From: Lodderomyces elongisporus
Lineage: Eukaryota; Ascomycota; Pichiomycetes; Serinales; Debaryomycetaceae
Assembly: GCF_030384665.1 (NCBI RefSeq)
Contig: NC_083673.1
Coordinates: forward strand, 1,745,501 to 1,809,500
Direction: 5' to 3'
Length of the DNA stretch: 64,000 nucleotides
Under the pieces are notes generated by a model. That model had not been told where the DNA came from. It saw nothing but the letters and a program-made list of their open reading frames with translations, and searched no databases. Shown in pieces: positions 1 through 64,000 of the stretch. Each line of letters opens with the position of its first letter. Within the stretch, counting starts at the first letter, position 1. A program made the translations under genes and the position numbers.

Positions 1-132
1 AATGGGAATGGAAACAGTTCAAGCGGGGGTGGTGGAGGTGGGAATGGAGGAGGTGGTTCCTCTCGCGAAAAGAGCGAAAGTGCTTCAAGTACGCCTTCAC
101 GAAAGCGTAAAGCAAGAAACTTAGACGATTAG
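1..132 (+). CDS. C-terminal end of an unidentified protein (partial)
   Basis: The window opens inside a + strand reading frame (frame 1) that ends at the TAG at 130-132. The 43 visible residues are a Gly/Asn/Ser-rich low-complexity stretch followed by a basic tail ending KRKARNLDD, which could be a nuclear localisation signal. The start and any domain lie left of the window, so no function can be given. It is convergent with MRPL28. Confidence 0.6.
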   Translation, partial: NGNGNSSSGGGGGGNGGGGSSREKSESASSTPSRKRKARNLDD

Positions 133-198
133 AGAAGAATTACAATAAAATAAAATAAAAAAAGGAAAACAAAAAAGATAAAGTAAGCAAATATATGT

Positions 199-233
<35 letters not shown>

Positions 234-435
234 GAAAACAGTGATTTCACTTCATTTAAATGTACATACCAACCGCTTTTTGGGTAGAAATTCTATTTAC
301 ATCATTTTCTTTATAAGGTTGTTTTTCATCCCTCTTTCCTTTCAGTTTCCTCTTCAAAAATCTCTCTCTCTCTTTCTCTCTCTCTCTGTGTGTGTGTGTG
401 TTCTCATTTTTCTTTTCTTTTCTTTTATTTTTTTT
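133..435. other. Convergent intergenic region with AT and CT/GT repeats
   Basis: This is 3' flanking DNA shared by the unnamed gene on the left and MRPL28. It holds an AT-rich alternating tract at about 190-233, a CT then GT dinucleotide tract at 361-400, and T-rich DNA. AT-rich stretches of this kind usually serve as yeast 3'-end signals. No gene is seen. Confidence 0.6.
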
Positions 436-1017
436 TTAAACTTGTCTCTTTGGTTTAAAGGAATGGATCCAAGGTTTATTAGGTGGGTAATCTGTAGGTA
501 TCCTCATCTCAATAGGGAACTTGGTAAAGTTCTTGCTTGCGTTAAGCGATGTGGCTTCAGCATGTGATTCAAATTCTGGTCCTTCTCCCCCTGCTGCTTC
601 AAACAACTCCGGACTAGTAGCTTTCAAATCCTCCATTGCATTATATATGCTCTTGTATTGTAACAACAATTGTGTTTCGCGTTTTTGGTCCTTTTTTTGT
701 TTGTACAATTTCCATGCATTCATTATCGTCTTATGCTTGATAAAGTCTTCATTGCACAATTTGAGTAATCTAGGCTGCTTCCTACTTGCTGATAGCGCTG
801 AGAGCTGGTTCACTATTTTTTGAGTAGACAGGTTGAGTGTAACTTGTCCACCTGCACCACTTTTCTCTTGGGAAGACGATGAGGAAGAAGAACCACCCGA
901 AGGTTCTTTACCAGCCAGTTTCCTTGCAGCAGGACCAGAGCTATGACGAACTGCGCATCTTACCAAAGGCTGTAGCACTGAATCGGCGCTTCTTGAAGTT
1001 AGTTTCACGGACAACAT
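436..1017 (-). CDS. MRPL28: Mitochondrial large-subunit ribosomal protein mL40 (Mrpl28)
   Basis: A 193-residue protein of the mitochondrial 54S ribosomal subunit. The core block ASRKQPRLLKLCNEDFIKH, followed by LQYKSI, SPELFEAA and a C-terminal FPIEMRIPTDYPPN segment, matches what I know of yeast Mrpl28/mL40 almost residue for residue. The N-terminus is rich in Ser and Arg and poor in acids (MLSVKLTSRSADSVLQ), as expected for a mitochondrial presequence. It is longer than the S. cerevisiae protein because of an inserted Gly/Ser-rich stretch (about residues 35-58). It is transcribed divergently from the PPxY protein gene at 1590. Confidence 0.93.
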   Translation of the reverse strand: MLSVKLTSRSADSVLQPLVRCAVRHSSGPAARKLAGKEPSGGSSSSSSSQEKSGAGGQVTLNLSTQKIVNQLSALSASRKQPRLLKLCNEDFIKHKTIMNAWKLYKQKKDQKRETQLLLQYKSIYNAMEDLKATSPELFEAAGGEGPEFESHAEATSLNASKNFTKFPIEMRIPTDYPPNKPWIHSFKPKRQV

Positions 1018-1209
1018 TTGTTTCGAACAACAATGGACAACTAAAACTTTGTTAATTTTTCCTTTTCGTTAAGAAAAAGAGAAAAAAAAGAAAAGAAAAA
1101 TTGAATTCAGCTTAAGCCTTTTGACTCTCCACCTTCAGCTCTAGCTTGTTTCGAATAAATTTCGCGATAAATTTTCAAAGTACTATGATCTTTAACAAAA
1201 AAAAAAAGA

Positions 1210-1277
<68 letters not shown>

Positions 1278-1589
1278 AAAACAGCAATACAGTGTCGGGT
1301 TCCCAATGTCTCTGTAAAAAAATAAACCAGGGAGTGAGAGAGAAAAATTGCGACATTGAAAAGCGAAATGTCAAGTTCTCAAAGCTGGTGACACAAAATT
1401 GAGTTTGTTTAATGACTATAGACCTGGCTGCAACAAGACCAGATAGCAAACCTCGAAAGTAACCTCCATAAAAAAAGCATAATTAAAGGCAAAGGCAAAG
1501 GCAAATAACGGATTAATTAATTGATTATTTTCTTACCCTTTATTCTCTTTTAAATCTATATTAACTCAACCACAAATTAAATTACAGAA
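1018..1589. promoter_or_regulatory. Divergent promoter region with a 60-bp GA microsatellite
   Basis: This region separates the divergent starts of MRPL28 and the gene at 1590. It holds a (GA)n tract at about 1215-1275, A-rich blocks and three copies of AAAGGC at about 1486-1503. The short ORFs here come from the repeat and are not convincing. Confidence 0.5.
1215..1275. repeat. (GA)n dinucleotide microsatellite
   Basis: An uninterrupted AG repeat of about 30 units between MRPL28 and the next gene. It is read directly from the sequence. Confidence 0.95.
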
Positions 1590-2180
1590 ATGTCCAGTGA
1601 AAAAGAAATATTAAGACAAAAATACCAGCGTGAGGAAGAAGAAGGAGAGCAAAAGACGGCGTTTATCTCAAAAGATTCACTGCTTCCAGAAGCCCCACCT
1701 GCGTATGATGATATCCAACCGCAACAGAAACCATACACATCAAGCTCATCACAATCTCAGTTTCAATCGGAATGGCAGGCTCTACCCCATGGCAACAATT
1801 TTGGATACCCGGGTGTCCAACAGCAAAACCAAGGCTATAGTTATCCCAGCGGCCCTTCTTCTCCATTTGCGCAATCGCAATTGCAGTCACAAGCTCCACA
1901 AGCTCCACAAGTTCCCTCGTCACAAGAAAACGAACCAAACGTCTACAAAATCAAACCAGACTTAGCAAACATCAACTATGCTCCTCTGCAACATTTAAAT
2001 CCCCAGTATGAGGAATTTCGTCAGAACCAACAAGCGAAAATGGCAAAAGGCGAGCGGAATTATATGGATCCAAATTACAAGGCACCCATAAATAAGGGTC
2101 ACGTGGGTAAAAAGAAAATTGATCTGAGTTTTCCAGGTAGAAGCGGAGCTACATATCACAATGCTGCCAATAATCATTGA
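1590..2180 (+). CDS. Hypothetical hydrophilic protein with a PPxY motif
   Basis: A 196-residue protein that I do not recognise. The first 25 residues are highly charged and possibly helical. A PPAY motif lies at residues 36-39; in fungi PPxY motifs are bound by WW domains such as those of the ubiquitin ligase Rsp5. Residues 45-115 are Gln/Ser/Pro-rich and disordered. The C-terminal third (NYMDPNYKAPINKGHVGKK, then IDLSFPGRSGATY) is less biased and looks like the conserved part. There is no signal peptide or membrane segment. A role as a ubiquitin-ligase adaptor or substrate is only inferred from the PPxY motif. Confidence 0.75.
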   Translation: MSSEKEILRQKYQREEEEGEQKTAFISKDSLLPEAPPAYDDIQPQQKPYTSSSSQSQFQSEWQALPHGNNFGYPGVQQQNQGYSYPSGPSSPFAQSQLQSQAPQAPQVPSSQENEPNVYKIKPDLANINYAPLQHLNPQYEEFRQNQQAKMAKGERNYMDPNYKAPINKGHVGKKKIDLSFPGRSGATYHNAANNH

Positions 2181-2734
2181 TGATGTGTTTACTAAAGAAC
2201 TATATGTAAAGGAATTGAGAATGCAAGAGTATCAAAGCTCTGTAATATGAGTAGGGAAGTTAGAGAGGAAACAGAGAAGTGGGGAGATAGGCAGGCGAAA
2301 AAGTAAAAGGGAGGGTAATGGGAAGAGGAGAACTGAAAGAGAGAGAGAGTGTGTGTGTGGAAGGCAAGAAAAGTTATATTTTATTAGTTGTGTGTTCTAT
2401 GAATTAATGAAAGAGGCTCTGCTTTACCTGATAATGTAGTGTTTGTGCAGAAGAATGGAGAGTTTGCTTCAGCTTTCAAATTTACCAACAGTGATTAATT
2501 TCATTTTGAATCAAAGAAATCAAAAGAACACAATATCAAACAAGAAAGCAGAAAAACACACTTGAAAAGGTTAGCCTGGTATCAAAATTCGGGTCAAATA
2601 ATGTTATATGAATTTGTAAAAACTACGTTTCTTTGTTACATCACTGAGATGATACTTATTTTCTCTGTTTATGTTTCTTTATTACATCATTGAGATGATA
2701 CTTATTTTCTCTGTTTATGTTTCTTTGTTACATC

Positions 2735-2765
<31 letters not shown>

Positions 2766-3077
2766 ATTTTCCTGTTTTCTAGTGCAAATAAATATAAAAA
2801 CTCTAAAATGATGTTATTTCTAGTTGATTTATTTATACCCAAATAGAAGATTTCACATTCAAGCTCTAGCATTCCAATCAAGAATAGAACCAGAAAAAAG
2901 AAAGAAAAAAAAAGAAACAAGGGGAACAACAAGGCCAAACAAGACAAAAACATTAGGGCTCATATCAAAATCAAAGATACTCAGCAAAATACTAATGTTC
3001 CAAACCAATCTATATTCTTTCAAATGATAGGTGATGGTTGCCCCTTTTTTTTTCTTTTTCTTTTTTTTACCACAACA
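2181..3077. other. Convergent intergenic region with a 46-bp tandem repeat
   Basis: This is 3' flanking DNA between the PPxY gene (+) and YPK1 (-). It contains purine-rich DNA (2250-2370), a 46-bp tandem repeat at 2627-2737, and an AT tract directly after the repeat. The small ORFs are low-complexity or K/R-rich and I do not call them. Confidence 0.55.
2627..2737. repeat. 46-bp tandem repeat, about 2.4 copies, abutting an (AT)n tract
   Basis: The units start at 2627, 2673 and 2719, each beginning GTTTCTTTRTTACATCA and continuing through GAGATGATACTTATTTTC. The first two units differ at only a few positions. The third is cut short at CATCAT by an alternating AT tract running to about 2761. 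Confidence 0.9.
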
Positions 3078-5474
3078 CTAAAGAATGTTGTCTCCATTGT
3101 AGGTCCAACCCCCAAACTGCTTTTGGACGCTCTCCGTCAAAAAGTCATCTACAACGCTATCTTGTGGCTTTTCATTGGTAAAGTCCTGGTCAAAATTAGA
3201 AGTGTCAAGCAAGTTCTCCACATTTGGTTTAAATGGTGGGAGGTAACTCTTATTCAACAATTTGTTCCAATCAATATCCTTGAAAAATGGATGATTCTTA
3301 ATTTCCTGCGCGTCATTAAGTCTCTTTGATGGGTCTTTTTGCAAAAGCTTAATCAACAAGTCTTGTGCATCAGTACCTTCTAAAAACTGTGGAAACCGAA
3401 GTGGATTCTGAAGGATTTTCTTATACATCGTTGGTACATCAGAGTCATAAAATGGTGGAAGGCCAGTGAGCATCTCGTATAGTAAAGTCCCTAAAGTCCA
3501 CCAATCAACGCTTCTAGTATACCCCTGGTTGATCAAGAGTTCAGGAGCAAGATACTCTGGCGTACCACAAAATGTATTGGTTTTATCATCATTGCTCATA
3601 TTGAGTTTACATAATCCAAAATCACAAAGTGCAATATGTCCTTGGTAATCAAGCAAGATATTCTCGGGTTTCAAATCACGATAAATGACATTGAGTTCAT
3701 GCAAACTTTCCAACGCCGTAAGGAGCTCGGCAATGTAAAAACGAGATCTATCCATGGTGAATTTGCCTTCTCTTTGTAAGTGCCAAAACAACTCTCCACC
3801 ATTTATAAACGACAAAACCAAGTATAGTTTTTCAGGTGACTGGAATGAAAACTTCAAGGGAACAATGAAGGGGTTGGATATCCTCGCCAACACTGTTCTT
3901 TCAGCCAAGGTATGTGTCACCTCCATCCTTGAAACAATATGTTGCTTTCTCAATGTTTTCAAAGCGTAAATCTGTCTTGTGTCTTTCTTGACCACCTGCA
4001 TAACTTTACCAAAAGAGCCTTTGCCGATAACTTTTAGCAAATCAAAATCTTCAATGGAAAGGTGCTTTTTCGTTAATGGTTTAAACTCAATAGTGAGCAT
4101 GATTTCACCCATATCTTTAGAGGCCAAGTCCTGCAAGTTTGCATTGTAGTTGGAAAATTTGAGGTATTCATGATGTATTAGCCTAACCTGTTGAGTGTGT
4201 GATCTTGGGTTCAATGGGAGCTTAATGGTTCCAACCAACAAGTCTCCAATATTCTGATGATTCGATGAAGCTGAAGAAGACTGTGACGCAGGCGAGTTGG
4301 GTACCCTAGACAGAGGCAGCCTGTGCTGCTGCTGCTGCTGTTGTTGTTGTTGTTGTTCTTGAAAATTTGTAAACAAATGCTTGTTTTTCTCCTTTTCTCC
4401 ATCCGGGATCAACATGTTTGGAAGTCTAATAAATAAGTTCAAGTTGAGGAACTGTGAACCAGTTGGATTATTTTTCGTTTGGTTCAGTTTATTTGTGACA
4501 TCAAAGGATACGACTTGGTTCCAAGTGGATTGACTAACGGTACCCTTTTGTGGCTCGATGACCAATACATTGTTATCAAATTCAATAGTCAAGTAAAGCA
4601 ACGATTTCACCAAATTCTCTGCATTGGGAATCGAAATAATCGAGGGTAAGAAATTTGTGGCGATGGAGCCAGGAAGGAAATCGCCAAACTCATTGTCTTT
4701 CTCCAATAAACCCATGTTTTTCAACAATTGTTGTCCCACAACCTCGTTATTTGAGTTTATCGCCAAAGCGTGTAGAATTTGTTTATTATTGTTAATAGAA
4801 ATCGGAAGTTGTATATTTTGTGAACCGTATATTTTGACAGTGAGCAATCCCGGAGACGAGGAATTGGTTGTACCCAGTTGTTGTGCTTGAGCTTGAGCTT
4901 GAGCTTGAGCAAGACCATGACTATGTCCATTAGTGGCACTTCCGTTTCCGTTTCCGTTTCCATTTCCGTTTCCGTTTCCGTTTCCGTTTCCGTTTCCGTT
5001 ACCATTACTATTATAGTTATTGTACAGTTCCCTGTCCAAGTTGCTAGTAGATGCTGAATTTTGGCCTAATGATGTTGCCTGAGAAGACGATGGGGACTCA
5101 TTATATTGAGACAAATTCGATGGCACATTCGACTCAGTTTGTGCTGGTTGCAGAAAGATATTATGCTTGGCATCCTGAGGAGTGTGTGGGCTCTTGGTGT
5201 TATTATCGTTTACGGATAATCTCGAAACATCGTTTGTTAATGTGTTGACCGAAATTGTTGGTCGAGATCCGGTCTCGTTTTCATCCTTTATCAGTTGAGT
5301 AGCATTTTGCGTTGATACTGTTGTTTGAGAAGTTGGATTTGTTGAACTTGTTGGGCTTGTTGTATTGGTCGTATTTGACAGAGAGGGAGATCCGTTTGTA
5401 TCTTGTCCATTATTGTTATGATTATGTTTCTCACTCGATGTTCCAAACTTGAGTTTATTCTTAAACTTGAACAT
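3078..5474 (-). CDS. YPK1: AGC-family protein kinase of the Ypk1/Ypk2 type
   Basis: A 798-residue serine/threonine kinase. Ypk1 is the TORC2- and Pkh-activated kinase (SGK homologue) controlling sphingolipid synthesis, membrane stress and endocytosis. The N-terminus MFKFKNKLKFGTSSEK matches the family and fixes the start. Residues 20-200 are low complexity, including an Asn-Gly hexanucleotide tract and Ala-Gln repeats; a poly-Gln run lies near 375. The kinase domain has GKGSFGKV at about 480, YRDLKPEN at about 597, DFG at about 618 and the PDK1-type loop TFCGTPEYLAPE at about 633. The C-terminal hydrophobic motif FGGWTY (about 789) keeps the phosphorylatable Thr. All key residues are present, so it should be active. 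Confidence 0.95.
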   Translation of the reverse strand: MFKFKNKLKFGTSSEKHNHNNNGQDTNGSPSLSNTTNTTSPTSSTNPTSQTTVSTQNATQLIKDENETGSRPTISVNTLTNDVSRLSVNDNNTKSPHTPQDAKHNIFLQPAQTESNVPSNLSQYNESPSSSQATSLGQNSASTSNLDRELYNNYNSNGNGNGNGNGNGNGNGNGNGNGSATNGHSHGLAQAQAQAQAQQLGTTNSSSPGLLTVKIYGSQNIQLPISINNNKQILHALAINSNNEVVGQQLLKNMGLLEKDNEFGDFLPGSIATNFLPSIISIPNAENLVKSLLYLTIEFDNNVLVIEPQKGTVSQSTWNQVVSFDVTNKLNQTKNNPTGSQFLNLNLFIRLPNMLIPDGEKEKNKHLFTNFQEQQQQQQQQQQHRLPLSRVPNSPASQSSSASSNHQNIGDLLVGTIKLPLNPRSHTQQVRLIHHEYLKFSNYNANLQDLASKDMGEIMLTIEFKPLTKKHLSIEDFDLLKVIGKGSFGKVMQVVKKDTRQIYALKTLRKQHIVSRMEVTHTLAERTVLARISNPFIVPLKFSFQSPEKLYLVLSFINGGELFWHLQREGKFTMDRSRFYIAELLTALESLHELNVIYRDLKPENILLDYQGHIALCDFGLCKLNMSNDDKTNTFCGTPEYLAPELLINQGYTRSVDWWTLGTLLYEMLTGLPPFYDSDVPTMYKKILQNPLRFPQFLEGTDAQDLLIKLLQKDPSKRLNDAQEIKNHPFFKDIDWNKLLNKSYLPPFKPNVENLLDTSNFDQDFTNEKPQDSVVDDFLTESVQKQFGGWTYNGDNIL
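4937..5000. repeat. Hexanucleotide repeat encoding an Asn-Gly tract in YPK1
   Basis: TTTCCG on the + strand repeats about ten times. On the coding strand it gives alternating Gly and Asn codons in the disordered N-terminal region of YPK1. One unit carries a single-base variant (CCATTT). The hexamer length preserves the frame when copy number changes. Confidence 0.9.
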
Positions 5475-6945
5475 GGTGCTGGAAATGGATGAAATGGAAG
5501 AGAGGGATAGAGGATAAGAAAAGTAAAGATGGAGGTGTAGACGTGCAAAAGTTTAAGAGATGACAAGTCAATTATGGTTGTTGCTTTATTTGATGTGGTT
5601 GTTTTCGTGATAATGGCGGTAATGACAATAGTGGTGGAAGCAGTTTAGTAGTTACTTGTTGTCGTTGTTGATGTGGCTGTGAATTTTGTGTGTGTAGAAA
5701 TATGATGCGAAGTTTCCGGGAGATATCTTATGGTCCCAATTTTTGATTCTTCTTCAGGGAAGTGGGGAGAAATATTAAAGAAAATGAAATTGTCAAAAAA
5801 AAAAAAAGGAAAAGAGAAGAAAAGGAAAAAAGGAAAAAAAGGAGTTACTTCAGCATCCTCCAAGCCACTATATACAATAAGATAAATCTTTTCAATTGTT
5901 TTCGAGTTAGTGGAAAGACAGTACAAAAGACAGAAAGCAAAAGACAAAGAAGCTGGATATTTGAACAATGTATACAGAAAGAGAATATTTGGTTTTTTTT
6001 TTTGTTTTTTTTGAAGTTAAAATCTGAAATATTATATACATGAGTGTAGACTGTAAAGTTGATGGTGTTGCTTACTTATGAGATTAAAAAAATAATAGGT
6101 GTAACTGTAGTATAGCCAGGAGTAGGCTAAACTAATCAACCTTACGGGTAAGAGAAGTTGAAACAACAATACAAACACAAATGAAAAGCAAATGAAAAAC
6201 AACAAATGAAAAGAAAAGAAAAGAAAACCAGAAAAGAAGAAGATGAAGAAAAAGGAGAGCTTTTCTGTTTCTCTGGAACGGAGCGGAGATAGCACGAGTA
6301 GGTAGCCCAAACAGTACACATCGAGTGCATTTCTAAAGTGGCAGGTCGATATTCATCGCTAGCAACACTAACATCTTTAAGTATAACAAGTACAACAAGT
6401 ACAACATATACAACAAGTACAACAAGCAAACACAACTTGTGCATTAGCTACAACAGCTACAAAAACCCTGGTCCTTTTTATTTTTATTTTTTTTTTCATT
6501 ATTCTACTTGTTGTTTTGATGTAAACTTGCTGTAAGTAGGTCCAAAGAAGCGCGTGTTTCTTTTTTTTTTTTTTTTCTTTTTGGCAGGAAATTTTAAATG
6601 GCTTGATTGGAATGGCCCTAATAAGTGCATCAGAGTCGGTGCTACCTTGATTGGAATGACCCACGCTAATCGCAACAGAGATCAATGCGCAACGCCAGAG
6701 ATCCTCTCTAGCCTCACTCGCACACCGCTACTCGCACAAACGCCCTTTTTAAAATTTTGGCTTTGTTTATGTTTACAAATCAGTCTTTCAACTCATTTTT
6801 TTTTTGTTTTTGTAATTCCTAATTTGTTTTTAATTTTTGTTTCCTTCTTAATGTTTTTACAACCAAACTGGTTTTTTTTTTACAACATATCAAACAAAGA
6901 CTTCTCAAAAGTAGTATTCAGACAAGATTGTCTTTTATTGATGGA
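5475..6945. promoter_or_regulatory. Long divergent intergenic region between YPK1 and the gene at 6946
   Basis: About 1.5 kb without a supported gene, serving as upstream DNA for both neighbours. It contains poly-A/T blocks, AAAGAA-type purine runs (5795-5850, 6180-6260) and a degenerate TACAACAAG repeat at about 6378-6426. Several ORFs of 90-130 codons are open on both strands but are Phe/Lys/Ser-biased products of the T- and A-rich DNA, and I reject them. Confidence 0.5.
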
Positions 6946-7611
6946 ATGAACACTACTACAGACATAATGCAAAATATTGAAAACCATTACAGTCTAAATA
7001 TCAACTCAGTCACCGATAGTAGCAACAAAACAACTCTTGTGAAGAGAAAATACAATACAGGCACTGTATTGGGAGAAGTCACAAATACACTTGTGTCCAA
7101 CACACTGCTGCAACTGAAGATGATAACGGGAAAGGAGAACTCACAACAAAGGAAACATGATACTCACAGGAAGAACGATAGGGTGGTTTTTAGCTCGCCT
7201 ACCAAAGTATATGACGAGAATAGTCTACGATATCAGAGGAAGAGGCTTGCAACATCGCCAACACCATGGATTGCAAATTCAAATGTTAGAAGAAAATTGG
7301 GTGAAGGGCCATCTAAATTAAACTTACCTTGCATTCCAGTAGTTGAAGAGCAACAACAACAACAACAGCAACAACAACAACAACAACAGCAACAGCAACA
7401 ACAACCGCAACATCCACAAACAACCAAAACGCGATCATCGGTGGAAAACAGCTCTGAGGATGGCCCCGCAACTCTGTTTGGATCAACTTTGCAAGAGGTT
7501 GAACTTAATTACCAACGATGGTTAGTTGAACAAGAGTTACGACGAGTAAACGAACTCAATGAATTTTTAGTGCTAGAAAGACAATTTGCAATGGAAGAGG
7601 CCGCATCGTGA
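6946..7611 (+). CDS. Possible Whi5/Nrm1-like G1/S transcriptional repressor
   Basis: The frame is open from a TTG at 6928, but the first ATG is at 6946, giving a protein of about 221 residues starting MNTTTDIMQ. Near residues 50-65 the segment NTLLQLKMITGKEN resembles the short conserved helix of Whi5/Nrm1 proteins that binds SBF/MBF, and it also contains a KEN tripeptide of the kind used by the APC/C. CDK-like SPT and TSPTP sites lie at about 80-105. A poly-Gln tract from CAA/CAG repeats follows at about 135-155, then a charged C-terminal helix (RWLVEQELRRVNELNEF). The family assignment rests on one short motif plus general character and is tentative. A generic disordered regulator is the alternative. 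Confidence 0.45.
   Translation: MNTTTDIMQNIENHYSLNINSVTDSSNKTTLVKRKYNTGTVLGEVTNTLVSNTLLQLKMITGKENSQQRKHDTHRKNDRVVFSSPTKVYDENSLRYQRKRLATSPTPWIANSNVRRKLGEGPSKLNLPCIPVVEEQQQQQQQQQQQQQQQQQQPQHPQTTKTRSSVENSSEDGPATLFGSTLQEVELNYQRWLVEQELRRVNELNEFLVLERQFAMEEAAS
7348..7404. repeat. CAA/CAG trinucleotide tract encoding poly-Gln
   Basis: An in-frame run of about 19 CAA or CAG codons inside the gene at 6946, followed by Pro/Gln codons. Confidence 0.95.
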
Positions 7612-8073
7612 TTTCTTTTTTTAAACTCGAGAAATATTTGAAACATCAATCATGTTCTATAATATAACGATGAGTTGATGTTTACACACATTCTTTTTTT
7701 ATTTTTTTTCTTTTTAAGAAAGTTTAGAACGGAGCGGAGCAGTGCAGCGCAGAACAAATTAGAGCATAAAACTTACTTGTCATCTAACCTCATGCCGAAT
7801 TTACACCGGTATACTTCTTTAACAATCTAATGTTTCCATCATCGAAAAGAATATTTGCTTTAAATTCTTGTCTCTTATATATAATGATAATAACAAATAA
7901 ATGATGTATCATTTTCAATACAATACTAATAACTAGCTTTCCGGTACATGTAGATTGATGGCTTTGAACCAATTATATTCTCTAAGAAGCAAGGAGACAA
8001 TAAGTATTGAAATCTATATCGTGATTCATTGACTATTTGACCTTCAATCTTTCATGATTATTCGTTTACTAGA

Positions 8074-8277
8074 ATGATGGATCTTTTGCAAGTGAAAAAA
8101 AGACTCAGAATTGGAACCCAGACTGGAACCCAGACTGGAACCCAGACTGGAACCATAACTGGAACCAGAACTCAAATTGATCTAAAAAAATCACCAGGTA
8201 TCTCTCGGAGTTCCAAAGCCTCTTACCCGAGAGACCTTTTTACAGGGGATTCCAGTGAATATTCTTTTTTTTTTTGA
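8074..8277 (+). CDS. Possible small ORF with a Gly-Thr-Gln-Thr repeat
   Basis: A 67-codon ORF (MMDLLQVKKRLRI, then GTQT repeats, then an ordinary-looking hydrophilic segment KKSPGISRSSKASYPRDLF). The repeat is a 12-bp unit, so copy-number changes keep the frame. The ORF stops at TGA 8275-8277 just after an 11-T run. The same frame then stays open for 41 more codons (8278-8400, TAG at 8401) with protein-like composition. It could be a young small gene, a pseudogene with an in-frame stop, or chance. I do not recognise any family. Confidence 0.25.
   Translation: MMDLLQVKKRLRIGTQTGTQTGTQTGTITGTRTQIDLKKSPGISRSSKASYPRDLFTGDSSEYSFFF
8113..8172. repeat. 12-bp tandem repeat, five units
   Basis: Three perfect GGAACCCAGACT units (8113-8148) are followed by the variants GGAACCATAACT and GGAACCAGAACT. 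Confidence 0.95.
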
Positions 8278-8488
8278 ACTGGTTTAGATAATTCCCATCC
8301 TCCCTTCCCATCACTCGCCTCTCAGTACATTTTCACGAGCTCAAACACTGATGCACTTTCATCTCAATTAGACTTTGACCATAGAGAATTACATGAATTG
8401 TAGACAAACTTTTTGAAGCTTCTTTATTCTATTTTTTTTTCTTTTGTGACACACATATATTGGCAAACTTTGAATTAGGCTGAACTGA

Positions 8489-8938
8489 TCACATCGATAC
8501 ATTTGCTTCGCTCTGCATGGTTTCAAACTCTGGCTCATTAGTATGCAGCAATCTTTCTCTCATTACTCGGTGTCCATCAACTAACGATTTTAAATTTGCT
8601 ATTTCATCAGGCAAATTATCCGTAATTGTTTGGAAATCAAAAATTTGCCTACACATAGGACACAACCCTCGAGAAGATTCTTGTTCAAGCCATTTAAGAA
8701 TACAATGAAGATGAAAGTTATGGGTACACCCGGTACCTAAGATAACAGGACATTCATCACCGGGGTATTTGCAACTAGGGCAAGAGCCGTCAAAAGAGAC
8801 TCGACAGATGCCACATAATTCTTCGATGAAACTATTGTTGTTGTTGTTGTTGTTGTCCCTGTCTTGGGCAGATGTAGATAGGGAAAGATCCCAATGCCAT
8901 GTGCAGTAAGTTCTCCATTCAACTATATCCACCTTCAT
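8489..8938 (-). CDS. APC11: Anaphase-promoting complex RING-H2 subunit Apc11
   Basis: A 149-residue protein. Apc11 is the catalytic RING subunit of the APC/C and, with the cullin-like Apc2, recruits the E2 for ubiquitination of cyclins and securin. The N-terminus MKVDIVEWRTYCTWHWD is the family hallmark (a beta strand that pairs with Apc2). The RING-H2 follows: CGICR, CPSC, then CPVILGTGCTHNFHLHC and CPMCRQIF, with all zinc ligands present. An Asn run (about residues 29-35) is inserted before the RING. The roughly 45-residue tail after the RING is longer than in many homologues. Confidence 0.95.
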   Translation of the reverse strand: MKVDIVEWRTYCTWHWDLSLSTSAQDRDNNNNNNNSFIEELCGICRVSFDGSCPSCKYPGDECPVILGTGCTHNFHLHCILKWLEQESSRGLCPMCRQIFDFQTITDNLPDEIANLKSLVDGHRVMRERLLHTNEPEFETMQSEANVSM

Positions 8939-9430
8939 TTACTGCTATATATATATATATATATATGTGTGTGTGAGTGTGTGTGAGTGTGTTTGATGCG
9001 ATCAATGGTAGAGGGAAATGACAAAAAAGGGAAATCGAGGATTTGAAACGTATGTTTAAAGAAGAAGGAGTAAATCAGTTGTGGGGTGAAACGGATAGAA
9101 GAGGTCTCTTGCAGTGCGTGTAATTTCTTTTTACACACTAGATCAAGTTTTTAAATCGCTTCAAATATTAAAAAGATCAATTCTCATACACTCTATAATG
9201 TCAAAAAAAGAAATGGTACTTTACACTTGCTCTCTTCGACACTCAAAATAAAGCTGTTTCGAAAAGACACCAGAGGTACATTATTTATTGGATGTTCATA
9301 GATATTTGTGCTGTATTCATAATAAACATTATATAAATTCATAGAAAAAGGAAATAGAAATGGAAATATGTTTTTTTTTGTCAAATAAACAAAAGAAAGC
9401 AAGGCACGTTTTAACAATGGCTTCCATTAT
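8939..9430. promoter_or_regulatory. APC11 upstream region / CAF16 3' flank
   Basis: Both neighbours are on the - strand. Immediately upstream of the APC11 start is an (AT)n followed by a (GT)n tract at about 8944-8993. The rest is AT-rich with no supported gene; the ORFs 8935-9138 and 9193-9417 are biased and rejected. Confidence 0.5.
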
Positions 9431-10471
9431 TTATCTCTCACTTCTTGTGCTCTTGAAATATTGTTTCAACTTGTCATCACTAGCATCGTAGTAACCTCCA
9501 TCTCTCAGATTAATCCAATCCAAATGTCTTTGCGCCATTCTCAATTTCTCTTCTTCTCTTGTTCCACGTCTTTTGAGATCCATATTCAACCAGTACAATG
9601 CCAATGGGTGTAATGTATTGGACTTATTCACCTTGATCAGCTTGTCTCCGCCACTCACGTCTACATCCCCACCGGTATCAGTTTTTACATCTCCAAATTC
9701 AACGTCTTTCATCTTGACATCATTGATAATAATACCTGCATCAATATGCAAAATGCGATCACACCATTCATTTCCCAAGCCATCAAAAATATGCGTTGCA
9801 TAAACAACACAACAATTGCGGTTAACACACTCTTGTTTTAGATAGTTTAATAATTTTGACCGCACAACCACATCCAAATCGATGGTTACTTCATCCAACA
9901 AAAGCAATTTCCATGGCTTGATCAACCCCATTGCAATTTGAACACGACGACGTTCACCATCAGAGAGATTGATCATTGACCAACCAGGGTCGATATCCAA
10001 AAGATCAACCAATAAGTTTCTTCTTTCTTGGTTCTCTTCACCTCCAATTGATGATAAGAGCAAGTTCACCGGAATATCTCGTTTGATAACGCTATTTGTA
10101 ATCCATTCTGTACCCAAATACGTAATGTAACTATTGATATCGGAATTGTGTTGAGTCACAGAACGAGCCAGCGAAGAAAACTCAAATGGATCAAAACCAC
10201 CAAGACGCAACTGACCTTTTCTAATCAATGTTTTTCCTGCCAAGATTTTCAAAAGTGTTGATTTTCCTGCACCATTAGGACCGACTATCAAGTTTGTTGT
10301 GCCCCAAGGAATACTGAGTGTAACGTTTTGTAACCCAATTTTGGCTTTAGAACCGATTCCGGTGCTACTGTCTTTGTTGGTATTTAAGTTACCGATGTTG
10401 CTTTTCGGAAACTCATAAGTCAAATCATTGACTTCAATTGCTAGCGATTTGTCATTATGATGATCATCCAT
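9431..10471 (-). CDS. CAF16: Soluble ABC ATPase Caf16
   Basis: A 346-residue single-domain ABC protein without membrane segments. Caf16 is a non-transporter ATPase linked to the CCR4-NOT complex and RNA polymerase II mediator in S. cerevisiae. Visible motifs are Walker A GPNGAGKST (about residue 68), the family-specific YLGTEW segment (about 119), signature LSDGERRRVQIAMG (about 169), Walker B LLLLDEVTIDLD (about 190) and the H-loop YATHIFDGL (about 225). The C-terminal block SNTLHPLALYWLN is also typical. Compared with yeast it carries an added basic tail ending KLKQYFKSTRSER. Confidence 0.93.
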   Translation of the reverse strand: MDDHHNDKSLAIEVNDLTYEFPKSNIGNLNTNKDSSTGIGSKAKIGLQNVTLSIPWGTTNLIVGPNGAGKSTLLKILAGKTLIRKGQLRLGGFDPFEFSSLARSVTQHNSDINSYITYLGTEWITNSVIKRDIPVNLLLSSIGGEENQERRNLLVDLLDIDPGWSMINLSDGERRRVQIAMGLIKPWKLLLLDEVTIDLDVVVRSKLLNYLKQECVNRNCCVVYATHIFDGLGNEWCDRILHIDAGIIINDVKMKDVEFGDVKTDTGGDVDVSGGDKLIKVNKSNTLHPLALYWLNMDLKRRGTREEEKLRMAQRHLDWINLRDGGYYDASDDKLKQYFKSTRSER

Positions 10472-10812
10472 CGTTCTCTCCAGTTTTCTTCTTTTTTTAT
10501 TTTCTTTTTTATTTCTCTACTACTCCTTAGTTATCTCTATTTTTTTTCCTTTCTTTCTTTGTATAGTATTTTACTTGTTTCGATTACTCAATTGAAATGG
10601 AAATTCAAACAGAATAAGGGGTAAACGAAAAGTAAGGTGTGTCTTTTGAGATAGTGTTCAAGTAGAATGGATAGATCAATTAAAAATAGCTAGTTAATAA
10701 TGGGTCCTTAAGAAGAGATTAGAGATATGGTAGAAGGCGGGAATTGGCGATTTAAAATAGTCCACAGAATGCTAGTGAGTGAGTGATTTGAGAGAAGAGA
10801 TACATAAAGAGA

Positions 10813-10859
<47 letters not shown>

Positions 10860-11810
10860 GGAGGGGGAAGGAGGAAGGAGGAAGGGGGCGGGTAATGCGC
10901 GAGAAGGGAAAACAAGGAGCGGGAAGTGGAACGGTTGTGATTAAAATATTAGCCACATCTGATGGTTAAGGCCAGCAGAAAATTATAAATGAGCTGAACT
11001 CTCAAAGTAGGAATTGTGTTACCAACCACCACACAACAATACAAAATTTGCAACAAAATGATATTATTATATCTCTTGTGTTCCTGTTCAGTTTGCTTGC
11101 AACAAACCTGATGAGATTCACCAGCAATGCCATGTTAGATTCATATATGAATAAACATGTATATTTATGTATTGAAACATTTATTGGAAAACTGTGTAAT
11201 GCTCCATGTTCGTAATTTGGATCAGATACTTTCAAGTGCAAGACCTGCGAATATTTTCTAAACCACAGCTTCTTTTGATTATGTACGAATCAGTGCTTTC
11301 AGATATATCGGGCAAACTAGTAGTTTGATGAACAGGGAAAGAGCAGAGACGACAAAGTTGATAGACTGTAAATCCAGCTTCATTATACTCGACTCAAGAG
11401 ATCCTTTTCCCATCATTCTTGGTTCTCGCAAAAAAAAACAATCATACATGTATACTTGTAAAGAATGAACATTGAAAACAACATTTATAATAATAATCTA
11501 ATTAATACATTGGGAAACAAACAATCTCTTTTTTTTTTTCATTCTTTTCTTTTACAAAAAGAGGAGGAGGAAGAAGAAGAAGAAGAAGAAGAAGAAGAAG
11601 AAGAAGAAGAAGAAGAAGAAGAAGAATACACCCTTTTGATATTCTAGTCGTTAATCCTAATACTGTATTGCATCAATCAATGATATCAAAGACTGAAAAA
11701 AAACTTTTCAACTCCAGATTCTTCTTCTAAATTTTATAACTGAAAAACCCTCTTTTTTTTTTTAAAAAAAAATCAAAATTATAAGCATCAGCAAAACATG
11801 AAATCAAAAA
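10472..11810. other. Intergenic region with GA and GAA repeats, no supported gene
   Basis: About 1.3 kb between CAF16 (start at right) and the RIM1 stop, both on the - strand. It holds a (GA)n tract at about 10819-10854 within purine-rich DNA and a (GAA/GAG)n tract at about 11561-11627. ORFs overlapping these are repeat products. The segment next to 10472 should contain the CAF16 promoter. Confidence 0.5.
11561..11627. repeat. (GAA)n / (GAG)n trinucleotide microsatellite
   Basis: About 22 units. It starts with three GAG-type units and continues as GAA/AAG. It would encode poly-Glu in one frame, but no credible gene surrounds it. Confidence 0.9.
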
Positions 11811-12275
11811 TCAAATTTGTTCCTCGTGAATTTCCTCATGACCCTCACCATCTTCTGGTTTTCTGCCCCATCGAATCACATCGCAGCTTTTTTGGACAAA
11901 TGATAATCTGTTTTGTCCATCGAACCTCTTGTTTCTAATAGTAGCTTCAACATGGACAATGTTACCCTTTCTGATGTATTTCTCTGCAGCACGGACCTTG
12001 TCATCTCCAAATATATTGATATTGAACCATTCGCCATCTGCAACTGATGTTTCTGCAGAACCCTCGGCACCATCAATGCTATTACCAGTACTATTACTAT
12101 TACTGTTGTTGTTAGGTCTTGGTCTCCTGTTGACTACAACACCATAGGAAACGTATGGGGTACCATTGGCAGACTCTCTAAATTCAACATGGCCAATTCT
12201 TCCCAAAATGGAAGCCTTTGAAAAATCTTTCTTGACCAAGGAGGATGAGAATGAACGTTGAAATGATCTTAACAT
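11811..12275 (-). CDS. RIM1: Mitochondrial single-stranded DNA-binding protein Rim1
   Basis: A 154-residue SSB-type OB-fold protein needed for mitochondrial DNA replication. The N-terminus MLRSFQRSFSSSLVKK is a classic mitochondrial presequence. The OB fold runs from about residue 20 (ASILGRIGHVEFRE) through WFNINIFGDDKVRAAEKYIRKG and a final FVQKSCDVIRWGR. An Asn/Ser-rich insertion (about residues 54-75) lies in the loop after VVVNRRPRP. The acidic tail EDGEGHEEIHEEQ resembles the acidic C-termini of other SSBs. The S. cerevisiae gene has an intron, but this ORF is uninterrupted. Confidence 0.93.
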   Translation of the reverse strand: MLRSFQRSFSSSLVKKDFSKASILGRIGHVEFRESANGTPYVSYGVVVNRRPRPNNNSNSNSTGNSIDGAEGSAETSVADGEWFNINIFGDDKVRAAEKYIRKGNIVHVEATIRNKRFDGQNRLSFVQKSCDVIRWGRKPEDGEGHEEIHEEQI

Positions 12276-13083
12276 TATGTGGGTATATGTGTGAGTAATT
12301 GAGTTGTGTAGAAGCCGGGGGAGGGGGGGTAAGTTTTTAGAAGAAGGGGTTATATATATAGTTGAAATTGTGTACTTTGAAACAAAACTAAATTGTTGTT
12401 GTTGTTGTTATTATTTTTTTTTTTGTTTCCAAGGCTTTAGCTGCGGCGTCAGGGAGAGACACTAATATACAAATATGTGTATATATATATATGTAAATAT
12501 TCTTGTTCATATAATCATAAATATACATAGTATTGTGCTATTTTAATTTTTTTAATTTTTTTTTTTCGACCTTGTGCATTTTATTTGTTTTTGAAATACA
12601 TGTTGCAACGCGTTACTTTCGGAGAAAAAAACAAGAGTTTCACGTGATGGTTTCACGTGATGGTCTGACTTATGGTTGGTTTCAGAAATAAGCCAATGCT
12701 TTTGTTTTCGAAACTACAATCTAGTGCAATGTTTTTGAGACTATACCAAACGGGAGTTGCTGACGGAGAAAATATTTATGTTCTCCAAACAATTTCGACA
12801 ACTTAAATGGATCATTTCGTCACTTGCTTTGCAAAATTATTAATATAGTAGAAAGAGACAATGAAGAAAAAAGGTTTGCAAACATATACAGAACTTTCCA
12901 ACACATTTACATATAGATAGATACATACAGACTTATATATATATATATATGCGTGGATGTGTGTGTGTCATGACAGGACTGTTATATAATTTTCTATTTC
13001 TTTTATTGTGAGTATTTAATTTTGTATTCTTCCTAATTTTTTTGTCGTCACCTTATTTCCACTTTCTTTCAGTAATCACTTTG
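12276..13083. promoter_or_regulatory. RIM1 upstream region / CBC1 3' flank
   Basis: About 800 bp between RIM1 and the CBC1 stop, both on the - strand, so this is the RIM1 promoter side. It contains TTG repeats (12391-12410), several AT tracts, and a cluster of E-box and ACGCGT sites around 12608-12660, listed separately. No gene is seen. Confidence 0.55.
12608..12660. promoter_or_regulatory. Tandem TCACGTGA sites with an adjacent ACGCGT (RIM1 promoter)
   Basis: ACGCGT lies at 12608-12613. Two TCACGTGA palindromes lie at 12640-12647 and 12653-12660, inside a 13-bp direct repeat (TTTCACGTGATGG). TCACGTGA is the preferred Cbf1-type bHLH site in yeasts, and ACGCGT is the MBF (MCB) core. They lie about 330-385 bp upstream of the RIM1 ATG. 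Binding and function are inferred from the motifs only. Confidence 0.55.
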
Positions 13084-16000
13084 TTATACTTCCAATTCAC
13101 TAAACCAGGAAAGAATATTGATCCTGGTAGGTATGTTTTGTATGTCATTGAATATTGACTTGATGTTTTCAATAAAGTCCTTGTTCGCTTCTTCATCATT
13201 AGCAGCAGCTCCATCACTGCCACCATTCTCATCAAAATCTTGTTGCTTAATGAATTTTCTAAAATATGATTTTAATAAACCGAGGTATTCGTAAAACAAC
13301 CATTGTTTATCAACCCTTTCAGCATTACTAGAATCAAGCTCATCAATGTTGACAATTTCGTCAACCCCCAACTCCAATTCATTCAATCTGGCAACAATAG
13401 TCTTGAATAACACTGCAATTCCTTGCTTCAACACTGCAGGTTTACTGTTTTCCAAAATTCGGTTTACAGACTCCATACAAGAAACATTATCGATAATTAG
13501 GTTTGACTTGAAAGCTTTAGCAAGTAAAAATTCGGGCTTGATTACACCAAACTCAATCAAGTTTTCTAAAATCAAAAACACAACTTGTGGCTGATGCACC
13601 CAAATCCGGAATATCGAGTCAATGATCCAGTTTTGACGATTCTGTACGTCCTCTTCTGTCAAATCTAAATTTTCAAACTCTGTTTCTCCTTCAACAAGAG
13701 ATACCGGCGCAGTGGTTTTGGGTTCAATCGGTTGTCCGCTAAGGTACTTTAATTTATCTGCATCTCTGCTCAAAATACTCACTTCGGAATATATCGATCT
13801 TGAACCGATATAACAATATGATTGCATGATTAAGTTGATAGCAAATTTCACTGGTTCTGGGATCAAAGCCTCAAGGTGTTGTGATTGTTGTTGTTGTTGT
13901 TGTTGCTGCTGCTGCTGCTTGGTTTTGTCAGTTTCGTCAGTCTCTTTAGTTGCCTCAGTTTCGTCAGTTTCTCGAGTTTCTTCAGTCTCTTTAGTTTCTC
14001 CATTGTTCCCACCAAGTGATTGTGAAGCTTCCTCATTAAGCTTGTTTACATCGTCTAATATGGACTTGTAAAGCTCGCTAAAATCCTTATTGGATTTATG
14101 ATGAGACATAATAAATTCATAAGTCCTCAGACCAGTTGCATGCAATGGTAATCTCGGATTCGTGAAATTGAAAAATATCTCTTCTTGGTAACTAGGATTT
14201 GATTTCGCCAGCAATAGAGCTTGTTTCTCATCATAAAGGCTACTCAACAAGTCCTTTATTTCTGCCAGATCTCCGTATAAAGCAGAGTCGTAGCTTAGTA
14301 TATAGTCCTTGGCATTGGCAAACATTGAAATATCCAAATATTGGTAAAACTCCTCGAAATTAACAACGTTGCCGTCAATAACATCAACAAAACTTTCCCT
14401 GATTCTCTTTTTGTTTGAAAGTCTAATTTCCTTTGCAATGAGATTTTTGATAAAGTTCTTTTTTGGATGATATTTCAACTGTGAGTATTGTTGCGAGTCT
14501 TTAACCCACTCTTCCCATTTCCAACTGAATTCAAAATTTGAGATTTGCGTTGTCATCCAATCCAAAAAACGTATTTTCAACTCATAGTCCAATGTTTGCA
14601 AGTTTGCATAAAAGTAACGAATAGCTCTACCAAAAACGGGAGCCATAGATTCGGGGCTCTCCTTACAACATGCAATCAAGACAGTATAGTAATAAATTTC
14701 TCTGTGCAAGGTACGCGGAAGTTGGAAAATCATCGTCAAAATACTTTCGACAGCAACATCTTCAATCTTCCATGTAGATAAAGGAGGATCATTCTCCCCA
14801 CTTTTGTTATCAGCATCAATCATTGTGAGCTGGTCAATAGACGTTCCTAATGGGGCAAACAAATCACTATCAAAGAACAAATCCAACACGGAAAGCTGGA
14901 TCGAGGCTTCGTTTTTATTAAACGAGAGGTTAGTCAAAATATCAAATGCCAAGTCCTTGAAAAATAAGCCAGTGTATGTTTCAATTGGTGGCACGGTCTC
15001 AAACTCGGTATTTTGATTGTATACTTGAAACAATAGCCTCAGATTTTGTTTCCATACATTATCAATACTTTCTTTGTGTTTGGACTTGTAAGCTTGGACT
15101 TTGTCAAAGGTTGGCAAGGAAAATTGTGGCAACTTGTGTTTTACAATTTCTTTGGCAACGGCATTATTTTCCAAAGCATTTTTGATTATAGGCTCCAAGA
15201 ATGGCTCAAAATCGAGAAACAATTTCAATTCCCAGTCATTTGTTTGCAAAGCTTTCAATGACGGGAGTATCAAGTCAACTAATTTCTTTGGTGTATATGG
15301 AATATCCAAGTTATCCATCTTTGAATCAAACGGTTGTATCAATTTATTTGTTTCTGGTTCTACAATGGGGAACTTACCTGCCAACTCAATCAAATCGTTC
15401 AAGTGACCTTTGACTTCTTCAGACTTGTCATTGCTCAACAAATAAGGCATGGCTACCAATGTATTGTAAAAAATCTCTTGGGCAATACCGTTTCTTTTTT
15501 CTTGCCCCGTTTGCGTTTGCAAGTCAATTGCAAATTGCAAAAACTGAGAATAGACATTGATTATAGCATAGTCATCAATAATAGGCGAGAGCACACTCAA
15601 GAATTTTAAGATACTCTTGATGTTGTTGAAAACTCCAGCATCTTCCCTCTTTTCGTGACTTACATCAACGACTCCATTGACAGAGTCTAATAAGATCTGA
15701 ATCTTGGTATGCAAATACTCAATCACGTATTTGGCAATCACAAAGTTTTTTGCGTTACAAATGAAAACCATATTGCTAATAGCATTAATCTTATGTGGTT
15801 GTTCAACAATTATTGCATATATAGTCGACAAGATGGCATTACGCAAAGTATCAATTTTCTCAAATTCAGCGACAATTGGATTCGAAATGTAGTTGACATC
15901 GTCAACTTGTGCTGCAACATTTGGATTCTCTCCAAGTCTTCTGATGTCTTTACAGACATTGTTGATTAATTCTTGAGCCGGGTCAATGCGCTGTCTCTTG

Positions 16001-16158
16001 GATTCGTAGAGGCTAGAGGTTGAACTCGGGTTCGGATGCAAGTGCTGGTGTGGGTGTTGATGGTGTTCACGTGCATGTGTAGGGCCCAGTGATCCACCGA
16101 AACCTTGGTCTTGTTCAAAATCATCACGCGATCTTTTGTTGGAAGAGCCAAATTCCAT
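13084..16158 (-). CDS. STO1: Nuclear cap-binding complex large subunit (Cbp80/Sto1)
   Basis: A protein of about 1024 residues. The large subunit of the nuclear cap-binding complex, with Cbc2, binds the m7G cap of nascent mRNA for splicing and export. The frame is open upstream to 16428, but the extension is an AT-repeat translation. The ATG at 16158 (MEFGSSNKRSRDDFEQ) matches the basic N-terminus of Sto1. Recognisable blocks include TIYAIIVEQPHK, LKFLSVLSPIIDDYAIINVY, FQLPRTLHREIYYYTVLI with APVFGRAIRYFYANL, and the very conserved FLDWMTTQISNFEFSWKWEEW. These are parts of the MIF4G-like helical repeats. A Glu/Thr-rich plus poly-Gln insertion lies at about residues 725-765. Confidence 0.93.
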   Translation of the reverse strand: MEFGSSNKRSRDDFEQDQGFGGSLGPTHAREHHQHPHQHLHPNPSSTSSLYESKRQRIDPAQELINNVCKDIRRLGENPNVAAQVDDVNYISNPIVAEFEKIDTLRNAILSTIYAIIVEQPHKINAISNMVFICNAKNFVIAKYVIEYLHTKIQILLDSVNGVVDVSHEKREDAGVFNNIKSILKFLSVLSPIIDDYAIINVYSQFLQFAIDLQTQTGQEKRNGIAQEIFYNTLVAMPYLLSNDKSEEVKGHLNDLIELAGKFPIVEPETNKLIQPFDSKMDNLDIPYTPKKLVDLILPSLKALQTNDWELKLFLDFEPFLEPIIKNALENNAVAKEIVKHKLPQFSLPTFDKVQAYKSKHKESIDNVWKQNLRLLFQVYNQNTEFETVPPIETYTGLFFKDLAFDILTNLSFNKNEASIQLSVLDLFFDSDLFAPLGTSIDQLTMIDADNKSGENDPPLSTWKIEDVAVESILTMIFQLPRTLHREIYYYTVLIACCKESPESMAPVFGRAIRYFYANLQTLDYELKIRFLDWMTTQISNFEFSWKWEEWVKDSQQYSQLKYHPKKNFIKNLIAKEIRLSNKKRIRESFVDVIDGNVVNFEEFYQYLDISMFANAKDYILSYDSALYGDLAEIKDLLSSLYDEKQALLLAKSNPSYQEEIFFNFTNPRLPLHATGLRTYEFIMSHHKSNKDFSELYKSILDDVNKLNEEASQSLGGNNGETKETEETRETDETEATKETDETDKTKQQQQQQQQQQQSQHLEALIPEPVKFAINLIMQSYCYIGSRSIYSEVSILSRDADKLKYLSGQPIEPKTTAPVSLVEGETEFENLDLTEEDVQNRQNWIIDSIFRIWVHQPQVVFLILENLIEFGVIKPEFLLAKAFKSNLIIDNVSCMESVNRILENSKPAVLKQGIAVLFKTIVARLNELELGVDEIVNIDELDSSNAERVDKQWLFYEYLGLLKSYFRKFIKQQDFDENGGSDGAAANDEEANKDFIENIKSIFNDIQNIPTRINILSWFSELEV

Positions 16159-16254
16159 GGTTGACAAAGTAAGTAAGTAAGACAGGAGGGAGGGAGGAAA
16201 TAAGCCAACAAGGTGTGAATATAATTTAATATTCACTGGACTTGAATAAATGTT

Positions 16255-16285
<31 letters not shown>

Positions 16286-16642
16286 GTTTGTTTGCTTGAT
16301 GGTTTGTAGGTGATACTTTTTTTTTTTTCAGTTTTTTTTGCGCTCAAACCAAATCCAAAGGTCGCGGTAGTTGTAATGACAAGTTTTATGACAGTCGCAG
16401 ATGTAAGAGTAAGCTGAATGCGGCGCAAATATTTACATATCTACAAACACACAAAGACTCAGTTTCTCAGTTTCTCAGTTTCTCAGTTTCACAGTTTTTC
16501 TTTTTCCTTGTTTCTCTTTGTTTTTTGATCGAGAACCAAGATTAGTTTAACGATGAGGATATTTCGAAAAATGGAAAACGAGTAGAAGAGTAATTGAATT
16601 TATAGTCACAAACGAAATATCTATCAACTAATACTATATTTC
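16159..16642. promoter_or_regulatory. Divergent promoter region of CBC1/STO1 and the methyltransferase gene
   Basis: A 484-bp divergent region. It contains an (AT)n tract at about 16255-16283, a degenerate CAGTTTCT repeat at about 16459-16490 (four copies), and T-rich DNA. No gene is seen. Confidence 0.5.
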
Positions 16643-17623
16643 ATGTCTCAAAATATATTCAACAAGAAAGTGGTTTTGGACGGTGCTTTGGGTACAGCAC
16701 TTGAAGACCTCATCGACCCAAGTGCACCTTATCTTCCAAGCAAAAGTCCATTATGGTCTGGACAAGTATTATTAGATGCACCTGAATTGATTCAGAAAGT
16801 ACATGAAATGTACATTGGTGCTGGCTCAGAAGTGATATTTACCTCAACGTACCAGCTTTCTTACGATAGTTTAAGAAAACACACAACATTGAGCGACGAA
16901 CAAATTTTGGAAGTGTGGCAGCGGTCAATTGATCTTGTAAGAGCGGCAGCACTATCAATAGATGAAACAGCAAGATATACAAAAGAAAAAGAATCTAGAG
17001 GTGAACCTGGAAAAGTTCATATTGCTGGGTCCATAGGACCATATGCTGCATATTTGGCCAACGGTTCGGAGTATACAGGAGACTATGGTAACGTCACCGA
17101 TGAGCAATTAGAAGCTTTCCATACCCCCATGTTGGAATTTTTCACAGAAAATGAAGCAGTCGATTTAATTGCTTTTGAAACTATTCCTAATTTTCAAGAG
17201 TTGAAGGCTGTTACTAAATTGGTGAAAAGACTAAACTGTAAGAAACCCGTGCTATTTTCCATAACATGTCAAAACTTGGATAATTTAACAGATGGAACTC
17301 CGTTACTGGAAGTCAAAAAGTACCTCGACTTTTGTCTTCCAAAAGAACAAAAAATCTTGGGAATTAACTGTGTAGAGTACACATTGGTTCAAGGTATTAT
17401 GTCGCATTTTGCAGGTTTCAAGTTTTATGTTTACCCCAACTTGGGTTTTGAGTACGACCTGGAAAAGCACCAGTTTGTAATAAAGGAAGGTAGATCGGAA
17501 GATGACTGGAGACTATTCGTTGAGAATTTAGCTTCGAAAGAAGCTGTCATCGGAATAGGTGGTTGCTGCAACACCGGGGTGAAAGAAATCGAACAAATCA
17601 GCCAAGTTATGTATAAAGAATAG
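16643..17623 (+). CDS. Homocysteine S-methyltransferase (Sam4/Mht1 family)
   Basis: A 326-residue zinc-dependent methyltransferase. It transfers a methyl group from S-adenosyl- or S-methylmethionine to homocysteine, making methionine. VLDGALGTALEDL at residues 11-23 is the substrate-site signature. The zinc ligands are the Cys of LGINC (about 240) and the Cys pair of GIGGCCNTG (about 307). HIAGSIGPYAAYLANGSEYTGDYG and the ETIPNFQELKAV helix are typical of the family. Sam4 and Mht1 are close paralogues in S. cerevisiae, so I cannot choose between the names. It has no targeting signal and is probably cytosolic. Confidence 0.9.
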   Translation: MSQNIFNKKVVLDGALGTALEDLIDPSAPYLPSKSPLWSGQVLLDAPELIQKVHEMYIGAGSEVIFTSTYQLSYDSLRKHTTLSDEQILEVWQRSIDLVRAAALSIDETARYTKEKESRGEPGKVHIAGSIGPYAAYLANGSEYTGDYGNVTDEQLEAFHTPMLEFFTENEAVDLIAFETIPNFQELKAVTKLVKRLNCKKPVLFSITCQNLDNLTDGTPLLEVKKYLDFCLPKEQKILGINCVEYTLVQGIMSHFAGFKFYVYPNLGFEYDLEKHQFVIKEGRSEDDWRLFVENLASKEAVIGIGGCCNTGVKEIEQISQVMYKE

Positions 17624-18534
17624 TAAATAGATCAATATTTTTATCCTCTATTCTTTTTATTTCTTTTCTCTCTCTCTCTCTCTCTCTTCCTTTTATAATC
17701 CCTTTGTTAATACTGGCATGCTACCTTTTTAGACTACTAATGCTATATCTTATTAACCGTGGAGTCCTTGTTTGGTGAATTAAATATAAGTATTTGCATG
17801 ATTGATGAGTTGCATCTGCGTATGCATTTCGATTTATCTACTCCGGGTGCAAATCAATGTGAAAACATCCATTTTTACTCAAAATTTAACATTGAATCCT
17901 TTTTACCTTCTTCTCTCACTTACTAAACACACACACACACACACTATATATATACATATATATATGTATATATGGATTATTAATCTCATTGTTACCGAGA
18001 TGTCGCCCAACACAGTCACAAGTGACTAGTGCAATACCATTGTGCACCAACCTTAGCTTGTAGCTCACTGATCCCAGTGATGTAAGTTTGTGACATAATA
18101 GGATAGATTCGGGTTAATTGTAATCGTCATTGATTGTATTTATAAATGTTTTCAATGCTCACAAGTTAATGGAGTAAATTGTCTCATATAAAGCTACTAG
18201 TAAAGAGAAACCATGAGGGTCGTCACTCCACACATTCACCTAGTGACTTTGTGTTCAAAGTAGTTGACCTTACAAAAACTTGTATTTAATCGATGTTTCT
18301 ATATATTTGTGATATGTTTATTTTACCACTTCTGGTTTCTATTTATATTAACTCTTTTCATTTGAAGTTTCCAATTTTCTTCTGTCGTGGAATATTTGTC
18401 GTAAGTTCACTCAATGTGAGGCATGGGCACAATGGGCCAAGTGTGTATCGCACTGTGACACGAGACTTGATAAGAATTATGCGTAAATACAAATACACTA
18501 TAAACCAACTTATTACCCACCATATTGCTCAACA
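17624..18534. other. Intergenic region holding a solo LTR upstream of APS3
   Basis: This contains the methyltransferase 3' flank (CT repeat at about 17670-17687), CA and AT repeats at about 17929-17972, and then a complete solo LTR (18001-18460) with target duplications. Only 74 bp separate the LTR end from the APS3 start. Confidence 0.7.
18001..18460 (+). mobile_element. Solo LTR of a Ty-like retrotransposon, with 5-bp target duplication
   Basis: A 460-bp element starting TGTCGC and ending CACTGTGACA, so it has the TG...CA termini of an LTR. CGAGA occurs directly on both sides (17996-18000 and 18461-18465), a perfect 5-bp target-site duplication. It aligns end to end with the reverse complement of 32034-32487 at moderate identity; matching blocks include GTAAATTGTCTCATA, TTTTACCACTTCT and TTTGAAGTTT. 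There is no internal coding region, so it is a solo LTR left by LTR-LTR recombination. TATAAA boxes occur at 18141-18146 and 18187-18192. Whether the family is copia or gypsy cannot be told from the LTR alone. Confidence 0.88.
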
Positions 18535-19178
18535 ATGATACACTCGGTCTTGATTTGTATGTGTCGCTGTATACTTTGGATTATCTTGCTATTTTCACTT
18601 TCCATGTCTGAATCTTGAAGCCAAATACTAACTTGTTCAAAGTCAACAATGATGGTGTTCCGAGGTTAATGAAGTTTTATACGAAAGTCGACGTCCATAC
18701 ACAACGCTTATTGTTGCAACAGGTACACCAACTCATATCTGTGCGAACTAACCAGGATTGCTCGTTCATCACGCCTCCAAAGTTATTAGAAGATATTGAT
18801 GATATCAAGGTGATTTATCGACATTATGCAACGCTTTACTTTGTGTTTATCGTTGATGATCAAGAGTCGGAGCTCGGCATTTTAGACTTGATCCAGGTAT
18901 TTGTCGAGTGTCTAGACAAATGCTTCACCAATGTTTGTGAGTTGGATTTGGTATTTGGATGGCAAGTGTTGCAAACTGTTTTGGAAGAAATTGTCCAAGG
19001 AGGCATGGTTATTGACACAAATATAGGCAGAATAGTGGCAGCAGTTGACGAAGCTAATAGCCAAAAAAGCAATAATGCCTCTGGGGGAGGAGGTGCTTTC
19101 GCAGGCGCTCGTGGTAACCTCAGCCAAAGTATTCTACTGTCGCTATCAAGAGATCGTGGGTTTTGGAGTAGAGGTTAA
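18535..19178 (+). CDS. APS3: AP-3 adaptor complex sigma subunit, spliced
   Basis: The AP-3 sigma subunit acts in Golgi-to-vacuole vesicle transport. Exon 1 is 18535-18556 and exon 2 is 18643-19178. The 86-nt intron starts GTATGT, has TACTAAC at 18626-18632 and ends AAAG. Joined, the 185-residue product starts MIHSVLIFNNDGVPRLMKFY, matching the sigma-adaptin opening (MIHAVLIFN in yeast). The unspliced frame instead starts at an ATG inside the intron (18615). The longin-type core shows VIYRHYATLYFVFIVDDQES, then ELGILDLIQVFVE and TVLEEIVQGGMVIDTN, all strongly conserved. The tail is Gly-rich. S. cerevisiae APS3 also has an intron. The promoter side is occupied by a solo LTR. Confidence 0.93.
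18557..18642 (+). other. APS3 intron
   Basis: An 86-nt spliceosomal intron with donor GTATGT at 18557, branch point TACTAAC at 18626-18632 and acceptor AAAG ending at 18642. Splicing joins a single T to TC, making the Phe codon of VLIFN. Confidence 0.92.
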
Positions 19179-19301
19179 TCACAATGTTTATATTTAATTG
19201 AAATATTTTCTGGTAATTTCGTTTTTTCCTTCTTTCATTAGTTTTTTTTTTTTTTATTATTATTATTTTATTTTCAGCTTATGCTTATTATGTACATGTA
19301 T

Positions 19302-19739
19302 CTACCAAAACTTCCACCAGCTCTTTTGATTCTTGTTTTCCCGTAACAACCTTTCTACTTCTTTGCTTTCTTCAACACTCTTGTTAATTTCGGCTTTCTG
19401 TTTCTCCTCTTCTTTAGTTTTATGGAACAATTCTTGATCCACTAATTGCATGCTTAAGTTTCGCTGGTCTTTTTCTAATGGTGAGCCGATGGGTCCAGTT
19501 TTCCATATGGGGTCAGTCGATGCTGAAGTTTTCTTGACAATTTCCATCAACCGCTGTTGCTCTTTTTGCCTCAATTCTTTATTACGTTCATATTCCGCAC
19601 GAATTTCTGGGGAAAATCGCGATATAAGTTCCTCGTCTGTTGGGCGGATCGTTTTGTATAGCACCACACCTAACCCAACTAAACACCCACCTGCAAAATA
19701 AACTCTTGCCCAACGATACCAAAGTGGTTTCTCTGCCAT
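19302..19739 (-). CDS. CBP4: Cytochrome bc1 complex assembly factor Cbp4
   Basis: A 145-residue protein of the inner mitochondrial membrane that stabilises cytochrome b with Cbp3-Cbp6 during complex III assembly. It has an N-terminal MAEKPLWYRWARVYFAGG and one transmembrane helix (about residues 12-30). The conserved ELISRFSPEIRAEYERNKELR and DPIWKTGPIGSP blocks follow, then a charged coiled-coil-like tail ending KSWWKFW, which is the family's C-terminal signature (KSWWRFW in yeast). It is convergent with APS3, with 123 bp between the stops. Confidence 0.95.
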   Translation of the reverse strand: MAEKPLWYRWARVYFAGGCLVGLGVVLYKTIRPTDEELISRFSPEIRAEYERNKELRQKEQQRLMEIVKKTSASTDPIWKTGPIGSPLEKDQRNLSMQLVDQELFHKTKEEEKQKAEINKSVEESKEVERLLRENKNQKSWWKFW

Positions 19740-20376
19740 ATCTGTTCGTATTTGATGTTACAAGAGATTGAAAAAGAAAATAATCTGCTTGTAAAGTAAG
19801 ATAAAGATAAGACAAATATAAAAGTGAAGGATGAATACTTGAGAAAAAAAAACCAAAAAACAAACAAACAAACAGATGAGTGATTGTCAATCACAATTAC
19901 AATATTGGCTGGAGCAACGCAAAAGAAATCAGACAAAAAAAAAGAAAAGATATAAAAAAAAAAAATTTATTGTAAAGCACACCAAAGCCGCAGTTACTTC
20001 CAGATATAGGTAATACTCTAATAAAGTTTTGGTACTGCTTCACTGTGTGTCAGATGTATTTAAGTTTTCTTTGCATTTGATTCAACAAAATTGCCAAAAT
20101 CAAGAGGATGAAGATTATACAAAACATTTGGGTTTCAAAAGGGTTCGAGATAAATAAATCACGCCAAACCTTGAGATCGAAACCTACTCTTGCTCTATAT
20201 ATTTCATTGTCAGAACAGTTTTTGTTTTTGTTTTTGTTTTTGTTTTTGTTTTTCTTTTTTTCTTTTCATTACAAGATGGCGCCAATAAGTTCGAGTTTAT
20301 TTATATATATATATATATATATTGTGATAATAGAGTTGCAATAACAACGTGTTTGTCGTAAGTCTAGTTTAAAAAC

Positions 20377-20553
20377 ATGGTAAACATTCTTAGATCAATA
20401 CCCTGTGTTTATTCTAACCCCCGTTCAAATTTTGTTCTTTTCATGACCTCTGCTGAGAAAGCTGTTGTTGTAGCTGTTCTCACTTCGGTTAACCGAGGAA
20501 GGTCGCAAAGGTTAAAACTATCCGTAACCGAGAGAAAGCAGGAGCGAGAATAA
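20377..20553 (+). CDS. Possible small protein of 58 residues
   Basis: An ATG-started ORF of 58 codons ending at TAA 20551-20553. Unlike the other short ORFs in this gap it is not repeat-derived. The product starts MVNILRSIPCVYSNPRSNF, continues with a small hydrophobic patch (AEKAVVVAVL) and ends basic (RGRSQRLKLSVTERKQERE). The N-terminus could pass for a mitochondrial presequence. I recognise no family. A chance ORF is the main alternative. Confidence 0.25.
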   Translation: MVNILRSIPCVYSNPRSNFVLFMTSAEKAVVVAVLTSVNRGRSQRLKLSVTERKQERE

Positions 20554-21270
20554 AACCATTCTGTCGTTTAAAAGTTAAGGGTACTTAAACGACGAGAAAA
20601 CAATAATTATTCAATACGCCTATGTTGCAAACACGCACAATAAGACCAAAACCTACTGGCCTCACGGAACATCTTGTTCCTCCACTTTCTATCCCATCAT
20701 CTTTTTCGACACTACTTGTTGACTTAATATTTGATTAGCATTTGGTGCAGACTATTTATAAATACATTACTTTTGTAGTTAGCTCATAGATTCCATTATC
20801 TTAGGAAGAAGAAGAAGAAGAAGAAGAAGAAGAAGAAGAAGAAGAAGAATTCTGTTGCCGATTCAATTACATAGCCCCGTTGCCTAGTTATACCAAATAC
20901 ACCACAACAAAAGTCTTCCACAAGAATACCAACCGGCTCTGACACAGATACATTTATACACAGACATACAGACAGGAACTCACATATATATATATATATA
21001 TATGAATGAATACTGGTCTTTTCCAATTTGAAGTTGAATTTTGAGGGTCTTTGATAACTGCTATAAAAAAGTGTCTCACTTTACTTTCTACCGCAGATAA
21101 ATAAACGTCATACCATCTACTCAAATTTGTTGCACAATAATTTTTTATTTGTTTTATTTTTTTTTCGTTCCTTTCACAGATCCAAATTTTCACACAACAA
21201 AGTGTTTTTTTTAACCCCATAGGACATAACTAGATCACCAACATCAACTTATTTTTCAACAAAACTCACA

Positions 21271-21287
21271 GGGGGGGGGGGGGGGGG
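21271..21287. repeat. Run of 17 consecutive G residues
   Basis: An uninterrupted poly-G tract about 220 bp upstream of the UPC2 ATG, in otherwise AT-rich DNA. It is probably in the promoter or 5' leader. Confidence 0.95.
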
Positions 21288-21508
21288 TCACAATTCAACA
21301 TATACCCCTATTAGAAGTGAAAACTGGGCATTATTTTGGTATTACTTTTTTATTTTTTTTTTTGTTTTTCAACAGTTTTGGGATTAGGCTATATCGTACC
21401 AAAAAAAAGAGAGGGAAAGTATCATTAACATTTATAATTTGAAACAGCGTCTTTTCCTTTTTCATTCAACTGGACTGCATTATTCTCTCTATTTGGTTTA
21501 CATTTGAA

Positions 21509-24091
21509 ATGCAATCACAACAACAACCACAACAAACAAAGCAGTATAAAGAAGAGACTATGAAGGAGCTTTTAGCTCGTCCTACAGACTGTCTATCATC
21601 ACAGTACATGGAAAACTCCTTGAAACAACTGAGCATATCAAACACGGCAAATGTGAAGCACCAAGCAAAGGCAAGAGACGCTTCGCCAGGAGCACAACCA
21701 CTGGTCATTCCCGGAAAATCTAGATCATCTACGGGGAAACGTAAATTCCATCTGAAGTCTAGACATGGCTGTTCCACGTGCAAGAAACGACGCGTGAAAT
21801 GTGATGAGCAAAAACCGATTTGTGGGAATTGCACCAAATTGAAATTAGATTGTGGTTATCAACACGACTTAGAGCATTTACAAGATCGAACAAGTCAGGA
21901 TCCTCCTTTAAAGAAACCAAAAACCACTAAGAAGAACAAAAAGAATAGTACAAGTAATGATGATGTTAATGTAAAGGATGAAATTCAACCGGTAAGAAAG
22001 GATAGCTCTGTTTCAGCTTCAGCAGCATCTTTTTCTTCTGTTTCGCAAACAAGTTCGCGAAGTAATAGTTATGATTACATCAGTCGACCTGAGGAGCTAG
22101 ATACTTCATTCATTCCTCAACAACAGGAACAACAACAACAACAACTGCAATCCCCTCAACAACAAGCAACACCATCACTTACACCTAGTCCAAACCTTTT
22201 CATGAACAACAGCAGCAACAACGGTAGTAGTAACAAAACCAATGAGAACGTCAATCTAAACAGAAGCATGGCAAACCTTGCCCAAACTTTTAGTAATCCA
22301 TTAAGTGCACTTTCTTCGGGATTACTTAATGCCGGAAATTTGAACAACTTAAACCTAGCACAATTGGTGAATAATATATCTGGTTTCGGAGGAGATATGA
22401 GTAATTTAGGTAGTCTCATGAATTTGGGCAATTTGGCCACTTTGGCTCAATTACCTATTGATTTGAACAATTTGAGTGGATTGGCCGCAAGCTTTGCTTC
22501 ACAGAATCCGAGAAATGCGGGGTTGATGGAGAGTATATCGGCAAGTTTACTTAATTCCGGAAGCAACACTATGGGATCTTCAAATATTTCTAATCAAGGG
22601 CTAGCGTCTGAACAAGCACAGGCACAAGCTCAAACACAAGCTCAAACTCAGGAACAAGGGCAATCAAATATGCAAAATACGTTACAAAGTCAAAGAAACA
22701 CTTCTAACAACCCGATGGACCCATCTTTGAGTTTCCAAGGCCAAGGGTCTCCAACAACATCATTCAACATAGGCGAGTCTTTAAACCCCGCGAGTCATGA
22801 CATTCCAGCTGGTTCGGCGTTACCTAAAGGTGCACCATCTTCTTCGTCCTCAATGAATCTGCACATACCAGCTGGTGTACCTTTTGGTGCAGATACAACC
22901 CTTTTTGCGCAACAGCCACAATTGAGCAATACAAGTACTACACTCAACATGCAAGATCTCAAATTGATGTTTCACTATACTTCTCAAGTCGCCAATACAA
23001 TCACCGGTGCCGGGATATCGGAAACAAATATTTGGTTGCGAGACATTCCCATGCTTGCGTTTGAGCACCCATTTCTCATGCATTCGTTATTGGCATTTAG
23101 TGCGACTCATTTATCAAGGACTGAAAAAGGATTAGATCAATGTGTCACTTCACATCGAGGTGATGCTTTAAGGCTTCTTAGGGAAGCTGTGTTGAATATA
23201 AATGCAGAAAATACAGATGCCCTCGTTGCAAGTGCATTGATACTCATAATGGACTCCTTGGCAAATGCATCCTTTCCCTCGTCTACTTCCCCTCAATCTT
23301 TACCAGCACTGGCATGGATATTCCACGTGAAAGGTGCTGCTACTATATTGACGGCGGTGTGGCCGCTCACAGAAGCATCAAGATTTTATAAATTCATCAG
23401 TGTGGATTTGGGTGATTTGGGTGATATCATTAACCAAAAGACACACTTGAATCAAGCGAATGTTGGCTCCGGTGATGTTTCATCATCATCATCATCATCA
23501 TCGCATCGAACATATACTGATCTCGAGTGCCATGATGCGGACATTGCCGATTTGTTTCCTGTGGAAATCAACTCGCCATATTTAATTACTTTGGCGTATT
23601 TGAATAAGCTTCATAAAGAAAGATACAAGTCTGATTTTATTCTACGGATATTTGCATTTCCCGCGTTATTAGACAAGCAATTTATGGGAATGTTGATGTC
23701 TGGGGATGTTAAAGCCATGAGAATAATGAGATCATACTATAAGTTGTTACGATCATTTACGATGGAGATGAAAGATAAGGTTTGGTTTTTGGAAGGTGTT
23801 GCCCAGGTGTTGCCTTCAAATGTAGAGGAGTATGCAGGAGGAGCAGGTGGTATGCATATGATGATGGATTTTCTTGGAGGTGGACCCGATATTGCCAACG
23901 AGTATGGCGAAGAGTTTCAAGATGAGCCGTATACCCTGAAAACCGCAGACAGCAGCGGGTTTCATGATGGAGAACTTCATGAAAGTATGGCACATAGTGA
24001 TGTGAATAGTGTTTACAATAATGATGAGAATAATGATAGCAAGAACGGCGACAAAGACAATAATAACAACGATGACAACAATGACGACGAT

Positions 24092-24143
<52 letters not shown>

Positions 24144-24535
24144 AAAACAACGACGATGACTCTGATGACTCTGATGACTCTGATGATAATGATAATGATG
24201 AGAACGATAACAATGTTGAGTTTGACAATGTCAAGGGCATTCTCAACGACAACGGAAGCAGACAGAATAGTACCAAACACTATAACAGTATCAGTAACGA
24301 CAAGATTAATGATAATAAGCGAATAAGCACAGAATTTAGCGATGCCAAGATGAGCTCAAGAATGAGAAGGAAAAATAGTGTATTGGTGAGTGGGGTTTCT
24401 CCTGCACCATTGGTACCGATTGCAAATCTCATGAGTCCTTCAGTAGCATTAACAAATCCGGATAATCTTCCAAGTGATATTACGAGCGAGTTAGAGTTGA
24501 TGCAAGGAGATCATGCATTTATCGGATTAAAATAG
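21509..24535 (+). CDS. UPC2: Zn2Cys6 sterol regulatory transcription factor Upc2/Ecm22
   Basis: A 1008-residue transcription factor. Upc2 senses ergosterol and activates ERG and sterol-uptake genes; it is a well-known azole-resistance factor in Candida. The zinc cluster is at about residues 87-114 ([16 protein letters not shown] through LDC). Residues 115-470 are low complexity (Gln, Asn, Leu-Asn). The sterol-binding domain starts near 480: [73 protein letters not shown] and the Gly-rich end [16 protein letters not shown] (about 775-790). S. cerevisiae Upc2 ends just after this block. Here a further roughly 210 residues follow, with a poly-Asn/Asp tract and a basic MRRKNS segment. Codon 82 is CTG and reads better as Ser. 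Confidence 0.95.
24093..24141. repeat. AAC trinucleotide tract encoding poly-Asn in the UPC2 tail
   Basis: About 17 in-frame AAC codons, flanked by GAC/GAT/AAT codons that extend the Asp/Asn-rich region to roughly 24010-24220. Confidence 0.95.
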
Positions 24536-24614
24536 AGATTGGTTGCCAACCTTGATTTCGTCTTTGTAAATATTTAATAGTTTTTCGTTTTCTATATACA
24601 TTTATACATATTCA

Positions 24615-24645
<31 letters not shown>

Positions 24646-26377
24646 TATATGTACTTTTTACAAAATGCGATCAAGACGCGCCTACTGGATTTTGCATTCT
24701 TAGGTTCTCAAACCATTATCTCAAGTAGCCACTATCTTCGGTAAATACACGCGTAGCATAATAAAATAGGGGTATAGTCACGTGATGTAGCCTTAAGCAC
24801 AAGTCCCGCCTTATGGGAAAATGTTTGTTTTCAAAAGCTATAGCCGAGCTTTGTTTTCTTCGGTAACTAGAGCTTCAAAGATGCTGAACTATATAGGAGA
24901 AACTTTTGTTGGTAGATGAGAGGAGCTCACAAATTGTTTGTTGCTTTGGGTGCAAAGTTGGCTAAGCTAGCTAATCAGTAAACAATACCTACCAGATCGG
25001 AATATGAAATTGATATAGGTGGACGATTGATATAAGAGAGTGGAAAGGGCGAACAAGGTAAAGTGGGCAAAACGAACCAAGAGCCAAAAAAAAAAAAGAA
25101 AAAAGAAAAAAGAAAAAAGAAAAAAGAAAAAAGAAAGAAAACAATTTGGAGAAGAAGGTAAGAAAGAATAAACACGTCAAATAACCAAGTATGCGATATG
25201 ATTGTTTATACCTTTTGGATAATGAACAGAAGAATGAAGATAAACACAAATCGAAATATAAACATATTGATAATAATATTACTAATAAAACTAATAGTAA
25301 TAGTAATAGTACTAATAGAAAATTATGAAGTACAAGAGGTCACAAACATTCCAATCTATTTATTAATTCGGTTATCTTTTCTTGCAAGTAAAGTTCTTGA
25401 TAACTTGCCTCTCTGAGGAATTGACATCTCATTTATAAGATGTGAGAAAGCTCTTGCTATTTGCTCTCTCAATCTCTGGAAATGCATGTGTTTTTAGTTT
25501 TCCCCATTTTATTATGATACTTATCTACTCATGTCGAATATGCAGAGATCCAGTAAAGACGATGTAGTTCATGTATAAAATAAGATAATTATCAAATCAA
25601 AAAAAAAAAAGAAAAAGAGATTTACTATGTGATAAAGGGAGGAGGGAACGAATGAAGAGTGATAGAGTCGATTGGTGTAGGAGCACTTGAACAAAAGGCA
25701 CCGGTTGAGAGATTAAGAGATACGCAAGGACAAGGACTCGCGAGAGTGAAGGTTAAATTTAAAAAAATTAAAAAATTAAAATTAAAAAAAAATAAAAAAA
25801 TAAAAAAAATAAAAAAAAATAAAATCGCCAAACAAACAAACCAAAAAATAAAAAAAATCAACAGTTTACTAAAGAGTAAGAGATCTCCACATCATTAACA
25901 ACAAATATAATCAACACAACCATCGCAACGTTCTTACTTTCAATACACACCCCATACCATATATATATATATATATATCACCATTCACGTTTTTGGGTTC
26001 AAATTCAAGTAGCACACTCATCAATATAATCCTTGACGTATTTTCATAGTTGGAGCGCATAAATCACATTCTACTATAATTTTTTTTTTTCCTTTTTTTT
26101 CTTTTCCTCTTTGATTTTCATTCCACAATCGAAAACAAATATTGGAAACCAAAGTATTTTTGACAATCTTCAACTAGAATCTTCAACTTTAACTACAACA
26201 ACGACATTAACAATAGATTCATTCTCTTTTTAATTTTGAATTAAAAAAAAAAAGATTCCATTGAAACTCGGGCTAACGAACGTTTTTGCAATAGCTCAAG
26301 TACATATTCAACATTTACTAGAACACTAGTAATCACAAATAAAACTCAAGTGAGATACATATATCATATCAAGAATA
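24536..26377. other. Long intergenic region upstream of CDC42, no supported gene
   Basis: About 1.8 kb between the UPC2 stop and the CDC42 start. It has AT tracts near 24617-24650, an ACGCGT (24749-24754) plus TCACGTGA (24778-24785) pair, a 21-codon ORF at 24916-24981 (MRGAHKLFVALGAKLAKLANQ) and (AAAAAAG)n DNA at about 25087-25140. A-rich blocks follow at 25760-25860, then an AT tract near 25961-25978. The longer ORFs are low-complexity. The part next to 26377 is the CDC42 promoter and leader. Confidence 0.5.
24749..24785. promoter_or_regulatory. ACGCGT plus TCACGTGA motif pair
   Basis: ACGCGT lies at 24749-24754 and TCACGTGA at 24778-24785, with starts 29 bp apart. The same two motifs lie 32 bp apart in the RIM1 promoter. 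Here the pair is 1.6 kb upstream of CDC42 and 0.2 kb past UPC2, so its target is unclear. Confidence 0.4.
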
Positions 26378-26953
26378 ATGCAGACAATAAAGTGTGTCGT
26401 AGTAGGAGATGGTGCTGTTGGAAAGACATGTCTTTTGATCTCATACACAACCTCAAAATTCCCAGCAGACTATGTTCCCACAGTGTTTGACAATTATGCC
26501 GTGACCGTAATGATTGGAGACGAGCCATTCACATTGGGTTTATTCGATACTGCAGGACAAGAAGATTACGATAGGTTAAGACCTTTATCGTACCCATCCA
26601 CCGATGTCTTTTTGGTCTGTTTCTCCGTTATATCACCAGCCTCCTTTGAAAACGTCAAGGAGAAGTGGTTTCCTGAAGTCCACCACCACTGTCCTGGAGT
26701 TCCATGCTTGATTGTAGGAACCCAAACAGACTTGAGAAATGATGATGTTATATTGCAAAGGTTACAAAGACAAAAATTACAACCTATTACTCAGGATCAA
26801 GGCGAGAAATTGGCAAAGGAATTAAGGGCAGTCAAGTATGTCGAGTGTTCGGCATTGACTCAAAGAGGATTGAAAACCGTGTTTGACGAAGCTATCGTAG
26901 CTGCTTTGGAACCGCCTGTGATTAAGAAAAGTAAGAAATGTACAATCCTATAG
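26378..26953 (+). CDS. CDC42: Rho-family GTPase Cdc42
   Basis: A 191-residue polarity GTPase that controls actin organisation, budding and hyphal growth. Its length is that of the family. Motifs are P-loop GDGAVGKT (10-17), effector loop YVPTVFDNY (32-40), switch [19 protein letters not shown] (57 on), guanine-specificity TQTD (115-118) and CSAL (about 157-160). A Rho insert helix lies at about 122-135 ([12 protein letters not shown]). The C-terminus has a KKSKK polybasic stretch and the CAAX box CTIL (geranylgeranylation). All catalytic residues, including G12 and Q61, are present. It is intronless. Confidence 0.98.
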
Positions 26954-27019
26954 TTGATTTGTTTTTATTTCTTCGAAAGGCAGCTGGTCATTTATACATA
27001 AATATAGATATATGTGTAT

Positions 27020-27051
<32 letters not shown>

Positions 27052-27303
27052 TGTTGTTGCTGTTATTGTTTGTTTAGAGGAAAAGAAAGAAAGAATGGAT
27101 TGAATGAAGCTTAAGTTTTATATATGAACCAGAACTATAAAGAGATAATCGTTACTGTCAAAAACTGTAGACGGACTTGTTAAATCATGAATGCACTCTA
27201 GAGTTTATCCTCGAAGACTAGTAAAGTCACTAGAGATAAACAAATTAGATGAACACTCTTTGACTTCTTGACCTTAACCATACATTTCTCATGAAAGGAA
27301 ATG

Positions 27304-27344
<41 letters not shown>

Positions 27345-27844
27345 CAAACTTAAACAGCATCTTATTCACTTTCTCTTTTTTTTTTTACTCTTTCTTTCTC
27401 TTTCTTTCGCTCGCTACCGCAAACATAGACACAAATATACGCTTCCCATCTTTCGTGTGCTTAATCCCAATTTTGCTGACTAAAATTTTACACATGGCCA
27501 GGCCCGATTCGAGCAAGGTGGTGGGGCACTTTCCTATCCTTAACCCCGGACACAATCGAAGTAAAAAAATTTTTTAATAAAAAAATAAAAATTAAAGAGA
27601 ACAACAACACCAACAAAGTGTTTGATATGTATACAGTCTACATGCAGTACTTCTAAATTATCTAGCCTCCACAATTTGTCATTTTATAGATCACCAAGCT
27701 GTACTTGTTCTTTGCTCCATTTCTCTTTTCTATAAAACAAAAGGATCAAAAAATTAATCATTATCCCTATCCCCCACATCATCATCCTCTACCCCATAAT
27801 CCAACGTAAATACTTTTAGCACTATCCATCTTGAAATACTAAAA
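26954..27844. other. Intergenic region between CDC42 and the CoA-binding protein gene
   Basis: This contains a CA then AT repeat near 27020-27052 (CDC42 3' flank), a (CA)n tract at about 27305-27340, and T-rich and A-rich blocks. The ORF at 27301 is a translation of the CA repeat. No gene is seen. Confidence 0.55.
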
Positions 27845-28336
27845 ATGTCATCAATCAAGACTAAAATCAAATCTTTCTTTAGCAAGAACAGACAATACGC
27901 TGTTGCAGGAGCATCGAACAACCCTTCGAAATTCGGCTACAAAATCCTCAATTGGTACATTGTGCACAATCTTCCCGTGGTCCCCATTAACCCTAAAGAA
28001 TCTCAAATCTTGGGGAAACCCGTGGTGTCCAATGTCACCACATTGATTGAGGCTATTGCCAAGCAGACAAAGGTTGACGGGCATGACTTGAGCAAAGTTG
28101 ATGGTTTGAGTGTATCATTTTTGACGCCACCACCAATCACTGCAGCAACATTGAGAGAAATCGGTAAGACAGAAGGATATAAGAATGTTATTAAAGGGTT
28201 GTGGTTTCAGCCTGGCAGCTATGACCAAGAAGTCTTGGATATCGCCGAGGAGTTGGGCGAATTCGATAAAGTTATCGAAGAGGACGAGTGTATCTTGGTA
28301 AGAGGAGAAGAAGGATTATTATCAGCAAACTTGTAG
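27845..28336 (+). CDS. CoA-binding (YccU-type Rossmann) domain protein
   Basis: A 163-residue protein that is essentially one CoA-binding-2 Rossmann domain. After a basic N-terminus the first strand and loop are YAVAGASNNPSKFGYKILNWY (residues 18-38). VVPINPKESQILGKPVVSNV (about 44-63) and LSVSFLTPPPITAATLREI follow, then GLWFQPGSYDQEVLD (about 119-133). The C-terminus contains the DECILV element seen in the family. In bacteria such domains occur alone or in acyl-CoA synthetases and bind CoA-like nucleotides. The cellular role in yeast is not established. It is convergent with ATG101. Confidence 0.85.
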   Translation: MSSIKTKIKSFFSKNRQYAVAGASNNPSKFGYKILNWYIVHNLPVVPINPKESQILGKPVVSNVTTLIEAIAKQTKVDGHDLSKVDGLSVSFLTPPPITAATLREIGKTEGYKNVIKGLWFQPGSYDQEVLDIAEELGEFDKVIEEDECILVRGEEGLLSANL

Positions 28337-28486
28337 AATGAACATCAAAGCTTTTTTTTTTTTCTTTCTATATATAATCAATATTTAAAACCGAGCTATG
28401 GATAATAACCGCTATGTATATGGCGAAGTAAACAAATGTACCAAATCCATTATGTATGCATCAACCATGGGCAATATAGATATATT

Positions 28487-29824
28487 TTAGTCTAGTATCT
28501 TTTTAATATATGTGCCCCACCCTTCATCAACACCACCCTGTTGTTGTTGTTGTTGTTGTTCTTGTTGCTGCTGCTGCTGCTGCGAACTATTTTCGGTCAG
28601 TACAATCTCGATCTTATAGGGAAATGGCGCAGTGTCAAGTGTAGTTATCGGTGGGATATGATCTTTCTCGCGATCAACAATATCGTATATCTTCAAAAGA
28701 CATTCCTCAAAACTCTTCATAGACAACTCAACGGCTCTAGAGTATTCCGTGCTGGTCCTCCTTCGCCTTGGTTTATCACTATTCTGGCTTCCGGTGGAAT
28801 TTGCTTTTGCGCCCGCGCCTGTGCTAGTACCACTACTATTACTACTACTACCGCCTCTACCAACACCACCAGTAATACTTTGTCGTTCCTCAATGGGCAA
28901 GCATTCAATGTTTAGAGTCCACGTTTCCCATACACTAAGACCACCTTCTCTATCATCTTTTTGGCCAGTAGATCGTATTTCATTGTGATCACCACTAGCA
29001 CCACCAGTACTGCCACTTCGACTTCGACTTCCAAACCATCCACTGCTTTTTCTCTTGATAGTTTGCAATTGACTCCGGCCACCAGTTGTGGCACCGGATC
29101 CAACTTGATTTCCTTCGCCAACTACACCACCCTTTGTAGTTCCTCTAAGACTGAATCTACCATCTCCACCACCTCCGCCACCTTCGCCACCATAATTACT
29201 ACCACTATTATAGTTTCTTGTTCCTCTTCCTAATAAACTACTGGTAACTCTCAAAAATTCAATCTTTATAATTCCTTTAATCGGTAGTGTTTTGCGATCA
29301 ACATCACCAATCACCACTCGTATATACTTACCAATTGTTTCATCCATTAAAGACTCCAAATCCGGTAGATTCTTAGCTTGTGGATATGTGATGTTGAGAA
29401 ACTCAGTGGTGCATGGCTCAATAGGCCCAAACAATCTATGAAAGAATATTGTCCACAAAATACCTAATATAGTTAGTACATTTTAATTTTAATAAAGAAT
29501 GCCCTTCAAAATAACATTTATTTGATTGCCTGCAACTGCAAAATAGATACGAAAACACGCCCCTATGTTTATATATATATATATAGATATATATATATCT
29601 GTTTATTGAAACCATCCACTTTATATTACTTCGTACCCTGTTTATCGCGGAGCTATTCATGAATAGCAGACATCGACCCTTTGTTGATATGCAACGTGGT
29701 GTATCACAGTTGTTTTGGCACAAATATCGGACACTCAGCTTTCCGAACAGCTATTATAGTACATACCTTTAATTGATTCTCGAAGAACAGACCTTTCGGC
29801 AACCAAATCGATACTAAATTCCAT
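28487..29824 (-). CDS. ATG101: Autophagy initiation HORMA protein Atg101, spliced
   Basis: Atg101 partners Atg13 in the Atg1/ULK1 complex in most eukaryotes; S. cerevisiae lacks it. Exon 1 is 29767-29824 and exon 2 is 28487-29463. The 303-nt intron has donor GTATGT, branch TACTAAC at 29472-29478 and acceptor TTAG. The unspliced frame has no ATG at its 5' end and opens only at a TTG, so splicing is needed. The joined 344-residue protein starts MEFSIDLVAERSVLRESIKG and continues ILWTIFFHRLFG, paralleling human LEVSVEGRQVEEAMLAVLHT then VLLHRSTG. A WF pair at about 162-163 (SSGWFGSR) may be the WF finger. VWETWTLNIECL, DHIPPIT and FPYKIEIVL are conserved. Long Gly/Ser-rich insertions and a poly-Gln stretch near the end are unusual. 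Confidence 0.87.
29464..29766 (-). other. ATG101 intron
   Basis: A 303-nt intron on the - strand. The donor GTATGT is at 29761-29766, the branch point TACTAAC at 29472-29478 and the acceptor AG at 29464-29465. The phase joins one G from exon 1 with GT to form a Gly codon. It contains an (AT)n tract near 29571-29600. Confidence 0.88.
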
Positions 29825-30419
29825 TTGACCAACACATTCAGGTAAACTGTTGAAATAGCTTGTGAGTTAAAGGTGTAATTTTTGTGCTTGTGTGCGGGTT
29901 AACAACAAAAGGGTTAAACTTGTAGTTTGATACTGTTTGGTAATCAGTAGCCAAGAAAGTGCGTGGGTTCTTGTGATCACTTTAGTAATTTATATTATTG
30001 CGGAGAAATAGCAGCCGCAGAAGAAATGGAATAAGAATATGAAACCAATTCTAAGTACTGGAAAGCGCGAAAACGGGAGCTTTAGAGTACAAATGTGAAC
30101 GAATTGGAAGAGTTGAAAGTTTAGGGAAAAAGCATCATCTATTTACGTTTGAATTATGTAGTGCAAGCAACTGCTTCTAGAATTAGTTAAGCAAAAAGAG
30201 TAGCCGTCATGGATCAAAAAAGAAGAAGAAGGCAAAAAAGAAAAGAAGAAAAGAGTATTGAAAATGGAATTGGAAAAAAAATTCAAAAGGTGCAACGGAG
30301 CAAGAGGGCAAAACTGTAAAGATGGAGGGGTGTTTCTTTTTTGTGCATATAGAATTATATGTTTTTAGCAACAACTTTTTTTTTTGCTTTAGCTGAATAT
30401 GGATCTTGTTAATTTTGTT
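29825..30419. promoter_or_regulatory. ATG101 upstream region / PTH1 3' flank
   Basis: About 600 bp with both neighbours on the - strand. It is A-rich with purine runs near 30215-30260. No gene or clear motif is seen. Confidence 0.5.
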
Positions 30420-31094
30420 TCACGGCAGCAAGTTATTCACTTGTACTTGACTTTGCAAGTTTACTTCAATAACTTCTTCTAACTTTTTTATTACTTTTGG
30501 TATCACTTTCAAATCAAGTTCCTCAATTTCAATTTGGCTGTCAAATTTTTTCAAAACATAATCTGAAACAGAGCCGCTAGTAGGCTTGCCTATTCCTATT
30601 CCCAATTTTTGGTAACTCTTGCAAAATCCATCAATAGACTTGAGTCCATTATGGCCTCTTGAACTAGTACCAGCTTGTCGTAGCTGAAACTTACCCAATG
30701 GTCTTTCCAATTCATCATGAAGGACCAACATTTGAGACCCTTTCGGGTGCTGATTAAAATGTTTTTGGATAACCCTCCCCTGTATATTCATAAATGTAGA
30801 GTCCGATTTGAAAAGTACAATATTGGGATATTTGGTCGACAAATAAAATGGTCCTTGCTTATAAACATGGTCCTTCCAATAGTTATTTGTTATATGGTCC
30901 ATGACTCGATGCCCTACGTTATGCCTTGTTCCTGCATAACTAGGCTCAGGATTGCCTATAGATGCAATGAAAATGTATTTGGTATCGTTAGCAAATGAAG
31001 GTATTTTCCTCATGGTCAGGTACAATGCAATAGTGCTGCGAAATAAGTCAGCAAATAAAGAAAAAGCAGTAGTATTTGGTGGGAATCCCAGCAT
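30420..31094 (-). CDS. PTH1: Peptidyl-tRNA hydrolase, Pth1 family
   Basis: A 224-residue bacterial-type peptidyl-tRNA hydrolase that frees tRNA from peptidyl-tRNA dropped by stalled ribosomes. Motifs are IASIGNPEPSYAGTRHNVGH (about residues 43-62, with the catalytic His and the Asn that binds the peptide), VLHDELERPLGKFQLR (about 122-137) and SSRGHNGLKSI (about 143-153). The roughly 40 residues before the core form a hydrophobic/basic leader fitting mitochondrial import. A second ATG at 31013 (MRKIPSF) could give a shorter form. The stop is TGA at 30420-30422. Confidence 0.92.
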   Translation of the reverse strand: MLGFPPNTTAFSLFADLFRSTIALYLTMRKIPSFANDTKYIFIASIGNPEPSYAGTRHNVGHRVMDHITNNYWKDHVYKQGPFYLSTKYPNIVLFKSDSTFMNIQGRVIQKHFNQHPKGSQMLVLHDELERPLGKFQLRQAGTSSRGHNGLKSIDGFCKSYQKLGIGIGKPTSGSVSDYVLKKFDSQIEIEELDLKVIPKVIKKLEEVIEVNLQSQVQVNNLLP

Positions 31095-32722
31095 GTTATA
31101 TATTTTGAATGAAATCTGAATTTTATGGTATCTGTATTGCCACTCTTAATAAATTGGGCCGCATGTGATGCTGATGTTTTAATTGATGGTGACTGCTCAC
31201 TAATTAGCCACTAAACTGCCATTAACCTTCCCAATCATTTATTTTTTTATTCTATTCATATCCTATTTTTTTTTTTTGCCAAATTGATTTAGTGTATCTT
31301 GACCTTGAAGACGCAAAATCTCAATACTATTTGTCGTTTCTTCTCATTTCAATTTTTTTTCCCTCTTTTGTCTCTTCTACGTTGTCTCGCTTTATACTTC
31401 GTCCAACCAGTAATTCGGGCCAGTGGCGAAAATCAATCAAACAAACAAGAAACAAATAAACAAACACACATGAAGCAAAACGGAGAATAATTAGCAACGA
31501 AATTTGTTCAACAAGTGACTCATCCTTCTTTTTTTTTTGTAAGCAACAATGTTTCAAAACAAAACTTTACCTAATCGTTGTCGGAGTACTGTGTGCTATA
31601 ATTAAACATATGAATAAGTTGCTCTTGCTGCTAGATTACTGGGCATAAACACATGCTTTTCATCAGTGTATTCATTATGTACAAATCAACGAGCAGGTGG
31701 ACTAAACACCTCCTAGAATATTGGCTTAATTGTGTATCTAAGAACATGGCTTACAATTTCTATAGGGTTGTATCTAAAAAAAAATGTCTTGATGGTTTTT
31801 TTAAACCTGTATATATTGAAGTTACACATTATCAACTTATCCTGGCCAATGTGAAAAAGTTGAGAGATTATGAAAGCCTTCCTTGATCCTTACGTGTAAC
31901 GTCACAACTGAATCAGGTAGATAATTATGCAAAATGAAAATGTTGACATTATCAATAGTTTTGTATACCGTTAGTCATTTCAACAAAAACTTCAATTTTT
32001 TTTATTACTGATCAGTTTTCGAGGAAACCCCCCTGTCACAGTGCGACACACACTGGACGCTCTGTGCCCTCGTTTCCACTAAGTGAATATTTGGAAAATA
32101 TTGCACGACATAGGAAACTTGAAACTTCAAACAAGATGAGTTTATATAAATAGGAACGAGAAGTGGTAAAATTAACTTATCACTATTATATAGAAATATC
32201 GGTTAAATACATAATTTAGACGGTCAACTACATTGAACACAAATCACTAGGTGAACGTGCAGAGTGTATACTCTCACGATTCTCCTTACTAGTGACTTTG
32301 TATGAGACAATTTACTCTCTTAACTTATGAGCATTGAGACCTTTATAGGTGCGATCATTGACAATTACACTTAGTTGGAATATAGCCTATCAAGTCACGA
32401 ACTCAAACCGCTGGTATCGGTGAGCTACCAGCTCGAACCGATGCTCAGCAGTCGTACACTTGTTACTTGTGACAGTGCTATGCGACACCCCCCAAAAAAA
32501 AAGGGAAAAAAAAGAGGGGAGAGGAAAAATTTAAACTACACAATTTGGTTGCAAAAAAAATAAAAAATAAAATAAAGACAAAAGAGACGCAAACTTTTGC
32601 CGCCTCTCAATCGAACTCAATTTAATTTTGTATCATATTATATTTAATGTAATATATATGTGTGTATACTTTTTTTTTGATATTTCCATGGAGGGATAGT
32701 AACTTGTTCAAAGGCTACACAA
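31095..32722. other. Divergent region between PTH1 and the BAR-SH3 gene, with a solo LTR
   Basis: About 1.6 kb. The left part (31095-32033) is AT-rich with short biased ORFs (31299, 31327 and 31653) that I do not support. A solo LTR on the - strand fills 32034-32487, flanked by C runs. A-rich DNA and a short AT tract then lead to the start at 32723. Confidence 0.6.
32034..32487 (-). mobile_element. Second solo LTR of the same Ty-like family
   Basis: Read on the - strand it starts TGTCGCATAGCACTGTCACA and ends GTGTGTCGCACTGTGACA, 454 bp. It aligns along its whole length with the LTR at 18001-18460. The flanks are CCCCCC on both sides (32028-32033 and 32488-32493), consistent with a 5-bp CCCCC target duplication, although a homopolymer is weaker evidence than CGAGA at the other copy. 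No internal retrotransposon sequence is present. It ends 235 bp before the BAR-SH3 gene. Confidence 0.83.
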
Positions 32723-33847
32723 ATGAACAGCGAACTCACCAAATTGACTAATCAAGTCTGTAAGAAATGGAAATCTGTTGGCGATGTAGTTACTAAACCA
32801 AATTGTCACCAGGTGGACTGGAAAGCTATCAAGCACACACCTCAATACCTCAAACTGAAAATCAAATATGCCGGCGTTTCATACACAGTAGATGAAGATT
32901 TTGATAAGCTAGAAAACATCCTTAAGAGTCAAAGTGTTTCATTAAAGAAACTCATTGAGCAAACTAAACAATTCACTTCGAGCATGGTGGATACCATTCA
33001 AAATGCTATTGCTGTGAGCAAATGTTTCCATGATACAATCGACCCTTGTAGCAATGCTCATAGCAATGTTCCAATCTTTGGCGACACTTATGACAAATGG
33101 GCAAATATGGTCAAGTACAAACAACTGGTTCAAGCAATTAGTATAGAATCCGAAATCGTGTATTTGAACAACGGTACCTTGAAACAATTGGAACTCTTGA
33201 ACAACCAAATTTTGAAACAAGTGTTTAAGATGATACGCGAGCGCCGTTACGCGGCTTTAGATTGTGACAAATTGTCTAATGAACACAAGACGCTTGCGGA
33301 AAAGCAATCAAACATTGGTGGTGCTGACCAACTTAGCTCCAGAGAGACTAGTCATATTTTTGCAATAGGGAGAAAACTATTTGATGCAAAGAAGAAATAC
33401 AACTATTATAATGCGTTGTTAAAGAAGGAACTTCCCAGTTTGATACTGCTTATAAAACCAATCATCAGCTATGCCACAACGGATTTGTATCTTCTTCATT
33501 TAAACTATTGTTACAGTTGGATTATAAAATTGAACAATATTCCATACAAGGATGTACCAATGGAAAAGTTGTTGCGAGACAGTGAAACTAAGCAAGTGGA
33601 GCTTGATGCAGAGGTTAGGGGGTTGAAATTATTTACACCAATGCAAAAAGATGGCCACACTGTTTGTACTCAGACAAATGCATCGTGGTCATGCATTGCA
33701 TTGTATGACTATGATGGATTACAAGACGATGACCTAACATTCAAAAGAAATGATACCATAAAAATAATAGCAAAAGATAACGATAACTGGTGGAAAGGTG
33801 AGGTTAAAGGTAAAGTAGGATATTTCCCATCAAACTACGTCTTTTAA
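32723..33847 (+). CDS. BAR-SH3 amphiphysin-like protein (Rvs167 family)
   Basis: A 374-residue protein with an N-terminal helical BAR-type region (about residues 30-270) and a C-terminal SH3 domain (about 318-374: CIALYDYDGLQDDDLTFKRN, then DNWWKGEVKGKVGYFPSNYV). The protein ends right at the SH3. Rvs161/Rvs167 bend the plasma membrane at endocytic sites. CTG-clade yeasts carry extra Rvs167 paralogues, and this one is shorter than Rvs167 because it lacks the long Gly/Pro/Ala linker, so it is probably such a paralogue rather than RVS167 itself. The N-terminus also differs from the usual Rvs167 opening. It is convergent with the LRR gene. Confidence 0.85.
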   Translation: MNSELTKLTNQVCKKWKSVGDVVTKPNCHQVDWKAIKHTPQYLKLKIKYAGVSYTVDEDFDKLENILKSQSVSLKKLIEQTKQFTSSMVDTIQNAIAVSKCFHDTIDPCSNAHSNVPIFGDTYDKWANMVKYKQLVQAISIESEIVYLNNGTLKQLELLNNQILKQVFKMIRERRYAALDCDKLSNEHKTLAEKQSNIGGADQLSSRETSHIFAIGRKLFDAKKKYNYYNALLKKELPSLILLIKPIISYATTDLYLLHLNYCYSWIIKLNNIPYKDVPMEKLLRDSETKQVELDAEVRGLKLFTPMQKDGHTVCTQTNASWSCIALYDYDGLQDDDLTFKRNDTIKIIAKDNDNWWKGEVKGKVGYFPSNYVF

Positions 33848-33962
33848 ATAGAAAAAATTGGCTACATAAAATGCGTTTTACGCATCAGCCCGGTTAGTTA
33901 CCGTTATATCTATGCATCTTGTTAGCTATTCAATCATACTCAAGTTATTCTAGATAGTTAAT

Positions 33963-35402
33963 TTAGAAATTACTAGCTTCTTCTTTATTTAGTAAGTACT
34001 TTTGAACACAATGGTCAGAGCAAAACTGTCGTCGAATTGGGACATTTTTATTCTGTAGTATATCCCACCATTCCATAACTTCTGCCATTGGCTCAACAAC
34101 TATCAAGTCACACTCGTTGCACTTGTCCATAAACTTACCTTTTCTAATAGCTTTTGCAATAGTACTATGAAATATTTTGGGAGTAGATTTCTTCCATATT
34201 TGTGTTTCTTGGTATGAAACATCGTACTTGGCTATAACATTGAGACACAATGATCGGAGAGAAACTACCTTTCTAGTTTTCGTGGTCAAGTATTTAATTG
34301 TGGTTCTTGCTCTTATTTGAGCTTTCGCAGCGCACAGTGATGGGGCAAACTGCTGTTGCGGTTGCAGTTGCAGTTGCAGTTCTTGCAGGTGTGACAGTGG
34401 CAGCAAATACAGCGTATGCAGTGTCAGAACTGACAAAAATGAATCATCATTGTTTTCTTTTTTTGGAATTATTATGGCATCCTCAGGTACTTTGATAAAT
34501 GGGTTAGGTCCCGTAGTGAGATTTTTTAATTTGGGTAGGTTTAACACTTGGCTGGGTAGAAATTCAATTCTATTTGAACTGATTGACAAGTCACTTAGAT
34601 TTGCTAGATTGGCAATAAGTGGCGGGATAGAGGTGAGTTTATTTTGCCTTAATGACAACACCTGCAATTTGGTAAATTTGAATAACGAAGGAGCAAGATC
34701 GTAGATACTATTATTAGTGAGGTATAGCTGGTACTGAGATTCAACCAAAGAATTGAATCCGGTAGTGAGCCCTGGAATGATGACCAAATTGTTCAAATCT
34801 TTGATTTCATCGGGGACTTGGTCCAACCCCATAGAGTTTAAATCTATCACTGTTTGTGCATTTTCGAAAGCATCAAGAAGTATATCTCTCGCTCTGTTAA
34901 ATGCTCTTGTTCGAGCTATTCTAGTTGCTTCATCATCCGTATTATCATCCTCATCATCCTCATCCTTATCATCAACATTTTCTTCTTCTGCTGCTCCAAA
35001 AAAGTTTTTGGCATTTTTTTCAATCCCCTTTCTTTTTCCTGGCCCTGCTTTTTTATCACGTCCAGCATCACTTGTGGTTGAAAAAGAATTTTGGTTCTTA
35101 TTTTTTGACTTCACTTCATTGAAACTGCCTCTAAATCTGTTGAATCTATCAATTCCAAAATCAGCATCCGAGCTAATTGGCTTATGAGGAGAAGTTTTCA
35201 GTTCCGTTGCATGTTGTCGTTGTTGTTGATGTTGTTGTTTTGGAGATTTGGGTACTTGAAAACTTGTGGTTGGATTTGTCCAAAAATCAAATTCAGACAT
35301 CAATGGAGCCGGGTTGGGGCTGCTGTAATCATTATCGTTGGGAGGGCTGCTAGGAGGCAATATTGGGTTCGGTTCGCGCTCAGATGAATCAATCATTGTA
35401 GG

Positions 35403-35435
<33 letters not shown>

Positions 35436-35879
35436 CTCTTCCTCTTCTTTTTCCTCTTCATCATCATCGTTGTCATTGTCATTGTCAACTCCCACTCCTT
35501 CTTCGCCTCCTTCGTCTTCTATTTCGACCTTGCTGTTGTTGTTGCCTCTCTCGTAAAAATCATTTTCTCGGCACCTTGATCTAGGTTGGGTCTCAAAATA
35601 TTGTCTATTACCAAAATCCAATTTTTTCACATCGTCCTTGTCATTAAAACTCTCACCCATTCGCCGTTTAAGTGATGGCGGGTTGGTTTTCAATTTGGGC
35701 CTTGGTCTTTTCACAGTCAGCAGATTTAATTCTGATGTATTGCGTGTGTGGTAAAAGCTGCTAGCATTTTCGTCAATTTCCGATCTATGCCTTGGGGTTG
35801 TATTGAGACTATTGTGGTCATTAAAAGACGATGCTTTGCTAAACGCAAACGGTAGCAAATACTTTTGATTATCATCCAT
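33963..35879 (-). CDS. Leucine-rich repeat protein with a C-terminal cysteine motif
   Basis: A 638-residue protein. Residues 1-330 are disordered and include an almost pure Glu tract (about 143-160) and several acidic runs. LRRs of the plant/SDS22-like type lie at about residues 340-470 (LDLNSMGLDQVPDEIKDL, LQVLSLRQNKLTSIPPLIA, LSDLSISSNRIEFLPSQVL). A C-terminal domain follows with CNEC (about 593) and FCSDHC (about 620) spaced like zinc ligands. I know similar LRR proteins in Candida and fission yeast but no established function. A scaffold role is only inferred. Confidence 0.8.
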
Positions 35880-37962
35880 GTTTTAGAGGATACATAAAAT
35901 CAAATGACTATTGAGTATTGCCAATTGCTGATGGTCAATTGGTTACAATTAACGGATTGTGGTAAAATGATGGAGGATGAAGAACAGGAACTGTCCAAAA
36001 ACAAGTATGTCCGATGAAGCTTTGTAAATGGGTATCAATCCAGTGTCAATGCAAAGTAATGAAATTCTTTTCTTTTTTTTTATGCTTTTTCCTACTTTTT
36101 TTTGGAGATGGAAATTGATGATTTTTGGACCAATCAATACGAGATGCTTTCCGGTGAAGCTAACTATGTAAGGGCGTACTGGAGACTTGTAAACATGCGA
36201 GCTAAGTAGGGAGAGGGGGAAAGAAAAACTGATAGAGAGAGAGAAAGAAGAAGAAGAAGAAGAAGAAAGGAAATGATAAATTTACGTGCCACAAAAACGC
36301 GTCTTTTAACGCGAAAACTTATATGCGGAGGCTTTATAAATCGGAATTGAGTTCCAACCGACCTATTCACATTTGTCCAGCTAGTATAAGACCTTAGCAT
36401 ACTCTTTGATCATAAAGAATGTTACATCTAGAGAGTCGACACCATCAGTATTGAATGAAATAAAATTCAATCAAACGTTAACTTAGCCAAAACCTTTTAA
36501 GCTTACCTCAACATGAATTCTCCGCTCTCTTCTTTTCTCTTGTTTCCTTGCACACCTTCTCCCTCTCCTTCGGCATTTGGCGTATATTAGTAAAGTATTG
36601 TATCTCCAACACATGCCATAAAAAACTTTGAAGTCCTTAGTAGCGATGACTTCTATAGGCAATGTTTTGCTAAGAAAACAAGGACTAAAAAGAAACATTA
36701 CTGAATTGGTTCCACAAGATTAACCAGCTCAACGGTTTAAATGACAATTGGATGGTAGTAAATATTTGCATAAAAATGGCAGACGAAAGGAATATATTGT
36801 TTTAAGATAACTGACTGACTGACAGACAGACAGACTGACTGACTGACTGACTGACAGACAGACTGACAGACTGACAGACTGACTGACTGACAGACTGACA
36901 GACTGACTAAAGCTTTCTTTAAAGGAGATGGCACCAAAAAAAATTGTTTTCTTGATGGTAAATGTTTAAACCAAATCATCGGTTAGATTAGTAAGAAAGA
37001 TGTGATCATCTAATGATGAATACTCTGGTGTTTTCAACATTATCATAAGGCGAACTAATTGATCTGTAGTTATTCAAGCCAGATACGAATTATTAGTACA
37101 GTATGTAGTCCTGCAAATTTATATTCACGAACCATGTTATGATAAGGCTCATGATTCATTGTTTTTACTCTTTATGTTCTTCTCTCCTCCCATTCATTAC
37201 CCTTCTCTTCCTTCATTTTCTGTTTTTTATTTCTTTCTTTTTTTTTTTCTCTTCCTCCATTTCACGAATATTTATTGTTCAACATGGTTGATCCTTAATT
37301 GTTGTATTGAAAAATTGTATCAAAGCAATGGTTCGGTTTTTTTTTTCACCACTCAATTTCTTTTCCTCCTCTTTGTCTTTTTGACTTTTTGACTTTATTT
37401 TGTTTCAATCATAAAATTCTCCAAACCAATTAAGCCCACTTTTCCATAATCTACACCAGGAAAATACATACGCGAGGAAAAGACGGAGGTAAAGGTAAGA
37501 TGTGTCTCGCACTACATTTGCATTGACATATTAATTCCATAGAATAATCAATTCACCAGAAGCGCAAATTGTTCAATCGTTTCGAAGCCGCAAAAAAAAA
37601 AAAAGGCAAAAACCCCATCAAGAAGGCAAAGCTCCAAAACCTCCGCCCTACGAATTAAAGACGAAAACGGGATAGAAAAGAATCCAACGGGCCAAAGTTT
37701 AGTAATATATAACAAACCGGGGCCTCCTTTTTTTTTTCTGGACAACTTTACTCATTCTGTTCTTTATCCTTCCATATTTCTGAATAAATCTTCATTCTGG
37801 ATCATTATTTTATCCCCATCTTTTGTTTTCCCTTTTTATTTTATTTTATTATTATTTTATTATCATTATCACAGTTCCTTTTTCCTTTCTTTTTTTTTTT
37901 ACCTTATTTGAAGTATTATTGCTGACTGTGTTACACTGGTGGTATAAAGAATTAAACGAATA
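35880..37962. promoter_or_regulatory. Long divergent region between the LRR gene and the first ABC transporter
   Basis: About 2.1 kb. It contains GAA/GA-rich DNA at 36237-36268, a GACT/GACA tetranucleotide tract at 36809-36910 ending in TGACTAA, T-rich blocks at 37215-37255 and 37840-37900, and a CT-rich leader. The ORFs here (36483-36698, 37159-37392 and others) are biased and unsupported. Confidence 0.5.
36809..36910. repeat. GACT/GACA tetranucleotide microsatellite
   Basis: About 25 tetramer units, mixing GACT and GACA in blocks, about 1.05 kb upstream of the first ABC transporter. The repeat ends in TGACTAA (36904-36910), a sequence that matches the Yap1 half-site type element. Confidence 0.9.
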
Positions 37963-40900
37963 ATGCAAGTTTTACAGGATATTTCTGGCTTTGCTTTTAC
38001 AAAAGTAAATAGCTTTGGTGCTAACATTATGTGGGCTGTATTCAGTTCTGTTAGCTTGTTGCACCATTTCAAGTACGACGTCTTGAACCATACGCAGGAT
38101 TCCATTGATGCTACGTCGATATCAATTCCTAAGAAGCTTCCGCCATTTCTTTACTCGCCACATGGCAACGCATTGAACCCAAAATGGGTGAGGTTAGTGG
38201 GTGAGGTTATAAACTATATATTCCTAACCTTTAGTATGATACAAAGCATTCAGCTTTTGGCAAAGAGGAAAAAAGCTAATTCTTCTAATGAAGTTCATAC
38301 CAAAACTACTTGGGTGCAAATTGCTACTTGTTTCTTAGTTCTTGATCAATTGGTATTGGATATTATTCTTTATGCATTCACTAAAAAGGAATTTATGCTA
38401 TCAAGTATTGCTGTTACAATTACTGTGGGATTTTTACAAATTTATCAATATAGGACATCTCCAATTGCTTTGGCATCGGGAATACTTTACTGGATTACAA
38501 CTTTTGTCGTCTTTTTTGTGATTATTGTCCAAGACATCTCTTCAAAACACAAGATAATCGCAACCACATCAGTCGAATTGGGTATTGAAACCATTGTTAT
38601 GTTAAACAGTTTAATTTTATTTGTTTTAAATGCTTTTTACTATAAACCTGGGTTTGAGATTGAAAACAGGGGTGGATATAGTGATGACGGCAATAATATT
38701 GCTGATAATGATTACAAAAGCAATAAACAAAAGGAGGTTGACGTTATATCTTATTTTACGTTCAGGTTTATTCAACCCGTTATTGATAAAGTGTACAAGA
38801 CTGATGATTTGTCTATGGCAGAGTTGCCGGATGTCTTGGGGAACCTCAAATGCGATAATTCTACATTGGCTTTGAAGAAGAACTGGGAGTATGAATTAAA
38901 CGTTAAGAACCATTTGTTTGCTAAAATCTGGCTGATTGTTACTCGCAAGAAGTATGCCAACACGCCAAGTTTGTTTAGCTCAATTTACAAAACAAACATT
39001 TCCTACATCTGGGGAAACCTATTGTTTAGCTTTGCAAACATTGCGCTTACTTTTGCCCAGCCATTTATTCTCAAAGAACTAATTGAGTTTTTTGCTAAAT
39101 ATCTTTCAACTGATAGTCAAAATCACCCTCCAATAATTGTTGGTTATTTCTGGGCTGTCTTGATGTTTATCGTTGCTACGGTTGATTTCATAGTATACAA
39201 TCAAGCAATCATTTTGCAAAACAACTTAGCGTATGCTATAAGAAGCTCACTAACTGTATTGATTTATGAAAAAGCACTCAAGCTTTCACCAGCATCGAAA
39301 AAGAAAAAACCAACAGGTGATATTATAAACTCGTTATCTGTTGATATTGGGCGCATTAATGGTTTTACAATGAGTTTGGGTGAGTACGCATCAAGCCCCA
39401 TTAAGCTTGTTATCTGTCTTGTTGCATTGTACAGGTTTTTTGGATTTGCATCTTTTTTTGGCTTGGGTGCTGCCCTTATCTCGGTGCCTCTAATTACTTT
39501 GGTCAATACAACGGTGATGTCTAGTTATAAGCAATTGATGAAGGATAAAGATGATAGAACTTCATTGATTAAGGAAATTGTTAACCTGGCAAAAAGCATC
39601 AAGCTATATTCGTGGGAAACTCCTATGTTAAAAAGATTGAACCATATCAGAAATGATAGAGAGTTGCAAAACATGAAAAAGATTGGTGTTGTTGTTGCTC
39701 TTGCTCAATTTTTGTGGTCATGTGTCCCATTTATTATTAGTTGTGCTTGTTTTGCTGGTGTCACTTGGCTTTACGGTCTTCCGTTGACACCTGAGATTGT
39801 TTTTCCTGCATTGACATTATTTGGACTATTAATGGAACCAATGATGTTTATCCCTCACTTTATAATAAATGTTCTTGAAGTTGCCGTATCACTTGGAAGA
39901 TTAACAGAATTACTCACTTTGGAAGAAATAAGTCCCAATCAGAATGGAAAAATACAAAGACGCGATGTTTCCAATGGTGGTAAATATTCTGTGTTGATTA
40001 AAAATGCTGATTTCGTTTGGGATGATAATAATACCAAGGAAGAGTATAAGGATGAGGAAAGTGAAATGCAACAACAAGATAATGAGAATGGCGAGAACTT
40101 TGCATTGAAAAACGTAAATTTCTATGCAATCAGGGGGAAATTGACTTGTATTGTTGGTAGAGTTGGAAGTGGTAAATCCACTTTATTGGATGCAATCTTG
40201 GGTGATGTACCTATTAAGACCGAGTCTCGATACTCAGATGATCCAAATAGTTCTAGCTCATTACCTTTAATTGAGACTTTTGGCAATATTGCTTATTGTC
40301 CTCAAGCTCCTTGGATATTGAATGGCACCATCAAAGACAATATCTTATTTGGCCACAAATATGACTCTGAGTTTTACCGCAAGACAATAGTTGCATGTCA
40401 ACTAGTTGCCGATTTCCAATCTTTGGAATTAGGTGATAAAACTCTTGTTGGTGAAAAGGGTATTTCTTTGAGTGGTGGACAAAAGGCACGTATTTCTTTA
40501 GCAAGAGCAGTATACGCGAGAGCGGATATTTATTTGTTGGATGATGTTCTTTCGGCAGTCGATGCCCATGTGGGCAAGGCATTGATGAGAGAAGTTTTGT
40601 CACCGCAAGGTATTATTGGGAACCGTACTAAGATTTTGGCAACAAACTCTGTACCAGTTTTGCATATGGCTAGTGACATTTTTCTTTTGTCAAATGGATC
40701 CATTATAGAGCATGGTGATTATGATTCAGTTGTCAAAAATAACGGTGAATTGGCGAAACTAGTTGAGGAATTTGGAAAGAAAGCTGGGAATAATAATGAA
40801 TCTGATACAAAAAGCGATCTGCAAATTGAGGCAGAAGAGTCCTGGAGTCAAAGGCACGACGTGGTTGACGAAGCCCAAGCAGAACACAATTTACTTGAAA

Positions 40901-42948
40901 TTGCTGATACTCCTTTGGAACCTTCAGGTCCCGGTGTTAGAAGCTTACGTCGAGCAAGTGTTACTTCATTTGATCACGTATATGATGATGATGATGTTGA
41001 TGAAGATGAAGATAATGAAATTTTTGCCAATACAGATATTGACAATGACGCTGGCCAACCTCAAGGTCAACGTCAGGGAGCCAACGTTTCCAAGTCAGTG
41101 CGAAAGACACCACTCGATGAAGAAGAGAGAGAAAAGGGTGCTGTTCCTCTCAAAACATTTGTGCGCTACGCCAAGGAATGTAACTACAAATTATTCCTTG
41201 TGTTCGTAGTGTGTATTTTGGCAAACTCGGTATTAAATGTTCTTGAATCGTATATTTTGAAATATTGGTCAAATTTGAACAAAGAGAATAATGCAACAGT
41301 AGCTCCTGGTTTTTATTTGGGACTCTATTTTGCTACTGGTGCAATGGCTGGTGTCGTTATTTATATTGGTTACTATATCCTTTGGTCGTATTGCATTATT
41401 AAAGGTGCTGCATACTTTCATAATGAGATGGCAAAAGCAATATTGCGCTCTCCTATGTCGTTTATTGAGACCACACCTGTTGGTAGAATATTGAACAGAT
41501 TCACACAGGATATTGACAAGACAGATATGATGTTACCATTCACCATGATTCAGTTTATTCAAACTTTTATCAGTGCAATAGTGACATTCTTGGTGATTGT
41601 TCTGACTTTGCCGATGATGTTGGTCATTATAGTCTTGTTCTCAGTGGTTTATAACTATTATCGAGTGCGGTACATTCCAACTTCGAGGGAATTAAAGAGG
41701 TTACAATCCACGGCCAATTCACCCGTGTTGGCGATTATCCAGGAGACGTTGGCTGGGGTTGATACCATCAAGGCATTTCAACAGAAAGAACGGTTTATTC
41801 ACAAGTGCAAAAAGTACATTGATGAAAGGACTTTGGTCAATATAGTTAGTGTTGATGTTGACAGGTGGCTTTCAATGAGATTGCAGTCTATCTCATCTCT
41901 AATATTGTTTGCTACTGCATTGTTTGCAGTTTGGACACTAAATACCAAGAATCCTATTGATGCTGCCTTGCTTGGTTTCCTTATGACATTTGCCTTGAAT
42001 GTTGCCTATATGTTGTCGGGTTTGATCAGGTCGTGGGGTATGGTTCAAGCAAATGGTGTTGCTTTGGAAAGGATTATTGAGTACTGTGACTTACCTTCTG
42101 AAGGTGCAATGATTATTGAAGGTAAAAGACCAAATGCGGAGTGGCCTGCTCAGGGTGTTGTTGAGTTCAAGGACTATAGCACTGCATATAGAGAATATCT
42201 AACTCCAGTGTTGAAGCAGATCAATCTCAAGATTGAGGCAAAAGAGAAAGTTGGTATAGTTGGACGTACTGGTGCTGGTAAATCTTCGTTAACATTGGCA
42301 TTGTTTAGGATCATCGAAGCTACAGGCGGATACATTGAAATTGATGGCGTCAATGTCAATGAAATTGGTCTTTATGATCTTAGACACCACTTGACAATTA
42401 TCCCACAAGAGGCGCATACATTTAGAGCATCAGTGAGGGAGAATTTGGATCCTTTTGGAGAGTATACAGATGAGAAGTTGTGGAAGGTTTTAGAGTTGGC
42501 ACATTTGAAGGAACATGTTGAGAGCATGGAGACTGATCCAACAAAGGATGAAAAAGAAAAAAGTGAAGATCCCGATGAGTTGCCAAAGAAGCGTGGTTTG
42601 GATGCGCATATTGAAGAAGGTGGTGCCAATTTGTCAGCAGGACAGAAGCAGCTATTGTGTTTGGCTAGGGCCTTGCTAAACGAGACGAGTAAGATTCTTG
42701 TGCTTGACGAGGCAACGGCTGCAGTTGACTTTCAAACGGACAAGATCATTCAGGAGACTATTAGGGAACAGTTTAAGGACAAGACCATCTTGACTATTGC
42801 GCACAGAATAGACACCATTATGGATAGCGATAAGATTTTGGTTTTAGATAAGGGTGAGGTTGCAGAGTTTGATACTCCTCAAAACCTCTTGAAGGACAAA
42901 CAAAGTATCTTTTACTCTTTGGCAAGCGAAGGCGGCTATCTCAAGTAG
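37963..42948 (+). CDS. MRP-type (ABCC) full-length ABC transporter, copy 1
   Basis: A 1661-residue transporter of the Ycf1/Bpt1 class, which load glutathione conjugates, metals or bile-acid-like compounds into the vacuole. The order is TMD0 (about 15-225), TMD1 (about 345-660), NBD1, linker, TMD2 (about 1075-1360), NBD2. NBD1 has Walker A GRVGSGKST (about 732), LSGGQKARI and Walker [12 protein letters not shown] (Asp in place of the catalytic Glu, usual in MRPs). The linker RSLRRASVTS (about 990-1000) matches the Ycf1 phosphoregulatory RRAS site. NBD2 has GRTGAGKSS (about 1434), LSAGQKQLL and [13 protein letters not shown] charged insertion lies before the NBD2 signature. It forms a tandem pair with the next gene, with an identical 3' end. 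CaMlt1-like is possible. Confidence 0.92.
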   Translation: MQVLQDISGFAFTKVNSFGANIMWAVFSSVSLLHHFKYDVLNHTQDSIDATSISIPKKLPPFLYSPHGNALNPKWVRLVGEVINYIFLTFSMIQSIQLLAKRKKANSSNEVHTKTTWVQIATCFLVLDQLVLDIILYAFTKKEFMLSSIAVTITVGFLQIYQYRTSPIALASGILYWITTFVVFFVIIVQDISSKHKIIATTSVELGIETIVMLNSLILFVLNAFYYKPGFEIENRGGYSDDGNNIADNDYKSNKQKEVDVISYFTFRFIQPVIDKVYKTDDLSMAELPDVLGNLKCDNSTLALKKNWEYELNVKNHLFAKIWLIVTRKKYANTPSLFSSIYKTNISYIWGNLLFSFANIALTFAQPFILKELIEFFAKYLSTDSQNHPPIIVGYFWAVLMFIVATVDFIVYNQAIILQNNLAYAIRSSLTVLIYEKALKLSPASKKKKPTGDIINSLSVDIGRINGFTMSLGEYASSPIKLVICLVALYRFFGFASFFGLGAALISVPLITLVNTTVMSSYKQLMKDKDDRTSLIKEIVNLAKSIKLYSWETPMLKRLNHIRNDRELQNMKKIGVVVALAQFLWSCVPFIISCACFAGVTWLYGLPLTPEIVFPALTLFGLLMEPMMFIPHFIINVLEVAVSLGRLTELLTLEEISPNQNGKIQRRDVSNGGKYSVLIKNADFVWDDNNTKEEYKDEESEMQQQDNENGENFALKNVNFYAIRGKLTCIVGRVGSGKSTLLDAILGDVPIKTESRYSDDPNSSSSLPLIETFGNIAYCPQAPWILNGTIKDNILFGHKYDSEFYRKTIVACQLVADFQSLELGDKTLVGEKGISLSGGQKARISLARAVYARADIYLLDDVLSAVDAHVGKALMREVLSPQGIIGNRTKILATNSVPVLHMASDIFLLSNGSIIEHGDYDSVVKNNGELAKLVEEFGKKAGNNNESDTKSDLQIEAEESWSQRHDVVDEAQAEHNLLEIADTPLEPSGPGVRSLRRASVTSFDHVYDDDDVDEDEDNEIFANTDIDNDAGQPQGQRQGANVSKSVRKTPLDEEEREKGAVPLKTFVRYAKECNYKLFLVFVVCILANSVLNVLESYILKYWSNLNKENNATVAPGFYLGLYFATGAMAGVVIYIGYYILWSYCIIKGAAYFHNEMAKAILRSPMSFIETTPVGRILNRFTQDIDKTDMMLPFTMIQFIQTFISAIVTFLVIVLTLPMMLVIIVLFSVVYNYYRVRYIPTSRELKRLQSTANSPVLAIIQETLAGVDTIKAFQQKERFIHKCKKYIDERTLVNIVSVDVDRWLSMRLQSISSLILFATALFAVWTLNTKNPIDAALLGFLMTFALNVAYMLSGLIRSWGMVQANGVALERIIEYCDLPSEGAMIIEGKRPNAEWPAQGVVEFKDYSTAYREYLTPVLKQINLKIEAKEKVGIVGRTGAGKSSLTLALFRIIEATGGYIEIDGVNVNEIGLYDLRHHLTIIPQEAHTFRASVRENLDPFGEYTDEKLWKVLELAHLKEHVESMETDPTKDEKEKSEDPDELPKKRGLDAHIEEGGANLSAGQKQLLCLARALLNETSKILVLDEATAAVDFQTDKIIQETIREQFKDKTILTIAHRIDTIMDSDKILVLDKGEVAEFDTPQNLLKDKQSIFYSLASEGGYLK
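42238..42932 (+). repeat. 695-bp block identical to 48588-49282 (copy A)
   Basis: I compared the 3' parts of the two ABC genes line by line. 42238-42932 and 48588-49282 are identical at every base, at a constant offset of 6350. Identity breaks at 42237 (G versus C) and at 42933 (C versus T). The block covers NBD2 from just before Walker A to four codons before the stop. Confidence 0.97.
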
Positions 42949-44336
42949 TATTTTAAAAGCAAATAGTAATGTTTTAGATACATGTGTTTATAATTTGTTT
43001 TATTTTGATCTAATCCTGACTCATAAGACTTGATTAATCCTCTGCGTAACTTGACGGAATTATATCCCAAAATGGAATTCATATTGACGGGCAGATGGGT
43101 GAGGGCAGAGGATAAAAACATCGAGTCATAGACGTGCTTCTGTAGTCAAAACTATTGTTAACTAGACCCGCATTGGTAATGAAATTTTTCTTTTTCTGTT
43201 CCTGTTCCTGTTCCTATTCCTATTCCTGTTGCATTTCAATATTATTTTTATTATTTATTATTTATTATTTATTATCTCATCTTGTTTACATAAAATATTT
43301 TGTACGTGGTATTGATGCCGTCTACTTCTGTGGCGCGCGCGCCTCCTCCCCCCCCCCCCCCCACGCTTGCATTAAGGAGGGAAAGCTAATCTGTAAGGAG
43401 ATAAATTCATCAAGGCTAGAAATGTATTGGACAGAGATTGGCACGAGACGGATTAAATAAATAAAATAAATTAAATAAAAAAAGAGAGAAATGTGGCATG
43501 GCTCTTACAAAGTCAAATTGACTTTGACACCATTTAGTAGAGAGACTGCAAAAGACTAATAATTATCGAATAAAGTAAAAAGTCATAATGAAAAAAAAAT
43601 GAAAAAAAGAAGAGAGAGAGAATACTAGGGAACATTCAATCTTCAATTATCTTTGTTTAGGTTTTGTTTAGGTATTGCTATTTTGCATGGCTATGTGATT
43701 AGAAGATCAAACTAGAGCTATCGTTAAAGAAGAGCGTATGAAAATTCTCCTCATCTTCTCAATTTTCAGCTTATGACGGTGCTGAAGGGCCATGTTTTCA
43801 CCTGTTAAACAAGTAAAAAAAAACCGTAATTGACACATAGTAACTCTCAGGAAATGTTAATGTTTCCCATTCTGGACACTTTTCCGTATCTTGACTCATA
43901 TTTGTTGTTGTTGTTGTTGTTGTTGTTGTTCTGTTCCGTCACCATAAAAGAAGAAGGAGTTACGTGGGATTAGGAATCTGTGCTGTATAGATTACACAAA
44001 CAACAAGTTCAAACTCTTGTTTCTCTCTCTTTCTCTCTATTTTTTATTTTATCGAATTTTTCACCGCTATCGCCTTATCGCAAGAACAATACTATTTTAA
44101 TATTTCATCCAATTCAATACATATATATATTTTTTTTTTTCAATTTTATTTTTTCGTTTATTTGCTTTAAGTTATTCATTTTGTATAAAAAAAGAGGCTA
44201 CAATCCTTCAATTCTTTTCATTTTCATTTTCATTTTTATTTCCTTCTCCTTTTGCCCTTTTTTTTAGTTTCTTTATTAGTATCTTATCTCATCTTGAATC
44301 AAAGACTACAAAAGCATCAAACTAATTGTCCAAGAC
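42949..44336. promoter_or_regulatory. Intergenic region between the tandem ABC transporters
   Basis: About 1.4 kb, being the 3' flank of copy 1 and promoter of copy 2. It holds (CCTGTT)n and (TTA)n tracts near 43197-43275, a GC-rich GGCGCGCGCGCC followed by 15 Cs (43348-43362), a (GTT)n tract near 43903-43931 and T-rich leader DNA. No gene is seen. It does not resemble the region upstream of copy 1. Confidence 0.5.
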
Positions 44337-47300
44337 ATGGATAAAAACAATTCTGTGTTAAGTGGGAACCCCTGGAGTGACCATCTCATCACGGGGTTCA
44401 ATTCATTTCAATTATCGCTGCTAAACCCATATTCCTTACTACACACATTCAATTATTTGAGCGTCAAAGATGACATTGTTGTCGGAGTTGATAGTTTATT
44501 TAGCGTCAATGCTAATGATTTAAAAAGTTACATACCTGATCCTCTTTACTCAAACCACGAAAATGCCGTTAACCCACAGTTTGCATATTTTGTTGGCTAC
44601 TTGCTAAATGGGTTTTTTGCTATTTTTATGGCTAAAAGTTTTGTCAAATTGTTATTTACCAACCAAAAGCACAATCGAATACAAACGGCAACACCATTGA
44701 CTCAAACGTTTAAAGTATTTTTAATAATAATTCAAATTGTGGTGCTAATCACTCTTTTCCTCCTAACCAAGTTACATGTAACTGCAAGTTTGGCTGCAGT
44801 GACAACATTGGCTTTAATACTTGCCATGGTGGAGTTTAGAAAATCGCCGATACCAGTAGCCTCATCCTTGTTATTTTGGATTACCAATACTTTCTTTATA
44901 TTTGGTGTGTTTATTCAAGACACATTCTCAAAACACAAGATTATAACTTCATCGAGTGGTGCAGAGTACATATTGGAAATCTTTTTGTTAGTCAATAGCT
45001 TACTGATCTTCATTTTGGAACTTGCTTACTATACACCAGGTTTTGAAACTGATAATGTACCTTTTATGGAGAAGACAAATCTTTTTTCATACATTACTTT
45101 CTACTTTTTACAGCCATTGATCAATCACATTTATGAAACCAATGATGTCAAGTTTGAGGAATTACCTGAAATCTTGGGAGATTTATCCTGCGATAAAAGC
45201 AAAGCAAAGGTTATCAAATATTGGGATGAAGAAAAAGAATTGGCCAAACTGAGAAAGCCTAGTATTTTTTGGAAAATATGGAATAGACTCAAAGGTAAGA
45301 AAACATCCAAGAAACGCCAAGATGAGAAAAGTAAACCGAATTTGTTTACTGCAATTTTTTTGGCATTTCTTCCACAATTTTTTGGCAATTTTGCATTGAA
45401 AGTTTTGGAAACGACTCTCAACTTCCTGCAACCATTTGTTTTGATGAAGTTCATCCAATTCTTTACAATATACTTTTACAGTTTGGAAAAGCCACCAATA
45501 ATCATTGGATACTTTTGGGCGGCTTTGATGTTTACTATTTCCTGTGCAAATTTTATAACATTCAACCAAGCATTTAGTCTACAGTACAGTATGGGGTATG
45601 GGATCCAAAGCTCATTAACTACCATAATCTACGAAAAAGCCTTGAGATTGTCTCCTCAATCCCGAAAAAACAAACCTACAGGGGACGTCATTAATCACAT
45701 AACTATGGACATTGATATAATTTTTTGGTTCTGTTGGAGTCTTGGTGAATTTATGGCTGCTCCATTGAGGCTTGGCGTTTGCTTGGTTTCCCTATACAAA
45801 TTGTTTGGAAATGCTACTTGGGCAGGTGTTTTGACGGCGGCAATCGTTACTCCGATCGCCACCAAAGTAAATACATCGATGTCAAAGTATTATATTCAAG
45901 AAATGAAAGATAAAGATGACAGAACTAGCTTGACCACTGAGATTTTAAACTCGGCAAAGAGCATCAAATTCTACTCTTGGGAAAAGCCAATGTTGGCCCG
46001 GTTAAGTCATATAAGAAATGACAGAGAGTTGTACAATATCAAACAGTGTGGTATTGTTAGTGCTTTGGCTCAATTCTTTTGGTCATGCATCCCTTTTTTC
46101 ATCAGTTGCTCGACTTATGCTGCATATTCGTATTTCTACAGTGTTCCATTGACCCCAGATATTGTGTTTCCAGCATTGGCCTTGTTTGACTTGTTATCAG
46201 AGCCAATGTTGTTGATTCCTAATTTCATTGTTGATATTATCGAAGTCAGCACCTCTATGGGCCGTATTGGTGACTTGCTTTGTTTAGATGAACTTGCAGA
46301 TGATCAAGATGGTCATGTTATTAGAGATCCAGAGGCTCGTGACAATAGTGAAGTATCTGTCATTATCAAAGATTCTACATTTATCTGGAATAATAGCTTG
46401 GATGCAGACGACAAGTCCCAGTTCAAAGATGAGGAAAGTGAAGTGCAGGAGGATAATTCGAGTACTACAAACAATATTGCATTGAAAGATATAAATTTTA
46501 TTGCCAAAAAAAGCAAGTTGACATGTATAGTGGGTAAAGTTGGTAGTGGTAAGTCCACATTGATTAGAGCCATCCTTGGTGACATTCCCATCGATATTCC
46601 TCAGTACTCAGATAATCCTGAAAACAGTCAGCCTCAACCCAGTGTCAAAACATATGGTTCGATTGCTTATTGTCCTCAAGCTCCTTGGATATTGAATGGT
46701 ACAGTTAAAGAGAATATCTTATTTGGCCACAAATATGACTCTGAGTTTTACCGCAAGACAATAATCGCTTGCGAATTAGTATCTGATTTCAAAACATTAC
46801 CAGATGGCGATCAAACTGTGGTTGGTGAAAAGGGTATTTCTTTGAGTGGTGGACAAAAGGCACGTATTTCCTTAGCAAGAGCAGTATACGCGAGAGCAGA
46901 TATTTACCTATTAGATGACGTCTTGTCTGCTGTGGATGCACACGTTGGAAAAGCTTTGATCAAGCAAGTTCTTTCTGATGATGGTATAATCGGTGATCGT
47001 ACAAAGATCTTGGCTACAAATTCGGTTCCAGTGTTACATGAAGCCAATGACATTTATCTTTTGGTTGACGGTAAGATTGCCGAGCATGGAAACTATGCCA
47101 AAGTCATGAAAGCCGACGGCGATTTAGCAGCTTTGATTAAGGAGTATGGAAGAAAGAAAGATGATGGAAAGGCTTCAGAGACTGCAATTGATATTGATGG
47201 TGTACCAATCAAAACCAATAAATTAGCTTTGTCGCCAGACAAATCTGTGGATCCCGCTGAGGCTTTAAACACTCAGGATTTGGTGGATGAAATAGTAGAC

Positions 47301-49298
47301 TATATGGGAGAAGAAAACCGTGGAGTAGTACGGCAGTCAATTTTGCGTCGTGCATCTTTGGTCTCTTATAATCACACTTATGAAAATGATGTTGACGATA
47401 ACGAAGAAGAAGGGGGTGATGGTGATGGTGGCGGACAAGTTCCCGTTGTGAGAAAAACTGGTCACACTGAAGAGGAGTCACGAAAAGGTACTGTTCCTTG
47501 GGATATTTTCAAACAATATATTGTTGCTTGCAATTACAAATACTTTTCCTTTTACGTTATTGGAACTTTACTCACCTTGCTCATAACTGTTGCCGAAAAG
47601 TACTTGTTGAGCTACTGGTCTGGAATCAATAGAGATGAGAACAAAACCGTCAATCCTGTATTTTTTTTGAGTGTTTATGCGCTTTTGGGGGTTGTTGCTG
47701 GGTTATTGACATACTTGGCAGCTCTCGTGATTTGGGGATATTGTATAGTTAAAGGGTCTGCATATTTTCATGACAAGATGGCCCAGTCAGTTTTGAGATC
47801 ACCAATGTCGTTTTTTGACACCACTCCTGTGGGAAGGATATTGAACAGGTTTACTGAGGATATCGGCAGACTCGATATGAATTTTCCATGGATGTTAATT
47901 GGGTTTGTTACTGCGGCATTGAATGCATTGGTGACATTTGGTGTCATTTTCATTTCGCTTCCAGCTATGTTCTTTGTCATTTTGGGCTTATTGGTTGTTT
48001 ACAACTATTTTAGAACAAGATTTGTGCCTGCTGCTAGGGAATTGAAGAGGTTGGAATCTGTTGCCAAATCACCCGTGTTGGCCACCATTCAAGAATCTAT
48101 TAACGGTGTCGATACTATCAAAGCTTTTCATCAGAGAGATAGGTTTGTTCACAAAAGCAAAAAGTTTGTTGACGACAAAACTCTCATCGGTGTTGTAACT
48201 CAAAATTGTAACAGATGGTTATCCATGAGGTTGCAATTTATCTCATCGTCAATCATGTTTGCTACTGCCCTTTTGGCGGTTGTCACCTTGGGCGGTAAGC
48301 ATCCAATCTTGCCAAGTGTATTAGGGTTTGTTATGACTTACTCTCTTAGTGTCATGTACATTTTGAATGCAATTGTTAGATATTGGGCAGATATGCAATC
48401 TGGCGGTGTTGCTATAGAGAGAATAATTGAATATTGCAACTTGCCATCTGAAGCACCAATGATTATTGAAGGTAAAAGACCAGATGACAAATGGCCAGCT
48501 AATGGTATTGTTAAGTTTAAAAAGTACAGTACTGCCTATAGAGCCAACTTGGATCCAGTGTTGAAAGAGATTGAGTTGACTATTGACGCAAAAGAGAAAG
48601 TTGGTATAGTTGGACGTACTGGTGCTGGTAAATCTTCGTTAACATTGGCATTGTTTAGGATCATCGAAGCTACAGGCGGATACATTGAAATTGATGGCGT
48701 CAATGTCAATGAAATTGGTCTTTATGATCTTAGACACCACTTGACAATTATCCCACAAGAGGCGCATACATTTAGAGCATCAGTGAGGGAGAATTTGGAT
48801 CCTTTTGGAGAGTATACAGATGAGAAGTTGTGGAAGGTTTTAGAGTTGGCACATTTGAAGGAACATGTTGAGAGCATGGAGACTGATCCAACAAAGGATG
48901 AAAAAGAAAAAAGTGAAGATCCCGATGAGTTGCCAAAGAAGCGTGGTTTGGATGCGCATATTGAAGAAGGTGGTGCCAATTTGTCAGCAGGACAGAAGCA
49001 GCTATTGTGTTTGGCTAGGGCCTTGCTAAACGAGACGAGTAAGATTCTTGTGCTTGACGAGGCAACGGCTGCAGTTGACTTTCAAACGGACAAGATCATT
49101 CAGGAGACTATTAGGGAACAGTTTAAGGACAAGACCATCTTGACTATTGCGCACAGAATAGACACCATTATGGATAGCGATAAGATTTTGGTTTTAGATA
49201 AGGGTGAGGTTGCAGAGTTTGATACTCCTCAAAACCTCTTGAAGGACAAACAAAGTATCTTTTACTCTTTGGCAAGCGAAGGTGGCTATCTCAATTAA
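44337..49298 (+). CDS. MRP-type (ABCC) full-length ABC transporter, copy 2
   Basis: A 1653-residue paralogue of the gene just upstream, same strand and same domain order. NBD1 has Walker [10 protein letters not shown] (about 731), LSGGQKARI and [11 protein letters not shown]. The linker phosphosite-like [12 protein letters not shown] lies near residue 1000, and NBD2 has GRTGAGKSS (about 1426). The TMDs differ clearly from copy 1, with many substitutions in the first 300 residues and the linker. From residue 1419 to residue 1649 the protein is identical to copy 1, including the charged insertion before the NBD2 signature. The divergent TMDs with a shared NBD2 suggest different substrate ranges, which is inference. 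Confidence 0.92.
48588..49282 (+). repeat. 695-bp block identical to 42238-42932 (copy B)
   Basis: The partner of the identical block in the first ABC gene. The sequence diverges abruptly on both sides; downstream, the two genes end LKstop and LNstop, and their 3' flanks share nothing obvious. Confidence 0.97.
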
Positions 49299-49528
49299 CT
49301 AACATAAAGGTATTAATTAAACCAGCAAAAATTAAAACATTGATTTGAATTTAGAGTATTATAACATTAAATTTTAGTACTATATATTTATATATATACA
49401 TATATATATACTTATATTTATATATGTAGGTATGCATTTATGTCTATATCTATATCTATGTATATGCATATATATATATATTATGTGTAAATCAACCGTG
49501 CTGTTGTTCTATTCTGAAAAAGCTCAAA

Positions 49529-50755
49529 TTACGCAGAGAACTCTTCAATCAAATTTGTCAAATCCGCTCTTTGCTTCATCAACTTGACCTTTCTTGCATC
49601 TGATATCGGAGTCTTCAACAATCTTTTATCGGCAGCCTTGCATAAACCTTTCCGACCCAAACTACATATATCACAGTTAGGAGCTCTGGGAACACATATA
49701 ACTTGACCGAATCCCACCATCAAAGGGTTGACGTCAATCCAATATTTCTTTGGTAGCCAGCTCTCTAGCTCTAATCGGCATTTCTCGGGTGTACTTGCCT
49801 TGGGAGTTACCCAATGCCACATTTCAGCTAGTCGATGCAAATGTACATCAACACCAATTCCCAGATTAATGCCCCAACCACATTGTAGTAGCAAATACCC
49901 CATCTTGGGACCTACACCAGGAAGTTTGACAATTTCTTGTATTGTTTTTGGTATATCGCCGTTAAAATCATTGATAAGGATTTGACATGCTTTTTGAATG
50001 TACTGTGCTTTGCGATTATGAAAACCTACCTTGGCAATATATGCATCAATTTCATTAGGACTAAGTTTTGACATTGACTCAAGACAGAATCCCAATTTGG
50101 GAAAATGTCTCAGTAAACCTCTCTCCAACTTAACCATTGCATCGTAGTTGACTTCATCTTTGGTTTGAGAAGAAAGCATCAAGGATATTAGGAGTTGAAA
50201 TCTGTATTTTTTGGGGTCCTTTGTCTTCAAGTTTGGGGTGATTGTGTTGGGCATGGACTCACAACCTTGGTGGTCTACCGGTGCAAAAAATTTTGAGCGT
50301 AATTCAACTACTTCGTTATAAATTTTGACCCAATTTGTGGGACTATGACTATTCGCATCTTCAAGGTCTGCTTTTACAAAAACATTTGGCTCGTGTGCCG
50401 GCGACAACGCCAGCGTCGTCATATGTTCCAGGTCTCGGTTTAGACCTGAATCTAGCCCTTCCTTTTCTATCTCAACTGCTATGTGCTCTATCTTGACAAG
50501 TGTAGGGCCTGGTTTGGGCTCTTGCTTTGGCTCTTGTTTTGGCTCTTGTTCTTGCTCTTGATTCTGGTCGACATCAATAAATGTCGAATTATCTTCTTTA
50601 AAGACAAACGCGTCCAATTTGGTTGTGTGGACTACTTCTGATGTATTCAGCTTCTCATTTTCAACTGTAACTTTCCTTCTAGTTGATCTGGATGTGACAG
50701 GAGATATAATTGATGTGTTAACCGGTCTCTTTCTTAATGCAGCTCTGCCCGGCAT
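49529..50755 (-). CDS. NTG1: Endonuclease III-type DNA glycosylase/AP lyase
   Basis: About 408 residues. It removes oxidised pyrimidines in base-excision repair. The frame runs upstream to 50809, but only from a GTG. The first ATG (50755) gives MPGRAALRKRPVNTSIIS, a basic Ser/Thr-rich leader suited to mitochondrial and nuclear targeting. The helix-hairpin-helix LPGVGPKMGYLLL carries the catalytic Lys (about 284) and GVDVHLHRL the catalytic Asp (about 303). Four cysteines near 354-372 (C-x6-C-x2-C-x7-C) could bind a 4Fe-4S cluster, as in E. coli Nth and yeast Ntg2 but not yeast Ntg1. Residues 60-140 are acidic and carry a Lys/Glu/Gln/Pro repeat. Confidence 0.92.
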   Translation of the reverse strand: MPGRAALRKRPVNTSIISPVTSRSTRRKVTVENEKLNTSEVVHTTKLDAFVFKEDNSTFIDVDQNQEQEQEPKQEPKQEPKPGPTLVKIEHIAVEIEKEGLDSGLNRDLEHMTTLALSPAHEPNVFVKADLEDANSHSPTNWVKIYNEVVELRSKFFAPVDHQGCESMPNTITPNLKTKDPKKYRFQLLISLMLSSQTKDEVNYDAMVKLERGLLRHFPKLGFCLESMSKLSPNEIDAYIAKVGFHNRKAQYIQKACQILINDFNGDIPKTIQEIVKLPGVGPKMGYLLLQCGWGINLGIGVDVHLHRLAEMWHWVTPKASTPEKCRLELESWLPKKYWIDVNPLMVGFGQVICVPRAPNCDICSLGRKGLCKAADKRLLKTPISDARKVKLMKQRADLTNLIEEFSA

Positions 50756-51256
50756 AATATTCCATCCGGTTGTTTGCTTTTTTTTTTCTTTGTTTTTTGG
50801 TTTCTCCACAACTACTTTTTCACAAGAGTCGTTCTATTTCATTGTTTAAATTATTCTTTTTAGTTGATCTAAAGTCATGGATTTCGCATTTCTGTCAAGG
50901 AATTTTTATATGTGGTACAAAATCTGAATCTCTTGTGAGTCAAAGGCTGTCTCGCCGTTTCCGGTCAATTTTGTTTTTTTTTTTGGTTTTTTTGGCTTTT
51001 CTTTATATATATATTTGTATATATTTTTTTGCGCTTACACCCTCTATCCTCGTTCTCTCTTACGACAATTACCCCAGACCCTTACCATTAGAAAATAGCC
51101 CAATACCAGTACCTCCATTACACATCTACATATTACTTACATTTCACCAACCCTTCACAAAAAATTGAATCAACTTGTTGTCAGCATATTATTAACTTAA
51201 TAACGTGTACTTTGCAAATTTTAGTGCATATCCTACTTTTTAAAAAAGCATAGCTG
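50756..51256. promoter_or_regulatory. Divergent promoter region of NTG1 and CAT8
   Basis: A 501-bp region with poly-T blocks near 50968-50998 and AT-rich DNA. The ORF at 50770-51168 (+) is Phe-rich and unsupported. No distinct motif is identified. Confidence 0.45.
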
Positions 51257-54200
51257 ATGTCTAGTATAAGTGAAAGTCAATTAAATAACGAAGTTTCAAC
51301 CCTCAATAATTCCAATGAGGAATATGGTGTTCGATCAACAGCCAAGAAAATAAGGGCTCCAGGAAGCAGAATAGTCAGGGTCGCACAAGCGTGTGATAGA
51401 TGTCGAGCCAAAAAAACTAAATGTGATGGAGGTAACCCATGTTCTACTTGCTCGGCAGTGGGGATGAAATGTATCGTTTCCGATAAACTCAGTAGAAAAG
51501 CATTTCCAAAAGGATATACAGAGACCCTAGAAGAGCGGGTGAGACATTTGGAAGCTGAGAATAAAAAGCTAACGGGCCTTTTGGACTTGCGTGGAGAGCA
51601 GCTCGAGATTCTTAATACACAAGCAAGACTGTCTGTTGCATCTGGAGCAATCACTACTGAATCCACCTCACATAATACAAATAATCAAGCGAGTAGTTTA
51701 CCGAACAATACTCAGGGTGAGAGAATAACTGCATCCAATCTTCATCTTCTTGATCAACAAAATGCTATGCATCTTCATATGCACGATCACGAGAACGGGT
51801 GCTCATGCGGTTGTGCACTTCCCAATGCTGTCCATGACCGACCAGTATCAGTCGCGGGTTCCTTATATGGTGCAGGACCCGTTTCCATTGCGAGTTCCGT
51901 TAGATTGAGCGATGATGAGTATGATTATGATCATAGTGGCTATAATGGTCATAATTTCAATGATGATGATGATGATGATGATTACGATTACGATGATGAC
52001 TATAACAGCTTGGCAAGTGTAGACGATATGCCACATCGCTTTGCTCCAAACCAAAAATATGAACATAAACAGGAACACGAACATGAACATGAACATGAAC
52101 ATGAACATGGCAAAGTACGAATAAGAAATCATTTTGCATCAAATTCTACAAATAAAGAAGCTAGTCCAGCACCAGGTGCGTTTGCCGCAGCAACCGCTAT
52201 TGCACAAATGCAAATGAACAAGTCTTTTCAGCAACAACAACAGAAACTTGAAAGAGAGACGAACAAGCAACGCATGTTGACATCTTTGGTGGCAACTTCG
52301 ATGCCTCGCAGTACCGAGGAAACGCTTTGTGTTCCAACGCTTTTAGCGCGGGTATGCCAAGCTTATGGTTATGACTCGCAACCATCGATATTAGCAGCAA
52401 ATACTTTAGCATCTTTGAAAGAGCAAAATGGAACTGTTAATTTAGTGTCCACGGATCTAGATATTCAGGAAAGGCTTTTCAAAATGATTATGAATCGAGA
52501 TAAAATTAGTAGTTTACCTGATGCCGAGGCAATTGTGTTTTTAAGGGAGCTAATTGGATTCCCTGTATCAAGGCTAGACTTTGATCAGCTTTTGACGATT
52601 TATTTTCAAAGTTGGGGTAACACATTGCCTATACTTGACAAGACGCATTTTCTCGGTAATTATGTGAATATATTGCACATTCTAGAGTTTGGAATTATAC
52701 CAAGCGATTTGAAAAAAGGTAGCTTTGAGCTGATTGAAAAAGTTGGTGCTCTACTAGTCTTAGCCTTGAGTTTAGGTTTTTTGGCAAATAAGAATAACTA
52801 CCTCGTTCATGATAACGCTAACTTTTATATTTCACTAATGAAACGCTATGACCATTTGATCCATGAGTTCATCAAGCCCAATTGCCTCATTACCAAAATA
52901 TGTTCAATTCAATCGTTGCAGATCTTATCTTTGGCACTTCAATACTGTCTTGCAATTGGTGACTTGTCCACTTGCTACGAATTGAGAGGCAGAGTTATCA
53001 GCATGGCTCAACAATTACGATTGCACAGGTGTCCCGCTGCAGTTTTGGCTGTCAATACAAGTAACGAGGGAAATTTCACTTTACAAAATTTCATGCAAGC
53101 AGAGAGAAGAATCTTGTTTTGGTGTGTTTATTGCCTTGATACATACTCATCGTTAAATTTGGGTGTGCCTCGACTAATGAAAGATTTTGAGATTGAATGT
53201 GCTATGCCATTCTCTGGAAAGCATAGTGACATTGACAAGGAAGGTGATGAAGTTGACCTTAACAACGATAAACAAAATCATGATCATAATCATAATCATA
53301 ATCATAATAATAATAATAGTAATGATGACAATGACAATGACAATGATAATGTGAACATCTTGATCATTAATAATACCAAACTTTCGATTGTTGGAAAAGT
53401 GTCAAGAATGGCACTTAGTGTGATGTTGTTTTGTAAAGTTTTGGCCAATATTTTGGATTCCATCTACTCAAGATTCAATCATAGTGATACCTTACACAAA
53501 GATAGGATGCTTGAATCTTGGCGAAGAGAATTACCTGCTGACTTCCGATTCGAATTGGATACCAATGGTCTCACGCTCAAATTGCCAGAGAACTTGCACA
53601 TAGATGGCCAATTGTGGGACCATTTAACCTCGCAGCAATTAACCTTGGTTTATTTATATTATCATGCCAAAATTTTGATCCATTTACCAATTATCTCAAA
53701 ACACGGCAACCACCACAATGTTGGATTATCACAAAAAGAGCAATTAATGAAAGGAGAAAGTGATGCCGCCAGTATAGTTGCCACCATGAGCGTAATTCAA
53801 CAGTCGTCACACCAGATCCTTGAAGTGATTAAAGCCTACACTAAAAAGGTTTCTTCACCTATATTACCTATCCCAATCAATGTGGCACGCGAACAAGCCT
53901 TATTAACACTCCTTGTAGCAAAAGGAACATTGGACTATATTAAAGGTGGGCATTTGTATAACAGTCTGAAACAGTTGGTGTTGGACTCGGTCGCTGGGTT
54001 AGCAGGTGAAGCCAAGTTTATCTTGCCTGGAACTTTAACTCGAAATGCATGTAAGCTTTTGGAGTTAACCACGCTTAGCATTCTTGGAGTTAATTTGAAC
54101 AAATTTCAGAATGGATTGAAGAAGAAGACGACGGCATTGGGTACTCCAATATCCAAACCAGCTGTTAAGAGAGAGCCGAAGCTGTTAAGATCTAAAGAAA

Positions 54201-54586
54201 ATGTTTCGTTAAATTTTTCCGGCCCCAAATTGGTCAACAATAATAGCTTCAATAAGAATCACAATAGTAACAATACTATGAAACAAGAAGAGGTCATCAT
54301 CAGTGCCATAAACCAGCCAAGCACAAATAGTTCAGCAGAAAACCAAATAGGTGTCAATATGGAACTACTGGATCAAACTTTAAATCTTGATGATATGGAT
54401 AGTTTGGAGAGTCTTCTTAGATTTGATCCATTTAGCATCACTCCAAACAACCAAATGTATATGAATGAATATGTCACTGATGGTTCGTTGGGGTTGGTGC
54501 CATTTTTAGAGATGCCAGGTCCCGAAGTCTTTGATTCGAATCCGAACCTGGAGCAAACTTCTTTTCAAAATTATAGCAACCTATAG
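51257..54586 (+). CDS. CAT8: Zn2Cys6 activator of gluconeogenic genes Cat8
   Basis: A 1109-residue transcription factor. Cat8 activates gluconeogenesis and glyoxylate-cycle genes on non-fermentable carbon, under Snf1 control. The zinc cluster and linker at about residues 43-90 ([19 protein letters not shown], then [20 protein letters not shown]) match Cat8, and a coiled coil follows ([16 protein letters not shown]). Residues 130-330 are low complexity with Asp/Tyr runs and a His-Glu repeat. The fungal-specific middle domain begins near 440 ([21 protein letters not shown]) and continues past 720, interrupted by an Asn/His/Asp insertion (about 665-695). The acidic C-terminus ([15 protein letters not shown]) is a likely activation region. 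Confidence 0.92.
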
Positions 54587-54731
54587 CGGCAAAATTATAA
54601 AAAAAAAAAGAAAAAAAAAACAAAGAACGGGCGGGGGGAGAGAAAGAAAGGAGCATTATTTATAAATGCTTTATGCATGTTTTCTTTTTCTTTCCATTTT
54701 GTTTTTGTTTTTGTTTTTTTTTTTCGAGTGT

Positions 54732-55697
54732 TTACATACCCTCATTGTATAGCCATTTGATTTCATTGTGACTTAAAGGTCGATGGATCATTGCCTTATC
54801 CCATAAACTTTTAGTGTCGATGTTTTCAAAGCATCCTTTGTCATATTCCTCGACTTCTTCTTCCTCTTCTTTTATTTCTATTTCTTGTTCCAGTTCAATT
54901 CTCAGTCTCAGTGTGTCCAGTGAGTCTCTCTTAGCCTTTACATGTATTACCTTTGATGGAAACTGTAATTTGACGCTCTTTAATGCTTGATACCATTCTT
55001 CGCGAGAAATAAGTACCTTCTCATTTGGAGCATCGCAATGAAGTCGATTTCGCTGCATGTATATTGTCAGAGTATCTGTTGCCAATCTCGCGCAAAATTG
55101 GTCTATACGACTTTGATCTGGATTTGAAACTCCGTAATTGTTTATATGGCCATTAACAGAGTAATTTTCTCGAACAAGTTTACTCATAGACTGATTTTTT
55201 CCCTTTTTCTTCATCTTTGGTTCAGTTGATGCTCTGCGGTTTGAAGCCCTAGTAGTAGTAGTATGAGGAGTAGTCAAGTTCCGTATACCTTGTTTCCTGT
55301 GTGATGTACTCTTGATAATAAGGTTGTTTGCTGGTTTGTCATTTTCCGCTTCCAGATAACTTAGTGATCGAAGTGCCGATAAACTTTGCTTTTGCCGCTC
55401 TCGAATCGTCTCTTGCTCTACTACTGTCTCGTGAATGCTTTGCATTTGAGTGCTGTGGAAGTAAAAGGTATCCGATGCATGGTCATTCCTATTACTATCG
55501 GATGTAATATTGTTGTCGTTTGTGCATGTGGTGGTGGTAGTGGTGGTGGTAGTGGAGGAGCAGGAAGAAGAGGAAGAGGATGAAAAGGATTTAGTAGTAC
55601 TAGTAGTATTGGTATTAGTTGTGTTGTTGCTATTGTTGCTGTTGTTGCTGATGCTGATATTACTAGTAGTTGTTATCGCATTTCGATTATCCATCAT
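54732..55697 (-). CDS. Hypothetical protein with a Ser/Thr/Asn-rich N-terminus
   Basis: A 321-residue protein that I do not recognise. Residues 1-75 are nearly all Ser, Thr and Asn. A basic stretch follows (about 150-172, TEPKMKKKGKNQSMSKLV). The C-terminal half is ordinary and probably folded: SRIDQFCARLATDTLTIYMQ, VLISREEWYQALKSVKLQFP and VIHVKAKRDSLDTLRLRIEL, then a Glu-rich run, and LSHNEIKWLYNEGM at the end. There is no signal peptide or membrane segment. It is convergent with CAT8, with 145 bp between the stops. Confidence 0.7.
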   Translation of the reverse strand: MMDNRNAITTTSNISISNNSNNSNNTTNTNTTSTTKSFSSSSSSSCSSTTTTTTTTTCTNDNNITSDSNRNDHASDTFYFHSTQMQSIHETVVEQETIRERQKQSLSALRSLSYLEAENDKPANNLIIKSTSHRKQGIRNLTTPHTTTTRASNRRASTEPKMKKKGKNQSMSKLVRENYSVNGHINNYGVSNPDQSRIDQFCARLATDTLTIYMQRNRLHCDAPNEKVLISREEWYQALKSVKLQFPSKVIHVKAKRDSLDTLRLRIELEQEIEIKEEEEEVEEYDKGCFENIDTKSLWDKAMIHRPLSHNEIKWLYNEGM

Positions 55698-57071
55698 ACA
55701 GTGATCATTTAATCTTTGGAAGATGGCATAAGAAAGAATGGGAGACGTTTAGATTGGAAGTAAGCTGGATCAATGTAGCACTTTTTCTCTGGCACGAGAT
55801 CAAGATTGATGTGCCTTTCTTCATAGTTTAGTTTCAGACGCGCCATTAATTTTTGATGAAATAAGCAGATCCATTTTGTGAACAAACTGGATTATATTAA
55901 ATTCAAATGATTTAATAATTTGCATCCAATCTCGTTCTAGATGTAGAAAACAGTACTCCTTCTTGAAAAAGGTCTTTAATTCTAGTATACTAGAAATAGT
56001 AAGAGTATCAGTCTCAAATAATACAATTAATCAAAATGTGATAATTCCTTGTACGATTACATACTACTGCTACATGAAAAAGAAAAATTTAAAAAAAAAA
56101 TAAAAAAAAAGAAGTGTGTCTTGATTTTGAATATGCTAAAATGAGATGCAAACTGTACTTTAAAGAGCCACTTAAAAGTGACTTGTTTCTAAATAATAAA
56201 GTAGATGTACTTTTCTATGAAAGTAATATTGTTACCTTACTTCTATACATTTCATGTTCTCTTGGGCTCTTGAAATAGACCCTGGTTGGAGTAACAGCGA
56301 AATACGGAGCCGAAAAGATGTTGTAAAGCCGCTTTTGAACTCTAGTCTTTTTTGTTGGTCGTTGTTAGGCTGATAATGTAATACTATACAACAACAACAA
56401 CAACAACAACAACAACGTGCATCTCAACAAAGATTATTGAAAAAAAAGAAGAAGAAGCAGGTATCTAAAAAAACGTAATCTGAAGTTGGCTACTTTATAA
56501 CTCTGTAGCTCAATTTGAGTTGTTTGTCAACCTTATTGGTTACAGAAACAAATTTATTTCAAGATATAAGTGCACCAAAAACAACTGGTGGTTAATAGAG
56601 ACATTGACGCAGATATAGATATAGAGCCAGAAATGACGGATTTAATATGAATTTCAAAATTCATCTTCAATTAAACGGCGCGGAGTAATAAGACCCCTTT
56701 GATGTACATTAAATACACTCTCAATTTCTTCTCGTTAAATCTACTTTGGATAATTCCTGCTACCTTGCAATCCTGCAAAAGAAAAAAAAAAACCACTAAA
56801 ACCCCCACCCCAAAGTTCACCCCCACATACACTAACACACTCACTCATACATATATTTTTGAAGGTGGCTTTCAAACCCTTTTGCAATGACCACATTTAT
56901 CTTCTTCTAAATGATGGCTCTTTCCAATACTATAAATTTACATTGTATTCCCTTTTCTAAACATTCACTGCACTTTACTGAACTAAAGACATAGCCGCAA
57001 TAGATTTATTTCATCATTCTTATTATTGTTTTTGCTGCCGATTTTTTTTTTTCTCATAATCACGATTTACA
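55698..57071. promoter_or_regulatory. Divergent region between the hypothetical gene and the methyltransferase
   Basis: About 1.4 kb, AT-rich. It contains an A-rich block near 56090-56110, a (CAA)n tract at about 56389-56416 and short CA-rich DNA near 56800-56850. The ORF 56699-56890 is unsupported. No other feature is seen. Confidence 0.5.
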
Positions 57072-58124
57072 ATGTCAACTTTCTCCAAAACAAACTTTAA
57101 AACGCTTAACTATAACTCATTTCGTCCTCATTATCCTCCATCATTTTACCAAATCTTGGGAAATTATGTTGAAAAGCATGATGCAGGTTCTGCTTCTTCT
57201 GCCCTTGTTGCAGAGAATCAGCTGCCCATTGTTGAAAGGGCTATTGACTTGGGTTGCGGCACAGGAGTCGCTACTTACCCATTGCTTAACTTGGCGCGGG
57301 ATGTGATTGGGTTAGATTTATCGCCACTGATGATTGAGACTGCAAACTCTTTGATTGAAAAAAGGCTTGCGGAATTGGGGATAGATGCAAACAAGTCGTC
57401 AATTACTTTCAAGGCGGGTTCAGTTGAGGATTTTGTGAATAAGCAGGGCAGTGGCATTGAAGCTGAGTCCGTTGATTTGATCACGGCTGCTCAATGCATA
57501 CATTGGTTTAAGGATTATGATACGTTCTTTGAAAGCAGTGCAAAGTTGTTGAAAAAAGGCGGTACGTTGGCGTACTTTTACTACATCGATCCAATGATTG
57601 TAGACTTTTCGGGTCCATCGAAATTGGATGTGGGCACCGACTTACCTTCCGATTCCAAAAAAGACTCAGCTCTGCGCTCTCGTTTGAGTAAAAATGAGCT
57701 ATTGCAAAAGGCTTATGAATTATACAACAAGTATGCCTATGATGACCCCAAGCTCATTGGACCATATTGGGAACAGCCGGGTAGGTCAATATTGAAACAT
57801 TATTGTGTTGAAGTAAACAAGAAGATCCCCAAAAAACTATACGCTGATGTTGAAATAGAAACGTTTACTGCAAGTGTGGAAACGCCAACTGCTAACTCTG
57901 AGAGAGATTTGGATTTGAAAAAATTGGGCATCTCTTTGCAGGATTACTTGAATTATTTTTCAACATATAGTGGATTTCATAACTATAAAGAAAAAACTGG
58001 TGATGAAACATTGCTCACCAAGGATTTCCTTAACGAATTGATTGAAATTACTGGTTGGGATTTGGAAAAGACAAAAATTGATTTAGTATGGAATACTGGC
58101 TACACATTTCTTCGCAAGAAATAA
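57072..58124 (+). CDS. SAM-dependent methyltransferase (Tmt1/Crg1-like)
   Basis: A 350-residue class I methyltransferase. Motif I is AIDLGCGTGVATYPLL (about residues 57-72), followed by the acidic strand end VIGLDLSPLMIETANSL. Motif VDLITAAQCIHWFKDYDTFF (about 136-155) and GGTLAYFYYIDP (about 167-178) are characteristic of the trans-aconitate methyltransferase (Tmt1) and Crg1 group. The N-terminal FKTLNYNSFRPHYPPSFYQIL is also typical. It has no targeting signal, so it is probably cytosolic. The exact substrate cannot be told from sequence. Confidence 0.85.
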   Translation: MSTFSKTNFKTLNYNSFRPHYPPSFYQILGNYVEKHDAGSASSALVAENQLPIVERAIDLGCGTGVATYPLLNLARDVIGLDLSPLMIETANSLIEKRLAELGIDANKSSITFKAGSVEDFVNKQGSGIEAESVDLITAAQCIHWFKDYDTFFESSAKLLKKGGTLAYFYYIDPMIVDFSGPSKLDVGTDLPSDSKKDSALRSRLSKNELLQKAYELYNKYAYDDPKLIGPYWEQPGRSILKHYCVEVNKKIPKKLYADVEIETFTASVETPTANSERDLDLKKLGISLQDYLNYFSTYSGFHNYKEKTGDETLLTKDFLNELIEITGWDLEKTKIDLVWNTGYTFLRKK

Positions 58125-59062
58125 GTTTATATAGTGAGATTGTACTATATATTACGAATTTTACCTATAAAAAAAAAAAAATCTGGAGATAGTAGAGCTA
58201 TGAAGCAGTACGTAAGAGAAAGTTTTTATATTCTCCTCGATCAAGAATGATTAAGTACCCATCAAAAGCTTTATTATATATTTTGTTATTAGTACATTTA
58301 CAAGCCTGTCTGCAATCAAGTAGGAATAGTGTGTCTGTATTAAAACATCATCACCATCATCTCCTTCTCCTTCTCCTTCTCCTTCTCCTTTTCCTCAACA
58401 TGATATGGCCTGGAAGCTTTCAAAAATTCAGTAGTGTGTTCAGAAATACCAAACCTCTTTCCCAACCAACTACCATCTTTCCAATGGGACAATGTTTCAG
58501 TTGTACAACATTTTGAGTGGCTTAAGAAAAATGGAACCAAAAATTTTTGTTTTATTTTCTTTTCTTTTATTTTTTGGGGGGCACGCGCCTTAAACTCCTT
58601 CCCCGCCCAACAACAACAACAACAGTAGCAGCACCAGCACCAGTAGCAGCAGAGTCCTCCGCATTTTCTTTCTCTACATTTTGGTGTTGTGTGTGTTGTT
58701 TTCCATCCGTTTTTTCTTTTTTTTTTTTTGGCTTACACACACACTCTCTCTCTGTCAGTTTTATTATAAGTTATTTTGTCTCTCATATGTTTCGCATACT
58801 GATATTATTAATATTTTAATATTTATTTTGTTGAGTGGAATTACGCATTTGCTGCAACATCTCCAGAATATATTCAGTAACTTCTCAAAAGCAAAAAACA
58901 AAAAACAAAAAAACAAAGAAGAAGGAAATAGTCCACAGAATCTGAGCCAATTCTCTTGTGTCATCCAGATTGAATTTTGATTTTATATCTCCTCAAACCT
59001 GGTGTTTACATTAATTTAGCTCTTTCAAAAACAGAATATATTTGCACCGAGCCCAATTTTTG
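58125..59062. other. Intergenic region with an odd antisense coding-like tract
   Basis: About 940 bp between two + strand genes. It includes a CTTCTC repeat near 58350-58395, a CAA/CAG-rich stretch near 58610-58655 and T-rich DNA. An antisense frame at 58340-58540 looks protein-like but has no usable ATG; see its own entry. The right end should contain the GPI12 promoter. Confidence 0.5.
58340..58540 (-). other. Antisense coding-like tract without an ATG
   Basis: A - strand frame of 66 codons opening only at a TTG. Its middle (ETLSHWKDGSWLGKRFGIS, then EHTTEFLKASRPYHVEE) has ordinary composition and yeast-like codons, and vaguely resembles the helix-turn-helix-like end of some mitochondrial gene-expression proteins. 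It is followed by Lys-Glu repeats. It could be a gene remnant or an exon of a gene whose 5' part I cannot find. I found no branch point upstream. Confidence 0.25.
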
Positions 59063-60067
59063 ATGATTCTTCTGATACCATCGTTTATATTTAAAATATA
59101 CGCTACGTCATTCCTTTTATGGATCTTATTTACAACTTCGATACCTCAAACCTTGATAAAATACACCAATGCCCAAATTCAGAATCATAAGTTTGTAGGA
59201 AAACATTACCCGCAAACATCAATAACTGTGCCGAAGCAGCTCGTTACACTGCACAAAGTGACAAATTCAACTGTGTATTTTTTAATTGCACATCCCGACG
59301 ACGAAGTCATGTTTTTTGCACCATCGATATTAGAGTTGTCGAAACCGCACTACGGCAACACTGTTCAAATCTTGTGTTTTTCTAAAGGTGATGCAGTGGA
59401 TGCATCAATGGGAGAGATTCGTCAACAAGAATTGTACAATTCAGCAAGGATCTTGGGAATTGATAAAGCAAATGTAATGGTATTGGATTATAAAGATGGA
59501 ATGAATGAAACTTGGCATACAGAGGATATAATTCAATCACTAAAAGAAAATATAAACAGAAATAAAATACCAAAAGTTGTCTTGATAACATTTGATGAAC
59601 TGGGGGTATCAAGTCACCCGAATCATATTGCTTTGTACCATGGTGCAAGAAAATACATAAACTTACAAACAAGTATAAGCAATGGCCCATCATCTTTGGC
59701 GAGAAATAAACAAAATTCAAAGCAGCCAAGGGATCCAAAAGAAACATCTCCGAGGTTATATGTGCTCAAAAGCTTGGGATTCTTGGAAAAATACAGTTTC
59801 ACAATCCTTACAAACATTGAGTTTTTGATCGATCATGTAACAAATGTGATTAAGACATTTGCAACTGTTAATATCAATGTGAGTTTCTTCACCCCAGCCA
59901 ATAGCACAAGCTCAATCAAGATTTATTCTGATTTGAACATGCTTGCGTGCAGCTACGCCGCTATGGCCTATGGACATTTGAGTCAAATGGTGTGGTTTCG
60001 ATATGGCTGGTTAATGCTCAGTCGATACTTGACTTTTAACCAATTATTGGAAATAAAATCAGTATAG
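59063..60067 (+). CDS. GPI12: GlcNAc-PI de-N-acetylase (GPI anchor synthesis)
   Basis: About 334 residues. It catalyses the second step of GPI-anchor synthesis, removing acetate from GlcNAc-PI at the ER. The frame opens at a TTG at 59042, but the first ATG is 59063. The hydrophobic N-terminus (about residues 1-30) is a single ER membrane anchor. The PIG-L zinc site is HPDDE (about residues 77-81) plus HPNH (about 185). FSKGDAVDASMGEIRQQEL, KDGMNETW and the C-terminal MVWFRYGWLMLSRYL match Gpi12. CTG at 59600-59602 codes a residue that is not Leu in relatives (FDE-x-GVSSH). Confidence 0.93.
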   Translation: MILLIPSFIFKIYATSFLLWILFTTSIPQTLIKYTNAQIQNHKFVGKHYPQTSITVPKQLVTLHKVTNSTVYFLIAHPDDEVMFFAPSILELSKPHYGNTVQILCFSKGDAVDASMGEIRQQELYNSARILGIDKANVMVLDYKDGMNETWHTEDIIQSLKENINRNKIPKVVLITFDELGVSSHPNHIALYHGARKYINLQTSISNGPSSLARNKQNSKQPRDPKETSPRLYVLKSLGFLEKYSFTILTNIEFLIDHVTNVIKTFATVNINVSFFTPANSTSSIKIYSDLNMLACSYAAMAYGHLSQMVWFRYGWLMLSRYLTFNQLLEIKSV

Positions 60068-60208
60068 AAATAATCCAAGTTTACCATCCTGAATATTTTG
60101 TTGTACTCTTTCTTTCCTTTGTTTTTCTTTTTTTTTTTTGCTTTTTTGCTTTTTTGCTTTGGACTTTCTCCTTTGATACTTCTAAAAAAGAAAAGAAAGA
60201 AAATAATT

Positions 60209-61450
60209 TTATGACAAATTTTTGAATCCAAATTGTTTCTGGCACCAGTTACTACCGTGTTCAAAGTACTCCTTTTTCGAAACACTGATGTTCTTGATAA
60301 CGTCCTCGTTTACCAAGTTAACTCCGCCATACCAACTCATTTCGTCTTGTGGAATACTGTTTTGATTTTCATGGACTGCAACAGTCCATGTCAGGGGTAG
60401 TTCTTTAGTTAACTCCGACTGCAATCTTGTTTTGAAATTTGGGAGATTTGTTGTGCCACCAACAAGGCAGATATTAGCCAGTAACAATGGTCTTGTGATT
60501 TCAGGGCACGACATGATACTGGAGACAATAAGGTCCGTCAATGTCTTGATAGGTGCATTTTGTAGAACACTGGTTGATGCAGTAGTGCCATGGAGATCAA
60601 ACATGATTTCGGGGTGGTAAAATGTTTCTGGGATTGTGAATCTCTCGTCCTGTAGTGTCAATACTTGTGAATCTTCACTCGGCTTGGGGGTACCTTCACC
60701 AACAACATAACCAGTGGTGGTGGTTTTGAAGTCTGGAAGAACAAATTGACAACCGTTTTGTAATTTTTTCTTCAAGTTATCATTGTAGTCTTTGGCAATA
60801 AAACATGTTGATTCCTTGATTGTGTTTATAAGAATTGGATCGTCTGAGATGTCATAATGTCTATACGATATCATTTCTCTAAGCAATCCATTGAGCAAGT
60901 TGCCACCCACAGGTAATTTTCTAACACCTTCCCAGTATACTTTTTGGAATAGCATTGGCTGGATCCAAGTTGCATTGAAGCCAGCATCAACTACTAAAGT
61001 AAAATCCGGATCGACTACAGTTGTGTCAACACTAAAGGGTACAAGCGATGCAGAAGTACATCTGTAGTACTCCTTAAACCCATACTCTTCAAACACAATC
61101 TGGTCTGTGTTGGAAGATAATTGTGGTAGCTGGAACGGTAACTCTGTTAGTGTGAGATGTATGTTTGATGGGTCAATTTCGTGTTTCGGCAGGATCTGAT
61201 CCATTGTATAGTCCCATATTGGTTTCTCCGTCTCCCATGAAGTTAGATGCCCTTGTTCAAACGGGCGTTTGATTTGAATCCCAGAATAGTTGTTTGAATG
61301 CATCCTGAAATCATTACCTATATGTACAAGTCCATCCTTGGTTCTAGTTATAGCATTATAGATCTTTTGTGGAGCCGAGTCCTCGCCTTGGTCAAAACCG
61401 GCTTTTATGTTATATGACCCATTATCAATGATAAGGTGCTGTTTACTCAT
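60209..61450 (-). CDS. ARP6: Nuclear actin-related protein Arp6
   Basis: A 413-residue actin-fold protein. Arp6 is a subunit of the SWR1 complex, which exchanges H2A.Z into nucleosomes. The N-terminus IIDNGSYNIKAGF is the phosphate-1 loop. Arp6-specific blocks include TSWETEKPIWDY (about 70), LPFQLPQLSSNTDQIVFEEYGF, LVVDAGFNATWIQP (about 151), LPVGGNLLNGLLREMISYRHYD, FTIPETFYHPEI, LANICLVGGTTNLPNF and the C-terminal EYFEHGSNWCQKQFGF. All match what I know of Arp6. It is convergent with GPI12, with 141 bp between the stops. Confidence 0.93.
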   Translation of the reverse strand: MSKQHLIIDNGSYNIKAGFDQGEDSAPQKIYNAITRTKDGLVHIGNDFRMHSNNYSGIQIKRPFEQGHLTSWETEKPIWDYTMDQILPKHEIDPSNIHLTLTELPFQLPQLSSNTDQIVFEEYGFKEYYRCTSASLVPFSVDTTVVDPDFTLVVDAGFNATWIQPMLFQKVYWEGVRKLPVGGNLLNGLLREMISYRHYDISDDPILINTIKESTCFIAKDYNDNLKKKLQNGCQFVLPDFKTTTTGYVVGEGTPKPSEDSQVLTLQDERFTIPETFYHPEIMFDLHGTTASTSVLQNAPIKTLTDLIVSSIMSCPEITRPLLLANICLVGGTTNLPNFKTRLQSELTKELPLTWTVAVHENQNSIPQDEMSWYGGVNLVNEDVIKNISVSKKEYFEHGSNWCQKQFGFKNLS

Positions 61451-63127
61451 CAGAGCTCAAAGGACTTGTACTTGAGGGTTGCAAACAGATGTTAAAAAAG
61501 AAAAAAAAAAATACAAAAAAAATGGCGTCCCCATGTATATTTGGATATATAAACCATATCAATTTACGTATAAATGTGCTTTATGCTAATTGTATTCGTT
61601 TTTTTTCTTTTTTATGAAAAAAAAAATAAAAAGTGTAGAAGCGAGCGCGACACAGCAACAAAATTTGAATGAAATTTTTTGATCGTAACAAGTCTCTTGT
61701 GAGTTACAAGTGCTATATAATTAGAAGGAATGTGTTACTTGTGTAGCATATGGTGGTATGGTGAGATTACTGATACATCTATCACTGGACTGTTATGTTG
61801 TTGTTATCGTTGTTGTTGTTGTTTTGTATATATGTGTATATCTTTTTTTATTATTATTATTATTTCAGTACTTTAAATGTTTATCATAGTACTATATCCC
61901 CTTTATATTTTTTTTTTTGGTTTAATTTTATGAATAAAACCTTTCCAAATTATCCACTTTTAAGTAAGAGCCAACAAAGAAAACAAAAATGAAGTTAGTT
62001 TCAATTAAGCTCCAAACAGGAGTGACAGAACATTCAGAATTCACATTATTAATACACATGCAACAAACATTGCTTTTCAATTGTAAATAAATTTACCTTC
62101 TTTTTTTTGGTAAGAAAAAATAGAAAGCTGAATAAACCAAAAGAAATCTAACAATCGATAGGAGAAGGGATGGAGTTTATACTTGCCCTGAATATTGTAG
62201 TGGATACAAAAGCCTACTGTTAGTCGCGACATTCAAAATGCGACACTTATTCAAATACATCAATTATTATGCCATAAAATTATTAATTGGTCTTTTCAAT
62301 GCCATCGCCTCAAAGGGCATCTTAATTGAGACTCCACAGTTCTTTAAGCCCCTCCTTTTTTTTAAAAAAAAAAGGTTTCAAGGCAAACATTCATTAAGAA
62401 TATGGAGCATTTAGAAGCTTCATCATCTTTTCCTTTTTTTATTTTTAGCTCTCTCTCTCTTCTATTCTCTTTTTTTTTTCTTTGTGTCTGTATGATGACC
62501 TTACAAAATGACACACTCAATTCTAAAGTCATCGTCAGAAGTCACACTAAGGATACCACTTGGAACATGCAATCCCTTCTCTAAATGACACCCGTAGTTC
62601 TTTTTTTGCTTTTTGTCCAAACCTGTTTTGCTTTGGCCTGTATTTCGTAATTTTTACTCATTTCAAATTTTTATTTTATTTTCTTTTGCGGGGGGGAGGG
62701 GGGAGTGTTTATTGCAAAATTTAATATCATCAATATAATCCTATTGTTCTCGAGAGGCATTCATTATTTTGTAAGAACAAACAGACATTTACAGTTGTTA
62801 TTGCCAGAAGTTGTGGTGATAAGATCGGCAATATTTTTGTACGAAAATGAATGAAGTTTAAAAAGTAATTCGGATCTAAGCGAGAATTTTTGTTTTATAA
62901 AAAAAACCATACTTAAACACTTTATTCCACCACTGACTATTCATTTTCAATATACAATAAATCAAATTCAAATTCAAATTCAAATTGAAATCAGGTGAAA
63001 CAAGTCAAATCAAGTAAATATACATTTTATTTTGGCTTTCCCTTTTTTTGTACTTTATCTTTCTTCTTCACATATTATTATATTCATGTCGAGACAAAGA
63101 TCACCCTTTAACATATTGCAATAAATC
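61451..63127. promoter_or_regulatory. Divergent region between ARP6 and LDB19
   Basis: About 1.7 kb, AT-rich. It contains A/T homopolymer runs, a TTG/TTA tract near 61797-61865, a G-rich run at about 62689-62706 and an AAATTC repeat near 62964-62985. The ORFs at 61795-61992 and 62402-62584 are Phe/Ser-rich and unsupported. No tRNA or other RNA gene is recognised. Confidence 0.5.
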
Positions 63128-64000
63128 ATGGCACTCTTGTCAAAAGTATTTAATCTAAAATCAGATAACCTGCTGCACCAACTGCATCGACTGCAGCAAC
63201 TGGACCAGCAGGGAGCTAGTGGTCGAAAAATGTCGCCAATCTCATCTGCAGGCTCAAATTTGAATCTAACTCCATCGACATCGGCAAAATCAACAAGTTC
63301 CTCCTTGACACCAAGCAAATCAAAGAATTCAATGTTTAAAAAAACATCAGCAAACTCCCCACAACTTCCTCCCGCTGCACCTCCCACTTACTCAGTTAGC
63401 ATCAAGATTGAATCTCCTCCCGTGATATTGTATGGAACACCAGCAGAATCTACCGGCTCGATTCTTTCAGGACTCTTAAAGCTCACAGCACTTGCAAATG
63501 TCGAGCTAGTCTCAGTCACATTATCTTTAATTCAAACAATGAGGTATACCAAACCTTTTATTTTACCAAATTCATCAACCATCTCCAATTGCCGCGACTG
63601 CACAAAAAGAACCCAAGAATTGGCTAGATGGGACTTGCTATCTTCTCCCACAACTTTCCCAGCTGGAGTTCATGCATACCCATTTTCACACTTATTGCCT
63701 GGATCATTACCACCAACATCAAAACTAGGCTCATCAAATTCACGCTCATACATCAAATACGATCTCGTTGCAGAAGTTGTAGCTAAGGAATCAGAAAGCA
63801 GCAAAAAATTGGTGTTGCCAATCAATGTATCTCGACTGATTCTACGGGGACCCGATCGAAATTCATTAAGAATATTTCCACCAACAGATGTCACTGCCAT
63901 GGCCGTCCTACCAAACGTCATATACCCTAAATCCGTTTTTGCGCTAGAGCTAAAATTGGACAACATGGTAAATCCAACACAGCCAAGAAGATGGAGAATG
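63128..64000 (+). CDS. LDB19: Arrestin-like ubiquitin-ligase adaptor Ldb19/Art1 (N-terminal part)
   Basis: An uninterrupted frame from ATG 63128 to the window edge (291 codons), so the C-terminus is missing. Ldb19/Art1 recruits Rsp5 to plasma-membrane permeases for endocytosis. The arrestin-N fold begins near residue 98 (YSVSIKIESPPVILYGTPAE), continues STGSILSGLLKLTALANVEL and includes the CRDC Cys pair. It ends GPDRNSLRIFPPTDVTAMAV, then LPNVIYPKSVFALELKLDNM, which match the LDB19 family. Residues 15-25 contain five CTG codons, read as Ser in the CTG clade. CTG 63836-63838 (codon 237, VSR-x-ILRGPD) also suits Ser as I recall the family. Confidence 0.85.
   Translation, partial: MALLSKVFNLKSDNLLHQLHRLQQLDQQGASGRKMSPISSAGSNLNLTPSTSAKSTSSSLTPSKSKNSMFKKTSANSPQLPPAAPPTYSVSIKIESPPVILYGTPAESTGSILSGLLKLTALANVELVSVTLSLIQTMRYTKPFILPNSSTISNCRDCTKRTQELARWDLLSSPTTFPAGVHAYPFSHLLPGSLPPTSKLGSSNSRSYIKYDLVAEVVAKESESSKKLVLPINVSRLILRGPDRNSLRIFPPTDVTAMAVLPNVIYPKSVFALELKLDNMVNPTQPRRWRM

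Follow-up and report, generated by a model that had tools for sequence, protein, structure and literature searches.

Recent ectopic gene conversion of the 3′ end of a tandem ABCC transporter gene pair very probably explains a perfect 695-bp repeat in Lodderomyces elongisporus, and like events, affecting NBD2 and shorter pieces of NBD1, have probably recurred in CUG-Ser yeasts. The pair lies in a 64,000-nucleotide stretch of contig NC_083673.1 (the window, whose numbering is used throughout); this contig is the largest of the genome (3,597,007 of 16,086,460 bases in eight contigs). The two genes adjoin in tandem, both on the plus strand, and together span 11.3 kb:

37963..42948, plus strand: gene 1 (clade A), an open reading frame predicted to encode an ABCC/MRP full transporter of 1661 aa, CUG-Ser code.
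44337..49298, plus strand: gene 2 (clade B, Mlt1/Bpt1-like), predicted from its open reading frame and Pfam domains to encode an ABCC/MRP full transporter of 1653 aa.
42949..44336, no strand: intergenic spacer between gene 1 and gene 2, the start of which lacks similarity to the flank 3′ of gene 2.

Each encoded chain contains two ABC_membrane and two ABC_tran stretches according to Pfam, giving the architecture of an ABCC/MRP full transporter. The best solved relative in a structure search, which had gene 1 only as query, was S. cerevisiae Ycf1, and the relatives of gene 2 in the protein search include proteins named BPT1 (61-74%) and MLT1 (69%). The ATP sites of ABCC proteins are usually asymmetric, with an aspartate following Walker B in NBD1 and a glutamate in NBD2. 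Both translations have this arrangement, as well as LSGGQ in NBD1 and LSAGQ in NBD2. Over 1618 aligned residues the two proteins are 58% identical, with values of 43% in TMD0-TMD1, 70% in NBD1, 28% in the linker, 54% in TMD2, and 65% immediately upstream of the shared block, within which identity is 100%. The block occupies the following positions:

42238..42932, plus strand: NBD2 block, gene 1 copy, from residue 1426; it extends from 8 residues before Walker A to at most 16 nt from the gene end.
48588..49282, plus strand: NBD2 block, gene 2 copy, identical to 42238-42932 at 695 of 695 bases and at 228 of 228 silent codons.

The initial annotation had reported these two intervals as matching base for base, third codon positions included, and so they do. 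It had also proposed that silent divergence be followed along both genes. This comparison, restricted to L. elongisporus and to degenerate codons at which both genes specify the same amino acid, found all 228 such codons identical within the block versus 321 of 668 elsewhere in the pair (Fisher p = 2e-59). The left edge is sharp to the base, as claimed: in the 25 codons directly upstream, only 7 of the 16 degenerate codons that specify a shared residue match. The same claim for the right edge requires qualification, since the block is followed there by one mismatch, 11 matching bases, and then the stop codons, and no ungapped similarity was found in the approximately 200 bases compared beyond both stops; thus, the right edge lies near the end of homology. 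Likewise, the block comprises most of NBD2 but not the entire domain, as it begins nine residues inside the ABC_tran stretch of gene 1 (1417-1586), leaving the first part of NBD2 outside. The NBD2 glutamate after Walker B indicates that the block carries the NBD2 side of the catalytic site. Finally, the description of the pair as otherwise diverged holds for the membrane domains (43-54%), the linker, and the 3′ flanks, but not for NBD1, where islands of silent identity were detected (see below).

No comparable repeat was observed within the material searched. Apart from the block, the longest exact repeat of any kind in the window is a 59-base simple repeat, and the longest exact match joining the two genes, 51 bases, lies in NBD1. 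A genome search with 42100-42960 as the query scored four candidates, such that its counts are lower bounds; among these, the block was found at the two known places only, and the next match was 75% over 182 bases on contig C7. When this pair and 13 further genomic pieces of ABC loci were compared with one another (not all of the pieces cover a whole gene, and they are not a genome-wide survey), exact matches other than same-gene overlaps did not exceed 26 bp among the 12 longest of 91 pairwise matches, three of those 12 being overlapping pieces of one gene.

Perfect identity with a base-sharp left edge could also be produced by an assembly artefact, in which the block was copied in silico between the genes or reads were collapsed, an alternative raised in the initial annotation. 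However, the sequenced strain, NRRL YB-4239 (GCA_030384665.1), was assembled with hifiasm from PacBio HiFi reads of >20 kb, according to the assembly details given in PMC10586162, and such reads exceed the 11.3-kb pair, making an artefact very unlikely. Moreover, P0001, a gene-1 protein from another ENA source and the only member of the pair available from it, matches the block at 229 of 230 residues, yet outside the block it differs from gene 1 by 15 substitutions and a 4-residue insertion (excluding four CTG codons translated under a different code). Signs of such a process in the proteins of relatives, described below, also argue against an artefact. With no differences in 695 bases, the conversion is recent; the single differing residue in the P0001 block is compatible with an event that predates or postdates the divergence from that strain.

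Two further explanations were weighed against these data. The tandem direct-repeat arrangement would permit unequal crossing-over or partial duplication in the array, leaving a chimeric gene with the 3′ end of the other, and crossover chimeras have been reported for C. krusei ABC11/ABC1 in the part of PMC6053246 that treats this locus. Such an event should also have moved the downstream flank, but no similarity was seen in the bases compared past the two stops, and it would leave unexplained the S. coipomensis case presented below, in which the proteins are encoded on different contigs; this explanation is thus considered highly improbable. Even less credible is extreme purifying selection on both protein and nucleotide sequence in the absence of recombination. 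NBD2 is indeed well conserved between species (84-92% among the clade B rows compared), but the 228 of 228 identical silent codons in the block contrast with 4 of 20 at NBD1 residues 858-880, a stretch in which the two proteins share at least 20 of 23 residues, and the block of gene 1 and gene 2 differs by 11-19% from the compared orthologs.

The comparison with sister species suggested in the initial annotation was performed at the protein level. Searches returned 126 proteins, including clade A (gene-1-type) and clade B (gene-2-type) proteins in related yeasts, of which 28 were chosen by species and rank and aligned together with gene 1 and gene 2 for tree construction; P0006, which is identical to gene 2, was left out of the trees, and a partial C. 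margitis row is absent from the block tree and the AU tests. In the membrane-domain tree, the seven gene-1-type rows form one clade with support of 100, the rows labeled C. albicans, C. maltosa, and C. viswanathii belong to the gene-2 side, and the AU test rejects grouping gene 1 with gene 2 and P0001 (p-AU = 3e-69). The block tree instead unites these last three sequences with support of 100, and for the block a clade of gene-1-type rows is rejected (p-AU = 0.0006); as that test did not constrain the identical rows of gene 1 and gene 2, its outcome depends on the other species. For NBD1, neither of the two groupings is rejected (p-AU = 0.16 and 0.09). The block tree also groups other proteins by lineage, namely the C. 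verbasci pair (support 96), four proteins of C. jiufengensis and C. pseudojiufengensis (89), and the proteins of the C. parapsilosis group (87, with inner values of 81 and 64).

The conflict was quantified by counting the sites that support grouping paralogs by species and those that support grouping orthologs, in each of the ten pairwise comparisons among five species; these ten comparisons share sequences and are not independent, and the tests treat sites as independent. For L. elongisporus versus the other four species, species-type and ortholog-type sites number 19/0, 18/0, 14/0, and 18/0 in NBD2, as opposed to 4/44, 3/45, 1/46, and 4/30 in TMD2 (Fisher p ≤ 2e-10). Overall, orthology prevails in TMD2 in all ten species pairs, whereas species grouping prevails in NBD2 in nine, and the counts for the two domains differ in every pair (Fisher p ≤ 0.008). 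Among the six NBD2 comparisons that do not involve L. elongisporus, five favor species grouping (8/2, 8/0, 9/1, 8/1, and 6/3); the exception is C. jiufengensis versus C. pseudojiufengensis, with 3/6, where the first half of NBD2 (0/4) bears no mark of conversion and the second half has 3/2. C. verbasci additionally shows species-type counts in the second half of NBD1 (5/1, 5/0, 4/0, and 7/0 versus the four other species). The initial annotation envisaged a single event; these relatives suggest recurrence.

As a control for overall relatedness, NBD2 identity was evaluated at given TMD2 identity across 123 rows that passed a length filter and 7,296 of their 7,503 pairs that passed an overlap filter. 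An NBD2 excess was found in four of ten putative same-contig pairs, namely those of L. elongisporus, C. jiufengensis, C. metapsilosis, and C. verbasci, for which the fractions of protein pairs with values as high were 0.0019, 0.013, 0.015, and 0.0012, respectively. The other six putative same-contig pairs had no NBD2 excess (0.16 for C. pseudojiufengensis and 0.17-0.48 for five Scheffersomyces pairs), suggesting that NBD2 conversion is episodic.

Further NBD2 tracts are suggested in C. jiufengensis, the C. parapsilosis group, and S. coipomensis, in the last case between different contigs. The evidence outside L. elongisporus is at the protein level throughout, and the switch points given here are best splits of informative protein sites, obtained without a permutation test. 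With L. beijingensis as the ortholog, the left edge in L. elongisporus gene 2 is placed at 1423-1426, with 32 of 32 sites paralog-like after it and 12 of 140 before. Candidate switches in C. jiufengensis lie at 1553-1575 in the A gene (13/13 paralog-like after, 15/158 before) and at 1552-1581 in the B gene (14/14 after, 8/169 before). P0004 has a candidate switch at 1428-1432 (13/22 after, 11/148 before), and the C. metapsilosis B gene, with P0004 as the donor, has one at 1425-1427 (9/14 after, 1/164 before); between C. metapsilosis and C. theae, B-gene identity is 98% for TMD2 and 92% for NBD2. In C. verbasci, 17 of 19 NBD2 sites are paralog-like after 1423-1430, compared to 38 of 95 before. 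Several of the 13 trios lack a clean switch, including A_Cpseudojiuf (9/36 after, 8/127 before) and A_Cmetaps (7/27 after, 8/134 before). The best splits differ among lineages, suggesting that left edges vary between them, and the candidate tract runs to the protein end in L. elongisporus, C. jiufengensis, and S. coipomensis, but not in the comparison of P0004 with C. metapsilosis.

In S. coipomensis, the membrane domains of P0109 are 85% identical to those of P0117 and 55% identical to those of P0056, a protein encoded on a different contig. After a switch at 1455-1468, however, 33 of 33 informative sites of P0109 match P0056, versus 39 of 522 before. In trees of 19 chosen rows, grouping of P0109 with P0056 is rejected for the membrane domains (p = 2e-6) and grouping of P0109 with P0117 is rejected for NBD2 (p = 0.005), the NBD2 region (1480-1656) having been picked after a discordance scan. 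This loose scan of the 123 rows yielded 16 recipients in 70 trios for NBD1 and 17 recipients in 139 trios for NBD2, but it is noisy and does not constitute evidence alone: the best trio uses P0025 or P0023, both with an unusually diverged NBD1, in 14 of the 16 NBD1 recipients, and P0020 in 8 of the 17 NBD2 recipients, and the conclusions rest only on trios examined site by site. A scan value of 100% for P0033, a partial protein, was taken as an artefact. Separately, stray yeast DNA was sought in contigs of bacterial and archaeal genomes, where the three loci recovered were all distant bacterial ABC matches.

Within the L. elongisporus pair itself, silent-codon comparison points to candidate tracts other than the block:

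40288..40521, plus strand: NBD1 of gene 1, silent-identical runs at 40288-40323, 40333-40389, 40435-40494, and 40498-40521.
46662..46895, plus strand: NBD1 of gene 2, partner of the gene 1 runs in the silent-codon comparison.
42097..42132, plus strand: silent-identical run of 9 codons upstream of the block in gene 1, alone not significant.
48447..48482, plus strand: partner of 42097-42132 in gene 2 in the silent-codon comparison.

The NBD1 runs, which contain 11, 18, 18, and 8 silent-identical codons, are probably older or shorter conversion tracts. A maximum run of at least 18 codons arose in 6 of 20,000 permutations, and the run segments have 55 of 63 silent codons identical versus 46 of 107 in the remainder of NBD1 (p = 7e-9, with the segments picked after viewing the data); residues 858-880, with the low silent identity noted above, lie just after the runs. 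The run at 42097-42132 is possibly a trace of an older tract. With A_Cjiufeng as the ortholog, gene 1 turns gene-2-like at residues 1376-1386 (45/47 after, 29/100 before), suggesting that an older layer may reach upstream of the sharp block edge.

The identity, its edges, the silent-site contrast, and the tree conflict are direct observations, and the silent sites, flanks, and trees agree with the initial annotation in favoring recent gene conversion as the best explanation. By this mechanism, the 3′ end of one gene would have been replaced non-reciprocally by that of the other via homologous recombination; the copied stretch begins in NBD2, 8 residues ahead of Walker A, and runs to the final codons, approximately where homology stops. 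The unrelated 3′ flanks suggest a non-reciprocal transfer, as a crossover would have carried the flank along; the membrane domains have stayed with their orthologs. Transfer from gene 1 to gene 2 and the reverse are not distinguished by the distances between the block and B-type relatives. As to why NBD2 is involved, purifying selection may keep the NBDs of the paralogs alike, such that mainly the NBDs still contain stretches long enough to recombine. Repair of a break in one copy from the other could then restore identity, and each conversion would raise the chance of the next, while the membrane domains, once diverged, would be out of recombination range. We infer this recombination pathway and feedback, together with a lack of functional cost of the exchange, from the pattern described above.

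A version of the conversion model in which selection keeps converted alleles because a shared NBD2 is advantageous, rather than as a by-product of conservation, appears rather unlikely. Tracts do recur at the catalytic NBD in several lineages, as this version would predict, but the by-product model predicts the same places, and several pairs have no NBD2 excess. The initial annotation saw conversion as keeping the catalytic half shared; conversion as a by-product of conservation accounts for the shared half equally well as conversion that serves it. A broader proposal, for which the odds are judged to be about even, is that NBD2 acts as an interchangeable catalytic cassette in Mlt1/Ycf1-type ABCC transporters of CUG-Ser yeasts, copied repeatedly between paralogs with approximately 50% identity in the membrane domains in at least four lineages, and also across contigs. 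If so, the engine and the substrate path of these transporters would have evolved along separate histories throughout the clade.

Concerted evolution can be limited to a single domain of a gene family, a general phenomenon in which a conserved segment is homogenized while its neighbors diverge; here, that segment would be the ATPase module of a full transporter, and its left edge would differ from one lineage to another. Among yeast ABC genes, C. krusei (Pichia kudriavzevii) ABC11-ABC1 is a pair of the PDR/ABCG type, and the L. elongisporus pair is of the ABCC type. The C. krusei genes form a tandem pair, with recurrent gene conversion and chimeric contractions, as summarized in a passage of PMC6053246 citing Lamping et al. 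2017. In both species, then, tandem ABC paralogs are homogenized by conversion, but according to the same passage the C. krusei genes function in drug efflux and are 98% identical in DNA, whereas the L. elongisporus proteins are 58% identical and homogenization is confined to most of NBD2 and traces in NBD1. A paper on ABCG2 and its paralogs in birds mentions gene conversion (PMC7362505) and concerns vertebrate half-transporters, unlike the genes described here. The domain set of the pair is that of the vacuolar ABCC proteins C. albicans Mlt1 and S. cerevisiae Bpt1/Ycf1; for the L. elongisporus pair, vacuolar localization and transport of conjugates or lipids are putative. P0008, a protein of 1606 aa, which is the length given for Mlt1, shares 70% identity with gene 2. 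A literature search, mainly of open-access papers, returned nothing on gene conversion in these ABCC genes. Thus, conversion between yeast ABC paralogs is known, and its repeated restriction to NBD2 between strongly diverged ABCC paralogs seems to be new.

If DNA data bear out the pattern, NBD2 replacements between ABCC transporters would have occurred repeatedly in nature, suggesting that this domain works with quite different membrane domains, and trees based on whole ABC proteins or on NBDs only could misplace orthologs in this group. In addition, a 695-bp perfect direct repeat with copies 6,350 bp apart predicts that fused single-gene alleles occur in populations, as have been reported for the C. 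krusei locus in PMC6053246.

Within the first ATPase domain (NBD1) of the two tandem L. elongisporus transporter genes, consecutive degenerate codons encoding the same residue are identical between gene 1 and gene 2 in runs that lie within the following segments:

40288-40521 (gene 1) and 46662-46895 (gene 2), NBD1: short silent-identical runs, with diverged codons between them

These runs are probably older conversion tracts. In C. verbasci, the pair P0015 and P0024 shows unusually high similarity over the latter half of NBD1 (about residues 813-935 in the numbering of gene 1), which suggests that conversion took place in this domain there too. Among three related proteins all named Scheffersomyces coipomensis (P0056, P0109, and P0117), P0109 corresponds to P0117 in its membrane domains and NBD1, but most of its second ATPase domain (NBD2) is that of P0056; P0056 and P0109 nevertheless lie on contigs that differ in length.

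The record of another related protein, P0007, carries the label 'Asgard group archaeon'. This protein shares 70% identity with gene 2 and clusters with rows from C. viswanathii and C. albicans; it probably stems from yeast DNA contaminating an archaeal bin.

Downstream of the transporter pair lie two neighbors:

49529-50809, - strand: HhH-GPD base-excision repair protein
51257-54586, + strand: Zn(2)-Cys(6) transcription factor

This transcription factor could conceivably regulate the transporters.

Elsewhere, the window contains perfect repeats with units of two or three nucleotides (AG, GAA, and AAC), each about 50-61 bases long, at 1215-1275, 11568-11626, and 24092-24141.
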